A DNA stretch of 64,000 nt, taken from assembly GCF_003076455.1 (NCBI RefSeq), contig NZ_CP020918.1:2888001-2952000 (forward strand). Reading direction: 5' to 3'. Below the pieces are notes generated by a model. That model ran no database searches. It had not been told where the DNA came from and saw nothing but the letters and a program-made list of their open reading frames with translations. Positions 1 through 64,000 of this stretch are shown here, in pieces. Made by a program: the position numbers and the translations under genes. Origin of the DNA: Flavobacterium faecale. Lineage in GTDB: Bacteria > Bacteroidota > Bacteroidia > Flavobacteriales > Flavobacteriaceae. How positions within the stretch are numbered: the stretch's first letter is position 1; each line of letters opens with the position of its first letter.

Positions 1-150
1 TGCTTTGGTTTTGGCTTCAATTTGTTTCAAAACAGCAAGCCATTCTATATCCAAGAAAGGATTTTTTTGCAAAGCCAATTTCGATAAAGAGACACCAATA
101 TTTTTAGTTATAAAATCTTGAACAGTTGGTGCTAAAATAGGGGATTCCAA
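1..150 (-). CDS. N-terminal part of a gene cut by the window edge; possible class I SAM-dependent methyltransferase
   Basis: An open frame of exactly 50 codons runs from a TTG at 150-148 off the left edge. The TTG comes directly after the two stop codons (TAG, TAA) that end the AI-2E permease frame, so the two genes are only a few bases apart and are probably co-transcribed. The visible peptide has a VQDFI stretch, a KNPF stretch and a KQIEAK segment. From memory this resembles the start of a flavobacterial THUMP-like SAM methyltransferase. That is recollection, not a demonstrated match, and no catalytic motif falls inside the window. Confidence 0.4.
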   Translation of the reverse strand, partial: MESPILAPTVQDFITKNIGVSLSKLALQKNPFLDIEWLAVLKQIEAKTKA

Positions 151-153
151 TTA

Positions 154-1245
154 CTAAATATTTTCGGTTAAAACAGATACGATTTTGTTCGTAGGAAAGA
201 ATTCTTTCAAAACTACTTTTAGAATAGTAAAAAGCGGAATAGCCACAACCATCCCAAACACGCCAAAAGTAACACCACTAATTAAGATCACTAAAAAGAT
301 CTCTAAGGGATGTGAATTCACACTTTTGGAGAAAATGATGGGTTGAAAGATGTTATTGTCTATAACTTGAACAATCATAAAACCAATCATAATATAAATT
401 GTCGTTGGCAAAACTTCGGTACTAAAGTCGGTACCTATGCCACCAATCAAAGTCAATATCGCTGCTAATATCATTCCGATTAATGGTCCAATGTATGGGA
501 TAATGTTTAACAAGGCGCACAAAAACGCTATAACAAAAGCATTTTCTGCGTGAAATATCAATAAAACGATGAAGTACAGAATAAAAACTACCGTAAGCTG
601 AATCATCAATCCTACAAAATAGCGGGACAATAAAATATTAATTTTGTCGATAGAATTCAGAATTTTATCTTCAGTAGCATCAGGTAGAATCATTTTTGCT
701 TTTTCTTTAAACAGCAATTGATCTTTCAAAAAGAAAAAGGTAATGAACAAGACAGATCCCAATCCCATTCCAAAACCGGCAATAAGGTTCAAGATGGAGT
801 TTATAAAATCGGTAAAATAGTTGTAATTTATTTTTGAAGATAAATTTGATTCCTTTAAAATTTGTTCCAAGTTAATGTGGTTGACATTAAAGTAGTTTTC
901 GATATTTTTTTCAATTACCAAAAATTGCTTTTGCAAGGAATCGGTATCCAACAAGGACAAATTCTCCGCTTGCGAAATGATTAAGGGCACAAACAAAAGT
1001 ACAAAACCAACGAGTAGCGAAATAAGTACTACCAAAGTCGTCACAGTAGCCATGGTGTTATTGAACTTGAGTCTCTTTTTTAAGAATGAAACAAAAGGAT
1101 TCGTTACCAAACATAAAATTAACGAAATAAGCAGGTAAATTATAACAGTCTGAATTTGATATAAAAAATACAGAAACAAGCCAATTGCCAAAAAATAAGC
1201 AATAGCGCGTAGTATTCCGTTGGCAATGATTTTGGACGTAATCAT
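154..1245 (-). CDS. AI-2E family transporter (putative permease, PF01594-like)
   Basis: A 363-residue integral membrane protein with the layout of the AI-2E/PerM exporter family. There are N-terminal hydrophobic segments at about residues 10-50 and 62-90, a polar loop at about 90-150, and another membrane segment near 153-172. A C-terminal block of helices follows from about 208, containing the glycine/proline-rich stretch NIIPYIGPLIG typical of the family. Substrates in this family vary (autoinducer-2, ions, unknown solutes), so none is assigned. It lies between the DUF4159 gene (46-bp gap upstream) and the partial gene at the window edge, all on the minus strand. Confidence 0.85.
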   Translation of the reverse strand: MITSKIIANGILRAIAYFLAIGLFLYFLYQIQTVIIYLLISLILCLVTNPFVSFLKKRLKFNNTMATVTTLVVLISLLVGFVLLFVPLIISQAENLSLLDTDSLQKQFLVIEKNIENYFNVNHINLEQILKESNLSSKINYNYFTDFINSILNLIAGFGMGLGSVLFITFFFLKDQLLFKEKAKMILPDATEDKILNSIDKINILLSRYFVGLMIQLTVVFILYFIVLLIFHAENAFVIAFLCALLNIIPYIGPLIGMILAAILTLIGGIGTDFSTEVLPTTIYIMIGFMIVQVIDNNIFQPIIFSKSVNSHPLEIFLVILISGVTFGVFGMVVAIPLFTILKVVLKEFFPTNKIVSVLTENI

Positions 1246-1290
1246 AAGAGGCGATTTATTAGTTCTATATAAGGAGTAAAGCCGTTGTTG

Positions 1291-1932
1291 TTAATTATTA
1301 AAAATATAAGAGATGATGTTGGCTCCCATTTTCAGTGCTTTCTCTCGCACTGCGATGGGGTCGTTATTCACTTCTGCATTTTCCCATCCGTCACCAAGAT
1401 CACATTCGTAGGTGTATAAGAGTACCAAACGATTTTTGACAAAAATGCCAAAAGCCTGCGGACGCTTGCCATCATGCTCGTGAATTTTGGGCAAGCCGTT
1501 GGGGAACGAGTAGGGCTTTTGAAAAATAGGGTGTGTGGCCGGAAGTTCAACTAATGGGTTATTCGGAAATATTTTTTTGATTTCTTTTCGAATATATTGA
1601 TCCAATCCATAATTATCATCAATGTGCAAAAAGCCACCTGAATTTAAATAATCTTGAAGATTTTTCACCTCAGAGTCATTAAAAACCACATTTCCGTGCC
1701 CCGTTAAATGCACAAACGGATAACTAAATAAATTGGGACTCCCAGGTTCAACCGTTGCAGGTTTTAGTTTGAAAGTAGTATTGATGTTGGTATTGCAAAA
1801 CCGAATCAAATTGGGTAATGAGGTTGGATTTGCGTACCAATCACCGCCGCCACTGTATTTCAACAAAGCAACTTCTTGACTGTAACTAGTCAAAGAAAGG
1901 AATAGCAAACCAAAAATAATTTTTTTCATCAA
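1291..1932 (-). CDS. DUF4159 domain-containing exported protein
   Basis: A 213-residue protein with an N-terminal signal peptide (hydrophobic stretch to about residue 18, then SQEV). The rest matches my recollection of DUF4159: a YSGGGDWYAN start, a HLTGHGNVVF stretch at about 75-86, a GGFLHIDD motif at about 98-106, and a HEHDGKRPQAFGI segment near the C-terminus. DUF4159 proteins adopt a glutamine-amidotransferase-like fold and their role is not established. It sits between rsmE (35-bp gap) and the AI-2E permease on the same strand, probably one transcript with tsaD. Confidence 0.8.
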   Translation of the reverse strand: MMKKIIFGLLFLSLTSYSQEVALLKYSGGGDWYANPTSLPNLIRFCNTNINTTFKLKPATVEPGSPNLFSYPFVHLTGHGNVVFNDSEVKNLQDYLNSGGFLHIDDNYGLDQYIRKEIKKIFPNNPLVELPATHPIFQKPYSFPNGLPKIHEHDGKRPQAFGIFVKNRLVLLYTYECDLGDGWENAEVNNDPIAVREKALKMGANIISYIFNN

Positions 1933-1967
1933 ATACCCGCAATTAAGTGAAAAGCAATATAGTTTTA

Positions 1968-2675
1968 TTATTCGTTAAAAAAGGCAACACTATGACAAGC
2001 TACCATAGCAGCAGTCTCTGTGCGTAGGCGAGTGTTACCAAGCGATACTGCTTGAAAATCATTTTCTAAAGCCAATGCAATTTCTTTATCTGAAAAATCA
2101 CCTTCTGGGCCAATAAGTACGGTTACATCTTCATTGGGTTTCAAAACCGATTTGAGTGTTTTTTTATCCGTTTCTTCACAGTGAGCGATTAACTGCAAAC
2201 CGTTTCGTTTTTCCTGCGCAACAAATTCCTTAAAAGTAATTGCTGGATTCAGTTTCGGTAAATACAACTCATTCGATTGCTTCAATGCCGAAAGTATGAT
2301 TTTTTCGTAACGCTCTATATTGACCACTTTTCGTTCTGATCGATCGCAAAGTATAGGCGTGATTTCATGAATTCCAATCTCTGTAGCTTTTTCCAAAAAC
2401 CATTCAAATCGATCGTTCATTTTGGTCGGTGCCACTGCAAGGTGCAATTGGTATGGCGAAGGTGCTTTGTGGGTACAAGACACAATCTCAACCGTACATT
2501 TACTATCAGAAGCTAGGGTTATTTTGGTTTCGAATAAGAGTCCTTTACCATTTGTCACCTGTAATACATCGCCATCGCGTTTGCGAAGTACTTTAATGAT
2601 ATGGCGGCTTTCTTCTTTATCGAAAGAAAAGTTCTCGGTCGTTTGAGTAAGGTCACTATTGTAAAATAATTGCAT
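1968..2675 (-). CDS. rsmE: 16S rRNA (uracil1498-N3)-methyltransferase RsmE
   Basis: A 235-residue SPOUT methyltransferase. The N-terminal PUA-like part is at about 1-70. The C-terminal trefoil-knot SAM site shows LIGPEGDFSDKEI (about 187-200) and SLGNTRLRTETAA (about 210-223), the two signature loops of RsmE. The LEKATEIGI motif is at about 93-101. The enzyme methylates U1498 at the decoding site of 16S rRNA using SAM. Its start lies 3 nt after the tsaD stop, so translation is probably coupled. Length is normal for the family. Confidence 0.95.
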   Translation of the reverse strand: MQLFYNSDLTQTTENFSFDKEESRHIIKVLRKRDGDVLQVTNGKGLLFETKITLASDSKCTVEIVSCTHKAPSPYQLHLAVAPTKMNDRFEWFLEKATEIGIHEITPILCDRSERKVVNIERYEKIILSALKQSNELYLPKLNPAITFKEFVAQEKRNGLQLIAHCEETDKKTLKSVLKPNEDVTVLIGPEGDFSDKEIALALENDFQAVSLGNTRLRTETAAMVACHSVAFFNE

Positions 2676-2678
2676 AAT

Positions 2679-3701
2679 TTAGAATTGAATTCGTGCTTTT
2701 GAAACTACAGTTGCAGTTTCAAATTTTTTGTTTAAAAACTTTTGATATCCTACGATGCCAATCATCGCTGCGTTATCGGTGGTGTATTCAAATTTTGGAA
2801 TATAGGTTTTCCAGCCGTATTTTTGCTCGCCTTCTTTCAAGGTTTTTCGAATTCCGGAATTGGCAGATACACCGCCACCTATGGCAATGCGGTTGATTCC
2901 GGTTTCTTTGACAGCCAACTTTAATTTGTCCATCAAGATTTCGATAATAGTATATTGTATAGAGGCGCAAATATCGTTCATATTTTCAGAAACAAAATTT
3001 TCGTTCTCTAGTTTTTTCTTTTGTATAAAATAAAGAATAGCGGTCTTTAAACCTGAAAAGCTAAAATCCAATCCCGCCACTTTTGGCTTGGTGAATTTAA
3101 ATGCCAACGGATTTCCTGTTTGTGCATTTTTATCCACCAATGGTCCACCAGGATAAGGCAAACCAAGAATTTTGGCTGATTTATCAAAGGCTTCACCCAC
3201 GGCATCATCGGTTGTTTCACCAATAATAGTCATATCAAAAAATCCATCCACACGCACAATTTGCGTATGTCCACCACTGATGGTCAAGGCTAAAAATGGA
3301 AATTCGGGTTTTTCAAAGCCTTCTTCATCTATAAAATGAGCAAGAATATGAGCATGCATATGATTCACAGCGATCAACGGAATGTTCAAAGCAATAGCCA
3401 TAGATTTCGCAAAAGAACTACCTACCAATAAAGAACCCATCAATCCAGGTCCTTGGGTGAAGGCAATTGCGCTTAATTGTTCCTTTTGAATGTTGGCTTT
3501 CTTTAAAGCAGCATCAATTACAGGAACAATATTCTGCTGGTGCGCACGTGAGGCAAGCTCGGGTACAACACCTCCATATTGCGTATGTATAAGCTGGTTG
3601 GCTACAACATTTGATAGTACTTTGTCGTTTTGCAACACAGCAGCGGCTGTATCGTCACATGAACTTTCGATGGCAAGAATAAAAACCTCGGAATTTTGCA
3701 T
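2679..3701 (-). CDS. tsaD: tRNA N6-adenosine threonylcarbamoyltransferase TsaD
   Basis: Catalyses transfer of threonylcarbamoyl to A37 of ANN-decoding tRNAs (t6A). Seen: AIESSCDDTAAAV near the N-terminus, the metal-binding NHMHAHI motif, SGGHTQIV, GEAFDKSAKILGLPYPGG and AIGGGVSANSG, all TsaD signatures. The frame is open four codons further (to 3713, MCLF...), but the internal ATG at 3701 gives the usual family N-terminus and is preferred. It is first in the minus-strand run with rsmE and is divergent from tamB across an intergenic region carrying a 15-bp inverted repeat. Confidence 0.95.
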   Translation of the reverse strand: MQNSEVFILAIESSCDDTAAAVLQNDKVLSNVVANQLIHTQYGGVVPELASRAHQQNIVPVIDAALKKANIQKEQLSAIAFTQGPGLMGSLLVGSSFAKSMAIALNIPLIAVNHMHAHILAHFIDEEGFEKPEFPFLALTISGGHTQIVRVDGFFDMTIIGETTDDAVGEAFDKSAKILGLPYPGGPLVDKNAQTGNPLAFKFTKPKVAGLDFSFSGLKTAILYFIQKKKLENENFVSENMNDICASIQYTIIEILMDKLKLAVKETGINRIAIGGGVSANSGIRKTLKEGEQKYGWKTYIPKFEYTTDNAAMIGIVGYQKFLNKKFETATVVSKARIQF

Positions 3702-3722
3702 AAAAAGGCACAAATTTTGAAT

Positions 3723-3730
3723 TATATTTG
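3723..3730 (+). promoter_or_regulatory. Candidate Bacteroidota promoter for tamB (TATATTTG)
   Basis: TATATTTG matches the TAnnTTTG minus-7 consensus. A TTTG lies upstream at 3695-3698 with a 24-bp spacer, slightly longer than usual. It would start a transcript just before the hairpin at 3745-3785 and about 90 nt before the start of the tamB open frame. Confidence 0.4.
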
Positions 3731-3744
3731 ACGAACCGAAATTT

Positions 3745-3785
3745 AAATTCTTTAATTTTACGGCGCAGCCAAAATTAAAGAATTT
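3745..3785. repeat. 15-bp perfect inverted repeat in the tsaD-tamB intergenic region
   Basis: AAATTCTTTAATTTT (3745-3759) is followed by an 11-nt GC-rich loop (3760-3770) and its exact reverse complement (3771-3785). The right arm runs on into a short T stretch. On the plus strand it would form a stem-loop in the tamB leader. Because it is a perfect DNA palindrome, it could instead be a protein-binding site between two divergent genes. Confidence 0.6.
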
Positions 3786-3830
3786 TTGTGAAAGGAGTGA
3801 TGCTTTCCCCGTGCAATATCCATTTTTTAG

Positions 3831-6800
3831 AAAAAAATAAAAAACAAGAAAATTAAAAAGTTTATAAAAATATTTTCAGGCACTATCTTTGGATTAATTG
3901 TCCTTTTATTATTGCTTGCAATTGCACTTTCGACTTCATTTGTGCAGACCAAAATTGCCAAATATGTTACACAAACCTTAAACAAGGATTTTGGTGTCGA
4001 TATTTCGATGTCAAAAGCCAAAATTAATGTGTTTGGTGGCGTAAAGCTGAATGATGTCCTAATACGAGATCATCATAAGGATACCTTAATATATAGTCAA
4101 ATTCTAAACACCAACATATTAGACCTAAAAAAATTAACAGAAGGTGATTTAATGTTTGGCGGCATCCGTCTTGAAAACCTATTGTTTAATTTGAAAACCT
4201 ATAAAGGAGAGAAAGAAACAAATATTGATGTTTTTATAAATAGATTTGATGATGGTAAACCTTCTAGTGGCAAGCATACACTATTCACCACCACAGATGC
4301 CGAGATTGTAAACAGCCATTTTATTTTGACAGACGAAAATCGAGTGGTTCCCAAAGATCTTGATTGGACCAAGTTAAATGCTAGGTTGAAAGACTTCAAG
4401 CTTTACGGTCCTGATGTGAACACAATTATCAAAAAAATGTCTTTCCACGATCACCGTGGTTTGTATGTGTCTGAACTAAACACGGTTTTTAGTTATACCA
4501 AAAAGCAAATTCAGCTTAAAAATCTGGATATACAGACCAAAGAGTCCATGATCAAAGCGGATATTACTTTGGACTATAAAATCACCGATTTTGCCGATTT
4601 CAATAATAAGGTAAAATTCACGGGGATTATTTATCCGTCAAAACTTTCTTCGACAGATATTCGACCTTTCTATTCCGATTTAGGTAAAAATTTAATCTTC
4701 AATTTGACTACTGGTATCAACGGTACCTTAAATAATTTGACATTAAATCACATTGGCTTATCCAATGCCGACGGAACAACTTTGATTGGAACCATAAATT
4801 TCAAAAACATTTGGGGTAATAAGCAACAGCGCTTTTTGATGGATGCTGATGTGACCAAATTGGCAAGTTCCTATGATCATTTAGTAAAATTGATTCCGTC
4901 TGTATTGGGAAAAAAATTGCCAGCAGAATTAAAACGAGTGGGTGATTTCTCTCTAAAAGGAGATATTCAATGGAGCGCAACGGATCTTGATGCCGATTTT
5001 TCGATGATTACAGATATTGGTCTTGTGCAAGCCGATCTTAGCCTTAATCAGATTGATATAATTGATGAAGCTTCCTATTATGGTAATGTCTTGACCAAAG
5101 ATTTTAACGTAGGGATTCTACTTGGCGAAAAAAGTCTAGGAAAAGTAACAATGGATGTTGAAATCGACGGTATTGGATTTTCAGAGAAATATTTGGATAC
5201 GGGTATCAAAGGGGTAGTTTCCAAGATTAATTATAACAATTACAATTACAGCAATGTTTCTTTAAACGGAAACTTCAGGCCTCCGTTTTACCGCGGAAAA
5301 GTAAATATTGACGACCCAAATCTTAATATGGACTTTGATGGTTCGGTTGATTTGAGTAAGAAACAAGATAAATATGATTTTCATGTTAATGTTCGAAAAG
5401 CCGATTTTCATAAATTAAAATTTGTAAACGAACTTACTTCCAATTTTAGAGGAGATGTCGTGGTGCAGGTGGATGGAAATTCGATTGAAAATTTACAAGG
5501 GAATATCTATATCACCAATACATCTTATCAAAACAGTAAGGATACGTATGCTTTTGATGATTTTTCGATCAATTCTATTTTTGATGCAGATAAAATTCGA
5601 ACCATAACGTTGAACTCTCCAGATATTGTGCAAGGTGAGATTGTAGGGAAATTTAAGTTTAAAGAATTAGGGATTTTAGTTCGAAATTCATTGGGTAGTT
5701 TGTATACCAATTTTAAACCTGAGAAAGTAAACAAAGGACAGTTCTTGAAATTTGATTTTACGATTTATAATAAAATCATCGAAATTTTCTACCCCGATAT
5801 TTCCATCGGTACCAATACGGTCATGAAAGGGAATATCAAATCGGATACGCAAGATTTTAAACTAAATTTCAAATCGCCACAAATTATTGCTGCATCCAAT
5901 ACCTTCGACAATATTAGGGTTTCGGTTGACAACAAAAATCCTTTGTACAATGCCTATGTAGAATTGGATAGCATAAAGACTAAGTTTTATAAGATTCGTG
6001 ATTTTAGCTTGATCAATGTAACTATAAAAGATACCTTGTTTTTTAGATCTGAATTTAAAGGTGGGCCGAAAGGGGAAGATTATTTTAATTTGAACTTGTA
6101 CCATACTATTAATAAGGACAACCTGAATGTTGTGGGTGTTAGTAAATCTGAGATGAAATTCAAAGATAACCTTTGGTACTTGAATGAGAAAGATGCGCCG
6201 AACAATCAAATATTATTCGATAAGTTACTGAAAAATTTTACCATTGATGACATCATAATGTCACATCAGGACCAAGAAATTGAGTTGAAAGGAAAGATTG
6301 GAGGTACAACAAACAAAGATCTTAAATTAACCTTCAAAGATGTCGACTTGTTTAAAGTCACACCTGAGGACAATAAATTTGTTTTTAACGGAAATCTGAA
6401 TGGGTCCGTCAACTTTTTTCAGAATAATACAGTCTACAAACCCACCGCTTCTTTGGAGATTATAGGTTTGAATATTAATAAAACTGATTTGGGAGACCTA
6501 CGTTTTGACATTGAAGGGGATCAAAATCTGGAGAAATTCACTATCGATTCGTTTTTAGATAATAAAAATTTAGAATCGCTCAAGGCACAAGGAAGTTTTA
6601 CAATCATCGGTAAAGAGGCGGCATTGGACTTAGATCTAAAACTAGATAAGTTCAATTTAGCCCTTTTTAATCCTTTGGGAGGTGAGGTTTTATCTAATAT
6701 TCGAGGATTTATAACAGGTAACTCACATGTTGGAGGAACGATTAATCAACCTAAAATTAGCGGACGCTTGTTTGTTGATGATGCTGGTATGACGGTGCCG

Positions 6801-8342
6801 TACCTAAATGTTGATTATGCCTTGGATAACGGATCTATTGTAGACCTGCGTGACGAGCAATTTTTATTTAGAAATAACGTGCTTACTGATTCCGAATTCA
6901 AAACAAAAGGAATGTTGCGCGGTAGTATTGAGCATAATAAATTCATGGACTGGAAGTTAAATCTCGATATTAGTTCCAATCGATTATTGGTGTTAAATAC
7001 CAAGGATAGCGAAGATGCTGCTTATTATGGTACCGCTTTTATTGATGGAAATGCGTCGATTACAGGACCTACAAATGGTTTGTTTATAAAGGTAAATGCA
7101 AAATCGGAAAAAGGTTCGGCCTTGAAAATTCCGATTAATCAAGCTGAAAGTGTAGGCGAAAATAGTTTGCTACATTTTATTACAGCCAAAGAAAAAAGTA
7201 ATATTAAAAAAGGAATTGTTGACAATTCTAGAAATTATAAAGGCTTAGAGTTAGAATTTGATTTGGATATCACACCTGATGCCGAAGTAGAAGTGATTTT
7301 GGATCGAAATTCGGGTCATGGGATGAAAGGGAAAGGTTTTGGATCGTTATTATTTAAAATTAATACACTTGGTAAATTCAATATGTGGGGAGATTTCCAG
7401 GCGTATGAAGGATCATACAACTTTAAATATGGTGGTCTAATTGATAAGAAATTTGATGTTAGAAAAGGAGGTTCGATTTCTTGGGAAGGGAATCCTATGC
7501 GTGCCCAATTGAATTTGGAAGCCGTGTACAAAACTATTGCTAATCCTGCAGTTTTGTTGGAGAATTCATCTTTTAACCGAAAAGTGCCTGTAAACGTAGT
7601 CATTGGTATCAAAGGAGATTTGAGTAGCCCTGAGCCAGATTTTAATATTGAGTTCCCTACGGTGACCAATGTTTTAAAATCGGAGATACAATATAAGTTA
7701 TATGATAAAGATGTTCGCCAAACACAAGCACTATACTTACTTTCTTCAGGTGGATTCTTGAGTTCAGAAGGGGTAAGTCAATCCGATTTCTCTGGAAGTT
7801 TGTTTGAAACGGCTTCTAGTTTGTTGGGTGGAATTATAAAAAGTGATAATGATAAATTCAAAGTAGGTTTCTTGTACACAGCCGCAGACAAGCGCTTAGG
7901 AAAAGAAACCGACGGTAGAGTAGTAGCGACGATTTCGTCCAAGATAAACGAGCGTTTTACTATTAATGGTAAAGTAGGGGTTCCTTTTGGAGGAATTAAT
8001 GAGTCGGCTGTTGTAGGCGATTTAGAGGTACAGTATCGTGTGAACGAAGATGGAACATTGAGTTTGCGAATTTTCAATAGAGAGAATGATGTGAATTATA
8101 TCGGGCAAGGAATTGGATACACGCAAGGTGCGGGTCTTACGTACGAGGTCGATTTTGACACGTTTAAAGAATTAGTAGATAAAATATTTAATAACCAAAA
8201 GACGAAAAAGGCGATACAGTATATCGATCAATTTCAAGATTCTAATTTGGCTCCAGAGTACTTTAATTTTAACAAACCAAAGGAGCCGAAGTCTGTAAAA
8301 ACAGACCCAAATAGAGAAGGACTTGTTCCCGAAGAAGAATAG
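3831..8342 (+). CDS. tamB: TamB-like translocation and assembly module protein (DUF490)
   Basis: A very large AsmA/TamB-like protein (at least 1476 residues). A basic then hydrophobic N-terminus (KKFIKIF..., a leucine-rich anchor, STSFVQTKIAKYVTQTL) is followed by long beta-rich repeats and a C-terminal DUF490-type region from about residue 1000, with an FGVDIS motif early on. TamB bridges the inner and outer membranes and acts in protein insertion or lipid transport. The start is uncertain. The first canonical in-frame codon is TTG at 3912, which would cut through the membrane anchor. The frame is open back to 3831, just after a TAG, with only ATA/ATT codons as possible starts, beside an A7 run. 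The coordinates given cover the open frame. Divergent from tsaD. Confidence 0.85.
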   Translation, partial: KKIKNKKIKKFIKIFSGTIFGLIVLLLLLAIALSTSFVQTKIAKYVTQTLNKDFGVDISMSKAKINVFGGVKLNDVLIRDHHKDTLIYSQILNTNILDLKKLTEGDLMFGGIRLENLLFNLKTYKGEKETNIDVFINRFDDGKPSSGKHTLFTTTDAEIVNSHFILTDENRVVPKDLDWTKLNARLKDFKLYGPDVNTIIKKMSFHDHRGLYVSELNTVFSYTKKQIQLKNLDIQTKESMIKADITLDYKITDFADFNNKVKFTGIIYPSKLSSTDIRPFYSDLGKNLIFNLTTGINGTLNNLTLNHIGLSNADGTTLIGTINFKNIWGNKQQRFLMDADVTKLASSYDHLVKLIPSVLGKKLPAELKRVGDFSLKGDIQWSATDLDADFSMITDIGLVQADLSLNQIDIIDEASYYGNVLTKDFNVGILLGEKSLGKVTMDVEIDGIGFSEKYLDTGIKGVVSKINYNNYNYSNVSLNGNFRPPFYRGKVNIDDPNLNMDFDGSVDLSKKQDKYDFHVNVRKADFHKLKFVNELTSNFRGDVVVQVDGNSIENLQGNIYITNTSYQNSKDTYAFDDFSINSIFDADKIRTITLNSPDIVQGEIVGKFKFKELGILVRNSLGSLYTNFKPEKVNKGQFLKFDFTIYNKIIEIFYPDISIGTNTVMKGNIKSDTQDFKLNFKSPQIIAASNTFDNIRVSVDNKNPLYNAYVELDSIKTKFYKIRDFSLINVTIKDTLFFRSEFKGGPKGEDYFNLNLYHTINKDNLNVVGVSKSEMKFKDNLWYLNEKDAPNNQILFDKLLKNFTIDDIIMSHQDQEIELKGKIGGTTNKDLKLTFKDVDLFKVTPEDNKFVFNGNLNGSVNFFQNNTVYKPTASLEIIGLNINKTDLGDLRFDIEGDQNLEKFTIDSFLDNKNLESLKAQGSFTIIGKEAALDLDLKLDKFNLALFNPLGGEVLSNIRGFITGNSHVGGTINQPKISGRLFVDDAGMTVPYLNVDYALDNGSIVDLRDEQFLFRNNVLTDSEFKTKGMLRGSIEHNKFMDWKLNLDISSNRLLVLNTKDSEDAAYYGTAFIDGNASITGPTNGLFIKVNAKSEKGSALKIPINQAESVGENSLLHFITAKEKSNIKKGIVDNSRNYKGLELEFDLDITPDAEVEVILDRNSGHGMKGKGFGSLLFKINTLGKFNMWGDFQAYEGSYNFKYGGLIDKKFDVRKGGSISWEGNPMRAQLNLEAVYKTIANPAVLLENSSFNRKVPVNVVIGIKGDLSSPEPDFNIEFPTVTNVLKSEIQYKLYDKDVRQTQALYLLSSGGFLSSEGVSQSDFSGSLFETASSLLGGIIKSDNDKFKVGFLYTAADKRLGKETDGRVVATISSKINERFTINGKVGVPFGGINESAVVGDLEVQYRVNEDGTLSLRIFNRENDVNYIGQGIGYTQGAGLTYEVDFDTFKELVDKIFNNQKTKKAIQYIDQFQDSNLAPEYFNFNKPKEPKSVKTDPNREGLVPEEE

Positions 8343-8525
8343 TTTACCACCTTACCCTTGTTGAAGTAAAAAAAAAATAGTAATTTTTTTTCCGACAGGT
8401 TTTTAAGTTATTGTTATTATTTATTCGAAATTTTAAATTTTAGTTAATAAAATTGATTTTTAATTGAATTTTCGAAAACTTATTAACGAAAACGTTTGAA
8501 TTTGTTGAGGGTGAGTAAATTAGCA

Positions 8526-8557
8526 TTTGGGTTCTAAGGATAAGTGAGATATGTTTC
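8526..8557 (+). promoter_or_regulatory. Candidate promoter of pfkA
   Basis: TTTG (8526-8529), a 20-bp spacer and TATGTTTC (8550-8557) fit the Bacteroidota TTTG/TAnnTTTG pattern apart from the last base. It lies about 40 nt before the pfkA start, inside an otherwise featureless AT-rich gap of 253 bp after tamB. Confidence 0.45.
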
Positions 8558-8595
8558 TTAATTTTACGTCTTAAACTAAAAACAAACTGAAAATA

Positions 8596-9582
8596 ATGAC
8601 ACAAAAGATTAAAAAGATAGGGGTATTGACTTCTGGGGGAGATTCTCCTGGGATGAATGCAGCTATTCGTTCAGTAGTTAGAACTTGTGCCTATCATAAT
8701 ATTGAATGCATTGGTATTTATAGAGGATATCAAGGTATGATTGAAGGAGATTTTGAAGAAATGGGACCTCGTTCCGTAAACAATATAATTAATAAAGGAG
8801 GAACAATTTTAAAATCGGCACGTTCAGCTGAATTTAGAACTCCTGAAGGAAGGAAGAAAGCATACGATAATTTAGTGAAAGCTAACATTGATGCTTTAGT
8901 AGTTATTGGTGGAGACGGTACTTTTACAGGAGGTTTGCTTTTTAACTCAGAATACAATTTTCCTGTAATGGGAATCCCTGGTACGATTGATAATGATATT
9001 TACGGTACAAGCCATACACTTGGATACGATACGGCCTTGAACACTGTAGTGGAAGTAATTGATAAAATTAGAGATACTGCTAGTTCACATAACCGATTGT
9101 TCTTTGTTGAAGTTATGGGAAGAGATGCAGGACATATCGCTTTAAATGCTGGTATTGGTGCTGGAGCAGAAGAAATTCTTATTCCAGAAGCAGACTTAGG
9201 ATTGGATAGATTACTTGATTCATTGAAAAAAAGTAAAGCATCTGGTAAATCATCAAGTATCGTAGTAATTGCAGAAGGAGATAAAATTGGTAAAAATGTT
9301 TTCGAATTAAAAGACTACGTTGAAGCTAATTTACCTGAGTATGATGTACGAGTTTCTGTTTTAGGTCACATGCAACGTGGTGGTGCTCCTTCTTGTTTTG
9401 ATAGAGTACTTGCAAGTCGTTTGGGTGTAAAAGCAGTAGAATCTTTGTTAGACGGTGTATCTAACTTTATGGTGGGTTTAAGTAATGATAAAGTAAACCT
9501 AACACCTTTAGCGCAAGCGATAAAAGGAAAATCAGAAATCGACAAAGAATTGTTGCGTGTATCTGATATTATCACAACATAA
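8596..9582 (+). CDS. pfkA: ATP-dependent 6-phosphofructokinase
   Basis: Phosphorylates fructose 6-phosphate to fructose 1,6-bisphosphate in glycolysis. At 328 residues it has the bacterial PfkA size. Motifs in order: TSGGDSPGMN (about 12-21), GGDGTFTGG (105-113), GTIDNDI, EVMGRDAGHIA and LGHMQRGG. GGDG rather than GGDD in the phosphate-binding loop points to ATP, not pyrophosphate, as the donor. gapA follows 85 nt downstream on the same strand with no terminator between, so the two glycolytic genes are probably one transcript ending at the hairpin near 10700. Confidence 0.96.
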   Translation: MTQKIKKIGVLTSGGDSPGMNAAIRSVVRTCAYHNIECIGIYRGYQGMIEGDFEEMGPRSVNNIINKGGTILKSARSAEFRTPEGRKKAYDNLVKANIDALVVIGGDGTFTGGLLFNSEYNFPVMGIPGTIDNDIYGTSHTLGYDTALNTVVEVIDKIRDTASSHNRLFFVEVMGRDAGHIALNAGIGAGAEEILIPEADLGLDRLLDSLKKSKASGKSSSIVVIAEGDKIGKNVFELKDYVEANLPEYDVRVSVLGHMQRGGAPSCFDRVLASRLGVKAVESLLDGVSNFMVGLSNDKVNLTPLAQAIKGKSEIDKELLRVSDIITT

Positions 9583-9655
9583 TAAAATTGAATAGAAGCA
9601 ATCAAAATTTAGTAATAAAAACTGATTGTGGTTTTAACTTAATAATAAATAATAA

Positions 9656-10672
<1,017 letters not shown>

Positions 10673-10695
10673 TCAATTAATAATTAAATAGAAAG

Positions 10696-10729
10696 AATCC
10701 CGTTATTAATTATTAACGGGATTTTTTTA
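10696..10729 (+). terminator. Intrinsic terminator after gapA
   Basis: A 10-bp stem AATCCCGTTA (10696-10705) pairs with 10714-10723, with an 8-nt loop and a T7 run. Confidence 0.9.
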
Positions 10730-10789
10730 TATTTAGACCATAATTAACCTTTACTTTAGGGTATCAAATAACCATAAAAACCAAACAGA

Positions 10790-11644
10790 ATGAGATTATT
10801 AGTAGATAGCGGTTCAACTAAAGCAGATTGGATTGCGATAGATGATAGTGGTAAAGTATTATTTACAACGCAAACTTTAGGTTTAAACCCAGAGGTTTTA
10901 ACCAAAGAGGTAATTATAGAACGTATCAATGATCGTTTTGACCTACAACAAAGTAAAGACGAAGCGACGCATTTGTACTTTTATGGTGCGGGCTGTGGAA
11001 CGGATAAAATGAAAGCAAACCTTACGGTTGTTTTTAAAGAATATTTTTCGAATGCTACTACGGTCGTGGTCGAAGAAGATACCTATGCGGCAGTATATGC
11101 AACTACGCCAAAAAACGAAAAAGCAATTGTTTGTATCCTTGGTACAGGTTCTAATTGTAGTTATTTTGACGGTGAAGTATTACATCAAAAAGTACAATCA
11201 TTGGGATACATAATCATGGATGATTGTAGCGGAAACGTATTTGGAAAAGAATTAATTAGAAAATACTATTTCAATAAAATGCCTCAAGAACTAGCAGTTG
11301 AATTCGAAAAAGAATACAACCTTGAAGCTGATTATTTGAAAAACAAATTATACAAAGAGCCAAATCCTAATGCGTACATGGCAACATTTGCTAAGTTTTT
11401 GATTCAAAATAAGGATAATCCATTTTGCCAAAAGATCATCAAGAAAGGGATGAAATCGTTTGTAAAAAATTATGTGCAACAATTTGACAACTGCAAAGAA
11501 GTTCCGGTACATTTTGTGGGTTCTATTGCTTACTATTTGAGAGAAGAGTTGCAAGTTACCTTTGATAAATACGGTTTACAATTAGGAAATGTATTAAGAC
11601 GACCAATCGATGGTTTGATTGCTTATCATACTGCTAATAAATAA
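10790..11644 (+). CDS. N-acetylglucosamine kinase-like protein (BadF/BadG/BcrA/BcrD ATPase family)
   Basis: A 284-residue ASKHA-fold sugar kinase candidate. The phosphate-1 motif LLVDSGSTKADWIAID is at 3-18, a phosphate-2-like CILGTGSNCSYFDG at about 117-130, MDDCSGNVFGKELI at about 143-156, and a C-terminal VHFVGSIAYY. The family includes N-acetylglucosamine and N-acetylmuramic acid kinases that return cell-wall amino sugars to metabolism. The exact substrate cannot be read from sequence. The stop codon is immediately followed by the ATG of mgsA (no gap), so the two are almost certainly co-translated. Confidence 0.8.
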   Translation: MRLLVDSGSTKADWIAIDDSGKVLFTTQTLGLNPEVLTKEVIIERINDRFDLQQSKDEATHLYFYGAGCGTDKMKANLTVVFKEYFSNATTVVVEEDTYAAVYATTPKNEKAIVCILGTGSNCSYFDGEVLHQKVQSLGYIIMDDCSGNVFGKELIRKYYFNKMPQELAVEFEKEYNLEADYLKNKLYKEPNPNAYMATFAKFLIQNKDNPFCQKIIKKGMKSFVKNYVQQFDNCKEVPVHFVGSIAYYLREELQVTFDKYGLQLGNVLRRPIDGLIAYHTANK

Positions 11645-12037
11645 ATGGGAAAAGCGATGGAAATAGCAATTATAGCTCACGATGGTAAGAAAGTTGATAT
11701 GGTTCAATTCTTGAATAAAAATATTGATATTTTAAATACCGAAAAAATTAAAATTATTGCCACAGGTACAACAGGTGGTAAAGCAGTAAATGCTGGTTTT
11801 AAAGTAAAAAAGATGTTATCTGGCCCAATGGGTGGTGATGCTCAAATTGCCGCTAGAGTAGCAGAAGGGAAGACTAAAATGGTCTTGTTTTTTAAAGATC
11901 CTTTGGCGAGTCATGCACATGAGGTAGACATAAATATGCTCCTACGTGTATGTGATGTACACAATGTGCCTATCGCTACAAACGAAGCCTCGGCACAGTT
12001 GTTACTTAATGCAATTGCTATAACATTGCAATCATAG
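11645..12037 (+). CDS. mgsA: Methylglyoxal synthase
   Basis: Converts dihydroxyacetone phosphate to methylglyoxal and phosphate, a bypass of lower glycolysis. The 130-residue protein shows AHDGKKVDM near the N-terminus, the phosphate-binding GTTGGK, LSGPMGGDAQIAARVAEG and FFKDPL followed by HEVDI, typical of the family. The first ATG abuts the kinase stop. A second ATG four codons later (MEIAIIAHDG) is also a reasonable start. The last 20 bp overlap the convergent ridA gene. Confidence 0.93.
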   Translation: MGKAMEIAIIAHDGKKVDMVQFLNKNIDILNTEKIKIIATGTTGGKAVNAGFKVKKMLSGPMGGDAQIAARVAEGKTKMVLFFKDPLASHAHEVDINMLLRVCDVHNVPIATNEASAQLLLNAIAITLQS

Positions 12038-12398
12038 AAATTTCTACATTTACATTCTTTGGCAAACATGCCACTTGAACCGTTTCACGAGCTGGAGCGG
12101 TTTTTTCGTTTAAATAAGATCCGTAAACGCCGTTAATTGCTGCAAAGTCATTCATATCCATGATAAAAATGGTTGCTTTAACTACGTGCTCAAAGGTCAT
12201 ACCAGCGGTTTCTAGTACTGCTTTCAGGTTTTCCATTACTTGTTTTGTCTCTGCAATGATTGATTCATTAACGAGCTCATTTGTAACGGGATTAATAGCT
12301 ATTTGACCTGAAATATACAATGTGTCGTTTTTTAGGACTGCTTGATTGTACGGTCCAATTGGTGCTGGTGCAGCTTCGGTAAAAATAATTTTTTTCAT
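12018..12398 (-). CDS. ridA: RidA family enamine/imine deaminase
   Basis: A 126-residue YjgF/YER057c/UK114 protein, normal length. Seen: PAPIGPYNQAV near residue 12, LYISGQIAINP, FAAINGVYGSYL, and the conserved arginine in PARETVQVACLP followed by VEISMIA. RidA hydrolyses reactive 2-aminoacrylate and other enamines formed by PLP enzymes such as threonine dehydratase. It lies 159 nt downstream of lptD on the same strand and overlaps the end of mgsA tail to tail by 20 bp. Confidence 0.93.
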   Translation of the reverse strand: MKKIIFTEAAPAPIGPYNQAVLKNDTLYISGQIAINPVTNELVNESIIAETKQVMENLKAVLETAGMTFEHVVKATIFIMDMNDFAAINGVYGSYLNEKTAPARETVQVACLPKNVNVEISMIAML

Positions 12399-12557
12399 CT
12401 GTATGTGTTTTAATATATTATAAGTGTACTTATGGGTACTTTTTTTTTTACAATCGAAACCGGTTTATTGATCTTACATTTATTAATTGAATTTCAATGA
12501 TTATAAAGTAAAACTGCCGTTGTTTGTGTTTTTTAAAAAAGTCAAGCGTAAAAGCTT

Positions 12558-15239
12558 TTATCTTCTTACAGCACTGTTTTTATTCCACTTAACATCACTA
12601 AGAACACCAGATTTGATTCCGATAAAAAAGTTCCAATTGGCGTTAGTTCCAAAGGGTGTCCAGTTAAAACTCATTCTCCAACTTGCTAAGTCACGCTCAA
12701 AACGGAGTTGTGTATAGGTAACTCCTTTTTGTACAAAATCATAACCAGTAGACATTCCGACTTTCCATTTTGGTGTCAAATCGGTATTAGCAGAGATCAT
12801 CACAGAGTTTCCTGTTATGGTTTTTTCTCTATTACTATTTCCATAGGTTAGGGCGTAAGCAAAAGTCATGTCCCAAGGTAAATTAGAGGTAAAAAATTCA
12901 GAAATTTTGTCGTCTCCTTCTTCCTCACTTCCATCAAATTGACTTGGTTGATTGTTACCAAAGCCGTTATTGGTTCCGAATAAATCATCCTCTCGACCTC
13001 CGTTTCGGGTGGTTTGGGAGTTCTTATCTTTCTTATCTTTTTCCTTACTCGAAATAGCGTAGTTTAAGGTCATATTTGCGCTTGTCATTCGAAAAAGACT
13101 TCCGCCGTTATTAACGTTAAAAGTATTTATTCTAGTCCCTGAATTGTCGATGGCATAAGGGTCAAGTGTAGTTGCAAAATTCATGTTCAGTTTGTCTTTG
13201 AACAATTGTGTACCACCGCTCACACGTACAGGTGCCCAAGCGAGCGTTGTTTTCCCATCTGCGTTTAGGTCATAACTCGTTGATACATTTAAGTTATTCA
13301 AAAGCATTATTTTTTTCGCCTCAACTTTCGTACTGTCACTGTCGGTTACTTTCGCTTCAAATGTATTGCTTATCGAGATACCAACATTACTAGCGTTGGT
13401 AAGACCAGGTGATCCGTAAATTCCATTCTCAAAACGTGTGTATTGAGCCATTTTTCCACTTGCATCTGAAGCATAGGTGTCGTAATATTTTTCAAAACTT
13501 GGCGTATAACTGTATGATAACGACGGACGCATTACGTGTCGAATAGATTTTATGCGTTTGTCGTCTCCGAAGTTAAACGTACCATATATTGTTGTTCCCA
13601 AACTTGATGAAAAAGAGTACGTTCTGAAGGCATCGAAACCATTTATAGTTTCTTCTACAACAGCGCTTTTATCGGTGTCATAAAATCTTTTAAGTGTTTG
13701 CAAATACCAAACTTCTTCATAGTTTGCAGTGGTCGTTGCACTAAAGTACTTGAATAATTTAAAGTTGGTACTAATCGGAATCGTATGCTGCGCTCCAATT
13801 TTAGCATCTCTAAACATTTGTGGTTTAAAAAATAACGAATCTGTAGTCGTTACACTATTTCTTCCGTTTAAGTTGTATTGAAAGTTGATGTTTTTAATAA
13901 ACCCTTTTTTAACTTCATCTTTACCTGCAAATGGATAAATTCGATCAACACTTAACTGCAAGGTCGGCAAGGTCATGTCGATAACTTGTGTTTGTGTATT
14001 TTGAGAATGCGTTGCCGATAGTGACATTCGAACCTCAGGAACAGAATTAAATGTTTTCGAATACGATACAGACGAACTCAAAGTATTGTTTAATGTAGAT
14101 CCCACATTGGCCTGATTGATTGATTGTGTAAAATATTTACTACTACCAAGGTTCACAGAGGCTGAAAAACTCGAATTTGGATTTGCTTTTGAATCTCTTG
14201 AATGCGACCACTGAATATTATATATTTTTTGTTTCGAATAATCAGGAAAACCTCTTTCACTTGAAATTAGGTTTTCATATCGAATGTTTACATTTCCGCG
14301 GTAATTGTATCTTTTGGCATAAGCCGATTCAAAACGCATTCCGTAACTACCATTGGTATAATAATCACCCATCACCGTCAAATCATACTGATCACTTAAC
14401 GCAAAATAGTATCCACCGTTTTGCAATGAAAAACCACGGGTATTGGAGTCGTTGTAACTCGGTAGTAAAATACCAGAAACGCTAGTCTCTTTACTCATCG
14501 GAAAATAGGCAAAAGGCATTGCGATCGGTGTAGGGACGTTGGCGATTACCATATGAGTCAAACCTGTAATTACTTTTTTTCCGGGTATAAATTTCACTTT
14601 ACTAGTTTGGAAATAGTATTCAGGATTGTCTACGTTTGTAGAGGTTGTGAAGCGTGCATTTTTTAGAAAATAAACAGAATCGTTTTCCTTCTTAGTAACT
14701 TGCGCTTTTACTTTAAATTCGCCTTGATCGGTTCTTGAGTTCCAAATTAAAGCCTTTTTTGTTTTAAAATTGAAGCGAATAGAATCGGGCTCAATAACAT
14801 TTGATCCCTGTTTGAAATTAGGGTATTGCGTTAGTTTACCGGTTGAATCTTTGATTCGTCCCGCATATACTTCATTCTTTTCGTAATCAAGTATAATGAT
14901 TCCAGCTTTTAACTCAATGTCTTTGTAGTATAATTCAGCTTTATCGTATAGTGTTATGTGCTTTTTCTTTTGGTCAATACGCGAATATTGATCTGCTTTA
15001 TAGACCACTTTACCCTCAAGTATATTCTTGTTTGATTTTAAACTGTCTTTCTTTATAATAGTATCACCAACTTTCTTTAAGGTTTTAGTCTCGTTGATTG
15101 GACTAACTATTGGCTTATCTACTTGTTTTTGAGCGGGTATAGCGCTTGGCTTTTTCTTTAAGTCTTGTGAATATACACTGCTACATCCTAGACTTAGGAG
15201 AAACGATAGTAAAACGATATTAAATAAGTTTGTCTGCAA
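12558..15239 (-). CDS. lptD: LptD-like LPS-assembly outer membrane protein
   Basis: An 893-residue outer membrane protein. An N-terminal hydrophobic export signal is at about 1-24 and a low-complexity KTLKK region follows. An OstA/LptA-like beta-jellyroll is at about 75-220 (repeated short strands such as AELYYKDIELKAG and NEVYAGRIKDSTG). A long C-terminal region with alternating aromatic strands is typical of the LptD barrel. LptD inserts LPS into the outer leaflet. Cysteines are almost absent, so the enterobacterial disulphide scheme does not apply. The start is a TTG at 15239; upstream, an in-frame TAA near 15269 limits extension. Divergent from the amidase gene. Confidence 0.85.
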   Translation of the reverse strand: MQTNLFNIVLLSFLLSLGCSSVYSQDLKKKPSAIPAQKQVDKPIVSPINETKTLKKVGDTIIKKDSLKSNKNILEGKVVYKADQYSRIDQKKKHITLYDKAELYYKDIELKAGIIILDYEKNEVYAGRIKDSTGKLTQYPNFKQGSNVIEPDSIRFNFKTKKALIWNSRTDQGEFKVKAQVTKKENDSVYFLKNARFTTSTNVDNPEYYFQTSKVKFIPGKKVITGLTHMVIANVPTPIAMPFAYFPMSKETSVSGILLPSYNDSNTRGFSLQNGGYYFALSDQYDLTVMGDYYTNGSYGMRFESAYAKRYNYRGNVNIRYENLISSERGFPDYSKQKIYNIQWSHSRDSKANPNSSFSASVNLGSSKYFTQSINQANVGSTLNNTLSSSVSYSKTFNSVPEVRMSLSATHSQNTQTQVIDMTLPTLQLSVDRIYPFAGKDEVKKGFIKNINFQYNLNGRNSVTTTDSLFFKPQMFRDAKIGAQHTIPISTNFKLFKYFSATTTANYEEVWYLQTLKRFYDTDKSAVVEETINGFDAFRTYSFSSSLGTTIYGTFNFGDDKRIKSIRHVMRPSLSYSYTPSFEKYYDTYASDASGKMAQYTRFENGIYGSPGLTNASNVGISISNTFEAKVTDSDSTKVEAKKIMLLNNLNVSTSYDLNADGKTTLAWAPVRVSGGTQLFKDKLNMNFATTLDPYAIDNSGTRINTFNVNNGGSLFRMTSANMTLNYAISSKEKDKKDKNSQTTRNGGREDDLFGTNNGFGNNQPSQFDGSEEEGDDKISEFFTSNLPWDMTFAYALTYGNSNREKTITGNSVMISANTDLTPKWKVGMSTGYDFVQKGVTYTQLRFERDLASWRMSFNWTPFGTNANWNFFIGIKSGVLSDVKWNKNSAVRR

Positions 15240-15375
15240 AGGTTTAAATACTATTTTTGTAAAAAATTATGGCTCGCTATTTGAAGTGGCAAACTTACAT
15301 ATTATTTTTTGCCAAAAATAATCAAATGCCCAATTTATAGCGATAGCTTTTTAATTAAATTAACTATATATAAGG

Positions 15376-16518
15376 ATGTATACTTTCAAAAATATTAAAG
15401 TAATTTTTACTTTTCTGACAATTATAAGTTCACTAGCCACATTTAGTCAATCCGGAGTATTTAAGGTCACCTTAGATGCAGGACACGGAGCACACGATTT
15501 TGGTGCCGTGTACAGCGGTCATGTGGAGAAAAATATTGCACTAGCAATTGTGTTGAAAGTGGGTAAAATGCTTGAAACTTATCCCAAAATAGATGTCAAT
15601 TATACTCGTAAGACAGATGTTTTTATTGATTTGGTCGAAAGAGCAAATATTGCCAATAGAGATAATGCCAGTATTTTTGTTTCTATTCACTGTAATGCCA
15701 ATAAAAACACCTCTGCAGATGGAACGGAGACTTATGTAATGGGTATGAATAAAATTGCATCCAATCTAGAGGCTGCAAAAAAGGAGAACTCGGTTATTAC
15801 GCTTGAGAAAGATTATAAACGAAAATACGAAGGATTTGATCCCAACTCACCTGAAACCATGATTGGTATGAAGTTGATGCAGGAAGAATACTTAGAAAAT
15901 AGTATTTCCTTGGCTAGTAAAGTAGAAGATGAATTTGAAAAGTTAGGTAAGAAAATTAGAGGAGGAGGAGTAAAGCAAGCCCCTTTTATGGTATTGCATA
16001 AAGCCTATATGCCAAGGGTTTTGATTGAAACTGGTTTTATTTCTAATCCTACTGAGGGAGCTTTATTGGATTCTGAAAATGGACAGTTAGAAGTGGCACG
16101 TGCCATTACTAATGCTATAATGAGATATAAAAATGAATATTATGGATCTGCAAATGAGGTAGAGCCAGTAAGAGTGGCTCCAAAACCAGTGGTAAAGGAT
16201 TCTACTCCTTCAAAAAGTACAGTTGACTCGGTTAAGGCGATTACTAATGCAACTTCCGCAACTGGGGATACCGTTTTCAAAATTCAAATTACTGCGATCA
16301 GTAAAAAATTATCATTGACACCTAAAAATTTTAAAGGATTAAATTCGTTGTCTGTGGACTACGATAATAATTTATACCGTTATATGTATGGTAAAACCAG
16401 TGACTATAACGAAGCCAAAAAGCTATTGGAAGAAGCAAAAGCTAAGGGGTATGAATTTGCTTTTATCACTGCATTTGTCGGAGGTAAAAAAGTGAGCGTT
16501 CAAGACGCTATCAAATAA
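15376..16518 (+). CDS. N-acetylmuramoyl-L-alanine amidase (Amidase_3) with C-terminal SPOR-like region
   Basis: Cleaves the amide between MurNAc and the stem peptide of peptidoglycan. A signal peptide occupies about 1-25. The Amidase_3 zinc site shows LDAGHGAHDFGA (about 34-45), a glutamate after the second segment, SIHCNAN (about 112-118) and LIETGFISN with the catalytic glutamate. Residues about 298-380 (FKIQITAIS, then KLLEEAKAKGYEFAFITAF) look like a SPOR-type domain that binds denuded glycans at the septum. mlaD follows 50 nt downstream. Confidence 0.9.
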   Translation: MYTFKNIKVIFTFLTIISSLATFSQSGVFKVTLDAGHGAHDFGAVYSGHVEKNIALAIVLKVGKMLETYPKIDVNYTRKTDVFIDLVERANIANRDNASIFVSIHCNANKNTSADGTETYVMGMNKIASNLEAAKKENSVITLEKDYKRKYEGFDPNSPETMIGMKLMQEEYLENSISLASKVEDEFEKLGKKIRGGGVKQAPFMVLHKAYMPRVLIETGFISNPTEGALLDSENGQLEVARAITNAIMRYKNEYYGSANEVEPVRVAPKPVVKDSTPSKSTVDSVKAITNATSATGDTVFKIQITAISKKLSLTPKNFKGLNSLSVDYDNNLYRYMYGKTSDYNEAKKLLEEAKAKGYEFAFITAFVGGKKVSVQDAIK

Positions 16519-16568
16519 AGATTGATTCTAAAGTTTTTATATTAAATTTACAATAAAATACATATATT

Positions 16569-17528
16569 TTGAAATTAACGAGAGAGATCAAAACGGCAAT
16601 CCTAGTTATTGCTTCTATACTTTTATTCATTTGGGGTTATAGTTTCTTAAAAGGAAGAGACTTATTTACTAGTTATAAAACTTTTTATGTAGAGTACGAT
16701 AATGTTGAAGGTCTTGCAGCATCGGCACCTGTAACATTGAATGGTTTGGTAATTGGAAAATTAAACGGAATCACGATTAGCGAAACTACTGGTAAATTAA
16801 TGGTGGAGATGCGTGTGAAGACTGATTTTCCGATTTCAAAAGCTAGTAAAGCAATTATCTACGAACCTGGTTTTATTGGTGGTAAGCAAATTGCTATTGA
16901 ACCAAATTTTGAAGACAAACAACTAGCTGAATCTGGAGATAAATTAAACGGAAATGTGCGTCCAGGTTTAACTCAAAAATTAGGTGAACAATTGGTACCA
17001 TTACAAGCAAAGGTGGAGAAATTAATCACAAATGCAGATCAATTAATTACAGGAATCAACACGGTCCTAGATCAAAAAGCACAACAAGATTTAAAAAAGA
17101 GTTTGGCAGAGTTGAGTCAAACCATGGAACAATTTCATAAAGCGTCTACTAGTGTAAACGGTATGCTTGATGATAATAAAGGACAGATTAAAGGAATGGT
17201 GGCTAACTTCAATAAAGTTTCGGGTGATTTTTCTAAAATTTCAGACTCGATCAACAAAGCTAATGTAGGGAAAACAATTCGTACCTTAAATGCAACTTTA
17301 GGAAAAGTAAACGGGATAATGGCTGGTATTGAATCTGGAAAAGGAACGATGGGCAAGTTGATGAAAGATGATGCTCTGTATAATAACTTTACCAAAACCT
17401 CAAAAGAACTTGAACTCTTATTGCAAGATGTACGTCTATATCCTACACGTTACATAAACGTTTCCGTTTTTGGTAAAAAGAACAAACCATACAAAGGTCC
17501 TGAAAATGATACCATTTCTATAAAATAA
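16569..17528 (+). CDS. MlaD family (MCE domain) lipid-transport protein
   Basis: A 319-residue protein with a single N-terminal membrane anchor (AILVIASILLFIWGYSFL, about 10-27). An MCE domain follows at about 36-115 (FYVEYDNVEGL, GFIGGKQIAIEP), then a long helical coiled-coil tail (about 130-290), the architecture of the MlaD/TTL substrate-binding subunit of phospholipid ABC transporters. It begins with TTG at 16569. No MlaE or MlaF partner gene is adjacent here, so the permease and ATPase would have to lie elsewhere. It is followed by a terminator. Confidence 0.88.
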   Translation: MKLTREIKTAILVIASILLFIWGYSFLKGRDLFTSYKTFYVEYDNVEGLAASAPVTLNGLVIGKLNGITISETTGKLMVEMRVKTDFPISKASKAIIYEPGFIGGKQIAIEPNFEDKQLAESGDKLNGNVRPGLTQKLGEQLVPLQAKVEKLITNADQLITGINTVLDQKAQQDLKKSLAELSQTMEQFHKASTSVNGMLDDNKGQIKGMVANFNKVSGDFSKISDSINKANVGKTIRTLNATLGKVNGIMAGIESGKGTMGKLMKDDALYNNFTKTSKELELLLQDVRLYPTRYINVSVFGKKNKPYKGPENDTISIK

Positions 17529-17634
17529 TAGCATATTGCTAAAAAAATAGGCGAAAAATTATATTTTACATTATTATTGTAAAATATATTTAACGATATT
17601 TACAATTCAAATTTTTAAAAAGTCAATTCAGACT

Positions 17635-17678
17635 GCACTAAGCGCAACTTTTTGAAGGTAGTTGTAGTGCTTTTTTTG
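17635..17678 (+). terminator. Intrinsic terminator after mlaD
   Basis: GCACTA (17635-17640) pairs with 17665-17670 and CAACT (17645-17649) with 17660-17664, with a 4-nt bulge between. A T7 run follows. Confidence 0.8.
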
Positions 17679-17725
17679 GGCACTTTATGTGATCTGATTT
17701 TGATGAAAACAATAAACAATAGTAT

Positions 17726-19033
17726 ATGGATTATTTAGATAATTTGTTATTTGCCATTTTATTAATCGGTAGTTTTGGTTACTTTTTTTCGAACATTACA
17801 AAAATCAAACGAAATATCAACTTAGGTATTGATGTTGACCGTACCGACAACCCCAAAGCACGTTGGACAAATATGGCGATGATTGCCTTAGGTCAATCAA
17901 AGATGGTCAAGAGGCCCGTAGCTGGTATTTTGCACATTATTGTATATGTTGGTTTTGTAATCATTAATATTGAAATGCTCGAAATCATTATCGATGGTCT
18001 GTTCGGTACGCACAGAGTATTTTCGGTTATCGGTTCGTTGTATGGTGTTTTAATTGGTTCTTTTGAAATCCTTGCCTTTTTGGTTTTGGTTGCTGTAATC
18101 GTTTTTTGGATACGTAGAAACGGAATCAAACTAAAACGTTTTATCAATCCAGATCTAAATGGTTTTGCAAAAAATGATGCAAATTATATCTTGTATTTCG
18201 AAATGGTATTAATGACACTTTTCTTGGTCATGAATGCTACAGATAGTCATTTTCAAATGAGCAATTCTGGAAACGTAATTTCGCAATTTATTGCACCTTT
18301 ATTTTCGGGCGTATCTCCAGAATCTTTGGAAATGATCGAAAGAACTGCGTGGTGGTTGCATATTTCGGGAATTTTAGTATTCTTGAATTACCTTTATTTC
18401 TCAAAGCACCTTCATATTCTATTGGCTTTTCCTAATACGTATTTTGCAGACTTAAATCCATTAGGACAGTTAAGTAATCTTGAAGCGGTTACTAAAGAAG
18501 TAAAACTAATGATGGATCCAAATGCAGATCCATTTGCAGCGCCTGCACCTGCAGAAGGTGAAGTGCCTGCTAAGTTTGGTGCTAGTGACGTGCAAGATCT
18601 TAATTGGGTACAATTGCTAAATGCGTATACTTGTACAGAATGTGGTCGTTGTACTTCGTCATGTCCAGCCAATCAAACAGGAAAGAAATTGTCTCCTCGT
18701 AAAATCATGATGGATACGAGAGATCGTTTGGAAGAAGTAGGTAAAAATATTGATGCCAACAAAGGAATCTTCATTCCAGATAACAAAACATTATTAAACG
18801 ATTACATCACTCCAGAAGAGTTGTGGGCATGTACATCATGTAACGCTTGTGTGGAAGAATGTCCGGTAAATATAAGTCCGCTTTCTATCATTATGGATAT
18901 GCGTCGCTACTTGGTGATGGAGCAAAGTGCCGCACCAATGCCATTGAACGCAATGATGACCAATGTAGAAAATAATGGAGCTCCTTGGCAGTACAACCAA
19001 CAAGATCGTTTGAACTGGAAAAATGAAGAATAA
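17726..19033 (+). CDS. Membrane (Fe-S)-binding oxidoreductase subunit, HdrC/nitrate-reductase-gamma-like
   Basis: A 435-residue protein. Several membrane helices (about 5-25, 75-130, 150-175, 210-240) carry spaced histidines suited to haem b or quinone chemistry. A soluble region follows with two 4Fe-4S ligand sets, CTECGRCTSSCP (about 304-315) and CTSCNACVEECP (about 372-383). This resembles HdrC-like subunits of membrane electron-transfer complexes. The CCG-domain partner follows 124 nt downstream, so both probably form one complex taking electrons from or giving them to the quinone pool. The physiological donor is unknown. Confidence 0.85.
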   Translation: MDYLDNLLFAILLIGSFGYFFSNITKIKRNINLGIDVDRTDNPKARWTNMAMIALGQSKMVKRPVAGILHIIVYVGFVIINIEMLEIIIDGLFGTHRVFSVIGSLYGVLIGSFEILAFLVLVAVIVFWIRRNGIKLKRFINPDLNGFAKNDANYILYFEMVLMTLFLVMNATDSHFQMSNSGNVISQFIAPLFSGVSPESLEMIERTAWWLHISGILVFLNYLYFSKHLHILLAFPNTYFADLNPLGQLSNLEAVTKEVKLMMDPNADPFAAPAPAEGEVPAKFGASDVQDLNWVQLLNAYTCTECGRCTSSCPANQTGKKLSPRKIMMDTRDRLEEVGKNIDANKGIFIPDNKTLLNDYITPEELWACTSCNACVEECPVNISPLSIIMDMRRYLVMEQSAAPMPLNAMMTNVENNGAPWQYNQQDRLNWKNEE

Positions 19034-19157
19034 TTTCTAAGGATTCGTTTTTTATTCGAAAGAAAAATAAAAAGTAGGAAAGCACAAGAAGGAGTTGCTT
19101 TCTTTTAAAATAACAAAGTGAAACCGTAAGCGGTTAAACCATATAAAAATTATAAAG

Positions 19158-19949
19158 ATGTCTGAAAATTTAATCGTTCCTACAATGGCAGAAATGCTAG
19201 CACAAGGAAAACAACCAGAGGTTTTATTTTGGGTAGGATGTGCCGGAAGTTTTGATGATAGAGCAAAAAAAATAACCAAAGCATTTGTACGTATTCTTAA
19301 TCGTGCCAATGTACCTTTTGCGGTATTAGGTACCGAGGAAAGTTGTACTGGTGATCCAGCTAAAAGAGCAGGAAATGAGTTTTTGTTTCAAATGCAAGCC
19401 ATGATGAATATCGAAGTGCTTAATGCGTATGAAGCTAAAAAAATTGTTACGGCTTGCCCTCACTGTTTCAATACATTGAAAAATGAATATCCAGAATTAG
19501 GTGGACAATATGAAGTGGTACATCATACAGAGTTTCTAAAATCATTATTGGATGATGGACGCTTGACAATCGAAGGTGGACAATTCAAAGGAAAAAGAAT
19601 TACTTTTCATGATCCTTGTTACTTGGGTAGAGCCAACAAAATTTATGAAGCTCCAAGAGATTTAATTGCAAAATTAGACTCAGAGTTAGTGGAGATGAAA
19701 CGTTCTCGTGCAAATGGATTGTGTTGTGGTGCTGGTGGAGCACAAATGTTTAAAGATGCAGAACCAGGTAATAAAGAGGTAAATGTTTTGCGTACTGAAG
19801 ATGCACTAGAAACAACACCAGAAATTATTGCAACAGGATGCCCATTTTGTAACACCATGATGACTGACGGAATCAAGAACAAAGAAAAAGAAGGTGAAGT
19901 AAAAGTGATGGATATTGCAGAATTAATTGCAAACGCTCAGGACTTGTAA
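19158..19949 (+). CDS. CCG-domain (HdrB-like) Fe-S protein
   Basis: A 263-residue soluble protein with two cysteine-rich CCG (DUF224) modules. Seen: WVGCAGSFD, ESCTGDPA, TACPHCFNTLKNE, FHDPCYLGR, GLCCGAGGAQMF and TGCPFCNTMM. CCG modules hold non-cubane 4Fe-4S clusters in HdrB, GlpC and LutA. Paired with the membrane Fe-S protein upstream, it is likely the catalytic or terminal electron-transfer subunit. The 124-nt gap between the genes contains small hairpins (for example AACCG-TAAG-CGGTT at 19122-19135) but no clear terminator. Confidence 0.87.
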   Translation: MSENLIVPTMAEMLAQGKQPEVLFWVGCAGSFDDRAKKITKAFVRILNRANVPFAVLGTEESCTGDPAKRAGNEFLFQMQAMMNIEVLNAYEAKKIVTACPHCFNTLKNEYPELGGQYEVVHHTEFLKSLLDDGRLTIEGGQFKGKRITFHDPCYLGRANKIYEAPRDLIAKLDSELVEMKRSRANGLCCGAGGAQMFKDAEPGNKEVNVLRTEDALETTPEIIATGCPFCNTMMTDGIKNKEKEGEVKVMDIAELIANAQDL

Positions 19950-20114
19950 ATTTGTTTTTTGAAATTTAAATTAAGTCTTCGATATTTTTTTCGAACAAAA
20001 TAAAAAGTGAGAGTGCAAGATTATCCTTTAAGTGTAAATCTTAAATTTTTCATTAGAGAAATTAGAAGCTCGCAAATAAGTGATAAATTTGCAATCTAAA
20101 ATATATATAAAACC

Positions 20115-20597
20115 ATGTACGTACCTTTTGAAAATTTACCCGAAGAATCTAGAATATGGATTTACCAATCCAACAGAAAATTTTCGGATGTAGAAATGGC
20201 AGCTATCGAAACTGATTTGCAGGCTTTTTTAGAAAACTGGGCTGCTCATGGCACAAGCTTAGAATCCTCTTACCAATTGAGATACAATCGTTTTATAATT
20301 TTGGCAGTAAACCAAGATGTTCAAGCTGCAACAGGTTGTTCAATTGATTCATCAGTGGAATTTATCCAATCGTTGGAACAAAAATATAGTGTTGATTTGT
20401 TAGACAAAATGAACGTTACTTTCAAACAAGGAGAACATATTGCACACAAACCACTTATTGATTTTAAAAAAATGGTCAAAGACAAGTCGGTTACAGAGAA
20501 TACAATTGTTTTTAATAACTTAATTAACAACGTACAAGAATTTAACGAGTCTTGGGAAGTTGAAGCTGCAGACAGTTGGCACAGTCGTTTCTTTTAA
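20115..20597 (+). CDS. Conserved flavobacterial protein of unknown function (database name ABC transporter ATPase is unsupported)
   Basis: A 160-residue soluble protein starting MYVPFENLPEESRIWIYQSNR. As I recall, homologues in Flavobacteriia are often labelled ABC transporter ATPase. No Walker A, signature or Walker B motif is visible and the protein is too short for an ATPase domain. It contains a lone CSIDSS stretch and many acidic residues. A TAAATTTG minus-7-like element lies at 20084-20091. It ends in a strong terminator. Position after the Fe-S pair may or may not be functional. Confidence 0.75.
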   Translation: MYVPFENLPEESRIWIYQSNRKFSDVEMAAIETDLQAFLENWAAHGTSLESSYQLRYNRFIILAVNQDVQAATGCSIDSSVEFIQSLEQKYSVDLLDKMNVTFKQGEHIAHKPLIDFKKMVKDKSVTENTIVFNNLINNVQEFNESWEVEAADSWHSRFF

Positions 20598-20620
20598 TAG
20601 AAACTTGATTTATAAAACAA

Positions 20621-20648
20621 AAAAAGAGGCATTTTGCCTCTTTTTTTT
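20621..20648 (+). terminator. Intrinsic terminator
   Basis: An 11-bp stem AAAAAGAGGCA (20621-20631) pairs with 20635-20645, with a T-rich tail. The remaining gap to 20908 holds only a TATATTTG element at 20852-20859. Confidence 0.9.
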
Positions 20649-20851
20649 GTTTTCATTTATTATGGAAAAAATTTAAATTCATTTCTGTAGTAAAGTGTAA
20701 TATTCGTATTAAAATAGCTGTGTTTTTATTTGAGGTAAGGTTAAGGCTATGTAATACAACTTGTTACGTTTAAATATACCTACTATTGGGTATTTTAAAA
20801 GTTAGAAAAAAATTGTAATTTATAAATTTAATATGCTTAATTTCAGATAGT

Positions 20852-20859
20852 TATATTTG
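20852..20859 (+). promoter_or_regulatory. Minus-7 promoter element (TATATTTG) of the T9SS cargo gene
   Basis: A perfect TAnnTTTG match 49 nt before the ATG at 20908. No clear TTG minus-33 element. Its position rules out the more upstream in-frame ATG at 20857-20862 as a real start. Confidence 0.45.
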
Positions 20860-20907
20860 AAGATGCATTTATTGTTAATTATTAATTTATTTCTAATACT
20901 CACTATT

Positions 20908-22080
20908 ATGAAGAAAATTTTATTTTTTACATCGATTTTCCTTGCGTTTAACTTGCAAGCACAAAACAAATTACTTTCGTCTATTGAACAATTCCAAAAT
21001 GATGGCAATATGCAAAATTCTTATGGTAGTAATTATGAATATGATAGCAACAATAATTTGACCACCGAAACAAGTTATTTTTGGACAGGAAATAGTGGTT
21101 GGCAATATGCATCAAAAGAAACTTTTAGCTATAATGCCAACAATAAAGTTGTGTATGACACCTATCAAAGTTATAATTCATTTAATAGTGTCTTAGAGAA
21201 TCAGTTTCAGGAGAATTACATTTACAACACCAATAATAATGTGGAAGAAATAATATCTAAAGATTGGAGTGGTTCTCAATGGGTAAACTCAAGTAGAACC
21301 ACAATATCCTACACAGGTAATTTGTTGACAGAATATATTGGTTACGAGTGGAACGGCGCGCAATGGATCAATGAGGGCAAAGGAACTTTTACATATAATT
21401 CAAATGATAAAATTTCAGGGAATTTGGAGTATAAATGGGTAAATGGTAATTGGGTAGTTTCTAATAGAGACAGTTATACTTATGATTCAAACGGAAAGCA
21501 GACCTCTAGATTAAACGAGCAGTTCGAAGGAAATAGTTGGGTTGAAGATGATAAAAATGAATATACCTTAGATAATTTAGGTAATAGAATAAGCATGACC
21601 GAAAGTCATAATTACTTAGCAGATATAAATAGAACAAATTACAATTACGAGACTGCTACTCCTATGTCAAATTTTGCACATCCATTCAAAGATAAAACGG
21701 GTTTGGACTATATTTTTGAAGAAACGCCTCATATTAGTAAAGTATTGAGTTCAGATAATTTTACTTATAATACGACAACAAGTAGTTTTGAATTTAATAG
21801 AACAACGACTTATAATTATGATACGGTTATTGTTTTAAGTAAAGAAGATTTTATACTACCAAATCAGGTCGTAAAGGTTTTTCCTAATCCTACATCTGAT
21901 TTTGTTCAAATTTCTGGTCTTACAAAAATTCAAAACTATGAAATATATAATGTTTTGGGAGCTCAATTAAAGAAAGGTACTGTCAATAATAATGAAGACA
22001 TTGATTTACAAAATTTTAAAAATGGTCTCTATTTCTTGAAATTTAATAACGGAAATACGTTTAAGATCAAGAAAAATTAA
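20908..22080 (+). CDS. Secreted repeat protein with T9SS type A sorting domain
   Basis: A 390-residue protein from the ATG at 20908, giving a signal peptide (MKKILFFTSIFLAFNLQAQ). Residues about 30-240 hold about six degenerate units of some 35 residues, each with a Y-D/N-S-N-N/G turn followed by aromatic strands (such as WNGAQWINEGKGTFTYN). The look is of YD/RHS-type or DUF3836-like beta repeats. The C-terminal 70 residues (VFPNPTSDFVQISGL, YNVLGAQL, LKFNNGNTFKIKK) are a T9SS type A sorting domain, so the protein is exported across the outer membrane and probably anchored to the surface. Function unknown. The terminator at 22105 follows. Confidence 0.85.
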   Translation: MKKILFFTSIFLAFNLQAQNKLLSSIEQFQNDGNMQNSYGSNYEYDSNNNLTTETSYFWTGNSGWQYASKETFSYNANNKVVYDTYQSYNSFNSVLENQFQENYIYNTNNNVEEIISKDWSGSQWVNSSRTTISYTGNLLTEYIGYEWNGAQWINEGKGTFTYNSNDKISGNLEYKWVNGNWVVSNRDSYTYDSNGKQTSRLNEQFEGNSWVEDDKNEYTLDNLGNRISMTESHNYLADINRTNYNYETATPMSNFAHPFKDKTGLDYIFEETPHISKVLSSDNFTYNTTTSSFEFNRTTTYNYDTVIVLSKEDFILPNQVVKVFPNPTSDFVQISGLTKIQNYEIYNVLGAQLKKGTVNNNEDIDLQNFKNGLYFLKFNNGNTFKIKKN

Positions 22081-22104
22081 TCATAATTTTTCAAGTTTTA
22101 AAAA

Positions 22105-22149
22105 AACAATCTCCATTAAAAGAGTGCTTTAATGGAGATTGTTTTTTTA
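22105..22149 (+). terminator. Intrinsic terminator after the T9SS cargo gene
   Basis: A 16-bp stem (22105-22120 with 22128-22143), 7-nt loop AGAGTGC, T-rich tail. Confidence 0.92.
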
Positions 22150-22287
22150 TAAATACTTGTAAAGTTTCTTTTAGCCTAATTATTTTGAATGGTCCATTGT
22201 TACAATTAAGGATCGTAATCCATGCGCTTCAGTGCGTTTATGCACACATATGTATACGATCAGATCATAATTTCGTCCACATTCGAA

Positions 22288-22800
22288 TTATGAATTATAA
22301 GCTCCCGAAGAATATGTTAATTCGTAGCTATGTGTATAAACTTCAAACACAATTCCAAATGGATCTTGTACATAACACATTCTGTAAGGTTTGTCATTAG
22401 GGTAGTATTCTCTAATTGGCATTCTCTGTTTTCCACCATGAGCCACTATTTTTTCCACCAAAGTTTCAATGTCTGGATCTTGAATACAGAAATGGAAAAG
22501 TCCTGTGTTGAACGGGCTAAATTCAGGTGCTTCTTTTTTTCCATTCGGAAATGAAAACAATTCAATTCCTATTCCATCTGAAGTGGATAAATGTGCAATT
22601 TCAAATTCTTCCCAATCATCACCAAATACATCGATGCACATTTGGCCAATGGCAGTTTCTTTTTCTTTATTTACTGTAGATGGTTCCATGATTACATACC
22701 ATCCCATTACTTCAGAATAAAATTGTACTGCTTGTTTGATATCGGGGACTGTAAGTCCGATATGTGAAAATGATTTCGGATAAGTGTTATTTGTTTTCAT
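22288..22800 (-). CDS. VOC-family protein (glyoxalase/bleomycin-resistance fold)
   Basis: About 170 residues. The paired beta-alpha-beta-beta-beta VOC modules show HIGLTVPDIKQAVQFYSEVMGW at the N-terminus, FHFCIQDPDIETLV in the second half and a terminal PFGIVFEVYTH supplying the last metal ligand. The ATG at 22800 is preferred over the ATG at 22821 because it puts the first VOC strand at the usual distance. It is divergent from an HxlR regulator across 121 bp. Such pairs usually respond to reactive electrophiles or quinones; that is family-level inference. Confidence 0.85.
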   Translation of the reverse strand: MKTNNTYPKSFSHIGLTVPDIKQAVQFYSEVMGWYVIMEPSTVNKEKETAIGQMCIDVFGDDWEEFEIAHLSTSDGIGIELFSFPNGKKEAPEFSPFNTGLFHFCIQDPDIETLVEKIVAHGGKQRMPIREYYPNDKPYRMCYVQDPFGIVFEVYTHSYELTYSSGAYNS

Positions 22801-22921
22801 ATTTCTTCTTTTTGGATACAAAATTAGATTATATTAGCCTTATTGGCAATAACTTACCCAAAAGTGATATAGTTACCAAAAGGAGTAAAATACTGTTTAT
22901 CAATAAGTAATAGTTTGAAAT
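22801..22921. promoter_or_regulatory. Divergent VOC/HxlR control region with repeated TTACC-AAAAG words
   Basis: Two similar words, TTACCCAAAAG (22854-22864) and TTACCAAAAGG (22873-22883), lie 19 bp apart between the divergent genes. This is about two helical turns, as expected for sites bound by a winged-helix dimer such as HxlR. Inference only. Confidence 0.3.
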
Positions 22922-23239
22922 ATGAGCGAAATAAAATATTGTCCACTTAATTATACCATGAATTTAATTGGAACAAAATGGAAACCACTTATATTATTTC
23001 ATTTATTAGAGGGCGGACTTCGTTCTGGTATTTTGCAAAAAAAGATTGATGGGATATCAAACAAAATGTTCACGCAAACCGTACGAGAATTAGAAGTTGA
23101 TAGCTTAGTCAAAAGGATTGTGTATCCTGTAGTACCGCCGAGAGTAGAATATGAATTGACAGAAAAAGGAAAATCATTGGAAGCTATTTTAAGAAGTTTA
23201 GATCAATGGGGTATTGAACAAAGCAAACAAAATTTGTAG
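22922..23239 (+). CDS. HxlR family winged-helix transcriptional regulator
   Basis: A 105-residue protein with the whole HxlR fold. A CPLNYTMNLIGTKWKPLILFHL start carries the conserved N-terminal cysteine (Cys7) used for redox or electrophile sensing in YodB/HypR relatives. GISNKMFTQTVRELE is the recognition helix and VPPRVEYELTEKGKSL the wing. It probably controls itself and the divergent VOC gene. Nothing else codes in the 353 bp downstream. Confidence 0.92.
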   Translation: MSEIKYCPLNYTMNLIGTKWKPLILFHLLEGGLRSGILQKKIDGISNKMFTQTVRELEVDSLVKRIVYPVVPPRVEYELTEKGKSLEAILRSLDQWGIEQSKQNL

Positions 23240-23592
23240 AACTCATCAATACGTACAAAGTGGATGTGCTTATCAAAAACAATATTTGTTGAAACTATAC
23301 TGAAACAGTTTGTGTATGGGTAATTTTTACCCAGGAGTAATTATAGATTTTCTGATCATCTTAGTCCTAAATGATAAGATTATAGCTAGTTATGTTTCGA
23401 TAAGTTAATAAACCATATTTTAAGTAGGATCATTAATCATTCAAATTTTAGGAAATGTAAAAGTGGGTAATTTTTATACAGTTTATTAAGTATTGTATTT
23501 TATAATCACTTGTAATTGTGTTAGTTAAGGAATAGGCATATGTATTGCTATTTGTTTATCGAAAATAAGTATAAGATAAAAACTAGCGCTAT
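23240..23592. other. 353-bp AT-rich intergenic region with a repeated GGGTAATTTTTA word
   Basis: No open frame of interest. GGGTAATTTTTA occurs at 23318-23329, where it extends to the palindrome GGGTAATTTTTACCC ending at 23332, and again at 23464-23475. The spacing and palindrome suggest regulator-binding sites, perhaps for the glycosyltransferase gene downstream. No TAnnTTTG promoter was recognised. Confidence 0.35.
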
Positions 23593-25002
23593 ATGAAAAC
23601 ACAAGATGTAAAATTTACAGATAATTCGATCCTTTCGAATGATGTACAAAACAATGTTAAGGTTCCACAAGATAATTCAAAAATAACGAGTCAAATAGTA
23701 TTGCTTGCGACTATGTTATTGTTAATCAGTGGTGCAACTGTAGTTTATAATTTGCAACCTGAGTTTTATGATTTTAATGAAAGCCGTCTTAATTCACCTA
23801 TTGGTTTTGCTTTTTTGGCGGTTACCTTAGCAATTGCTGCTTTCAAACTTTCTTTTTTAGTGTATAATATCTATTTGTATTTTACTTATAAACCTATTGC
23901 ATCTGTTAGTGATGATGAATTGCCAACTATTACAGTTATAGTTCCAGCATACAATGAAGGTAATTTGGTTTATTCGACTTTGTTGAGCATTGCTAATAGT
24001 GATTATCCACAACATAAATTGGAGATTCTTGCTATTGATGACGGAAGTAAAGATGATACTTGGTTTTGGATGAAGAAGGCAAAAATGGAACTTGGAGACC
24101 GCGTTGTGGCCTTACAACAACCAAAAAATGCAGGAAAGAGACAAGCATTGTACCGTGGATTTAATTTAGGTACAGGTGCTGTATTTGTAACCATTGATAG
24201 TGATTCGATTATAGAAAAAAATACGTTACGTAATTTAGTTAGTCCGTTTGTTGTAGATAAAGAATGTGGTGCGGTTGCTGGTAATGTGAGAGTTTTAAAT
24301 AACGAAAAAGCGATATTGCCAAAAATGCTAAATGTAAGTTTTGTGATGAGTTTTGAATTTGTGCGCTCAGCAGAGAGTCAATTAGGGAGTGTTTTATGCA
24401 CACCTGGTGCACTTGCTGCCTACAAAAGAGAAGAAGTTTTTGCTTGTTTACCAAATTGGATTCATCAAGAATTCATGGGTAGACCTTCAGATATTGGCGA
24501 AGATCGCGCAATGACCAATATGATTTTGAAACAAGGTAAAAAAGTACTTTTTCAACGCAATGCCATTGTTCTTACTGATGTTCCAGAACAATACACAGGA
24601 TTATACAAAATGTTCATCCGTTGGGGTAGAAGTAATGTTCGTGAAAATATAGCCATGGCAAAATTTGTCTTTAAAAATTTTAGAAACGGAAATAAAGCAG
24701 GTACGAGATTATTGTTTTTAAATCAGTTTTTAACTATTGTAATGACATATCCATTTATAATTTTTATGTTGTATTTTATAGTAGTTCATCCAATATTGTT
24801 TTTGAGTTCAACTTTGTTGGGAATATTGATTGTATCTAGCTTTCCAGTTTTGTTTTATGCTAAAAAATACAGTGCATCAGAGTCACTTTGGGCTTATGCT
24901 TATAGTGTTTTATATACATTTGGATTGTTCTGGATTTCACCCTACGCTATTGCAACTGCTGGTAAAAGTGGTTGGTTGACTAGAGAAATTGCTGTAAAAT
25001 AA
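23593..25002 (+). CDS. Membrane glycosyltransferase family 2 (hyaluronan/chitin/poly-GlcNAc synthase-like)
   Basis: A 469-residue processive-type GT2. Two N-terminal membrane helices are at about 36-58 and 76-100. The catalytic domain shows ITVIVPAYNEG (about 115-125), DDGSKDD, a TIDSDS acidic motif (about 200-205), GEDRAMT and FIRWGRSNVREN, equivalent to the Q/RxxRW product-binding motif. Three or more C-terminal helices lie at about 380-460. This arrangement is that of cellulose, chitin, hyaluronan and PgaC synthases, which polymerise and extrude a beta-linked polysaccharide. No export or modification partner is adjacent, and the product cannot be told from sequence. Confidence 0.85.
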   Translation: MKTQDVKFTDNSILSNDVQNNVKVPQDNSKITSQIVLLATMLLLISGATVVYNLQPEFYDFNESRLNSPIGFAFLAVTLAIAAFKLSFLVYNIYLYFTYKPIASVSDDELPTITVIVPAYNEGNLVYSTLLSIANSDYPQHKLEILAIDDGSKDDTWFWMKKAKMELGDRVVALQQPKNAGKRQALYRGFNLGTGAVFVTIDSDSIIEKNTLRNLVSPFVVDKECGAVAGNVRVLNNEKAILPKMLNVSFVMSFEFVRSAESQLGSVLCTPGALAAYKREEVFACLPNWIHQEFMGRPSDIGEDRAMTNMILKQGKKVLFQRNAIVLTDVPEQYTGLYKMFIRWGRSNVRENIAMAKFVFKNFRNGNKAGTRLLFLNQFLTIVMTYPFIIFMLYFIVVHPILFLSSTLLGILIVSSFPVLFYAKKYSASESLWAYAYSVLYTFGLFWISPYAIATAGKSGWLTREIAVK

Positions 25003-25023
25003 AATAAATTCAAGTAATAATAG

Positions 25024-25049
25024 AAAAGCCACTGTACTAGTGGCTTTTT
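25024..25049 (+). terminator. Intrinsic terminator after the GT2 gene
   Basis: A 10-bp stem AAAAGCCACT (25024-25033) pairs with 25039-25048, 5-nt loop. Confidence 0.88.
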
Positions 25050-25125
25050 CTGTTTTTTGTCATCTTGCATTGCATGTCTAACCTCAATTAGGATAGTTTA
25101 ATTAAATGTGCAAGGTTATTATTAA

Positions 25126-25893
25126 TTATTCAGCTATTAATTGTTTGATTTCCTTTTCGAGTGAAAGACCGTATTGGTAGCCGTAATCGAATATGGCGTC
25201 AATTTTTCGAAGACCAAACATGTGAAACTGACTCATATTAGGTGGTTCGATAAATAAATCACAGTGTTGAATTTTATCTTGTAAGGTATTTCTAAGAAGT
25301 AAATGTACAGTGCGATCAACGATTGTATTCAAATGCAATTCTTGAATGTCTTTTTGAACCGAATTTACCGAGATACCAATTATCTTTTCGCAATTGTTCA
25401 ACAAAGGATCAATTGGAAAATTATCCAAAACTCCGCCGTCAATATAAGAGCGTCCTTGATAATGTACCGCTTCAAAGATCATTGGTATGCAGCTCGAAGC
25501 CATTATTGATTGTGACAGATCGCCTTCTGAAAAATAAGTTATTTCTCCTGCTAATATATCTGTCGCAGCTATGTAGAGCGGAATCTTCAAGTCAGAAAAA
25601 GAATTGCTAGGGAAGTAGTCATGATAGATTTTTTCAAAGCCTTTCATAGAAAATATGCCTTGTTTTTTTCGAATAGTACGAGAAACATTAAAAAAGTGTC
25701 CATTTTTTATGATAGAAACAATTTCGTCAATCGCATAACCATGTGCATAGAAGGCACCTGCAATGGCACCAGCACTTGTACCTGAAATTACTGATGGCTT
25801 AATTCCGAATTCTTCCAAAGCTTTTAAAACTCCCAAATGAGCAATTCCCCGAATGCCGCCACCTGATAGTACAATTCCTATTTTATATTTCAT
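25126..25893 (-). CDS. Patatin-like phospholipase
   Basis: A 255-residue patatin hydrolase. The oxyanion-hole GGGIRGIAHLG is at about 11-21, the nucleophile elbow SGTSAGAIAG at about 39-48, and the catalytic aspartate in YIDGGVLDN at about 152-160. It has no signal peptide, so it is predicted cytoplasmic, like RssA-type bacterial patatins. Members hydrolyse acyl esters of membrane lipids. It stands alone, converging with the GT2 gene. Confidence 0.9.
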   Translation of the reverse strand: MKYKIGIVLSGGGIRGIAHLGVLKALEEFGIKPSVISGTSAGAIAGAFYAHGYAIDEIVSIIKNGHFFNVSRTIRKKQGIFSMKGFEKIYHDYFPSNSFSDLKIPLYIAATDILAGEITYFSEGDLSQSIMASSCIPMIFEAVHYQGRSYIDGGVLDNFPIDPLLNNCEKIIGISVNSVQKDIQELHLNTIVDRTVHLLLRNTLQDKIQHCDLFIEPPNMSQFHMFGLRKIDAIFDYGYQYGLSLEKEIKQLIAE

Positions 25894-26147
25894 TTGTAAT
25901 GCTGCTTATTTCAAGTGTAGTAAAAGAGGTTGTATCTTCTAAAAACGAAGTTATAAAAATATTTGTTTTATTGGTCGCAATTTAGAAATACTATTTCCAA
26001 ACTAAACTATATTAGGTTAATTTATAACTGTAAAGTAGTAGCTTATTTAAAGGTTTTTCGTGCAGATTTCATCTTTTAGATTTAACTTAATTTTACCTTT
26101 TATTGTGTCATTTTTGCTTAATTTGCGGTCTATATTAAAATGAATAG

Positions 26148-27323
26148 ATGAGAATTGCAATTGTTTGTTACCCAACCTTTGGGGGTAGTGGTGTTGTCGC
26201 TACAGAGTTAGGATTAGAGTTAGGTCGTATGGGGCATGAGGTACATTTTATAACCTACAGTCAACCCGTGCGTTTGGCTTTGTTAAACCCTAATGTACAT
26301 TACCATGAAGTAAATGTTCCAGAATATCCTTTGTTTCATTATCAACCTTATGAGTTGGCATTGTCTAGCAAATTGGTAGATATGGTAAAATTGTACAATA
26401 TTGAAATTTTACACGTGCACTATGCAATTCCACATGCCTATGCGGGTTATATGGCACGACAAATGTTGAAACAAGCCGGAATTCATATCCCTATGGTGAC
26501 CACTTTGCACGGGACAGATATTACCTTGGTTGGTAACCATCCCTATTACAAACCAGCTGTTAGTTTTAGTATCAACAAATCAGATGTGGTAACGTCTGTT
26601 TCACAAAGTCTTAAAGAAGATACCTATAGATTATTGAATATCAAAAGAGACATTCATGTGATTCCGAATTTTATCGAATTAGACAAAAACACCCTTGATC
26701 CTCATATTCCTTGTCGTCGTTCTGTAATGGCAGAGAATGGTGAAAGGATTATAACGCACATCAGTAATTTTAGAAAAGTAAAACGAATTCCGGATATTAT
26801 TCGAATATTCGATAAAATACAACAAAAAATCCCTGCCAAATTAATGATGGTAGGTGATGGTCCAGAGAAAGAAAAAGCAGAATTATTATGTCAAGAATTA
26901 GGTATTTTAGACAAGGTAATTTTCTTTGGAAACAGTAATGAGATTGATAAAATTCTAAGTTATTCAGATCTTTTTTTATTACCGTCGGAGACTGAAAGTT
27001 TTGGACTAGCAGCTCTAGAAGCAATGGCTTGGGGAGTGCCTGTAATTTCTAGTAATTCGGGTGGCTTGCCAGAAGTTAATTTCCCTGGTGTATCTGGATA
27101 TTTGAGTGATGTGGGAGAAATTGATGAAATGGCCGAAAATGCACTTAAGATTTTAAGTGACGATGTAGTGCTATGTGAATTCAAGAAAAACGCATTAGAA
27201 GTGGCGAAGAAATTTGATATTAAACATATTTTACCGCTTTATGTAAACTTATATGAAGAGGTTTTGAAAAAATACGCAAAGAAGTATGTCAAAAAAGCAA
27301 AACTAAAATCGGGATCGAATTAA
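26148..27323 (+). CDS. bshA: N-acetyl-alpha-D-glucosaminyl L-malate synthase BshA
   Basis: First enzyme of bacillithiol synthesis, joining GlcNAc from UDP-GlcNAc to L-malate. A 391-residue GT4 protein: N-terminal CYPTFGGSGVVATELG, HVHYAIPHAYAGYMARQ, TLHGTDITLVG, SNFRKVKRIPDI, and the donor-site E-x7-E region PSETESFGLAALEAMAWGVPVI. All agree with BshA rather than a general GT4. Bacillithiol is the main low-molecular-weight thiol in many Bacteroidota. The PrcB-like lipoprotein gene follows after 7 nt. Confidence 0.93.
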   Translation: MRIAIVCYPTFGGSGVVATELGLELGRMGHEVHFITYSQPVRLALLNPNVHYHEVNVPEYPLFHYQPYELALSSKLVDMVKLYNIEILHVHYAIPHAYAGYMARQMLKQAGIHIPMVTTLHGTDITLVGNHPYYKPAVSFSINKSDVVTSVSQSLKEDTYRLLNIKRDIHVIPNFIELDKNTLDPHIPCRRSVMAENGERIITHISNFRKVKRIPDIIRIFDKIQQKIPAKLMMVGDGPEKEKAELLCQELGILDKVIFFGNSNEIDKILSYSDLFLLPSETESFGLAALEAMAWGVPVISSNSGGLPEVNFPGVSGYLSDVGEIDEMAENALKILSDDVVLCEFKKNALEVAKKFDIKHILPLYVNLYEEVLKKYAKKYVKKAKLKSGSN

Positions 27324-27330
27324 AAATCAA

Positions 27331-27762
27331 TTGATGAAAAAATTAGGAAGTGTATTGCTGGCGGCTTTTGTAGTATCTTGTGGTACTACTGCGGTAACAA
27401 CGGCAAAAAAACAACCACTTTATCAACTGCTTACCCAGCAACCTACGGGCGGCGCGAGTATTAAGTTTTATGAAATCCTTAGCGAAGCGAACGAAATCAA
27501 AATGCTGCAAAATGATCCTGTTCTTAGAAAAAAAATAAGTCCTAATGATCTACAAAATGCAAATTTTTTGATTTTAAACATGGGAGAAAAACCAACAGCT
27601 GGTTATGGAGTAGTGGTCGAAGAGGTAATGCAAACACAAGATTCTATTGTGGTCACTGTCAAAGAATCAGTGCCTGCTGAAGGTACAATGGTGACACAAA
27701 ACATAACATACCCGTATGCAGTTTTGAAGATTAATTCAAAAAAGCCAATACGTATAAAATAG
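27331..27762 (+). CDS. PrcB-family lipoprotein
   Basis: A 143-residue protein with a lipobox-like signal (LLAAFVVSCG, Cys near 17) and a C-terminal segment like PrcB_C: NFLILNMGEKPTAGYGVVVEEV then VTQNITYPYAVLKI (about 90-140). The family takes its name from a subunit of the treponemal PrtP (dentilisin) protease complex. The same domain occurs in many Bacteroidota lipoproteins of unknown role. The start lies 7 nt after bshA, so it is co-transcribed. The shared terminator follows. Confidence 0.75.
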   Translation: MMKKLGSVLLAAFVVSCGTTAVTTAKKQPLYQLLTQQPTGGASIKFYEILSEANEIKMLQNDPVLRKKISPNDLQNANFLILNMGEKPTAGYGVVVEEVMQTQDSIVVTVKESVPAEGTMVTQNITYPYAVLKINSKKPIRIK

Positions 27763-27796
27763 AAAATGCCGCTTCATTTGAAGCGGCATTTTTATA
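27763..27796. terminator. Bidirectional terminator between convergent genes
   Basis: A nearly perfect 14-bp palindrome (27763-27776 with 27779-27792) with A-runs and T-runs on both sides, placed between the PrcB-like gene and the convergent barrel gene. Confidence 0.9.
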
Positions 27797-27813
27797 TATT
27801 ATAATCTCGTCAA

Positions 27814-28284
27814 TTAGAATTGGTAACGCAATGAAAGTGCAACATCAGATCCGTAATTGTTTTTGTAGTAACCTGATCCACCAAACTCAGGACGGAAATC
27901 CAAAGAGATCAAAAGTGGAATAGGGAAATTATATTCAATTCCGATATCTCCTGCAGCATAAACAAATGAATTGCTATCATTTTTGTTGCTATAAGTTCCT
28001 GCACCAGCACCAACACCTGCATACCAGTTGAATCCTTGTTCAATATTCCAAACCCATTGGTATATTCCCGTTAGCTTGAAAGCATCTACATCATTACTAT
28101 TTCTCCATCCTAAATCCAATTCTAATCTGTTGTCGCTAGACAATCCTCTTTGGTAAGACAATTCTCCACCAAAACCGTTGTTATCACCAAAACGAAGCCC
28201 TAACGCATTTTTAGAGATTTCTTGTGCTTGCGCGCTAAACGCCAATGCTACTAGCATGATAGCCGATAAAATAAGTTTTTTCAT
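27814..28284 (-). CDS. Small outer membrane beta-barrel protein
   Basis: A 156-residue protein with a clean signal peptide (MKKLILSAIMLVALAFSAQAQ). Alternating hydrophobic/polar strands separated by short turns follow (LGLRFGDNNGFGGELSYQRGL, FNWYAGVGAGAG, DIGIEYNFPIPLLISLDFRPEF), and it ends in an aromatic C-terminal residue (LSLRYQF), the signal recognised by the Bam machinery. It resembles small OmpW/outer-membrane-beta-barrel (PF13568-like) proteins. No ligand can be named. Confidence 0.75.
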   Translation of the reverse strand: MKKLILSAIMLVALAFSAQAQEISKNALGLRFGDNNGFGGELSYQRGLSSDNRLELDLGWRNSNDVDAFKLTGIYQWVWNIEQGFNWYAGVGAGAGTYSNKNDSNSFVYAAGDIGIEYNFPIPLLISLDFRPEFGGSGYYKNNYGSDVALSLRYQF

Positions 28285-28550
28285 AATCTAATAATTTCTA
28301 TTGCAATGTTATATGAACTGCATAACGGCGAAATTAGGTCTAAATTATTGAGAATAGTTAAAATTTGTTGCTTGAATATCTAAAATGTTTATTTGTAAGG
28401 TGTTATTACAGTGTTATTTATGACTATTCGTAATAGGTGTATAAATAATGATCGCGAATATTTGTCGATTTTATAGTTACATTGATGGCTTATTTACCGA
28501 ATATCTTTGTCTGAGTATGGTAAATTATGCGGCAAATCATTCAAATGTTT

Positions 28551-29375
28551 TTATTTCGAAAATAAAATAGAAGCAATCAATTTTGTATTGAGTATTTCTT
28601 CATCTTCTGATGCTTGTTCTATTCCAGAATAATAAGATTCATCGTATCGTCTGAGTTTCCATTTTTTGCGGTTGTACTCAAGAGCAGTAAGATTTTCGAC
28701 CCAGTCTCCAGAATTAAGGTATAGTGTACTACCGTTTTTATTAATTTTCTGTATCATTTTAGGCTCGTGAATGTGGCCACAGATGACATAATCATATTTG
28801 TTTTCAATAGCTAGTTCGGTTGCAGTTTCTTCAAAATCAGAAATATGTTTCACTGCTTTTTTTACACTTGCTTTTATTTTTTTCGAAAAAGAGTAAGGTT
28901 CTCTTCCTAATTTATTCAAACACCAGTTAACAAATCGGTTTGCTAAGATCAGGTAGTCGTAACCCAATCCACCTAATTTTGCGATCCATTTAGCGTGATT
29001 TACGGAGGCATCAAATACATCTCCGTGAAAAATCCATGCTTTTTTGCCATCCAGCTCCAATACAAGCTTATCTACAAGGGAAAGATTCCCCATTTTGAAA
29101 TCACTAAATTTACGGAGCATTTCATCATGGTTTCCAGTGATATAGTGCACTTTTGTACCCTTTGAAGCCATGCTCACAATTTTTTGAATCACTTTGAGAT
29201 GCGATTTCGGAAAATAGGATTTTCTAAACTGCCAAATATCAATAATATCACCGTTTAGTACCAAGGTATCCGGTTTAATCGAATTTAAATATTTGTACAA
29301 TTCTTTGGCATGACTACCATAAGTACCTAAATGTGTATCTGAAATTACTACTAATTCAACTTTTCTTTTTTTCAA
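28551..29375 (-). CDS. Calcineurin-like metallophosphoesterase, UDP-2,3-diacylglucosamine diphosphatase (LpxH)-like
   Basis: A 274-residue metallophosphoesterase with the complete two-metal set: VISDTHLGTYG, NGDIIDIW, TGNHDEMLR, FHGDVFDASVNHAKW and CGHIHEPKM. The layout and length are those of the LpxH-like branch that cleaves UDP-2,3-diacylglucosamine in lipid A synthesis, although this branch also includes enzymes with other substrates. It stands alone on the minus strand, divergent from aroC. The 266-bp region between it and the barrel gene shows nothing recognisable. Confidence 0.8.
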   Translation of the reverse strand: MKKRKVELVVISDTHLGTYGSHAKELYKYLNSIKPDTLVLNGDIIDIWQFRKSYFPKSHLKVIQKIVSMASKGTKVHYITGNHDEMLRKFSDFKMGNLSLVDKLVLELDGKKAWIFHGDVFDASVNHAKWIAKLGGLGYDYLILANRFVNWCLNKLGREPYSFSKKIKASVKKAVKHISDFEETATELAIENKYDYVICGHIHEPKMIQKINKNGSTLYLNSGDWVENLTALEYNRKKWKLRRYDESYYSGIEQASEDEEILNTKLIASILFSK

Positions 29376-29586
29376 TGTAATCTAATTTGAGTACCTGCAA
29401 AATAAAGGTTTTAGTAGCGTTTGTGATAAATGATAACGTTAACATACAGGTTATAATATTAATTCAAAGTGAAATTTGAGTAGCCAATATTAACTAGTGG
29501 TAACGCTTGTATGAATATTACACTTCTTTGGTCAAAAATGTATTTTTTTTTTGAATTAGATTGAAGGCAGAATCGGTATAAAATAG

Positions 29587-29594
29587 TATTTTTG
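29587..29594 (+). promoter_or_regulatory. Promoter element TATTTTTG of aroC
   Basis: Matches TAnnTTTG, with a TTG at 29561-29563 (23-bp spacer). It overlaps the first in-frame ATG (29592), which supports the ATG at 29610 as the true start of aroC. Confidence 0.45.
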
Positions 29595-29609
29595 TTAAAA
29601 AATATTATA

Positions 29610-30671
29610 ATGGCAGGAAATAGCTACGGCACACTATTTAGATTAACAACATTCGGAGAATCACACGGAGAAGCCTTAGGCGGAATCATAGACGGATGTC
29701 CTTCAGGAATAACTTTAGATTTTGACGCGATTCAGTTAGAAATGTCTAGAAGAAAACCAGGGCAATCTGCAATTGTAACTCAAAGAAAAGAACCAGACGA
29801 TGTTCAATTTTTATCGGGTATATTTGAAGGTAAAACAACAGGAACACCAATTGGATTTATAATTCCAAATACCAATCAAAAATCAGATGATTATTCGCAT
29901 ATAAAGGATAATTACAGACCTAGTCACGCTGATTATGTGTACGATCAAAAGTATGGTGCTAGAGATTATCGTGGTGGTGGTAGAAGTTCGGCTCGTGAAA
30001 CAGCCAGTAGAGTTGTAGGTGGTGCAATTGCCAAACAAATGCTTTCGAACATCAAAATTAATGCCTACGTATCTTCTGTGGGGCCAATATATTTAGAAAA
30101 GCCGTATCAAGATTTGGATTTTTCGAAAATAGAAAGCAATCCGGTACGTTGTCCAGATGAAGCATTAGCGGCTGAAATGGAGGAATATATTAGAGAAATT
30201 AGAAAAGAAGGAGATACCGTTGGAGGTACAGTTACTTGTGTAATTCAAAACGTGCCTATTGGATTAGGAGAACCTGTTTTTGACAAATTACATGCCGAAC
30301 TAGGGAAAGCAATGCTATCTATAAATGCTGTGAAAGGCTTTGAATTTGGTAGTGGTTTTTGTGGTTCGAAAATGAAAGGTAGTGAACACAACGATCTTTA
30401 TAACCCAGATGGATCAACGAAGACTAATTTGTCAGGCGGAATTCAAGGTGGTATTAGTAACGGAATGGATATCTATTTTAGGGTAGCTTTCAAACCGGTT
30501 GCAACAATTATGAAAAAACAAGAGTCACTGGATAATAAAGGTAATATTACTGAAATGACCGGTAAAGGACGCCATGATCCATGTGTAGTACCGCGTGCAG
30601 TGCCTATTGTAGAAGCAATGGCTGCAATTGTACTAGCAGATTTTACCTTAATCAACAAAACGTACAAATAG
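29610..30671 (+). CDS. aroC: Chorismate synthase
   Basis: Last step of the shikimate pathway: 5-enolpyruvylshikimate 3-phosphate to chorismate with reduced FMN. About 353 residues from [20 protein letters not shown]. Signatures: [26 protein letters not shown], and [17 protein letters not shown] near the C-terminus. The frame is open six codons upstream (to 29592), but family alignment in memory and the promoter element favour 29610. Monocistronic, closed by a terminator. Confidence 0.96.
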
Positions 30672-30696
30672 TAGTTTATTGAAGGAAATAAGAATA

Positions 30697-30736
30697 AAAG
30701 TGAGTTGCTATGAATATAGTAGCTCACTTTTTTTTA
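30697..30736 (+). terminator. Intrinsic terminator after aroC
   Basis: The stem around GTGAG...CTCAC (30700-30711 with 30714-30726) includes G-U wobble pairs and is followed by T8. Confidence 0.8.
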
Positions 30737-30884
30737 TTAGAAAATGTAAAGTTTTATATTTTTTTAGGTCAAATGACTAAAGAAGTTTTATTTGTAACAT
30801 TATTTGAAATTACACTAATTGTAGTTTTTTTTTATTAACTTAAAATTCAGTAGCATAATCGTATTCTAGTACTAGTTTTTAGTG

Positions 30885-30892
30885 TATATTTG
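30885..30892 (+). promoter_or_regulatory. Minus-7 element TATATTTG upstream of the hybrid histidine kinase
   Basis: A perfect TAnnTTTG match 18 nt before the ATG at 30910, implying a very short leader. No TTG minus-33 element is evident. Confidence 0.4.
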
Positions 30893-30909
30893 ATTAATCC
30901 CCCAAATAT

Positions 30910-33105
30910 ATGTTAAAAATTTACCTCATTTTAATGCTGTTCAGTTCCTTTCTTGGCACTGATACAGATGCTGACAACCTAAATCAAACACCTCCCAGAA
31001 AAGAAGTCGTAGCCTTAACAAAGGATGCCGTTGCACTACTTAAGAATGCTGACTATGAACGTTCATTTTTAACGTCTAGATTAGCACTTCATTATTCTAT
31101 TAATTTAAAAGACAACAATTTAATTGCAAAGTCATACAATTTAATAGGCCGTAATTATGGTGAAGTTGCAGAATTTGACAAAGCTATTTTTAATTATAAA
31201 AAAGGGCTACTATATGCTCATAAAGCTAAAAATGATACTATCGCATCTAGTATTTATAACAATCTAGGTAATATTTATTGTTTTGAGAAAAACGATGCTA
31301 AAAAAGGAATATCATATTTAGAAAAAACGTTGTTATTTGATCAAAAAAATAAAGATACCGCACAAATTGTGATCACCAAAATTAACATCACTTGGGCTTA
31401 TTTTGATATTGGAGCATTTAAAGAAGGGGAATCTTATTTAAAATATATAAATGATAACACTGCCAAATTTGGTGATAAAAACAATGATATTATTGTAGAT
31501 ATGCTCAACGGTATGTATGCAGCTTCATTGAACAAAAATCAAGAAGCAGTACTGTATTTTGAAAAAGCCATTCAGAATGGCCTTGCTTCAGGTGATAAAG
31601 CAGACTTATCGTATGTTTATTTAGAATATTCGAAATACTTTAACAAACGTGCTGATTATAAAAATGCCTATAATTTTTTGGTAGCTTATGATAAATTAGA
31701 AGCAGAAATCGTTAACTCTGAAAATATAAAAAGAGCCAAACGAGTAGCTGTTGATGTAGAGTTAGACGAATACAAGCGAAGGGTAGATTCTATTACAGCT
31801 GTAAATACGTTGCAGCAACAAAGTTTGAAGAAAACCAAAGTTATTGTTATCCTATTCATCATTGTAATGGCAATTTTACTTTTGCAGTTTTATACTTTGT
31901 ACAAAAACTTTTTGTTCAAGAAAAAAACCAATCAGGATTTGACGAAGAGTAATGAAGAATTAGTAATCGCAAAAAATGTCGCGGATGAATCGTCTAGATT
32001 AAAAACACAATTTGTATCCACCATAACTCATGAACTGCGCACGCCTTTGTATGGTGTAGTCGGAATTACAAACATGCTTTTGGAAGAGCACAAGGAGTTA
32101 GAGAATAGTCCACACCTTAATTCTCTTAAATTTTCGGCCCGTTACTTATTGTCGCTGATTAATGACGTGTTGCAAATTAATAAAATTGAAGAAAATAGGA
32201 TTGTATTGGAGGATCTAACCTTTAATATTGGTGACGAAATCGGAATGATTATAAACTCATTGTCTTTTATTGCAAAGAATCATAACAACACGATCGAAGT
32301 ATTTATTGATCCAAATATCCCAGAATTATTGATTGGTGACAAACTACGCTTTTCACAAATTCTCATCAATTTATTGAGCAATGCGCTGAAGTTTACAGAT
32401 AACGGTACAGTCACCATCGTTGCTGATTTGATAAAAGTTGAAGAACATAAACAGTTAATAGGTTTTAAAATTATAGACACTGGTGTTGGAATAGCCAAAG
32501 AAGACCAGGTAAAAGTTTTTGAGAAGTTTACACAATTAGGTCGAAAAGAACTAGATTACCAAGGAACAGGTCTAGGTTTGGCTATTGTCAAAAAGCTATT
32601 AGAACTTTTTAATAGTACCATTGAGGTAGAAAGTGAAGAAGGGAAGGGCACTACCTTTAGTTTTGTCATAGGCTTTGAAGAAAATCTAGATAAAAGCTTG
32701 ACGATTATAAAGGAAATTGAAGTTGATACAACTGATAGGCAACTGTTTTCTATTTTGGTAGTAGATGATAATAGTATTAATCGAATGATTACCAAGAAGA
32801 TAATTGAAAAAGGTAATTATCAATGTGCAGTTGTTTCTTCGGGTGAAGAAGCTATTGAATTACTGATCACAGCAAAGTTTGATGTGATATTGATGGATAT
32901 CAATATGCCTGGGATGGATGGATTTGAGGCAACAAAAATTATTAGAAATATGGGAATTATGGTTCCAATTATTGCCCTTACAGCATTTAGTAAAGAAGAA
33001 GTGGTGGAAGAATCGCTATCATCTGGAATGAATGATATTATTGTAAAACCTTTTGAGGCTGGTACATTATTTAAAATAATTAATCAATTATTGTACAAGC
33101 CATAA
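30910..33105 (+). CDS. Hybrid sensor histidine kinase/response regulator with periplasmic TPR sensor
   Basis: A 731-residue protein. A signal or first membrane segment is at about 3-16. TPR-like helical repeats lie at about 45-270 (YNLIGRNYGEVAEFDKAIFNYKKG and similar). A membrane helix is at about 311-332 and a short coiled coil follows. HisKA carries the phospho-accepting His in STITHELRTPL (about 373). HATPase_c shows LLSNALKFT, DTGVGIAKED and GTGLGLAIVKK. The C-terminal receiver has VVDDNSINRMI and Asp663 in LMDINMPGMDG. TPR-sensor kinases of this plan are common in Bacteroidota; the signal is unknown. No separate DNA-binding regulator is adjacent. Confidence 0.92.
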   Translation: MLKIYLILMLFSSFLGTDTDADNLNQTPPRKEVVALTKDAVALLKNADYERSFLTSRLALHYSINLKDNNLIAKSYNLIGRNYGEVAEFDKAIFNYKKGLLYAHKAKNDTIASSIYNNLGNIYCFEKNDAKKGISYLEKTLLFDQKNKDTAQIVITKINITWAYFDIGAFKEGESYLKYINDNTAKFGDKNNDIIVDMLNGMYAASLNKNQEAVLYFEKAIQNGLASGDKADLSYVYLEYSKYFNKRADYKNAYNFLVAYDKLEAEIVNSENIKRAKRVAVDVELDEYKRRVDSITAVNTLQQQSLKKTKVIVILFIIVMAILLLQFYTLYKNFLFKKKTNQDLTKSNEELVIAKNVADESSRLKTQFVSTITHELRTPLYGVVGITNMLLEEHKELENSPHLNSLKFSARYLLSLINDVLQINKIEENRIVLEDLTFNIGDEIGMIINSLSFIAKNHNNTIEVFIDPNIPELLIGDKLRFSQILINLLSNALKFTDNGTVTIVADLIKVEEHKQLIGFKIIDTGVGIAKEDQVKVFEKFTQLGRKELDYQGTGLGLAIVKKLLELFNSTIEVESEEGKGTTFSFVIGFEENLDKSLTIIKEIEVDTTDRQLFSILVVDDNSINRMITKKIIEKGNYQCAVVSSGEEAIELLITAKFDVILMDINMPGMDGFEATKIIRNMGIMVPIIALTAFSKEEVVEESLSSGMNDIIVKPFEAGTLFKIINQLLYKP

Positions 33106-33130
33106 TGACACTTTATTAGTTTACCAAATC

Positions 33131-33169
33131 AAAAAACACCTCTATCAAATGCGATAGAGGTGTTTTTTT
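33131..33169. terminator. Bidirectional terminator
   Basis: A 16-bp stem (33131-33146 with 33153-33168), 6-nt loop, A-run and T-run flanks, between the convergent kinase and helicase genes. Confidence 0.93.
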
Positions 33170-33196
33170 ATGTTTTAAGCTTGGTGTCAGAGAATC

Positions 33197-34456
33197 TTAA
33201 TACCAACGCTTTTTATTCTGTTTTGATGCGGTTGATTTTCTTGATTTATGTCCTTCTTTTCCGCGATTAGAATTTTTAGGTTTTGTTGAGCCTCCTGGTG
33301 CAGTCTCTGGATTTCCAGAATGCCAAGGATAAGGGTGATCGCTAACTGTTTTAACATCAACCTTTATCAATTTCTGAATGTCTTTCCAATAACCATGCTC
33401 GTCTTTACTACAAAAAGAAATAGCAATTCCGCCATTTCCTGCACGACCTGTACGGCCAATACGGTGCACATAGGTTTCAGGAATATTAGGTAAATCAAAA
33501 TTAATAACAACTGGTAATTGATCGATATCGATACCACGTGCAGCGATATCTGTGGCTACTAGTACACCAACTTCTTTGTTTTTAAAAGCCTCAAGTACTC
33601 TTTGTCTCGCATTTTGAGATTTATCACCATGGATAGCCTCTGCCGGAATGTTGTTTTTCCGTAATGCTTTTACAACATTATCTGCACCATGCTTGGTCCT
33701 TGAAAATACCAAAACGTCAGTTAGTTTTTCATCTCGAATTAATTGGTACAAAAGATTTCTCTTTTCACCTTTTTCTACAAAATACACGCGTTGTTCTACA
33801 TTCTCTGCTGTCGAAGAAACGGGTGATACCGTTATAGTTTGAGGTTCTGTCAAAAACATTTCAGCCAATTCTCTAATGGCTATTGGCATTGTCGCAGAGA
33901 AAAATAAAGTTTGACGATTGTTGGGTGTTAGCTTCACAATTTTCTTAACATCATTTACAAAGCCCATGTCCAGCATTTGATCTGCTTCATCAAGTACTAA
34001 AGTATGCAGGTGATCAAGATCTATAAATCCTTGCTTGTGCAAATCGAGTAAACGTCCTGGAGTTGCAATCAATATATCGATACCGTTTTTCAAAGCATCT
34101 ACTTGTGGATTTTGAGAAACTCCTCCAAAAATAGTTAACTGTGTAAGATTGGTATATTTGGCATAGGTATCAAAACTTTGACCAATTTGTACAGCCAATT
34201 CTCTAGTTGGTGTTACCACCAAGGCGCGAATTTGTTTGGCTTTTTTGCTTGAACCAACAATACGATGTAGTTGGTGTATAATAGGTATCGCAAATGCAGC
34301 TGTTTTTCCTGTTCCTGTTTGAGCGCAACCAATTACATCTTTACCTGCTAATACAAGCGGAATAGATTGTTCTTGAATTGGAGTAGGAGTGGTATAACCG
34401 AGTTCGTAAACGGCTTTTTGGATACTTTTTGAAAGTGATAAATCTTCGAATAACAT
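33197..34456 (-). CDS. DEAD-box ATP-dependent RNA helicase (RhlE-like)
   Basis: A 419-residue helicase with every core motif: Q motif (PTPIQEQSIP), AQTGTGKTAAF, PTRELAVQI, TPGRLLDL, DEAD, FFSAT, VATDIAARGIDI and HRIGRTGRAG. A short basic, Ser/Lys/Gly-rich tail (about 375-419) probably aids RNA binding. DEAD-box helicases of this type act in ribosome assembly and RNA decay, often in the cold. A TATCTTTG minus-7-like element lies on the minus strand at 34503-34510, upstream of the start. Confidence 0.95.
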   Translation of the reverse strand: MLFEDLSLSKSIQKAVYELGYTTPTPIQEQSIPLVLAGKDVIGCAQTGTGKTAAFAIPIIHQLHRIVGSSKKAKQIRALVVTPTRELAVQIGQSFDTYAKYTNLTQLTIFGGVSQNPQVDALKNGIDILIATPGRLLDLHKQGFIDLDHLHTLVLDEADQMLDMGFVNDVKKIVKLTPNNRQTLFFSATMPIAIRELAEMFLTEPQTITVSPVSSTAENVEQRVYFVEKGEKRNLLYQLIRDEKLTDVLVFSRTKHGADNVVKALRKNNIPAEAIHGDKSQNARQRVLEAFKNKEVGVLVATDIAARGIDIDQLPVVINFDLPNIPETYVHRIGRTGRAGNGGIAISFCSKDEHGYWKDIQKLIKVDVKTVSDHPYPWHSGNPETAPGGSTKPKNSNRGKEGHKSRKSTASKQNKKRWY

Positions 34457-34567
34457 ATTTTTGTAATTAAAATATCCGGTGCAAAGTGCAGGGATAGCGT
34501 CGCAAAGATAGTGTTAATTATTTAATCCTTTGAATAGACGTGCTATCAGGCTTCAATCATTTAGCAA

Positions 34568-35596
34568 TTACTGATTGGCTTTTATAAAATCAGTCACCAA
34601 ATAACCAATCAAATGGCCAATTAAGTGATTGTTCTTTTCCTCTCCCAAATCAGGTGCGCCTTCACATATATGTAGGTATGCAGCATGCCTGTGTTTACCA
34701 AAAAAAGCAACAAACTGACGTAATTCTTCAATTGAGAAACCACTCAAAGTCATAGCACTACTCGGGATGTTAGGTATAGCGTCTAGGTCTATTTCGATAC
34801 CATAATAATCAGTTTTTATAAATTCATGAGAGGCAACCATCTCTTGATAAAATTGTTTTTCGTTTCTGATTTTGATACTGTCGTAGGTGTTGTAACGAAC
34901 TCTTTCTTCCGATTTTTTGATGATATCCAGTACACTTTTAGAGGTGTAGTTTTCATGTAAACCAAAGACAAAATATTTTTTAAGAAAGCCTTCTTCATAA
35001 GCATATGAAAATCCGTTTCCGCTGTGACGTCCTTCCAGAATCCTAAAATCAGAGTGAGCATCAAAATTAATGGCATTGACAGGTTTTCCTTTAGCTAAGG
35101 CAGCACCTTTTATATTTCCGTAGGAGTTATTATGCCCTCCACCGATAATTATAGGGGTTTTTCCTGCTTTTATTATATTAAAAATAATATGTGAAACTTC
35201 TTTGTCAATCTTTTCTACAAGCTTGCTAAGTTTTAATCGATCGTCCATCACTTTGAAGTCCAAATTTTTGGCTTCAGCCATTTCTTCACGCACATCTACT
35301 TCGCCTAAAACAATAATAGAACTTCCTTTTGAAAAGCGGTTGTGTTGAATGTTAGCAATACTTTTAATAGCTGATTTCCAGGCAGATTCAGCACCTGGGC
35401 GTCCGTAATTGGCTCGAATACCAACATCTTCTGGTATGCCAAAAAGTACATATTTGGCTTCAGAAGCTTGCAGAAAGGCAATAGGATCTGTATTTGCAGG
35501 TATGGTTAACATTTTCTCTCCAAACTTAATTTCACCACTTCTATGATTGGTGATTTTTCCAAGATCTTTGATTGTAAAAGGCAAAAGTTTGTCCAT
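34568..35596 (-). CDS. Formimidoylglutamase / arginase-family ureohydrolase
   Basis: A 342-residue ureohydrolase-fold protein with the binuclear manganese motifs GGGHNNSYG (His ligand), NFDAHSDFR (D-x-H-x-D) and EIDLDAIPN (D-x-D-like). The arginase family includes arginase, agmatinase and formimidoylglutamase (HutG). Flavobacterial proteins of this length with a RSGEIKFGEKM N-terminus are usually called formimidoylglutamase. No other hut genes are adjacent, so the substrate is not settled. A TATTTTTG element on the minus strand at 35616-35623 is a plausible promoter. Confidence 0.8.
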   Translation of the reverse strand: MDKLLPFTIKDLGKITNHRSGEIKFGEKMLTIPANTDPIAFLQASEAKYVLFGIPEDVGIRANYGRPGAESAWKSAIKSIANIQHNRFSKGSSIIVLGEVDVREEMAEAKNLDFKVMDDRLKLSKLVEKIDKEVSHIIFNIIKAGKTPIIIGGGHNNSYGNIKGAALAKGKPVNAINFDAHSDFRILEGRHSGNGFSYAYEEGFLKKYFVFGLHENYTSKSVLDIIKKSEERVRYNTYDSIKIRNEKQFYQEMVASHEFIKTDYYGIEIDLDAIPNIPSSAMTLSGFSIEELRQFVAFFGKHRHAAYLHICEGAPDLGEEKNNHLIGHLIGYLVTDFIKANQ

Positions 35597-35711
35597 AGGA
35601 AAAAATATTTTTTTTCAAAAATACTATAATTGTATAAACTTACGTTATAACTTGAATATATATTCATTAATTTTGAAAAAACATAACAAATAAAAAACCA
35701 ATATTGTAAAA

Positions 35712-36614
35712 ATGGAAAATCAACAGAGTAATTCAAGTCTAAAAGCAGTAATAGCCGTTTTAGCTATTTTATTAGTAGGGAGTTTAGTCTATATTTTTAA
35801 AGTGTCTTCAGATGTTGAAAATGTTCAAACAGAGTTGAAAACTACTTTGACTGAGAAAGAAACAGTAATGAAAGATTTGCAAGATCTTAAATCAACTTAT
35901 GATGCTGCTATTGCTGAAAACACTTCGATGTCTGAAGAGTTAATTAAAGAAAGAGATAAAGTAGTAAGCTTAATGTCTGATTTGAGTAAATCAAAGGGAG
36001 ATGTTGCGTCAATGGCAAAGTACAAGACTCAATTTATAGCGTTGCAAGCCAACATGAAAAGCCTAATGGCAGAGAATGAAGGTTTGAAAAAACAAAACAC
36101 AAAACTTACCGTGCAACGTGATAGTACTGCTGTAGTTTTGGTAGCTTCACAAAAAACAAATGAAACATTATTAAGTCAAAATGATGATTTAGCTAAAACA
36201 GTTGAAAAAGGAGCTAGATTATCGATTGTAAACTTAAAAACATCGGCTTACATTGTGAGAACTCCAGGTCTTTTAAGAAGTTCAGAAAAACAAATTGAAA
36301 CTGACAAAGCAAGTAGAGCAGACAGGCTTAAAATTAGTTTTACTATTGCTGAAAATCAAATTGCAAAATCAGGTGATAAAACTTACTATGTACAAGTAAT
36401 TGACAGTAAAAACAATGTTTTGGGTGATAAGAAAACACAAAATTTTGGTGATAAAACTTTATCTTATAGTTTTGCAACGACTATCAAATATGAAAATAAG
36501 TCAGTTGTAGTTTCTGAGAATTTAGCAGGAAAAAATTTCGCAAAAGGATCTTATTTCGTAAATGTATTTGATAAAGATGTTTTGGTTTCTAAATCAAGTT
36601 TTGATTTGAAATAG
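35712..36614 (+). CDS. Membrane-anchored coiled-coil protein of unknown function
   Basis: A 300-residue protein. An N-terminal membrane anchor (AVIAVLAILLVGSLVYIF, about 13-30) is followed by a long coiled coil at about 35-160, rich in Glu/Lys/Leu heptads, and a beta-rich C-terminal domain at about 170-300 (ISFTIAENQIAKSGDKTYYVQVID, SKSSFDLK). The design suggests a periplasmic rod with a globular head. I do not recognise a named family. The gene is solitary and closed by a terminator. Confidence 0.75.
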   Translation: MENQQSNSSLKAVIAVLAILLVGSLVYIFKVSSDVENVQTELKTTLTEKETVMKDLQDLKSTYDAAIAENTSMSEELIKERDKVVSLMSDLSKSKGDVASMAKYKTQFIALQANMKSLMAENEGLKKQNTKLTVQRDSTAVVLVASQKTNETLLSQNDDLAKTVEKGARLSIVNLKTSAYIVRTPGLLRSSEKQIETDKASRADRLKISFTIAENQIAKSGDKTYYVQVIDSKNNVLGDKKTQNFGDKTLSYSFATTIKYENKSVVVSENLAGKNFAKGSYFVNVFDKDVLVSKSSFDLK

Positions 36615-36646
36615 TCTTATTTACTTAAAATAATTCAAAATAATAA

Positions 36647-36680
36647 AGAGTAGTGATTCAGTTCACTACTCTTTTTTTTT
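36647..36680 (+). terminator. Intrinsic terminator after the coiled-coil gene
   Basis: An 11-bp stem AAAGAGTAGTG (36647-36657) pairs with 36666-36676, 8-nt loop, T-run. The next 200 bp up to the IS element show nothing recognisable. Confidence 0.9.
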
Positions 36681-36877
36681 AGTTTAATAGGGCAGTTGGA
36701 TTGGTTTCTATCGCTTAGAATTATTTTTATGCAGTATAGGGTTGTATTAAGGAAGTTGACAGATTAGAAAGGTAAAAGGAACAACACTTTTTTGAAAGCT
36801 TAAAATAAGTTTTTAGTCTGTTTGTACTCTAACAAAATTATATTGACTTGTATGGGTAATAGATTGGGGTTGGTATG

Positions 36878-36880
36878 CCA
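36878..36880. repeat. Left copy of the IS target-site duplication (CCA)
   Basis: CCA directly before the TG end of the IS element, matching CCA at 38270-38272 directly after its CA end. Confidence 0.75.
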
Positions 36881-36929
36881 TGTCTAGTCCTAAATAAACG
36901 ATACAGATTATTGGGATAAAAATAATTAA

Positions 36930-37796
36930 TTAAACACTTGCAAGAACGTTTTTGCAAGTGTTTTTTGTTTTATATGTTCTCATTTTAATTTGATTCTGTA
37001 CGTGCATTTGATTTGGTGTCAGCATATAATTAGAATAATGTGGTCGTAATTCGTTATATATATCAACTGATTCTTTTACGATTTTCTGCATAATTTTCAA
37101 ATCTAGATTATATTTATCAATCATAAATTCCTGTTTTAGAATTCCATTTATTCTTTCAGCGACTGCATTTTCATATGGATCAGAGTTCTGTGTCATACTT
37201 GGCAATATGCCATTTTTACTTAAGATCTTTTGGTAAGCATTTGCACAATATTGCAATCCTCTATCTGAGTGATGAATCAAAGGTACTTCCTTGTTTTTTC
37301 TTTGCTGTATAGCCATCTTTAAGGCTATAACACTGCTTTGGGTGTTCATATTGTTAGCAATATAATAACCCACTATCTTTTTAGAATAAGCATCAGTAAC
37401 GATACTTAGATAACACGGCTTATCTCTTTTTCCAATGTATGTAATATCAGAAACCCATACTTGATCGGGTCTATTTATTTCTAAATCTAGAATTTTATTT
37501 TGGTGTTTTCTAAAGCGATGATGTGAATTAGTAGTTATGTGATAACTGCGTTTTGGTTGGATTAATAAGTGATTGGCTCTCAGTATATCAAATAATTTAT
37601 CTCTACCAATTTTCATTGGTTTAAGCTCATCAAATAACAGAAGATATGATTTCTTAGTACCTAATATAGGCATAGATTTTCTAATATCCATAACCAATGA
37701 AACTGCTTGAATTGCTTTAGTTTCTTTAATAACTTTCCTCTTAATTCTACGATAATAAACCTGTCTGTCTACCCCGAACAAATTACAGGCGAACAT
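36930..37796 (-). CDS. IS3-family transposase OrfB (DDE integrase)
   Basis: A 288-residue DDE transposase with the rve core: RPDQVWVSDITYIG (first Asp), IHHSDRGLQYC (second Asp) and NAVAERINGILKQEF (Glu). An N-terminal HTH_21-like CNLFGVDRQVYYRR precedes it. Its ATG at 37796 overlaps the orfA stop (TAATG). The orfB frame is also open upstream into orfA in the minus-1 phase across CAAAAAG, so the functional OrfAB fusion may be made by minus-1 frameshifting, as is usual for IS3 elements. Confidence 0.93.
   Translation of the reverse strand: MFACNLFGVDRQVYYRRIKRKVIKETKAIQAVSLVMDIRKSMPILGTKKSYLLLFDELKPMKIGRDKLFDILRANHLLIQPKRSYHITTNSHHRFRKHQNKILDLEINRPDQVWVSDITYIGKRDKPCYLSIVTDAYSKKIVGYYIANNMNTQSSVIALKMAIQQRKNKEVPLIHHSDRGLQYCANAYQKILSKNGILPSMTQNSDPYENAVAERINGILKQEFMIDKYNLDLKIMQKIVKESVDIYNELRPHYSNYMLTPNQMHVQNQIKMRTYKTKNTCKNVLASV
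36933..36967 (+). terminator. Terminator-like hairpin facing into the IS
   Basis: AACACTTGCAA (36933-36943) pairs with 36952-36962 and is followed on the plus strand by T6. It overlaps the 3' end of orfB. Read on the plus strand it would stop antisense transcription entering the element from outside. Confidence 0.55.
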
Positions 37797-38230
37797 TATT
37801 GTTTGCTGCTCTTTTTGCTTAAAATGGTCGATTGTTCGGGTGAGGAGTTTTTTCGGATATCAATTTGGTATTCTTTCTCAGCAATATCAATCATCATATC
37901 AAAAATGATTGCTTTTTTATCTGCGACAAAGGCTTGTTGTTCCAAAAAGGACTTCTGCTTCTCCAGAAGTTTTACTTTGGCTTCAAGCTCCATTATCTTT
38001 TGTTCTGGTCCCTTTGACATAGTGAATGGTGTTTGGTTTTCCCAATCAAAGTTACCAAATTTTCGTAACCATTGCACAATAGTAGCCCGAGACTGAATCC
38101 CGTATTCTTTTTTAACTTGAGAAATAGTAGTAATTCCTCGTTCAATTTCTTGAACAATTTGTAATTTAAAAGACATTGAGTAATCTTTTTGGGTACGCTT
38201 CACATAGCGTGTTTCTTCATGTTTTTCCAT
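37796..38230 (-). CDS. IS3-family OrfA (helix-turn-helix, leucine zipper)
   Basis: A 144-residue protein. The N-terminal Tnp_1-type HTH (MSFKLQIVQEIERG, ISQVKKEYGIQSRATIVQWLRKFG, about 19-58) binds IS ends. A coiled-coil/leucine zipper follows at about 76-100 (KIMELEAKVKLLEKQKSFLEQQ) for multimerisation. It ends at the TAATG junction with orfB. Confidence 0.92.
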   Translation of the reverse strand: MEKHEETRYVKRTQKDYSMSFKLQIVQEIERGITTISQVKKEYGIQSRATIVQWLRKFGNFDWENQTPFTMSKGPEQKIMELEAKVKLLEKQKSFLEQQAFVADKKAIIFDMMIDIAEKEYQIDIRKNSSPEQSTILSKKSSKQ

Positions 38231-38269
38231 AAGGATACTTTTTGTGTATCGCTATTTCAGGACGGGACA

Positions 38270-38272
38270 CCA
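38270..38272. repeat. Right copy of the IS target-site duplication (CCA)
   Basis: CCA immediately after the CA end of the element; matches 36878-36880. Confidence 0.75.
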
Positions 38273-38277
38273 GATAT

Positions 38278-38313
38278 ATAAAAAAAACGGCTGTCACATG
38301 TGACAGCCGTTTT
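38278..38313 (-). terminator. Terminator of the glutamine cyclotransferase gene
   Basis: A perfect 30-bp palindrome (38284-38313, core CGGCTGTCACATGTGACAGC), followed on the minus strand by a T-run. The IS inserted only a few bases beyond it. Confidence 0.9.
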
Positions 38314-38336
38314 CTTTGGTAAGAGGTAAGCTATGA

Positions 38337-39386
38337 TTATTCTGAGACGGTGATTTCAAACATTTTGTCCCAATTTTTTCCGGTAACAAATATTGTTTTG
38401 GTTTTAGGGTTATAAGCAATCCCGTTTAAAACGTCATCTACGGTTACATTTAGTAATTTACGCAAGCCAGATAGGTCCAAAATACCTTCAACAGCTCCAT
38501 TTTTTGGATTCACCACTGCTATAGCATCCTTCATCCAAACATTTGTGTATATTTTACCATCAATCCATTCAAGCTCATTAATTGCCTTAATTTTTGCGTT
38601 TCCGGCATATACATTAATGTTATCAATCATTTTTTGGGTTGCAGGATCCATTTTCCATATCTTCTCCGTTTTATCTGTTTGGTAAATATAAGTTCCATCA
38701 TTTGTCATTCCCCAACCTTCAATATCTTTCTCATAGCTGAAGGTTTTTTCTAGTTTCATGGTTTTGGCATTGTAGATAAAACCTGTTTTGTTTTGATAAG
38801 TTAATTGATAAATTTTATCATTTAAAATGGTGATTCCTTCACCGAAATATTTGGCTTCCAAATCGACTTGTTTGTAGATTTTACCAGTTTTGTAATCGAA
38901 TTTCTTTAAAAACGATTTTCCTTCCAATCCTGTGCTTTCATACAAGGTATCTTTATAAAATTCCAAACCTTCGGTAAAAGCATTGGTATCGTGTGGGTAG
39001 GTATTTATAATTTTATACTTTAATAATTTCGGTGTCACATCAGACACTAATTCTACACGTGCTGTGGCTTCAGAATTTTCACCTCCAAAATAAACTAAAG
39101 CTTTTAGGTTTTGATAGCCTAGTTTTTGGTCTTTGAATTCAAAAGCTAGTTTGCTGCTTCCTTTGCTAGTTCCAACTTTTTGATCGTTGATGTAGTAGAT
39201 AATACTATCAATTTCTTTTGCACTAGGGTTTAAAATTCCTAAATCAAGCTTGTCTTTTGGTAGGTATTGGGCTGAATATTGGTTAGAATCGAAAGTAAAT
39301 ATAGAATTTTCACCTTTTTTTTTGCCGCCACAACTAGTAATTGCTATTCCTAATAAAATGACAGATAGTAAGTTATGTTTTTTCAT
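38337..39386 (-). CDS. Glutaminyl-peptide cyclotransferase (glutamine cyclotransferase) lipoprotein
   Basis: A 349-residue protein with a lipobox (ILLGIAITSCGG, Cys about 19), a short N-terminal Ig-like part (to about 120) and a glutamine cyclotransferase beta-propeller (PF05096-like). It shows YPHDTNAFTEGLEFYKDTLYESTG, GEGITILNDKIYQLTYQ, GWGMTNDGTYIYQTD, NELEWIDGKIYTNVW and LNGIAYNPKTKTIFVTGKNWDKMFEI. The family converts N-terminal glutamine to pyroglutamate on exported proteins. In Bacteroidota, new N-termini made by removing signal peptides at Q are frequent, which fits such an enzyme. Confidence 0.9.
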   Translation of the reverse strand: MKKHNLLSVILLGIAITSCGGKKKGENSIFTFDSNQYSAQYLPKDKLDLGILNPSAKEIDSIIYYINDQKVGTSKGSSKLAFEFKDQKLGYQNLKALVYFGGENSEATARVELVSDVTPKLLKYKIINTYPHDTNAFTEGLEFYKDTLYESTGLEGKSFLKKFDYKTGKIYKQVDLEAKYFGEGITILNDKIYQLTYQNKTGFIYNAKTMKLEKTFSYEKDIEGWGMTNDGTYIYQTDKTEKIWKMDPATQKMIDNINVYAGNAKIKAINELEWIDGKIYTNVWMKDAIAVVNPKNGAVEGILDLSGLRKLLNVTVDDVLNGIAYNPKTKTIFVTGKNWDKMFEITVSE

Positions 39387-39441
39387 TGTTTTTTTAATTT
39401 GTTCGACTAATATACAATGTTATTTTTAGAGCACAAAGGGC

Positions 39442-39471
39442 TTGCAGAAATATAAAAAGATTGTATATTTG
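39442..39471 (+). promoter_or_regulatory. Promoter of the SRP RNA gene
   Basis: TTG (39442-39444), a 19-bp spacer and TATATTTG (39464-39471) form a complete Bacteroidota promoter, placing the transcription start at about 39476. Confidence 0.7.
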
Positions 39472-39475
39472 CACC

Positions 39476-39577
39476 GGCAAGTCCTACACGACCAGCTCCT
39501 GCAGACTCCCCCAGGATGGGAACATAGCAAGGGTACGTGGTTGAGCGGTGCGATGTAGGTCGCTTGCCATTTTTTTT
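39476..39577 (+). ncRNA. ffs: Signal recognition particle RNA (4.5S-like, small bacterial type)
   Basis: The ends pair: GGCAAG (39476-39481) with CTTGCC (39563-39568), and CCTACA (39483-39488) with TGTAGG (39554-39559), forming one long hairpin. The apical part has CTCCCCCAGGATGGGAACATAGCAAGGG-type sequence, resembling the conserved SRP domain IV with its GGGAACA and AGCAAGGGTA segments as seen in Bacteroidota. A T8 run closes it (39570-39577). It is the RNA scaffold for Ffh in co-translational targeting. A short minus-strand open frame across it is spurious. Confidence 0.85.
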
Positions 39578-39645
39578 AAAATTGAACAATTTTGTCTTCC
39601 CTAGGGAAGATTTTTTTATTTTTAGACGTTTCTATAATATAAGTA

Positions 39646-39695
39646 ATGATGAGTAGAGTAGTTTTGATTACAGGAGGTTTCTCTGCAATCGCGAT
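39646..39695 (+). pseudogene. 5' remnant of a short-chain dehydrogenase gene
   Basis: ATGATGAGTAGAGTAG... encodes MMSRVVLITGGFSA and then leaves any SDR sequence; an in-frame TAA follows at about 39727. Its first 46 bases are strikingly close to the start of the intact SDR gene at 49626 (VVLITGGSSGIG). Only the Rossmann glycine motif remains. The break falls in a short GC-rich stretch containing GCGATCG. It probably marks a past deletion or insertion next to the RAYT element. Confidence 0.5.
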
Positions 39696-39798
39696 CGTCT
39701 CGCTCATACCTTCAAACAAAAATCTATAATCCAATATTGATAGAATCGCTTTCATTTTTTATAAAAATAAAGTTTAAAACCCAAAAAAGCACAACTCT

Positions 39799-39830
39799 CC
39801 CCGCTACCGCACGAATCCTTTCGTGTGGTT
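39799..39830. repeat. REP-like repeat, left copy (32 bp, inverted partner at 40572-40603)
   Basis: It begins CCCCGCTACCGC and contains the palindrome CACGAATCCTTTCGTG. The exact reverse complement is present on the other side of the RAYT gene. GC content is far above the surroundings. Confidence 0.85.
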
Positions 39831-39853
39831 CATGTCGTTTAACCTAAGTATCT

Positions 39854-40420
39854 TTAAAATCCAAAATATTTAAATACAACTACATCATCAATCAAACCTT
39901 TCTTGCCAGCATAATCAATGGCACTACTGTAAACATAATCTTCGGGATTAAAGACAAAACCTGCCTCAACAGGATTATTGTGTATATATTCTATTTTTTG
40001 TTGTATTACGGCATTGCTCCACAGCTCAATTGGTTTATTGTCATGTCTCCAAAATTGATAATGTTTTACATTTGAACTTTTTTCTGCTTCTTTTTTAAAA
40101 AAATCAAGTAGAAATTCTCTACGACTCTCTTTTGAATTTTCTTGAATGCTTTTTACAATTGACCTGCTCGTAAATCGCTTTAAATCGCCAATTAATAATT
40201 CAGGATTTTGTCCATCTATACTCCGAAAGACCAAATGTACATGACTAGTCATTATACACCAAGCATAAATTTCTAAACCTTTGTTCTTTTGACAAAATTG
40301 CAAACTTTCTAAAAACAAATCTTTGTACTCATTTCTCATAAAAACATCTAACCAGCCCACCACAGCAAAGCTGATAAAATATACTCCATCTGGATTATGA
40401 AATTTATAATTCCTACTCAT
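39854..40420 (-). CDS. REP-associated tyrosine transposase (Y1/IS200-like HUH enzyme)
   Basis: A 188-residue HUH transposase. The metal-binding HxH lies in MTSHVHLVF (about 58-66), after a YFISFAVVGWLDVF strand. The catalytic tyrosine is expected in the C-terminal helix region NAVIQQKIEYIHNNPVEAGF (about 142-161), whose YIHNNP motif is characteristic of the RAYT group. RAYTs process REP palindromes by single-strand cleavage. The gene is intact. Confidence 0.9.
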   Translation of the reverse strand: MSRNYKFHNPDGVYFISFAVVGWLDVFMRNEYKDLFLESLQFCQKNKGLEIYAWCIMTSHVHLVFRSIDGQNPELLIGDLKRFTSRSIVKSIQENSKESRREFLLDFFKKEAEKSSNVKHYQFWRHDNKPIELWSNAVIQQKIEYIHNNPVEAGFVFNPEDYVYSSAIDYAGKKGLIDDVVVFKYFGF

Positions 40421-40496
40421 AATATCTATAAAAATAAGACTGTTCTGTAAATATATAAAAGTTTTGATTACAGCAGAACATACAAAACGCAGTATT

Positions 40497-40534
40497 TTTA
40501 AAACCCAAAAAGCACAACTCTCGCTGTGCTTTTT
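40497..40534 (-). repeat. Right direct-repeat copy containing a terminator-like hairpin
   Basis: 40497-40522 repeats 39773-39799. On this side the sequence continues so that AAAAAGCACA (40507-40516) pairs with 40525-40534 (8-nt loop), making a hairpin flanked by A and T runs. It could terminate the lipoprotein gene transcript on the minus strand. The left copy lacks the pairing arm. Confidence 0.55.
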
Positions 40535-40571
40535 AGTTTTTAAATTAGAATAATTACGTTGCTATTCACGA

Positions 40572-40603
40572 AACCACACGAAAGGATTCGTGCGGTAGCG
40601 GGG
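40572..40603. repeat. REP-like repeat, right copy
   Basis: Exact reverse complement of 39799-39830. It ends only 6 bases before the stop codon of the lipoprotein gene. Confidence 0.85.
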
Positions 40604-40609
40604 GTCTTT

Positions 40610-41071
40610 TTAATATTTGTATTTCTCAGGATGTTTTTCCCTTTTATTTATAACCTCAAATAATCTTTTAGTAATATTGTCTTTTTCTCTTTCTAAAACA
40701 ATAATTCTACCAGACTTATTTTTTTCGGGTTGGAGATATAAAAATATTGTATTTTCATCGTATGTCAAAACATCAAAAAAACCTCCTCTCCAGTCTAAAA
40801 TAGAGTCATTTTTAACACTCCATTCCGATGGTAATATTATATTATCAGCTGCACCAATATACTTTTTGTATTTATTAGTTTCTCTATCTAAAGTATATCG
40901 GTCAGAAATTTTATTTTCTTTAAAAATATAATGTGTAAATTGATATTCATTATCAAAACATATCCAAGATTCATTTGGGTTGTTTATTAATATTTCTTCT
41001 AAACTTCTTTGCCTATCACATCCCGTAAGGATAAATAAGAATATAATTAATTGGCTTATTTTAGTTTTCAT
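40610..41071 (-). CDS. Small lipoprotein of unknown function, coupled to the HEIFH protein
   Basis: A 153-residue protein with a lipobox (IIFLFILTGCDRQ, Cys about 18). The rest is a single compact domain (SWICFDNEYQFTHYIFKEN, DWRGGFFDVLTYDENTIFLYL), ending in a charged tail with HPEKYKY. Not recognised as a known family. Its start overlaps the end of the upstream HEIFH gene by 11 bp, so the two are translated together. A small lipoprotein directly behind a putative secreted metallopeptidase is compatible with an inhibitor or immunity role, but that is inference. Confidence 0.7.
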   Translation of the reverse strand: MKTKISQLIIFLFILTGCDRQRSLEEILINNPNESWICFDNEYQFTHYIFKENKISDRYTLDRETNKYKKYIGAADNIILPSEWSVKNDSILDWRGGFFDVLTYDENTIFLYLQPEKNKSGRIIVLEREKDNITKRLFEVINKREKHPEKYKY

Positions 41072-42707
41072 CTGATATAATTTTGTAAGGTATTTGCGGT
41101 AATAAACTATTGAAATTTTGTCTGTCTCTAATTTTTATATCTAACGTTCCTTTTTGGTTGTAATCAAGAGGATCTATTACAAAAGTAAAGTCTAATCCAG
41201 CAATATTATTAAAATTATCTATTTTTTGTTTTATTTCATAAACAGGATAATCTCTTTGAGTATCTGTTCTTTTATCCATGTTTAAAATATACCTTACTAA
41301 TGATCTTATAGTACCAATTTGATAATCCCGAGTAGCATCTTTAAATGTAATATGTTTCATGGCATTTATATAGACATCGATATGTGTAGATAAATTATCT
41401 GGAGTCTTTAATATATTATCATCCACATGAAATATCTCGTGTTTTAAAATACTTTTAAAATTATTAACATTATCCAAATCTTTTGAATAGCCACCATTTG
41501 AATTTAGAGTTATCACGCTTCCTTTTGTACCATCACTAAATTTAACAGAAGAAAGTGTACTTGCTTGATTTTCAGACGATGGGTCTGTAGCTTTCCTCGA
41601 GCCAATATAAAAAAAGTTATTCTTATCATTTAATTCTCTTGCCAAAGATGCAGCATATCGATTTAGTTCGATTCCATCAAAATGTGAATTAGGATCTAAT
41701 TCAGATGGTTTTTTGTATGTTCCATCTTCAGATTTTATTTTTACTGTATTGCCTTCAATTCGAAAATCGGGTGGTGTTAAATCTATCAGATTTACAATAT
41801 CCACAAAATCGCTTTCAGCAAGATTCTCTTCACACGAACACATTTTTTGTTCTCCTTTTGTGACAACTATTTTGCTGGTTGTTAGCTTTGAGGTAGTACA
41901 GGGTTGATAACAATCATCTGGAGGGGTGTTACCTTGTGTTTGACTGTCTTCTTCATCATCAGGAATATCATTAAAAGCACCTGTGTTTTCATAATCAGTT
42001 CCAGTATTTGTAGGGAACCCTGGAGGTGTTGTTGAGGTTTTATCTGGACATTCTTTACCTTCAAATCCTCCAATGTAACCGCCATTAAACTTGGTTGATA
42101 CAGCCGTCCATGTATAACTTAATGATTTGATTTCATAATAATTTCCATGTTGCAAAATTTCTGGGTTTACTAAATTGGCAGCAGCAGTTCCAGTTTCAGT
42201 GAAAAGATTTTTACGTACTTTATCTAAATCTGAAAAATAAAATGGACCATTAAAAGTAATAACATCTCCTATTTGATAGTTTAAAGAGTTACCAGGCACA
42301 TAAGTTTTATTTTTTCCTTCTGAACAATCATCTTCTGCAATTTTTATACAACTACAATCTTCGTTTTGAACAAAACCTTCAATGCATGTATTTGGGCAAA
42401 CAATCTCTATATTTGATGGTGTGTCACCATAATCACCATCATCACCACCATCACCACCACCATCATCATCACCATCATCATCACCAAATTGATCTTCTGG
42501 TTCTTCAGGATCAGCGGGCCAATCAAAATCATCAGATGAACCATTATCAATAATTACTTCGTCTAATTCACCTAAATCCCAAGTATCATCATCATCATCA
42601 TAATATTCATAATCATCATCATCATCGCAATCATCCTGAGCATAACTACCCTGTCCTGCTAACAAGCAAAATAGTAGCATTACAAATGTAAAATATTTTA
42701 TTTTCAT
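41061..42707 (-). CDS. Exported Asp-rich protein with two C4 cysteine motifs and a HEIFH metallopeptidase-like motif
   Basis: A 548-residue protein. The signal peptide is at 1-24 (LLAGQGSYAQ). A highly acidic Asp/Gly tract is at about 25-95. Two cysteine modules follow: Cys104/108/118/120 (CPNTC, CSC) and Cys266/270/290/292 (CYQPC, CSC). The C-terminal domain has SILKHEIFHVDD with H423-E424-x-x-H427, the gluzincin/metzincin-type zinc motif. A THIDVY histidine and a conserved-looking DYQIGTIRSLVRYI helix follow. The acidic tract is coded by GAT/GAC triplet repeats that could vary in length. No named family recognised; the peptidase call rests on the motif and its helical, secreted context. 6 nt after the Sel1 gene. 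Confidence 0.7.
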   Translation of the reverse strand: MKIKYFTFVMLLFCLLAGQGSYAQDDCDDDDDYEYYDDDDDTWDLGELDEVIIDNGSSDDFDWPADPEEPEDQFGDDDGDDDGGGDGGDDGDYGDTPSNIEIVCPNTCIEGFVQNEDCSCIKIAEDDCSEGKNKTYVPGNSLNYQIGDVITFNGPFYFSDLDKVRKNLFTETGTAAANLVNPEILQHGNYYEIKSLSYTWTAVSTKFNGGYIGGFEGKECPDKTSTTPPGFPTNTGTDYENTGAFNDIPDDEEDSQTQGNTPPDDCYQPCTTSKLTTSKIVVTKGEQKMCSCEENLAESDFVDIVNLIDLTPPDFRIEGNTVKIKSEDGTYKKPSELDPNSHFDGIELNRYAASLARELNDKNNFFYIGSRKATDPSSENQASTLSSVKFSDGTKGSVITLNSNGGYSKDLDNVNNFKSILKHEIFHVDDNILKTPDNLSTHIDVYINAMKHITFKDATRDYQIGTIRSLVRYILNMDKRTDTQRDYPVYEIKQKIDNFNNIAGLDFTFVIDPLDYNQKGTLDIKIRDRQNFNSLLPQIPYKIISDEN

Positions 42708-42713
42708 TACTTG

Positions 42714-44273
42714 TTATTTTTTAATTAAAATGGTTTTTATTACTTGGTCGTTATAGTACAGATTCAGGATGTAGTTACCTGCAGAAGCATTGAAGGGTAT
42801 AATTTGTTCTTGTAGTCCTGTGCCAGTAGTTGTGAGCTTTTGAGTGCTTTTGAGCAATCCCATAAAATCATATATACGAATACTAATTTCGGTTGGAATA
42901 GTCAGTTCGTAGCTTAGTTTAAAGCTATTACTAGTTACTGGATTAGGATAGACCACTAGATGCGAAACAATGGTGTTTGCTGGGTTTGCGACTGGTTCTT
43001 TCTCTTCGTCATTCAATTTTCGCTCTAGGATGAGGTACATTGGTTTTTCGTTTTCGTGCTGTTTAATGTTGTACAATTGCAGGTTGCCTACAATATATAT
43101 ATCGTCCTCGTTTTCGAGTAGTTGCAGTTTGGCTTCCTTGAATTTATACGACTTCATTACGGGCTCTACATACCTATTGAGACGGTCTATTTTAGAATCG
43201 TTAAACAGGATTCTTTTTTCTTCGAGCGTGGCTTTAAAGGCTAAAGAATCGCCTTCTTGTTCTGTCCATATTCCTGCAAGGGCTTGTCCGTCTTGGTCTA
43301 GCGTTATTTTGAGCGGTGTGGTAGTAATGATGTTTTGACCGCTCCAGTCGTAGCGCATGAGGTGTCCTGTGTATTCGCCACTAATATCACCTTTAGCGAT
43401 TTTGTGTTTTACCTTTTTTATTTTTTTAGGCACTTCAATAGGGGCATTTTCTACGTCTTCGGCTAGGGGTGTCGAGACAGTTTTGATTTGATTAGGTTCG
43501 GCATTTTCAGATTCGGGTTGTGCTAGTTCCAGCTCGGCTCTTTTGAAACCCAAATCGGCAGCTTGGTTGTAATATTGGCTCGCTTGTTCTTTGTCTATCG
43601 TTACACCATAACCATTACTGTAGCAATAGCCTAGCATATAGATAGCTATGGGGCTTTTTTTGTCGGCAGCTATTCTAAAGTATGCTAAAGCTTTGTTGTA
43701 ATCTTGTGGAACTCCAAAACCTTTATAATGCAAATACCCTTGAGCATAAATACATTGCGCATTTCCTAATGCAGCTCCTTGTTCAAAAATATCCATTGCT
43801 AGAACATAGTCTCGTGTGGTACCCAAGCCATTTTTTACCAATTCGCCCCAGCGTGCATACCCATTTATATCACCTGCTTTGGCTGCTTTTTCAAAATTGC
43901 TTACCGCTTTGGTTAAGTCTTTGGGTATGCTTACACCTTCTCTGTATAGTGTTGCAAGGTTGTAATAGGCTTTGCCATAGCCATTTTGAGCTGCTTTCTC
44001 AAACCATTCTATTGCCAATACATCATCGGTGGGGACTCCTAAACCTTGAATGTAGATTTGAGCCAATCCATTCATTGCTTCAGGATTGCCCTCGGTGGCT
44101 AGCTGCTGAAAAGTTTGTAGTCCTGCTTGAGGATTATACAAACGGGAACCTTCCATAAGCTGTAATCTAGCTTTTTTTAGAGGGTTGGGTGGGTCGGTGG
44201 CTGTTTGCGAAAAACAGTGTGTACTGCCTAGTAGCAGTAGCAGGGCAACCCCAGTGGTAATTGTTTTTGTCAT
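42714..44273 (-). CDS. Sel1-like repeat protein with T9SS type A sorting domain
   Basis: A 519-residue secreted protein. Signal peptide at 1-22. Five Sel1/TPR-like repeats span about 60-245 (units like YYNLATLYREGVSIPKDLTKAVSNFEKAAKAG). A linker and a beta-rich domain cover about 300-420 (YTGHLMRYDWSGQNIITTTPLKITL). The last 80 residues are a sorting domain (VVYPNPVTSNSFKLSYEL, IRIYDFMGLLKSTQK, YYNDQVIKTILIKK). Sel1 repeats mediate protein contacts. Surface exposure is inferred from the sorting domain. In the same minus-strand series as the genes either side. Confidence 0.85.
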   Translation of the reverse strand: MTKTITTGVALLLLLGSTHCFSQTATDPPNPLKKARLQLMEGSRLYNPQAGLQTFQQLATEGNPEAMNGLAQIYIQGLGVPTDDVLAIEWFEKAAQNGYGKAYYNLATLYREGVSIPKDLTKAVSNFEKAAKAGDINGYARWGELVKNGLGTTRDYVLAMDIFEQGAALGNAQCIYAQGYLHYKGFGVPQDYNKALAYFRIAADKKSPIAIYMLGYCYSNGYGVTIDKEQASQYYNQAADLGFKRAELELAQPESENAEPNQIKTVSTPLAEDVENAPIEVPKKIKKVKHKIAKGDISGEYTGHLMRYDWSGQNIITTTPLKITLDQDGQALAGIWTEQEGDSLAFKATLEEKRILFNDSKIDRLNRYVEPVMKSYKFKEAKLQLLENEDDIYIVGNLQLYNIKQHENEKPMYLILERKLNDEEKEPVANPANTIVSHLVVYPNPVTSNSFKLSYELTIPTEISIRIYDFMGLLKSTQKLTTTGTGLQEQIIPFNASAGNYILNLYYNDQVIKTILIKK

Positions 44274-44387
44274 TGGTTTGTTATTTAAAGGTTATTATTT
44301 TTATTTTTACAAAACTTTTTATTGTAATTTTTGCTAACAAAAAACTGTTTTCTAAGTATTGAGTATTGCAAAACGAATACGCTCACT

Positions 44388-45671
44388 TTACCATTTTAAT
44401 TGACTTTTGGTAACGGTAGTATTTTTTTCATTCCTTTTGATAGAGTCCAATTGTTTGAGTAAGTCGGGTTTTTTGAGCTCTATATCTCGTTTTTTGAACA
44501 TATTGACTGCACTTTTATTCATTTTTAGTTGGTCGCTAACCATTAAATAGCGCAATTGGTACATAGCAAATTGTTTGGTTACTGTTTTTTGATCTTGCCC
44601 TTTTGTAAGCCCTTTGTTTTCAAGCTCAGACCACTTTTCTTGTGCAATTTGTATCGCATTCTTTTTATTTTTGTTTGCCAACAATTTTTCAATTTGTTGC
44701 GGGTCTAGGATAGATGCAATTGCCGTGTTTTCAAATAACGTATAAGTGTCTGTTTTTTTGAGTAGTACATTGGTTGCTTTGTCTTTGTATTTCATTATTT
44801 CCAATTCTTTGTATTTGGATAATAAAGAGTCAATTTGAGTGGTGTTGAGGTTTAGTTCTTTTTCAAATTGAATCGCTAGTGAGAAAATATTTATTTTGTA
44901 TATAAAATCTGATAAAATATTAAATCGAGTTAACACAGGTGGTTGTTTTTCGAGTACAATTAGATTTTTTATTTCGGTGCTTTTTTTGGCATCAAATTTT
45001 TTTGCGCTGGAGTCTATATAACTATTCAATCCTATATAATAATCCAATAGTTGGCGATGTACGAGACTACTATCTTTGGCAGCTACCAATTTTAGTTTTT
45101 GAATATTTTTCCAATCATTGTCTGCTTCTTCTTTTGATTTGTCTGTATAAACCAAATTAATTACCATTGCAAATTGCTTTTGATTGAGAATAGTATCGAG
45201 TTTTTGGTTGTAAAACTGTTGTTTTTGTACTGATTCTTGCATGTTTTGAAAATCCAAAAGCTGGTTATGAGCTCTAATGGCAATGATTTGTTGGGTTGTT
45301 AATTCTAGTTTTTTGGCAGATTTTAAAGCCAAAAGAAATCTGTTTTTGTTGTCTAGTTTGTATTGGTAAGCATCTAACTGTTCGTCTGACAAAATACCTG
45401 TTAGTAATTTTTGAGTTGTTGGATAGTAATTTTTTAAATTAGCAATGGGCTCTCCTTTGGCAACACTTAGATTTGCAAGACTATCATTGGCAATTAATTT
45501 GTTGCCAATTTTAAATTGCTGGTCTTCAGTAAGTACTGTTTTAGTTGAGATATCATAAATTTTATTAAGCATTGAAGCAGGAAATTTTTTTATAACTTTC
45601 GGACTTAATTGTGCCGTAATCAAGCTTGATGCCATGAAGAATAAGAGCAAGAATGGAGTTGTTTTTTTCAT
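44388..45671 (-). CDS. Exported helical protein built from three Spy-like LTxxQ units
   Basis: A 427-residue protein with a signal peptide (MKKTTPFLLLFFMASSLITAQ). Apart from that it is almost wholly helical and cysteine-free. It contains three repeats in which an LTxxQ-type motif is followed some 35-45 residues later by an ILxxxQ motif: LTEDQ 47 / ILSDEQ 93, LTTQQ 124 / ILNQKQ 161, and LNTTQ 275 / ILDPQQ 321. LTxxQ pairs mark the Spy/CpxP periplasmic chaperone fold. A multi-domain version is unusual, and chaperone function is inference from the motif alone. Confidence 0.7.
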   Translation of the reverse strand: MKKTTPFLLLFFMASSLITAQLSPKVIKKFPASMLNKIYDISTKTVLTEDQQFKIGNKLIANDSLANLSVAKGEPIANLKNYYPTTQKLLTGILSDEQLDAYQYKLDNKNRFLLALKSAKKLELTTQQIIAIRAHNQLLDFQNMQESVQKQQFYNQKLDTILNQKQFAMVINLVYTDKSKEEADNDWKNIQKLKLVAAKDSSLVHRQLLDYYIGLNSYIDSSAKKFDAKKSTEIKNLIVLEKQPPVLTRFNILSDFIYKINIFSLAIQFEKELNLNTTQIDSLLSKYKELEIMKYKDKATNVLLKKTDTYTLFENTAIASILDPQQIEKLLANKNKKNAIQIAQEKWSELENKGLTKGQDQKTVTKQFAMYQLRYLMVSDQLKMNKSAVNMFKKRDIELKKPDLLKQLDSIKRNEKNTTVTKSQLKW

Positions 45672-45757
45672 TTTTTTTGTGTTAGTTAATCGTTTATTCG
45701 ATTATTTGTTAGAAGATTATTTCTAATTCAAAATTCCTAAATCCTTAATTTTGTTGT

Positions 45758-47278
45758 TTAAAACCACGTTCGTTCTCCTGTATCATCAATTATAAACGGC
45801 CGTTCAAGTCCTTTAGAATCGCTACTCAAGAGTAGAAGCAAAGCATTTTTGGGTACTTTATGAAATAGGAGTGATACTGTAGTTTCTGTGGCTGTAATAG
45901 TCTCGGTCAATTGCCATTTGTTATTCCAATACATTAATTTGTAGCTTACATTGGGTTTTATGATTAAATAATTGGCTAGTGATTTGATGTTTATATCCTG
46001 CAATTGATTGAAGTCGGGAGTTAAAACGGTATTTTCGGTTTCTCCCACAATAATAGGCGCACCAGCTGGAATCATTTTCTCATTACTGTAATATTGAGGT
46101 AACACGACTGTGCCTAGGCAAATTTGATCAAATTGAGAGTCGTTATTTATGATTTTTCCCCACCAAAAAGGTTGCCAACGTAAACTACTAAAAGTACAGG
46201 CATAAACGATTTTGTTTGGTAGTTGATTGGGGTATAAAGAACATTTTACGTTTCTTGTTTTCCAATATTCATTTGTAACATCGAGGAAGTTAGTTTCTCT
46301 TAAAAACCCCTTTGGGATTTTATCTTGTTCTTCAAAACTAGCTAGGTTTTGTGGGTTTTTAGAATAAGTTGTTCTTAGAACTTTGGCAGGTTCTCGTCTT
46401 AGTTTTTCATTGTATTCTTTTGTTCCATAGTCAAAATGAGTGGGTTGGTTGTTATCGCCAAAAAAAGCGTTCAACGCATGACCTCCTTTTGTGGTTGCCC
46501 AATAGGGAATAAAATCTACGGTGGCAGGAATTCCTTGAGAGCGCATGGTAAAAACTCCTAAATCTGCCAAGTCTTCACAAGGACCTTGTTTGCGAAAAAG
46601 TAGTTGCAGACTGCCTAATCGAGGCAAAGGGTCTTTGCGTTTGCCAAAACTCCAGGTATTTGTAAACCACGAATTGGCTTCGTCGGTTACATACGGAAGG
46701 ATGGCTTCAAAACCAATGTCTTTTATTTTAGGAGTTATCCAGCTAAATTTTGTGCTATATGCAGTTCTCCATTCTTGAAGTGGCTCTATATTGATTCTAT
46801 AAGGTAAAATATAGTCGCAAAAAGCATCGAATGAAATGTTTTTAACAGGAGAATATTTCCAAGCATCAAATGCTTTTTCGAGATTGTTTATCAAGAAATC
46901 TCCTTTGATGGTTTCAATATCGTTACTCTTAAATGGTTTGGGTCTCAAACCGGGATTTTGAGTTTTGATGTATTCAATTACTTTGGAAGCTTCATTAAAA
47001 TCGGGATAATCTAGTTCGTTGTAGGCGATTTTTTGACCATCTTTGCTTTCCCAATAATAATCCGCCGATTGGTGGATGTCCATATTGGCAATCAAAAAAT
47101 AAATGGCTTGTAGTTTTTTCGGGTCATTTGTTTGCTGGCAATGTGCAATTGCTTTCTCCAATTCAGGTCGATTACTACCTGCCTTTTTTAGATTTTGTTC
47201 AACAGCAACAGGATGTTGAGCGTACACTCCAAGTGAGCAAATTAGCAAGAATAATAGTGGCTTAAATTTGTGTAACAT
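45758..47278 (-). CDS. Exported transglutaminase-like protein
   Basis: A 506-residue protein with a signal peptide (LLFLLICSLGVYAQ). The transglutaminase-like core has the nucleophile in QGPCEDLADLG (Cys234) and the histidine in TKGGHALNAFFGD (His267, Asn270), spaced as in bacterial transglutaminase-like peptidases. There is a long N-terminal helical part (about 25-200) and a C-terminal beta region (about 340-506). Such Bacteroidota proteins are usually peptidases or amidases rather than cross-linking enzymes. It lies directly downstream of the phase-variable ligase-like gene (101-bp gap containing GTTTAAT-word repeats). Confidence 0.8.
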   Translation of the reverse strand: MLHKFKPLLFLLICSLGVYAQHPVAVEQNLKKAGSNRPELEKAIAHCQQTNDPKKLQAIYFLIANMDIHQSADYYWESKDGQKIAYNELDYPDFNEASKVIEYIKTQNPGLRPKPFKSNDIETIKGDFLINNLEKAFDAWKYSPVKNISFDAFCDYILPYRINIEPLQEWRTAYSTKFSWITPKIKDIGFEAILPYVTDEANSWFTNTWSFGKRKDPLPRLGSLQLLFRKQGPCEDLADLGVFTMRSQGIPATVDFIPYWATTKGGHALNAFFGDNNQPTHFDYGTKEYNEKLRREPAKVLRTTYSKNPQNLASFEEQDKIPKGFLRETNFLDVTNEYWKTRNVKCSLYPNQLPNKIVYACTFSSLRWQPFWWGKIINNDSQFDQICLGTVVLPQYYSNEKMIPAGAPIIVGETENTVLTPDFNQLQDINIKSLANYLIIKPNVSYKLMYWNNKWQLTETITATETTVSLLFHKVPKNALLLLLSSDSKGLERPFIIDDTGERTWF

Positions 47279-47280
47279 TT

Positions 47281-47345
47281 GTTAATTGTTTAATAGGTTA
47301 TTTGTTTAATCGTTTAATTGGTTTATTCAGTTATTTGTTTAATTG
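47281..47345. repeat. GTTTAAT-word repeats between the ligase-like and transglutaminase-like genes
   Basis: GTTTAAT occurs four times, with the 14-bp direct repeat GTTATTTGTTTAAT at 47297-47310 and 47330-47343. Similar words lie between ilvB and ilvN. Role unknown. Confidence 0.5.
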
Positions 47346-47379
47346 CGACTGGTAACTATCAACCAACAACTGAAAACCA

Positions 47380-49229
47380 TCAACTACGACTGACCACTTT
47401 CTTAGCTTTCATCTTATAATACTGTACTTTTCTTGACGGTATTTTAGGCTTTAAGTCGATTATCTCTTGGGCAGCTTTTTTTGCATTTGGGATGTCCTTG
47501 TTTTTTAAATAGGCCTGCATCAATAAGTTGCGATACTTGAATTTAGAAGGCTTTGTCAAGATTAATAGTCGAAATTGAATAATGGCGTTGGCGTATTGTC
47601 CTAGTTTTTGATATGAATACCCCTTGCCTAAAAACAATTCGGGGTCCGAACTGTACGATTTGGCTTTGTTGAGGCAATCGATAGCGTCTGAATATTTTTT
47701 TGTTTTATAATAAACCAATCCTAAATTTTTCCAGTAATCAGGGTATTGTTGTAATTTTGGTTGGATTTTCTGGAGTATTTTTAAGGCTTCTGGATAATTT
47801 TTAGTTACTACAAGCAAAGATGCTTTTTTGTTTTGTCTGTCGGCAATTGCAGTATTGACAAGAGAACTTAACAAGAAAATGCTAATTGCAATTCCCCCCA
47901 TTTTAATTGTGGTGGCAATAGAGTTGTCTTTCATAGCTATCCATTTTGGCAATGAAATAGGTTGCACTTGGCAGCAAATTATAGCCGCATAAATTGAGAA
48001 CATTGTCATAGCAGGAATACATTGTGTCGCAACATTAACCATCGCTATTATTACAAAAGCAAACACTCCAGCAAAGGAAAGATGAAAAATGCGATTATTG
48101 TTTATGGAGTATTGTGGCGATTCGCTATCTTCTTCCAGATTTGCACTTTCGACTAAGGACTTAGGACTAAGTACTAATGACTTTCTACTCTTCAAAGCAA
48201 CTAGTAATGAACCAATAAAAAATGACAATAATGTGAGCCCAACTAATCCACCTTCAACAGCATTTTGAAAAATTTCGTTATGAGGGACTAAAACGTGTCC
48301 TGCATTTTGCATTTCTTCGGAGGTGGCTTTACCTTTTTCGATATATTGTGCTTGAAATAAATTGTATTCTTTTTCGAATAAACCATAACCATAACCTAAT
48401 AATGGTTTTTCTACAACCATCAAAGTCGATAATTTCCAGATAAATTTACGCCCGTCCGACGAGGCTTTTTTGCTGTTATAAAGTTGGTTGCCAATTGGAA
48501 TTAGAATAATACAAAAAACAATCGCAAGTGCTTTGACAGACATTTGATTCTTTTTGTCTTTTGCCCATTTGATAAAATCATATTCTAAACCAAAATAAAT
48601 TACGGCAGCCATTACAATACCAATCCAAGCCGCTCTACATTTGAGTAAATACAGCGCAACTAATAGAAATGCGAAGCTAATAGCCGTTATTTTTGACTGT
48701 TTTTGTCTGAAAGAAGCATAAAAGAATGGAGTTGTCATGGCTAGAAATAATGCCGTAACATTGGGGTTACTCCATGAACCTGTAACTGTAAAGAGGTTGT
48801 TTTTGCTTTCTAATGTGCCAAAAAATTGTAGTAAACAATAGCAAGATTCTACTGTAGCAATAGCAATAATTCCAAAAGCGAGTAGTTGGAAGTCGAATTG
48901 AGGATGTTTGAATAATTGAGTAGCAGTACAAATTAGCAGAAAATGTATGCCATAATAAATAACAATGTCCGTTGAACCACCTATTAAAAAATACCGAACG
49001 GCAATGTAAGAAACCCATAAACCACAAAGTAGAATGGGTAAACAAGTGTTAAGTTGTTTATTATCAGTTAAATATAAATGGGGGGGGGGGTAATTGCAAA
49101 TAGCAAAGCACTTATGCCAAAGGCATAATAGGCAATGCTAGTGGTTTGGTAGAAATAATCTGTATTGATAAGTCCTGCAATAATTGTAACTAACAATAGA
49201 AGCGTTGGAAAGGTAATTTTGCTATTCAC
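47380..49229 (-). CDS. O-antigen ligase/polymerase-like membrane protein with C-terminal TPRs; out of frame in this sequence (phase-OFF)
   Basis: Two open frames join across an 11-G tract (49080-49090). The upstream frame starts at GTG 49229 and encodes membrane helices (TFPTLLLLVTIIAGLI, YYAFGISALLFAIT) then prolines. With 11 G it stops at 49068 after 53 residues. The downstream frame continues LPILLCGLWVSYIAVRYFLI, through FTVTGSWSNPNVTALFLA (Wzy/WaaL-like signature), AAWIGIVMA, and HNEIFQNAVEGGLVGL to TPR repeats at the C-terminus (about 480-595 of the joined protein). 9 or 12 G would give 615 or 616 residues. The longest uninterrupted part, from ATG 48738, has 452 residues and lacks the first helices. 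Predicted role: polymerising or ligating surface glycans. A TATGTTTG element on the minus strand (49265-49272) supports the 49229 start. Confidence 0.85.
48144..48185. repeat. Six degenerate heptamer repeats inside the ligase-like gene
   Basis: CACTTTC-GACTAAG-GACTTAG-GACTAAG-TACTAAT-GACTTTC units in tandem. They encode KSLVLSPKSLVES in a loop. Six units of 7 keep the frame; loss or gain of one would not. Confidence 0.6.
49080..49090. repeat. Poly-G tract of 11 (poly-C in the coding strand), phase-variation switch
   Basis: Eleven G on the plus strand in an AT-rich genome, within the 5' part of the ligase-like gene, coding prolines in a loop between membrane helices. The frames before and after it agree only for 9 or 12 G. 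Confidence 0.85.
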
Positions 49230-49264
49230 TTTTAAAAATTCAGTTTGTATTTATTTCTTGTTAA

Positions 49265-49272
49265 CAAACATA
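49265..49272 (-). promoter_or_regulatory. Minus-7 element (TATGTTTG) of the ligase-like gene
   Basis: A perfect TAnnTTTG match on the minus strand 36 nt before GTG 49229. No clear minus-33 TTG. Confidence 0.4.
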
Positions 49273-49600
49273 GTCCAAAAATTATGTTAAACCTATACCC
49301 ACTTTTAGTGATATTACATTTTCAATGAAAATTTATTAAATTATTTATTAATAATGTTTTTATGTTCTTAAAATATAAAAAATTTTGTTAAAAAACAGTA
49401 TTTATTGCGTTGTGTAATGGTTTCAAATTGATTGGAGTATAAAACAAATGTTTTTTTTTGAATTTCTTAAAATTTAAAATAGTGCAATTAAAGAATTCTT
49501 AGTGCATTTAAAAAAAAAGTAACAATTAATTGAGCTGCATTAAGAAGAAAGTTTTGGTTATTTGAGTAGTCTATAAAAAGAAATTTTTGAACAAAAATAC
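49273..49600. other. AT-rich intergenic region between divergent genes
   Basis: About 330 bp of very AT-rich sequence with poly-A/T runs and no credible open frame or hairpin. It separates the ligase-like gene from the SDR gene and presumably carries both promoters. Confidence 0.6.
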
Positions 49601-49608
49601 TATATTTG
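49601..49608 (+). promoter_or_regulatory. Minus-7 element (TATATTTG) of the SDR gene
   Basis: A perfect TAnnTTTG match 18 nt before the ATG at 49626. No TTG minus-33 at the usual distance. Confidence 0.4.
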
Positions 49609-49625
49609 CTTTCTAAAATTTTTAA

Positions 49626-50429
49626 ATGAATAAAGTAGTTTTAATAACAGGAGGTTCATCTGGAATTGGGAAATCTATAGGCGAGTTTTTGCAACAAAAA
49701 GGATTTACAGTTTATGGAACGAGCCGCAACCCAGATCGAATCACAGATTCTCTTTTTCCGTTATTAGCTTTGGATGTGCGTAATGTAGCGACTATAAAAA
49801 CCGCCATTGCCGAAGTTATTGCTCGGTCTGGACGAATAGATGTGGTGATAAACAATGCTGGGGTTGGAATAACGGGACCACTTGAAGAGATACCTACCGA
49901 AGAAATCAAAAATAATTTTGAGACTAATTTTTTTGGTCCAATCGAAGTCATGAAAGCAGTTTTACCACAAATGAGGATTCAAAAATCGGGTTTGATTTTG
50001 AATGTAACCTCAATTGCGGGCTATATGGGCTTGCCGTACCGTTCTATTTATTCGGCATCGAAAGGAGCTTTAGAAATTATAACTGAAGCGTTACGAATGG
50101 AAGTAAAATCGTTTGGGATACATATTGCAAATGTTGCTCCTGGAGATTTTGCCACTAATATAGCCTCAGGTAGGTTTCATGCTCCCGTAATTCAAGGATC
50201 TGCTTATGAGAAGGTGTATGGTGATATGCTAGAAACAATGGATGAGCATGTAGATGCAGGTAGTAATCCAATGGAGATGGCAGAAGCTGTTTTTGCTATT
50301 ATTCAAGAACCAAACCCTAGGATACATTATAAGGTAGGTGCTTTTATGCAAAAGTTTTCTATTGTACTGAAACGTATTTTACCTGACAAAGTATATGAAA
50401 AAATGTTAATGAAACATTATAAGTTGTAA
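49626..50429 (+). CDS. SDR family NAD(P)-dependent oxidoreductase
   Basis: A 267-residue classical short-chain dehydrogenase: TGGSSGIGKSIGEFL (cofactor glycine motif, about 8-22), a GTSRNPDR segment with a basic residue favouring NADPH, NNAGVG (about 77-82), and the catalytic SIYSASKGALE tetrad segment (Tyr about 143, Lys about 147). The substrate is unknown; many relatives act on acyl or steroid-like ketones. A truncated paralogue start lies at 39646. Confidence 0.9.
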   Translation: MNKVVLITGGSSGIGKSIGEFLQQKGFTVYGTSRNPDRITDSLFPLLALDVRNVATIKTAIAEVIARSGRIDVVINNAGVGITGPLEEIPTEEIKNNFETNFFGPIEVMKAVLPQMRIQKSGLILNVTSIAGYMGLPYRSIYSASKGALEIITEALRMEVKSFGIHIANVAPGDFATNIASGRFHAPVIQGSAYEKVYGDMLETMDEHVDAGSNPMEMAEAVFAIIQEPNPRIHYKVGAFMQKFSIVLKRILPDKVYEKMLMKHYKL

Positions 50430-50431
50430 AT

Positions 50432-50585
50432 TAGCGTCGGTTTTGCGTGAAGGATAGGAGCAAACTACCTTGCAGTGCGGATAGCCTGACAGCGCTTGCG
50501 GGAGCAGGCGACTACTCGCAAACTGAATTGGCCTGCTCCTGTAAGTGGTGGCACGCCCAAAGGATATTTTTGGAACGGATGAATT
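50432..50585 (+). repeat. GC-rich structured intergenic repeat element
   Basis: A block much richer in GC than its flanks, with phrases such as GCGTGAAGGATAGGAGC, GCGGATAGCCTGACAGCGC and GGCACGCCCAAAGGATA. A 15-bp stem CTTGCGGGAGCAGGC (50495-50509) pairs with 50531-50545 with two G-U wobbles, which work only in a plus-strand transcript. From memory, near-identical phrases recur between genes in Flavobacterium genomes. It separates the SDR and fsa genes. Confidence 0.6.
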
Positions 50586-50615
50586 AAATTATTAAACATA
50601 AATAAATTAAGAAAT

Positions 50616-51272
50616 ATGAAATTTTTTATTGATACGGCTAATTTGGCTCAGATTAAAGAAGCGCAAGCTTTAGGTGTTTTGGATGGTGTAACTACAAATC
50701 CGTCTTTGATGGCTAAAGAAGGAATCACTGGAAAAAACAGCATTTTGAAGCATTATGTGGATATTTGTAATCTTGTTGAAGGTGATGTAAGTGCTGAAGT
50801 AAATGCTCTTGACTTTGACGGAATGGTGAAAGAAGGTGAAGAATTGGCTGACTTACACGAGCAAATCGTAGTGAAATTGCCTATGACCAAAGAAGGGATC
50901 ATGGCTGCAAAATACTTCTCTGATAAGGGAATTAAAACAAATGTAACTTTGGTATTCTCTGCTGGACAAGCTTTGTTGGCTGCAAAAGCAGGTGCCACTT
51001 ATGTTTCTCCTTTTATTGGTCGTTTGGATGACGTTTCGACTGATGGATTGAACTTGATTCAAGAAATTAGAGAAATTTATGATAACTACGGATATGAAAC
51101 TCAAATTTTGGCTGCCTCTGTACGTCACACGATGCATATTGTGAACTGTGCAAAAATTGGTGCTGATGTAATGACGGGACCATTGTCTGCAATTTATGGT
51201 TTGTTGAAACACCCATTGACAGATATTGGATTGGCGCAGTTTGTTGCTGATTTTGAAAAAGGAAATAAATAA
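50616..51272 (+). CDS. fsa: Fructose-6-phosphate aldolase / TalC-type transaldolase
   Basis: A 218-residue small transaldolase-family protein: [13 protein letters not shown] at the N-terminus, [13 protein letters not shown], the Schiff-base lysine in [10 protein letters not shown] (about 87), [29 protein letters not shown] and [11 protein letters not shown]. Members either cleave fructose 6-phosphate or act as transaldolase in the pentose phosphate pathway. In an organism lacking a larger TalB the latter is likely, but sequence alone cannot decide. Confidence 0.9.
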
Positions 51273-51290
51273 TATTTTTCTAAAAATAGT

Positions 51291-51325
51291 AAAGCCTCAT
51301 TTTTTTTATTAAAAATGAGGCTTTT
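51291..51325. terminator. Bidirectional terminator
   Basis: A 14-bp stem AAAGCCTCATTTTT (51291-51304) pairs with 51311-51324, between convergent genes; A and T runs on both sides. Confidence 0.92.
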
Positions 51326-52258
51326 TTAGTTTAAGGTCAAAGCACCCAGTATCTCTTCAGACATGAATGGTCCGCCAGGATAAGAGGCTGTATAGTCTAA
51401 GTTTAACCAAATTTGGTTGCGCTCATCGATATGATAATGCAATTGTTTGTTGGCACTTTCTTTGGTGAACAACACATTTTTGATCAAAAAGTTTACTGTT
51501 TCTAAGTCGTTCATGCTCCCGATCAAAATCTCAGGGTAGATGTGTCCTTTGGTATGTATGAGGCGAGGCGTGCCACCGATGGCGCGTACACAAGCAGCCA
51601 TAAGTATCGAATGATCATCGCAGTCTCCAGAAAGGTATTTTAGGGATTCGCTTGCTGTAGCAATGTAATCATCGTCTTTTGGATCGCTTACATAATGCCA
51701 ACGACTATTAATTTCTTTGAAAACGGCAAAGCACTGAATAATGGTTCGGTACTCTGAATAACCTCTTACGTTTTTGAAATTTTCATTGGTAGCCATGATG
51801 GCAAAGGTGCGTACTTTTGGATTTTTGTACTCAATAGCATTGAGAATCAAGTTTTTGTTTGGGAAAGGTAAAAGCTTGGAAACAATGATATCTTGCGGAT
51901 ACGGATTGTCTGACATGGTGTAAATCATGGAGTTGTAGTCCTCAAAAATACTGTCAAAACCATAATTACCAAATGTTGTACCATAGACTAAAGCCAATAT
52001 ATAGACAAATATGCAAATGATTATAATGGTACGCAACAATCGTAATGTAAGCTGAATGGCGATTAATAATAAGATGAATAGAAGTATTCTATCAATGTTG
52101 AAAGGCCAGTTGAGTTCGATTAGGTTCTCGTGAGCGATGATAAAAACGGGTATGGAAATTAAAATATTAAGTACAAAAATAATGACATCGTCCCATGGTT
52201 TTTTGACCTGTAGACTCTGCTTTATTTGAGTAAAAGTAATGTTCTTAATATTTATCAT
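51326..52258 (-). CDS. Membrane protein with transglutaminase-like domain
   Basis: A 310-residue protein. Three hydrophobic segments lie at about 24-42, 56-74 and 76-93, followed by a periplasmic-looking transglutaminase-like domain. The nucleophile Cys213 lies in LSGDCDDHSILMAACVRAIG, the histidine in HTKGHIYPE (His239), and an aspartate in WLNLDYTASYPGG (about 290). Such membrane transglutaminase-like proteins occur in envelope peptidase or assembly systems. No partner gene is adjacent. Stops exactly at the shared terminator. The 220 bp upstream hold nothing recognisable. Confidence 0.82.
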   Translation of the reverse strand: MINIKNITFTQIKQSLQVKKPWDDVIIFVLNILISIPVFIIAHENLIELNWPFNIDRILLFILLLIAIQLTLRLLRTIIIICIFVYILALVYGTTFGNYGFDSIFEDYNSMIYTMSDNPYPQDIIVSKLLPFPNKNLILNAIEYKNPKVRTFAIMATNENFKNVRGYSEYRTIIQCFAVFKEINSRWHYVSDPKDDDYIATASESLKYLSGDCDDHSILMAACVRAIGGTPRLIHTKGHIYPEILIGSMNDLETVNFLIKNVLFTKESANKQLHYHIDERNQIWLNLDYTASYPGGPFMSEEILGALTLN

Positions 52259-52478
52259 AAATAACCTAAAAAGGCAAAAACAGGAATGATTTTACATTTT
52301 TATCAAAAGTACCTATTTTATAGCTGATTTTGGTGTGAAAAAAATGTTTTTGAAGATTGTTTAACAGTTTTTTTCGAAATGATAATTGCTATTCCTATTC
52401 TGTGATAAAAACCATGATTTTGATCTAAAAGTGAAGTAGTTTTTGAAGAACTTGTAAAACTAGTTTATGAATCATTTT

Positions 52479-52712
52479 TTAATCGAAATAGTCAATCAAT
52501 AAAATAAGTGCAATAAAAGTACCGATACCCAAAACAGTACGGATTCCCTCAGGAGAGAATCCGCTTTTGTTTTTGATTGGGTCATTTTCAAACAGGTGAT
52601 AGGCTAAGCTGGTATTGCATTCTACGCTTCTTACATGGTAGCAGAATAACGCATATATCCACAATGAAAAACCTCCTAAGGCTAGAAATAATTTTTGAAG
52701 AAAAGTCCCCAC
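52479..52712 (-). CDS. Small membrane protein of unknown function
   Basis: 77 residues with two predicted helices (about 8-25 and 57-74) joined by a polar loop containing two cysteines. It starts with GTG at 52712, whose G is the last base of the upstream nucleoside phosphorylase stop (TAGTG), so it is translated by coupling to that gene. Not recognised as a named family; the coupling and a full-length frame support it as real. Confidence 0.65.
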   Translation of the reverse strand: MGTFLQKLFLALGGFSLWIYALFCYHVRSVECNTSLAYHLFENDPIKNKSGFSPEGIRTVLGIGTFIALILLIDYFD

Positions 52713-53578
52713 TATTTTACCAATTGCTCTAAGGCATAATCAATCAAGTTGATGGTAGCCTGATTAGGATCACTACTGAAAGTTTTTGTGGCACGATTAG
52801 CAATGATAGCATTTAGAGATAAGGCATGATGTCCTAAAAGAGCAGATAGACCGTAGATGGCAGCTGTTTCCATTTCTAAATTAGTAATTCGAACGTCATT
52901 GTGACTGAAGCTGTCCATTTTGTTATTTAGTCCTTCGTCTTGTATTGGTAAACGTAAAATACGTCCTTGTGGTCCAAAAAATCCACCGGCCGTAGCTGTG
53001 ATTCCTTTGAAAATTGAATCACTTTCAAATTGTTTTTCGAGTTTTTCAGAACAGGATACAGCATAAGGTCTCCCTTTGTCTGGACTCCAGCTGGTGTGCT
53101 TGATAAAGGCGTCTTCTAGTGTTGCATGTGTAACGTGATCGGCTTGGTAGGAGCGAAGCATACAATCTAGACCCAATCCCATTTTTGACATTACAAAACT
53201 ATCTACAGGAATGTCAGCTTGCAATGATCCTGAGGTTCCAATGCGTACAATGTTTAAGGCTGTATGTTTTTCTTTTATGGTACGAGTCGTTAAGTCAATA
53301 TTGACCAAAGCATCCAATTCGTTTAATACGATGTCAATATTATCGGGTCCAATTCCCGTAGATATTACTGTAATTTTTTTGCCTTTGTAAGTTCCGGTTT
53401 CAGTTTTGAACTCTCTTTTTTGAGTCGAAAATTCTACAGAATCAAACAATTGCGTAATTTTTTCGACACGATCAGGATCTCCTACAAAGATGATGTCGTG
53501 GGCTATATTTTCTGGTTTTATATTCAGGTGGTATACACTACCATCTGGGTTCAATATCAATTCTGATGCTGCTATCAT
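52712..53578 (-). CDS. Nucleoside phosphorylase (uridine phosphorylase-like)
   Basis: A 288-residue PNP/UDP family protein: IIFVGDPDRVEKI (phosphate loop, about 30-42), STGIGPDNIDIVLNEL, VRIGTSGSLQADIPVDSFV (about 111-129), and the nucleoside-binding NLEMETAAIYGLSALLGH (about 232-250). Cleaves the glycosidic bond of a nucleoside with phosphate for base and ribose salvage. The uridine-phosphorylase assignment is the likeliest by motif but not certain. Forms a two-gene unit with the 77-residue membrane protein. Confidence 0.88.
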   Translation of the reverse strand: MIAASELILNPDGSVYHLNIKPENIAHDIIFVGDPDRVEKITQLFDSVEFSTQKREFKTETGTYKGKKITVISTGIGPDNIDIVLNELDALVNIDLTTRTIKEKHTALNIVRIGTSGSLQADIPVDSFVMSKMGLGLDCMLRSYQADHVTHATLEDAFIKHTSWSPDKGRPYAVSCSEKLEKQFESDSIFKGITATAGGFFGPQGRILRLPIQDEGLNNKMDSFSHNDVRITNLEMETAAIYGLSALLGHHALSLNAIIANRATKTFSSDPNQATINLIDYALEQLVK

Positions 53579-53654
53579 TTTTTTATTTTTTAATTATACT
53601 CTTCGTCTTTAAGACCAAAAGTTAGTTTTTTATTTCTAGAACTAAATTTAGTTA

Positions 53655-53702
53655 AAAAAAGTGGCAAAAATATCAAAAACTGATTTTTTTGCCACTTTTA
53701 AG
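53655..53702 (-). terminator. Terminator of the SUI1-family gene
   Basis: AAAAGTGGCAAAAA (from about 53657) pairs with TTTTTTTGCCACTTTT (to about 53699). On the minus strand it is followed by a T-run, downstream of the stop at 53725. Confidence 0.85.
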
Positions 53703-53724
53703 AAAGCGAAATAAGGAAGGGGTT

Positions 53725-54057
53725 TTAGCCACCCACACGTTTTACCTTAAATCCTTTTTCTTTTAAAAGTTGCATGATTTTGTCGCGATAATCTCCTTGC
53801 AAAATCAAGGCACCATCCTTAAAACTACCACCAACACTAAGTTTGGTTTTTAGTTCCTTGGCCAAAATTTTAAAGTCTTCATCCTCGCCCTCATAACCTT
53901 CGATAATGGTTGTTGCTTTCCCTTTTCGTTTTTCATATTTACAAATCATAGGTTCTTTTTGAACGTATAATTGGTGAGGTGTATCGTCAATTTCTTCGGG
54001 CTCATTACTAGGTACATGATCCGGGAATAGGTTTTTTAATTGGTCTTCTAGATTCAT
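53725..54057 (-). CDS. SUI1/YciH family translation factor
   Basis: A 110-residue eIF1/SUI1-fold protein: KRKGKATTIIEGYEG (about 42-56), LAKELKTKLSVGGSFKDGALILQGDYRDKIMQLLKEKGFKVKRVGG (the conserved second half). Bacterial YciH is thought to influence initiation fidelity at some mRNAs. The gene stands alone; length is normal. Confidence 0.9.
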   Translation of the reverse strand: MNLEDQLKNLFPDHVPSNEPEEIDDTPHQLYVQKEPMICKYEKRKGKATTIIEGYEGEDEDFKILAKELKTKLSVGGSFKDGALILQGDYRDKIMQLLKEKGFKVKRVGG

Positions 54058-54188
54058 TTTTATTTTATTTGAACATATAAGTGGTACACTGATGAAAAGG
54101 ATTCGGAAAAGCGAAACTACGGATAAAAAAAGCTTTTTTTATTTCTAAGATCTCTCTAATCAATGTTCCAAAAGCATGCAATGAAATA

Positions 54189-55139
54189 TTATTTTTTAAT
54201 CAATCCTAATTCAACTAAACGCTCATAAAGAAAATCTCCAGCAGTGATGTCTTCAAATTGTTTTGGGTGTTCGGCATCGATACAATTTTCTAAACAATTT
54301 AGTTTCATATCACTCACAGGATGCATGAAAAACGGAATAGAATAACGAGATGTTCCCCATAATTCTCTCGGTGGATTTACCACTTGGTGAATGGTCGATT
54401 TTAATTTGTTGTTGGTGTGTCTTGATAGCATATCACCTACATTAATCACCAATTCATCTGGTTGTGCAATAGCATCAATCCATTCTCCATCATGATTTTG
54501 TACTTGCAATCCTTTTCCTTGAGCACCCATCAACAAAGTGATTAGGTTAATGTCGCCATGAGCAGCTGCACGTATGGCATTTGCAGGCTCAGACGTAATA
54601 GGTGGGTAGTGAATTGGGCGTAGGATAGAGTTTCCTTCTTCAGCATATTTGTCAAAGTAGAATTCGTCCAATCCTAAACGTAATGCCAAAGCTCTAAGGA
54701 CATAAATTCCTGTTTTTTCAAGCATTTGGTACGCTTCTTTTCCGGCTACATTAAAACGAGGTAATTCTTCAACTTCAATATTTTTTGGGTATTCAGAGGC
54801 ATATTTTGAGCTGTCATCTACGTATTGACCAAAATGCCAAAATTCTTTTAAATCACCTTCTTTGCGTCCTTTAGCATGTTCTTTTCCAAAAGAGATATAG
54901 CCTCTTTGTCCGCCTATGGTTAAGTCTTCATATTTTTGTTTCGTTTCTAAAGGTAACTGGAAAAAATTTCTTATTTCGCTATATAATTCTTCAACTAAAT
55001 TTTGGTCTAAAAAATGTCCTTTCAAAGCTACAAATCCAATATCTTCAAAGGCAGCTCCTATTTCGTTTACAAATTTTTGTTTTCTCTCAGGATCATTCGA
55101 TAAAAAATCTCTTAAATCTACGCTAGGTATGTTTTGCAT
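54189..55139 (-). CDS. Isopenicillin N synthase-like 2-oxoglutarate/Fe(II) oxygenase
   Basis: A 316-residue non-haem iron oxygenase: an N-terminal DIOX_N domain (SVDLRDFLSNDPERK, GFVALKGHFLD), then the jellyroll with the iron ligands in AAHGDINLITLL (H-x-D) and STIHQVVNP (distal His). The R-x-S motif is in SRYSIPFFMHP. These are the complete ligands for Fe(II) and cosubstrate. Flavobacteria commonly carry this gene; no beta-lactam cluster is present and the substrate is unknown. The hypothetical gene upstream ends 27 nt before its start, so they are probably co-transcribed. Confidence 0.87.
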   Translation of the reverse strand: MQNIPSVDLRDFLSNDPERKQKFVNEIGAAFEDIGFVALKGHFLDQNLVEELYSEIRNFFQLPLETKQKYEDLTIGGQRGYISFGKEHAKGRKEGDLKEFWHFGQYVDDSSKYASEYPKNIEVEELPRFNVAGKEAYQMLEKTGIYVLRALALRLGLDEFYFDKYAEEGNSILRPIHYPPITSEPANAIRAAAHGDINLITLLMGAQGKGLQVQNHDGEWIDAIAQPDELVINVGDMLSRHTNNKLKSTIHQVVNPPRELWGTSRYSIPFFMHPVSDMKLNCLENCIDAEHPKQFEDITAGDFLYERLVELGLIKK

Positions 55140-55166
55140 GATTATGTGTTTTAAAATTATTGTCTT

Positions 55167-56711
55167 TTAACGGTTGTTAGTTTTTGCTTTTTCTTTGATG
55201 ATATCACCAATTTTTTTGTTTTCTATTTTGCTTTCTAACCATGAAATAATATCAAGGTATAGGAAAGCTCTTTTTTCGTATGGTATTTTTTCTAATTCTA
55301 TAAAACGCTCTCGCATTTTGATAAATTCCTTTTTAATGTCAGAAGGATAGATCGAATTTAAATTTCGCATGAAGCGAATAATTTCTTTCTGAACCTCATG
55401 TAAATCATTCATTTTAAGTAAGAACTTATACGTGTTTTTGATTTGCGTTTCTAGGTGCAAATCTTTTCCTAGTTCATAGTTGACAATTAAGTACAACAAA
55501 CGAGCAAAACACATTAAATCTTCACGCATGGTCAGATTCTTATTGTTGATGATTTTTTCTAGGTAAAAAATACACTCGTTAAATTTGTCTGATCCAAAAT
55601 AGATGCATGCAAACTTATAATAAAACAACATCTCGTGATGCTCATCAAGGTGATCGCTGTGAATCTTAATTTTATCAATTACAATCGGAATCAAATATTC
55701 GCCTTCTTGAAACGAGCCTTCTAAGATATGGTAATTTAATTTATTATTGTATAAATATAAAAATGCAAGTGACGAAATATTGTCATTGACAGGAAAACGA
55801 GGATCTTCGATAGTCGCTTCGAGTTGCTGCAAGTAATTTTTGAATTTAGTTTGGTATTTCAACATAAAAACCGACTCCAGAAAATAGTTGTTTCCTTTTA
55901 GAAAAAAAACGGGATTGAGGTAAATCATGTTTGGATTGTCATAAAATAGAGTTACCCATTTGTAGGCAAATTTATAACTGGCAACAAAATCTTGTACCAA
56001 AAAACTACGCCACAAATTGGCATTATAAAACCAATATTTCTCTCTAAAACCAAATTTATTTTCGTCGAGTTTGGCAATATGTTTATTGAAATATTCGTCA
56101 ATATACTGGTATTCTTCGTCATTTTTTACATAGCCCGTTTTGAGCATAGTACCGTACAATTGCAACGATAAATTAGATAGTTTACTCGAAATGGTGTTTC
56201 GATAATTAAGCTCTTTTGCTTGTATAACGAGCTCATCTGCACGCCCTTGTATACTGCGTGTGATGTATTGTGACTCGATTAGTTTTTCGAATTCTACGAT
56301 CTCAAAAGCGATGTATTTTTCATCATTTTCGAGAGCCTGAATTTTTGTTTTGTCTAATATTTTTAAACTTTGTTTGTATAAACCTTTGTTATACAAAATG
56401 GTAGCAAAATCAATTTGCTCACGTAATTGGTATCGAATGTTTTGACTCGGAATATTTAATCGAATACTAACCAATATTTGCTTGTACAAATAAGATTTTA
56501 AATTTGAAAGTTGCACCTTTTTTATAATGCCACTTTTGAGTATAATTTTTTCGTCATAACCTTCCGATTTGTCCAGGATATTGAATAATTCGATAAATTT
56601 TGTATTGGAACTTGTCTCTAATCGACTCGCAAAGATCTTAAACTGACGTTTTTCAGACTTTGAAAGGGATTTGATTAAGACAAATAAAAAATCTTTTTGA
56701 TGGTTAGCCAT
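55167..56711 (-). CDS. Conserved helical protein of unknown function (TPR-like)
   Basis: A 514-residue soluble protein, almost entirely helical, with short TPR-like helical pairs (LYNKGLYKQSLKILDKTK, YFGSDKFNECIFYLEKI). The N-terminus LFVLIKSLSKSEKRQFKIFASR is characteristic: as I recall, a conserved Bacteroidota hypothetical starts this way. No catalytic motif is visible. It is transcribed toward the oxygenase gene and divergently from leuA. Confidence 0.8.
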   Translation of the reverse strand: MANHQKDFLFVLIKSLSKSEKRQFKIFASRLETSSNTKFIELFNILDKSEGYDEKIILKSGIIKKVQLSNLKSYLYKQILVSIRLNIPSQNIRYQLREQIDFATILYNKGLYKQSLKILDKTKIQALENDEKYIAFEIVEFEKLIESQYITRSIQGRADELVIQAKELNYRNTISSKLSNLSLQLYGTMLKTGYVKNDEEYQYIDEYFNKHIAKLDENKFGFREKYWFYNANLWRSFLVQDFVASYKFAYKWVTLFYDNPNMIYLNPVFFLKGNNYFLESVFMLKYQTKFKNYLQQLEATIEDPRFPVNDNISSLAFLYLYNNKLNYHILEGSFQEGEYLIPIVIDKIKIHSDHLDEHHEMLFYYKFACIYFGSDKFNECIFYLEKIINNKNLTMREDLMCFARLLYLIVNYELGKDLHLETQIKNTYKFLLKMNDLHEVQKEIIRFMRNLNSIYPSDIKKEFIKMRERFIELEKIPYEKRAFLYLDIISWLESKIENKKIGDIIKEKAKTNNR

Positions 56712-56822
56712 TGTAAAATAATAGTACTTAAGTAATTGTTAATCAGCTTTTTGAGTAGAGTTAATCTTCTTTATAAGCAGTATATTTCATTAATTTGATT
56801 TTTATAATAAAGTAATGAAAGG

Positions 56823-56830
56823 TATATTTG
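56823..56830 (+). promoter_or_regulatory. Promoter element (TATATTTG) of the leu-ilv operon
   Basis: A perfect TAnnTTTG match 36 nt before the leuA ATG, with a TTTG at 56794-56797 (25-bp spacer, rather long). No leader peptide, attenuator or T-box-like structure is seen in the 154-bp gap. Confidence 0.45.
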
Positions 56831-56865
56831 TTACCAAGTTGTGAAATTACATTAAATAAATTAAA

Positions 56866-58041
56866 ATGAATAGAGAGAAAGTTCAAATTTTTGATACGAC
56901 TTTAAGAGACGGAGAACAAGTTCCAGGATGCAAATTAGATACCAAACAAAAACTCGTTATTGCTGAACGATTGGATGGAATGGGAGTAGATGTTATCGAA
57001 GCTGGATTCCCTGTATCGAGTCCTGGTGATTTTTTATCTGTTTCAGAGATTAGCAAAATTGTAAAAAATGCAACCGTATGTGGACTTACACGTGCAGTAA
57101 AAAATGATATTGATGTTGCAGCTGCAGCCTTGAAGCATGCCAAAAGACCTCGTATACACACAGGTATTGGTACCTCACAATCACACATTATACACAAGTT
57201 AAATACAACACCTGAAGATATAATAGCTAGAGCAGTCTTTGCAGTAGCTCACGCCAAAACCTATGTTGAAGACGTAGAGTTTTATGCAGAAGATGCTGGT
57301 AGAACAGATAACGCTTTCTTGGCTCGAGTCTGTGAAGAAGTCATAAAAGCAGGTGCTACAGTACTTAATATTCCTGACACCACAGGGTATTGTTTGCCAC
57401 ACGAATACGGTGAAAAAATTAAATATTTAAAAGAAAACGTAAAGGGTATCGAAAACGTTACGATTTCTTGCCACTGTCATAACGATTTGGGTATGGCGAC
57501 TGCAAATTCTATCGCAGGTGCTATGAACGGCGCAAGACAAATTGAATGTACTATTAATGGAATAGGTGAGCGTGCAGGAAATACAGCCCTTGAAGAAGTG
57601 GTAATGATTTTCAAACAACACCCATACCTAAACTTATATACTGATATTGATGCAAAGCAATTAAACGAAATGAGTCGTTTGGTATCAGATTCTATGGGGA
57701 TGATGGTGCAGCCTAATAAAGCAATTGTTGGTTCGAATGCATTTGCTCACAGTTCTGGAATTCACCAAGATGGTGTAATTAAGAACAGAGAGACCTATGA
57801 AATCATGGATCCATTAGAAGTGGGTGTGAATGAGTCATCAATCATCTTGACAGCAAGAAGCGGTAGAGCAGCCTTGGCATACAGAGCGAAAAAAGTAGGT
57901 TATGAATTGACAAAAGTGCAATTGGACCTTGTTTATGTTGAGTTTTTGAAATACGCAGATATTAAGAAAGAAGTAATGGATGATGATATACATCAAATCA
58001 TTGAAGCTTCTAATTTACAAGACGATTTAGTTAGAAATTAA
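56866..58041 (+). CDS. leuA: 2-isopropylmalate synthase (short form)
   Basis: First committed step of leucine synthesis: 2-oxoisovalerate plus acetyl-CoA. 391 residues of HMGL-like TIM barrel: [61 protein letters not shown] (metal ligands) and [16 protein letters not shown]. It ends near residue 390, without the roughly 120-residue C-terminal LeuA dimer/allosteric domain of enterobacterial enzymes, so leucine feedback through that domain is not expected. Its place before leuB supports leuA over homocitrate or citramalate synthase. 11 nt to leuB. Confidence 0.92.
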
Positions 58042-58052
58042 AAATAAAAGCC

Positions 58053-59171
58053 ATGAATTTAAAAATAGCTGTACTTGCAGGGGACGGAATAGGTCCCGAG
58101 GTAGTTCTTCAAGCCATGAAAGCATTGAATGCAACTGCTTTGATGTTTGACCACGAGTTTATTTTTGAAGAAGCTCTCATTGGAGCTGCGGCTATAGATA
58201 AAACAGGAAAGCCTTTACCGGAGCAAACATTGAATTTATGTTTGAATACAGAGGCTGTGCTATTTGGCGCTATCGGAGACTTGAAATATGACAACGATCC
58301 AGAGGCGAAAATTCGTCCAGAACAAGGGTTGTTTCAATTGAGAAACGCGCTAGGTTTATTTGCAAACAGTAAATCAATCAAGCCTTATGAAGGTTTACTC
58401 TCTAGCTCTCCTTTGAAAAAAGAAATTATTGAAGGAACTGATTTTCTGATTTACAGAGAACTTTCAGGCGGAATTTATTTCGATGAAAAAACCTTGAGCG
58501 AAGACGGAAAAGTAGCCACTGATTTGTGTAAATACACCGAGGAACAAATTTTGAGAATTGCTCATTTGGCTTTTAAAGCAGCACAAAAGAGGAACAATAT
58601 CGTGACACTTATTGATAAGGCAAACGTATTGGAAACTTCAAGATTATGGCGCAAAGTGGTAACTGAGGTAAGTAAAGAATACCCATCTGTTGAACTTAAT
58701 TATTTATTTGTAGATAATGCTGCCAAACAAATCGTTGCCAAACCTAAGCAATTTGATGTTATTCTTATCGAAAATTTATTTGGTGATATTTTATCAGAGG
58801 TTGCAAGTGTAATTACGGGTTCTATTGGAATGTTGGCATCAAGTTCTATTGGGGCTTCACATACTTTATTCGAACCAGTTCACGGAACTTTTCACCAAGC
58901 TAAAGGGAAGAATATTGCTAATCCATTTGCCTCAATCTTATCAGCAGCTTTGCTGTTAGAACATTTTGGTTTGGTAAAAGAAGCAAAAAAAATACACGAA
59001 GCGGTCGAAAAAGCAATTGCTTTGAAGGTCGTCACCACCGACTTGAATCCAGAGTCAAAATTCGGAACGAATGAAGTTGGAGATTTTGTTTCCAATTTTA
59101 TTCTAAACAAGCAAGATTTATTATACTTCAACAATGACAATGTAAGTATAGGACAATCAACAATAGTATAA
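58053..59171 (+). CDS. leuB: 3-isopropylmalate dehydrogenase
   Basis: Oxidative decarboxylation of 3-isopropylmalate with NAD. 372 residues: [13 protein letters not shown] at the N-terminus, [22 protein letters not shown], the substrate-binding arginine region [21 protein letters not shown] with metal-binding Asp, [12 protein letters not shown], and [23 protein letters not shown]. Normal length. leuC and leuD, needed for the step between leuA and leuB, are not in the window and must be elsewhere or downstream of ilvC. 34 nt to ilvD. Confidence 0.96.
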
Positions 59172-59205
59172 TTACAAAAAAAAGACAGATACAAACACAT
59201 ATATA

Positions 59206-60879
59206 ATGGAATTAAATAAATACAGTAAGACGATCACTCAAGATGAAACACAACCAGCTTCTCAAGCTATGTTGTATGCACTTGGACTAACTGAAGAAGA
59301 TTTAAAAAAAGCACAAGTAGGTATTGTAAGTATGGGTTACGATGGGAATCCATGTAACATGCACTTAAACGACTTGGCAAAAGATATTAAAACAGGTGTC
59401 TGGAAAGAAGATTTAGTAGGTTTGATCTTTAACACAATTGGTGTTAGTGACGGAATCTCAAATGGTAATGACGGAATGCGTTTTTCATTGGTATCTCGTG
59501 ATGTAATTGCAGATTCTATTGAAACAGTAATGGGAGCACAATGGTACGATGGATTGATTGCTGTTCCTGGTTGCGATAAAAATATGCCTGGTGCTTTGAT
59601 GGCAATGGGTAGAGTAAACCGTCCATCTATTATGGTATACGGTGGATCTATTCACCCAGGAAAATGGAAAGGTGAAGATTTGAATATCGTTTCTGCTTTT
59701 GAAGCTTTAGGAAAAAAAATAAAAAATACAATTACACCAGAGGATTTTAAAGGTGTAATTCAAAATGCTTGTCCAGGTGCTGGTGCTTGCGGAGGTATGT
59801 ATACTGCAAACACAATGTCATCTGCAATTGAAGCTTTGGGAATGAGTTTGCCGTACAGCTCATCAAACCCTGCTTTGAGTCCAGAGAAAAAACAAGAATG
59901 TGTTGATGCTGGTGCAGCGATCAAAATATTATTGGAGAAAGATATCAAACCTAGAGATATTATGACTCGTAAAGCATTCGAAAATGCAATTACGATTGTA
60001 GCAGTTCTAGGAGGTTCTACAAATGCTGTAATGCACTTAATTGCAATGGCACATTCAGTAGGAATCGAATTGACACTTAAAGATTTTCAAGATATTAGTG
60101 ATAAAACACCTTTATTGGCTGATTTAAAACCTAGTGGAAAATACCTAATGGAAGACTTACACAATGTTGGTGGTGTTCCAGGAGTAATGAAATATTTATT
60201 AAAAGTTGGATTATTACACGGTGACTGTTTGACTGTAACTGGAAAAACTATCGCTGAGAATTTAGCATCTGTACCTGACTTACAAGACGGTCAAGAGGTT
60301 ATTTTCGAAATTCAAAAAGCATTAAAAGCGACTGGAAATATTCAGATATTGTACGGAAACGTAGCTTCTGAAGGATGTGTGGCTAAAATTAGTGGAAAAG
60401 AAGGTGAATTTTTCGAAGGTACAGCAGTAGTTTTCGAAGGAGAAAAGCAAGTAATTAAAGGAATCCAAGGTGGAGAAGTAAAACCAGGAAATGTAGTTAT
60501 TATTCGTTACTGCGGACCAAAAGGTGGACCAGGAATGTCGGAGATGCTAAAACCAACTTCTGCTATTATGGGAGCTGGATTAGGAAACACAGTAGCCTTG
60601 ATTACAGACGGACGTTTCTCTGGAGGATCACACGGATTTGTAGTAGGACACGTTACTCCTGAAGCTTATGAAGGTGGAGGAATAGCTTTAATCGAAAATG
60701 GTGATGTGATTACCATTGATGCTGTGAACAACACCATCAATATGAAGATTTCTGATGAAGAATATGCAAAACGTAAAGCTGCATGGAAACAACCAGTATC
60801 TCCAATCAAACAAGGGGTTTTACTTAAATATATGAGATCGGTTTCAAGTGCATCTGAAGGATGTGTAACTGATAAATAG
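59206..60879 (+). CDS. ilvD: Dihydroxy-acid dehydratase
   Basis: Dehydrates 2,3-dihydroxy-isovalerate and its isoleucine homologue. 557 residues: [26 protein letters not shown] (cluster Cys), [21 protein letters not shown] (second Cys set), [33 protein letters not shown], and [17 protein letters not shown]. The three cysteines of an Fe-S dehydratase are all present. The gap to ilvB (86 bp) contains inverted AGCTTTTGGC/GCCAAAAGC words. Confidence 0.96.
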
Positions 60880-60884
60880 CTTTT

Positions 60885-60956
60885 AGCTTTTGGCAATAAG
60901 CCATTTGCTAAATGAAGTATTACCAGCCAAAAGCCAAGTGCTAATGGCCAAATGCA
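60885..60956. repeat. Inverted word repeats between ilvD and ilvB
   Basis: AGCTTTTGGC (60885-60894) faces GCCAAAAGCC (60926-60935), with further CCATTTGC/GCCAAATGC words. They could fold into a weak hairpin in the operon transcript. Role unknown. Confidence 0.4.
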
Positions 60957-60965
60957 AATAAAAAT

Positions 60966-62663
60966 ATGGAAACAACTAAAATAAGCGGGGCAGAAGCCGT
61001 TATAAGATGCTTACTAGAAGAAGGCGCAAATTTGGTTTATGGTTATCCAGGAGGAGCAATCATGCCAGTTTACGACGAATTATATAAATTTCAAGATCAA
61101 TTGCATCACGTTCTTGTACGTCATGAGCAGGGTGCTGCACATGCTGCACAAGGTTTTGCTAGAGCAACAGGTAAGGTGGGTGTGTGTATCGCAACTTCAG
61201 GACCTGGTGCAACAAACTTAGTAACTGGAATTGCAGATGCGCAAATTGACTCTACACCTTTGGTATGTATTACTGGACAAGTCGGGAAACATTTGCTTGG
61301 TTCTGATGCTTTTCAAGAAACAGACATTATCGGAATATCGACTCCGGTAACCAAATGGAATTATCAAATTACAGAAGCACATGAGATTCCAGAGATCATG
61401 GCCAAAGCTTTTTATATCGCTCGATCAGGCCGACCAGGTCCAGTATTGATTGATATTACCAAAAATGCTCAATTTGACTTATTAGACTTTAGCTATACAA
61501 AATGTACCGATATCCGTAGCTACCATCCAAAACCAATTCTTAATGAAGAAAAAGTTAAAGATGCTGCTGCAATTATCAATAAGGCCAAAAAGCCTATGAT
61601 TATTTTTGGTCAAGGTATTGTTTTGAGCGAAGCAGAAGCAGAGTTGAAAGCATTGGTTGAAAAAGCAGGTATACCAGCGGCTTGGACTATTTTGGGACTA
61701 TCAGCTTTGCCTACCGATCATGATTTAAATGTTGGTATGGTGGGTATGCATGGAAACTATGGACCTAATATGCTAACCAACGAGTGTGATGTTTTGATCG
61801 CTCTTGGAATGCGTTTTGATGACCGTGTTACCGGAAATTTACAAACGTATGCAAAGCAAGCTAAAGTTTTACATTTCGAAATTGATCCAGCAGAGATTGA
61901 TAAAAACGTAAAATCAGAAGTTGCTGTTTTAGCAGATTTGAAAGACGCCTTAACAGCTTTATTGCCTTTGATCGAAAAAAAATCGCATACAGAATGGCAT
62001 AATGAATTTAAAAGACATTATGATATCGAACTAGAGGCAGTTATCAATGAAGAGTTAGCACCAACCAATGGAAAAGGAATTTCAATGGGAGAAACAATCG
62101 AAATGATTAACAAGCACTCTCATGCAGATGCTATTATGGTTTCGGATGTAGGTCAACATCAAATGTTTACTTGTCGTTACTCAAAATTCAACCAAACCAA
62201 AAGTAATGTAACTTCTGGAGGATTGGGAACTATGGGTTTCGCCTTGCCAGCAGCAATTGGAGCAAAAATGGGTAGACCAGACCGCGAAGTAGTTGCCGTA
62301 ATTGGCGATGGTGGTTTTCAAATGAACATTCAAGAGTTAGGTACAATTAACCAAACTAAAGTTCCGGTTAAGATTGTAGTGCTAAACAATGAATTTTTAG
62401 GAATGGTTCGCCAATGGCAAGAATTGTTTTTCGATAATAGATATGCTTCTACCGTAATGGTTAATCCAAACTTTTGCGCTATTGCAGAAGGGTATTATAT
62501 CAAAGCAAGAAAAGTAACCAAAAGAGAAGAACTAGACGAAGCGGTTGCCGAAATGATGGCATCCAAAGAGGCTTACTTCTTGGAGGTTATGGTAGAAAAA
62601 GAAAATAACGTATTCCCAATGATACCTACAGGAGCTTCGGTTTCAGATATCAGATTATCATAA
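60966..62663 (+). CDS. ilvB: Acetolactate synthase large (catalytic) subunit
   Basis: TPP- and FAD-dependent condensation of two pyruvates, or pyruvate plus 2-oxobutyrate. 565 residues: VYGYPGGAIMPVYDEL, the activating glutamate in RHEQGAAHAAQGFARATGKVGV, ATSGPGATNLVTGIADAQ, GMRFDDRVTGNL, and the TPP motif VIGDGGFQMNIQELGTI...NNEFLGMVRQWQ. Complete. ilvN follows after 103 bp. Confidence 0.96.
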   Translation: METTKISGAEAVIRCLLEEGANLVYGYPGGAIMPVYDELYKFQDQLHHVLVRHEQGAAHAAQGFARATGKVGVCIATSGPGATNLVTGIADAQIDSTPLVCITGQVGKHLLGSDAFQETDIIGISTPVTKWNYQITEAHEIPEIMAKAFYIARSGRPGPVLIDITKNAQFDLLDFSYTKCTDIRSYHPKPILNEEKVKDAAAIINKAKKPMIIFGQGIVLSEAEAELKALVEKAGIPAAWTILGLSALPTDHDLNVGMVGMHGNYGPNMLTNECDVLIALGMRFDDRVTGNLQTYAKQAKVLHFEIDPAEIDKNVKSEVAVLADLKDALTALLPLIEKKSHTEWHNEFKRHYDIELEAVINEELAPTNGKGISMGETIEMINKHSHADAIMVSDVGQHQMFTCRYSKFNQTKSNVTSGGLGTMGFALPAAIGAKMGRPDREVVAVIGDGGFQMNIQELGTINQTKVPVKIVVLNNEFLGMVRQWQELFFDNRYASTVMVNPNFCAIAEGYYIKARKVTKREELDEAVAEMMASKEAYFLEVMVEKENNVFPMIPTGASVSDIRLS

Positions 62664-62725
62664 AATAGTTTAATAGTTTAAGGATTAAAGTTGTTTAATA
62701 ACGGAACTTTTAAGTTGCCAAACAA

Positions 62726-62760
62726 TTTTAAACTTTAAACAATTTTTAAACTTTAAACAA
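62726..62760. repeat. Tandem 17-bp repeat between ilvB and ilvN
   Basis: TTTTAAACTTTAAACAA occurs at 62726-62742 and 62744-62760, directly before the ilvN ATG. The preceding 60 bp contain related TTTAAT/TTAAAG words. The similarity to the GTTTAAT words at 47281-47345 suggests a dispersed repeat type. Confidence 0.6.
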
Positions 62761-62766
62761 AAAAAA

Positions 62767-63300
62767 ATGGAAAATAAAACATTCACCATTTCAGTATATT
62801 CAGAAAACAATGTAGGGTTGTTGAATCGCATCTCAGGTATCTTTTTGAAGAGACATATCAATATTTTGAGTCTTAATGTTTCAGAATCAGAAATCGAAAA
62901 CGTTTCAAGATTCATTATAGTTGTAGATACGACAGAGAAATGGGTCCAAAATATAGTAGGACAAATAGAAAAGCAAATCGAGGTGATTAAAGCATTTTAT
63001 CATGTAGATGATGAAACTATTTTTCTCGAAAATGCTTTGTTCAAAATAGATTCTAGTTTGCTTTTCGACGAAAGACAAATTCAGAATATTATCAAAGAAA
63101 GCAATTCTGAAATCGTTACGGTTTCAAGAAAATTCTTTGTCATTTCAAAATCAGGAAGACGTTCTGAAATTGAAGAAGTACACGAAAAATTAAAACCTTT
63201 TGGAATCATGCAATTTGTGCGTTCAGGCCGAATTTCAGTTTCGAAAGAACCAATGGAGATATCAACATTATTACAAGAATTAAATATAAATAAATACTAA
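62767..63300 (+). CDS. ilvN: Acetolactate synthase small (regulatory) subunit
   Basis: A 177-residue regulatory subunit. The N-terminal ACT domain (FTISVYSENNVGLLNRISGIFLKRHINILSL) binds the feedback amino acid; a second ALS_ss_C region spans about 85-165 (FEISKSGRRSEIEEVHEKLKPFG-like). It stabilises IlvB and confers valine-type feedback control. The start lies 6 nt after a tandem repeat; ilvC starts 3 nt after its stop. Confidence 0.92.
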   Translation: MENKTFTISVYSENNVGLLNRISGIFLKRHINILSLNVSESEIENVSRFIIVVDTTEKWVQNIVGQIEKQIEVIKAFYHVDDETIFLENALFKIDSSLLFDERQIQNIIKESNSEIVTVSRKFFVISKSGRRSEIEEVHEKLKPFGIMQFVRSGRISVSKEPMEISTLLQELNINKY

Positions 63301-63303
63301 AAA

Positions 63304-64000
63304 ATGGCAAATTACTTCAATTCATTACCACTTAGATTACAGTTAGAACAATTAGGCGTTTGTGAATTCATGGATAAATCTGAATTTACTGACGGAATCA
63401 CTGCTTTAAAAGGAAAAAAAGTAGTTATTGTAGGTTGTGGAGCTCAAGGTTTAAACCAAGGGTTGAATATGAGAGATTCAGGATTAGACATCTCTTACGC
63501 TTTGCGTGCTGAAGCTATCGCTCAAAAAAGAGCATCTTATATGAATGCAGCCGATAACGGTTTTACTGTTGGAACATATGAAGAATTAATTCCTACAGCT
63601 GATTTAGTATGTAACTTAACTCCAGACAAACAACACACTGCTGTAGTGACTGCAATCATGCCTTTGATGAAACAAGGAGCTACATTGGCGTACTCTCACG
63701 GTTTTAATATTGTTGAAGAAGGAATGCAAATTCGTAAAGACTTAACAGTAATTATGTGTGCACCAAAATGTCCAGGATCTGAAGTACGTGAAGAGTACAA
63801 AAGAGGATTTGGAGTACCAACTTTAATCGCTGTTCACCCAGAGAATGATCCAAACGGAGACGGATTAGCTCAAGCTAAAGCCTATGCTGTAGCAACAGGT
63901 GGAGATAGAGCAGGAGTATTGCGTTCTTCTTTCGTAGCAGAGGTAAAATCAGATTTAATGGGTGAGCAAACAATCCTTTGTGGTTTGTTGCAAACAGGTT
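63304..64000 (+). CDS. ilvC: Ketol-acid reductoisomerase, N-terminal part (cut by window end)
   Basis: An open frame from ATG 63304 to the window end (232 codons). It begins [23 protein letters not shown] like the long class II (E. coli-type) enzymes. The NADPH motif [57 protein letters not shown] and [30 protein letters not shown] are visible. It converts acetolactate to dihydroxy-isovalerate. Translationally close to ilvN (3 nt). Leader and start are complete; the C-terminus lies outside. Confidence 0.95.

Follow-up and report, generated by a model that had tools for sequence, protein, structure and literature searches.

In the 64,000-nucleotide stretch of the Flavobacterium faecale genome that was analysed in this study (the window), a gene for a ligase-like membrane protein heads a cassette on the minus strand, and its reading frame is split by a run of 11 C. 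A transglutaminase-like gene lies directly downstream. The features of the locus are as follows, in the direction of transcription.

49265 to 49272, minus strand: TATGTTTG, a weak candidate for a -7-like Bacteroidetes promoter element, 43 nt upstream of the GTG
49068 to 49229, minus strand: upstream frame of the split gene, 53 aa, GTG start, matching the N-termini of homologues up to the tract
49080 to 49090, minus strand: C11 on the coding strand, which is G11 on the plus strand (direct count); proposed contingency repeat
47380 to 49080, minus strand: downstream frame, 566 aa without a stop, whose first base is the last C of the tract
47380 to 48738, minus strand: first start-to-stop ORF of the downstream frame, 452 aa, without the N-terminal part (listed as P0003)
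48226 to 48678, minus strand: Wzy_C (O-antigen ligase) domain, residues 135-285 of the downstream frame (Pfam, E 2e-16)
47581 to 47802, minus strand: TPR region, spanned by the ANAPC3 match at residues 427-500 of the downstream frame; TPR_2 (447-475) is the strongest match
45758 to 47278, minus strand: transglutaminase-like gene, 506 aa, second in the cassette (Pfam PF01841, E 1.3e-5)
44388 to 45671, minus strand: gene of 427 aa with a signal-peptide-like start (judged by eye) and no Pfam match, third in the cassette
42714 to 44273, minus strand: Sel1-repeat protein with a match to the T9SS C-terminal sorting domain just below the Pfam cut-off; possible further member of the cassette

The plus strand carries exactly 11 G at 49080-49090, and the minus-strand frame from the GTG at 49229 stops at 49068 after 53 residues, both of which had been described in the initial annotation and were confirmed by direct counting and translation. 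The downstream frame is open from 49080 to 47383 (566 residues) and is then closed by a stop which, along with the Pfam matches to TPRs, upholds the earlier statement that the gene continues in another frame as far as C-terminal TPRs; the arithmetic by which 9 or 12 C would join the two frames into 615 or 616 residues also agrees. No ATG, GTG or TTG start was found in the downstream frame upstream of the ATG at 48738, and the homologue P0004 likewise starts with V at the position of the window's GTG. Because the 53-aa frame aligns to the N-termini and the downstream frame to the remainder of the same homologue family, the two pieces can be read as one gene that is split at the tract. The coding strand reads Ile-Thr-Pro through the C run, where the second membrane helix ends. 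Only 52 of the 531 proline codons in the ORFs that were counted are CCC, so two consecutive CCC codons are unusual. The octamer TATGTTTG, which resembles the consensus of the Bacteroidetes -7 element, was dropped as promoter evidence for the split gene, there being 132 such octamers in the window.

Across both strands of the 4,621,116-base (4.62-Mb) genome, the tract at 49080-49090 is the sole run of at least 11 G. For the window, a first-order model predicts approximately 0.0012 runs of at least 11 G or C; the initial annotation had considered such a run to be very unlikely by chance. This holds for the window, but when the model value is multiplied up to the whole genome, the expectation rises to approximately 0.09, and the rarity of the tract is therefore moderate evidence by itself and not decisive. 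The second-longest G or C run in the window has six bases; the only other run of at least six, at 47894-47899 (G6 on the coding strand), lies inside the same ligase-like gene. Two features by which contingency loci are recognised were found at the tract, i.e., a long coding mononucleotide run beyond chance expectation and a tract length that sets the frame of an otherwise intact gene.

The structural model of the homologue P0004 combines a WaaL ligase fold with TPRs, and both of the features by which the WaaL family is recognised, the Wzy_C domain and the WaaL membrane fold, were found. Based on this model, the gene product is predicted to be a polytopic inner-membrane glycan ligase of the WaaL fold with a C-terminal TPR domain, which we consider probable as a part of the switch reading as a whole. 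Periplasmic Arg and His residues are essential in WaaL. In 51 alignment rows of the family, R149 and R211 are invariant and H267 is nearly invariant, and these may correspond to the WaaL residues. A PDB sequence search with the Wzy_C part returned no match, and among the best 60 of 172 rows of a PDB search with the family profile, the matches lay only in the TPR part. Unlike the WaaL O-antigen ligase (PDB 7tpg; CAZy GT121), the window protein has a C-terminal TPR domain and belongs to a transglutaminase-like cassette.

An analysis of 51 ligase-like loci revealed a transglutaminase-like homologue in 29, including all 20 with the best E-values (L023-L042), where it follows the ligase-like gene immediately, and the pairing was found in Flavobacterium, Pedobacter, Niastella (Chitinophagaceae) and Prevotella-type records; in one genome (G004), the two genes of a divergent pair are adjacent but oppositely oriented. 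A homologue of the 427-aa gene was present in 16 of the 51 loci and in most of the Flavobacterium loci among L023-L042, while Sel1 homologues were found in six (five Prevotella-type and one Pinibacter). Some of the locus flanks are short, and the absence of a neighbour from these counts is therefore no proof that it is missing. In the window, both the transglutaminase-like and the 427-aa genes are open at full length. A link between the cassette and T9SS anchoring would be speculation; in Porphyromonas, T9SS cargo is reported to be tied to A-LPS (PMC8545088). On the far side of the Sel1/T9SS gene, the window also holds an adjoining gene with a Tox-MPTase2 (metallopeptidase toxin) domain at 41061-42707, a gene with an IS200-like transposase domain at 39854-40420 and a small SRP RNA (RF04183) on the plus strand at 39468-39573.

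Of 7999 scored candidates, 102 proteins reached E<=1e-3 and represented the family; P0003 among them is the window's own 452-residue ORF. Many of the full-length relatives have approximately 600-650 residues. The 90% cluster of the window's protein has a single member, which is this record. In a comparison of LptD, the closest named relatives were Flavobacterium sp. 7A (89%), F. algicola (85%) and F. faecale (83%), in agreement with a placement of the genome in Flavobacterium. The layout of the homologues comprised 78 rows, i.e., 76 homologues and the window's two pieces, and left out P0003, P0053, P0080, P0082 and the proteins ranked below P0082. Within this layout, 20 of the 76 homologues are N-terminally short entries; they were considered as OFF copies and dropped as evidence. 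In five of the loci from named records, the open frame extends well beyond the first ATG on its 5' side, which indicates that short entries can stem from gene calling. The family is patchy in the genus, being present in 11 of the 398 Flavobacterium genomes at E<=1e-60, with this genome included. A search of the genome contigs with one query sequence found no loci, and loci were found when an alignment was used as the query; a genome sample from a second centre consisted largely of the same genomes.

The initial annotation had suggested searching related genomes for the tract, and the outcome was mixed. Two metagenomic homologues, P0004 and P0008, are in frame at the tract site, where their sequence is ITPPH, and in P0009, P0014 and P0023, initial residues that are unlike the family stand just before PP(P)H and are followed by the family frame. 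A profile built from 53 in-frame relatives was therefore used to score the residues before the site in each of the two shifted frames. The control was a set of 300 random peptides drawn from the family proteins, and the two shifts and three proteins gave six tests. In P0023, these residues match the family when read in the +1 frame, the last of them falling exactly at the site, and none of the 300 controls was as good. The same +1 fit was obtained for P0009 with 4 of the 300 controls being as good, which is weak after six tests, and P0014 has just three residues before the site, too few to judge. This suggests that the length of the site differs in one further lineage (P0023) and probably in a second (P0009), the tract lengths being deduced from the protein. 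On the other hand, no G or C run of at least eight was present in the fetched loci L010 and above that were examined, the window's own aside, including the 13 Flavobacterium loci from named records (L023-L033, L037 and L042), and we conclude that the tract is confined to a few lineages. At the site, F. pokkalii (L032) has a run of only five C, and F. sufflavum (L023) reads ACTCCATATCAT.

Frame changes were also found elsewhere in the family. The orthologue in F. branchiicola (L029) shifts frame at a T9 run (L029:2989-2997) shortly after the site of the window's C run, L084 has a mid-gene frame change and a low-coverage MAG, apparently present twice (L042 and L082), has several, all of which occur without a long G or C run. 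Some of the breaks in this family are therefore assembly errors or decay. A frame change in L083 adjoins a run of N, i.e., an assembly gap, and was set aside.

The genome of F. faecale has four runs of at least eight G, namely the G11 tract, one G9 and two G8. All four are on the plus strand, but with n=4, this strand bias is not significant. The G9 run at C1:1764752-1764760 (L003:1501-1509) lies in a 386-aa Wzy_C-type gene that is followed by a glycosyltransferase and is in frame in this assembly; the Wzy_C match of this gene is below the Pfam cut-off (28.5 vs 31.7 bits). The genome has three Wzy_C matches, two of which are above the cut-off, and the two runs of at least nine G sit in two of these three genes. 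The G9 run in the second Wzy_C-type gene is thus a candidate for a second contingency locus. One of the G8 runs, at C1:1754232-1754239 (L002:1501-1508), lies in a Wzz-domain gene approximately 10 kb from the G9 gene, and the other is at C1:2811208-2811215 (L005:1501-1508).

Among 299 surveyed Flavobacterium genomes, 26 have a G11 run, this one counted. One locus per genome was inspected for the 25 others (L089-L113), including G285, G250, G130 and G309, which have second sites. In three species (L090, L091 and L104, with the tract at 1501), orthologues carry 11, 12 and 11 G, respectively, and are open only at 12, in L091, where the gene is annotated as a T9SS-sorted RCC1-repeat protein. A second T9SS-sorted gene pair, also with the tract at 1501, is broken by G11 in L089 and open with G12 in L109, and a gene in L093 that is similar to this pair is open through a C11 at a different site. 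In L106, G11 at 1501-1511 lies between two Methylase_S half-frames, and this locus is a candidate for a phase-variable type I specificity subunit. A TPR gene shared by L098, L100 and L102 is open through G11 in all three species. The G11 run of L099 (1501-1511) interrupts a Mg-chelatase-type gene. This is not a surface gene, and the break may reflect contingency, decay or an assembly error. Several other G11 runs of the survey lie outside clear genes. The locus L110 belongs to a low-complexity stretch of mostly G and T (G309:C1 from 2998100). The genome in question has 160 overlapping matches to G11, none of them on the other strand, and the stretch is probably an artefact of assembly or else a very odd repeat. 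Of the ten proteins annotated in this survey of the genus, none is a glycan enzyme.

Taking the above into account, we consider it probable that the G11 run is a slipped-strand contingency tract at an OFF length in a gene for a ligase of the WaaL fold. Slipped-strand mispairing during replication would make the C run longer or shorter by single bases. The full-length ligase (ON) would come from one residue class of tract lengths, and the other two would yield a truncated product, which would be a 53-residue stub at the OFF length that is recorded in the assembly. The tract lies in the loop that joins helices two and three, which should be able to accommodate one more proline. The neighbouring genes of the cassette, each of which has its own start, may remain expressed when the ligase gene is OFF. 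The substrate of the ligase may be an undecaprenyl-linked glycan that would be moved onto the lipid A core or another surface acceptor. Both the hypermutability and the reversibility of the tract are predictions of this reading. The initial claim of a phase-variable switch in the OFF state is partly supported: the two frames and the frame changes in P0023 and, less firmly, P0009 speak for it, and the 13 tract-free loci, the breaks elsewhere in the family and the G11 in the Mg-chelatase-type gene of L099 speak against it.

One alternative, which we regard as unlikely, is that the tract was miscounted during assembly and that the gene is simply ON with a true length that is in frame, although such a tract could still vary. 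Long-read consensus is known to be weak at homopolymers of 11, and the genome is one contig, from which we infer that long reads, which err at G/C homopolymers, were used; the downstream frame is intact, and the G11 that breaks the Mg-chelatase-type gene of L099 in another genome may itself be a miscount. However, the window ORFs that appear open contain seven A/T runs of 8-9 bases, which suggests that the assembly is not generally poor at homopolymers, even though G/C runs can differ in this respect, and a miscount here would leave the frame changes in P0023 and P0009 unexplained. It is distinctly improbable, in our judgement, that the tract is instead the break point of a dispensable gene, i.e., a young pseudogene without regular switching. 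Such a loss would be in line with the patchiness of the family in the genus and with the breaks elsewhere in the gene in L029, L042 and L084, but 566 codons without a stop and two following genes that are open at full length argue against it, as does a break that coincides exactly with the longest G run of the genome, at a site for which breaks in P0023 and P0009 are also deduced.

C or G runs can be slippery, and ribosomal or transcriptional slippage could yield the full-length protein at any tract length, its dose being tuned by the run. Compared with shuffled versions, the 81-nt stretch around the tract has a somewhat better fold (z -2.7, matched by 4 of 200 shuffles), and there are weak hairpins on both sides of the tract (-6.2 kcal/mol in total), but two stretches downstream of it are unremarkable (z -1.3 and -0.9), and this lack of a strong downstream RNA structure makes translational slippage less likely. 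Moreover, homologues appear to differ in tract length rather than keep one off-frame length, and we find leaky expression very improbable. A further alternative concerns the enzyme rather than the tract: the gene could encode the O-antigen polymerase (Wzy) of the LPS pathway, with the switch altering chain length. Several sources do name homologues 'O-antigen polymerase', and in this genome a gene that neighbours a glycosyltransferase matches Pfam Wzy_C as well. No flippase and glycosyltransferases lie alongside the ligase-like gene, the annotated neighbours of which are the transglutaminase-like gene, the 427-aa gene, an SDR and a transaldolase; this locus is no O-antigen cluster. The locus is better explained by a predicted ligase whose glycan substrate is made elsewhere than by a polymerase, and we hold the Wzy alternative to be quite unlikely. 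Of the original description of the gene as O-antigen ligase/polymerase-like, the ligase part stood, based on the WaaL fold and the Wzy_C domain, while the polymerase part is considered unlikely; the gene heads a transglutaminase-like cassette.

Switching of the ligase gene by slipped-strand mispairing would resemble the poly-C and poly-G contingency loci of Neisseria, which include the siaD capsule polysialyltransferase and the lgt LPS glycosyltransferases (both cases named in titles that PMC5084427 cites). As in these loci, the length of a tract in a surface-glycan gene would change by strand slippage; unlike them, the window gene belongs to Flavobacterium, encodes a protein of the ligase fold and not a glycosyltransferase, and lies outside a glycan cluster, and its switching is predicted. 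The likeness to siaD and lgt extends to the position of the tract in the gene. Most of the phase variation that has been described in Bacteroidetes is DNA inversion. The coding G11/G12 runs in the Flavobacterium T9SS cargo and hsdS-type genes, with frames that are open or broken between orthologues, are similar to the tract, but these genes encode secreted proteins and a restriction specificity subunit, unlike the window gene. Within the genus, the wzy1/wzy2 locus of F. psychrophilum has a putative Wzy polymerase gene that is tied to surface-glycan antigenicity (PMC6519341). However, wzy1 and wzy2 are allelic differences between strains and lie inside O-polysaccharide clusters, unlike the window gene, and the terms 'phase variation' and 'homopolymer' have no occurrences in the main text of that paper. 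No poly-G switch of a glycan ligase in Flavobacterium was found among the matches listed in the open-access literature, and no paper on the pairing of an O-antigen ligase with a transglutaminase was found among the literature matches listed. The mechanism is thus of a known kind, and the new part is the gene, the cassette and the genus.

More broadly, we tentatively suggest that environmental flavobacteria may have a small but real poly-G contingency repertoire that includes T9SS cargo, HsdS and Wzy_C enzymes, and that here it may switch an undescribed glycan-ligation cassette, made up of a WaaL-fold TPR ligase, a transglutaminase-like protein and a 427-aa protein of secreted type. With a second Wzy-type gene switching alongside, a single clone could hold several surface-glycan states. 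The finding also draws attention to the conserved ligase-transglutaminase cassette. If true, a slipped-strand switch of a ligase in free-living flavobacteria would offer a simple, PCR-readable test of whether phages and predators maintain surface heterogeneity within clones.
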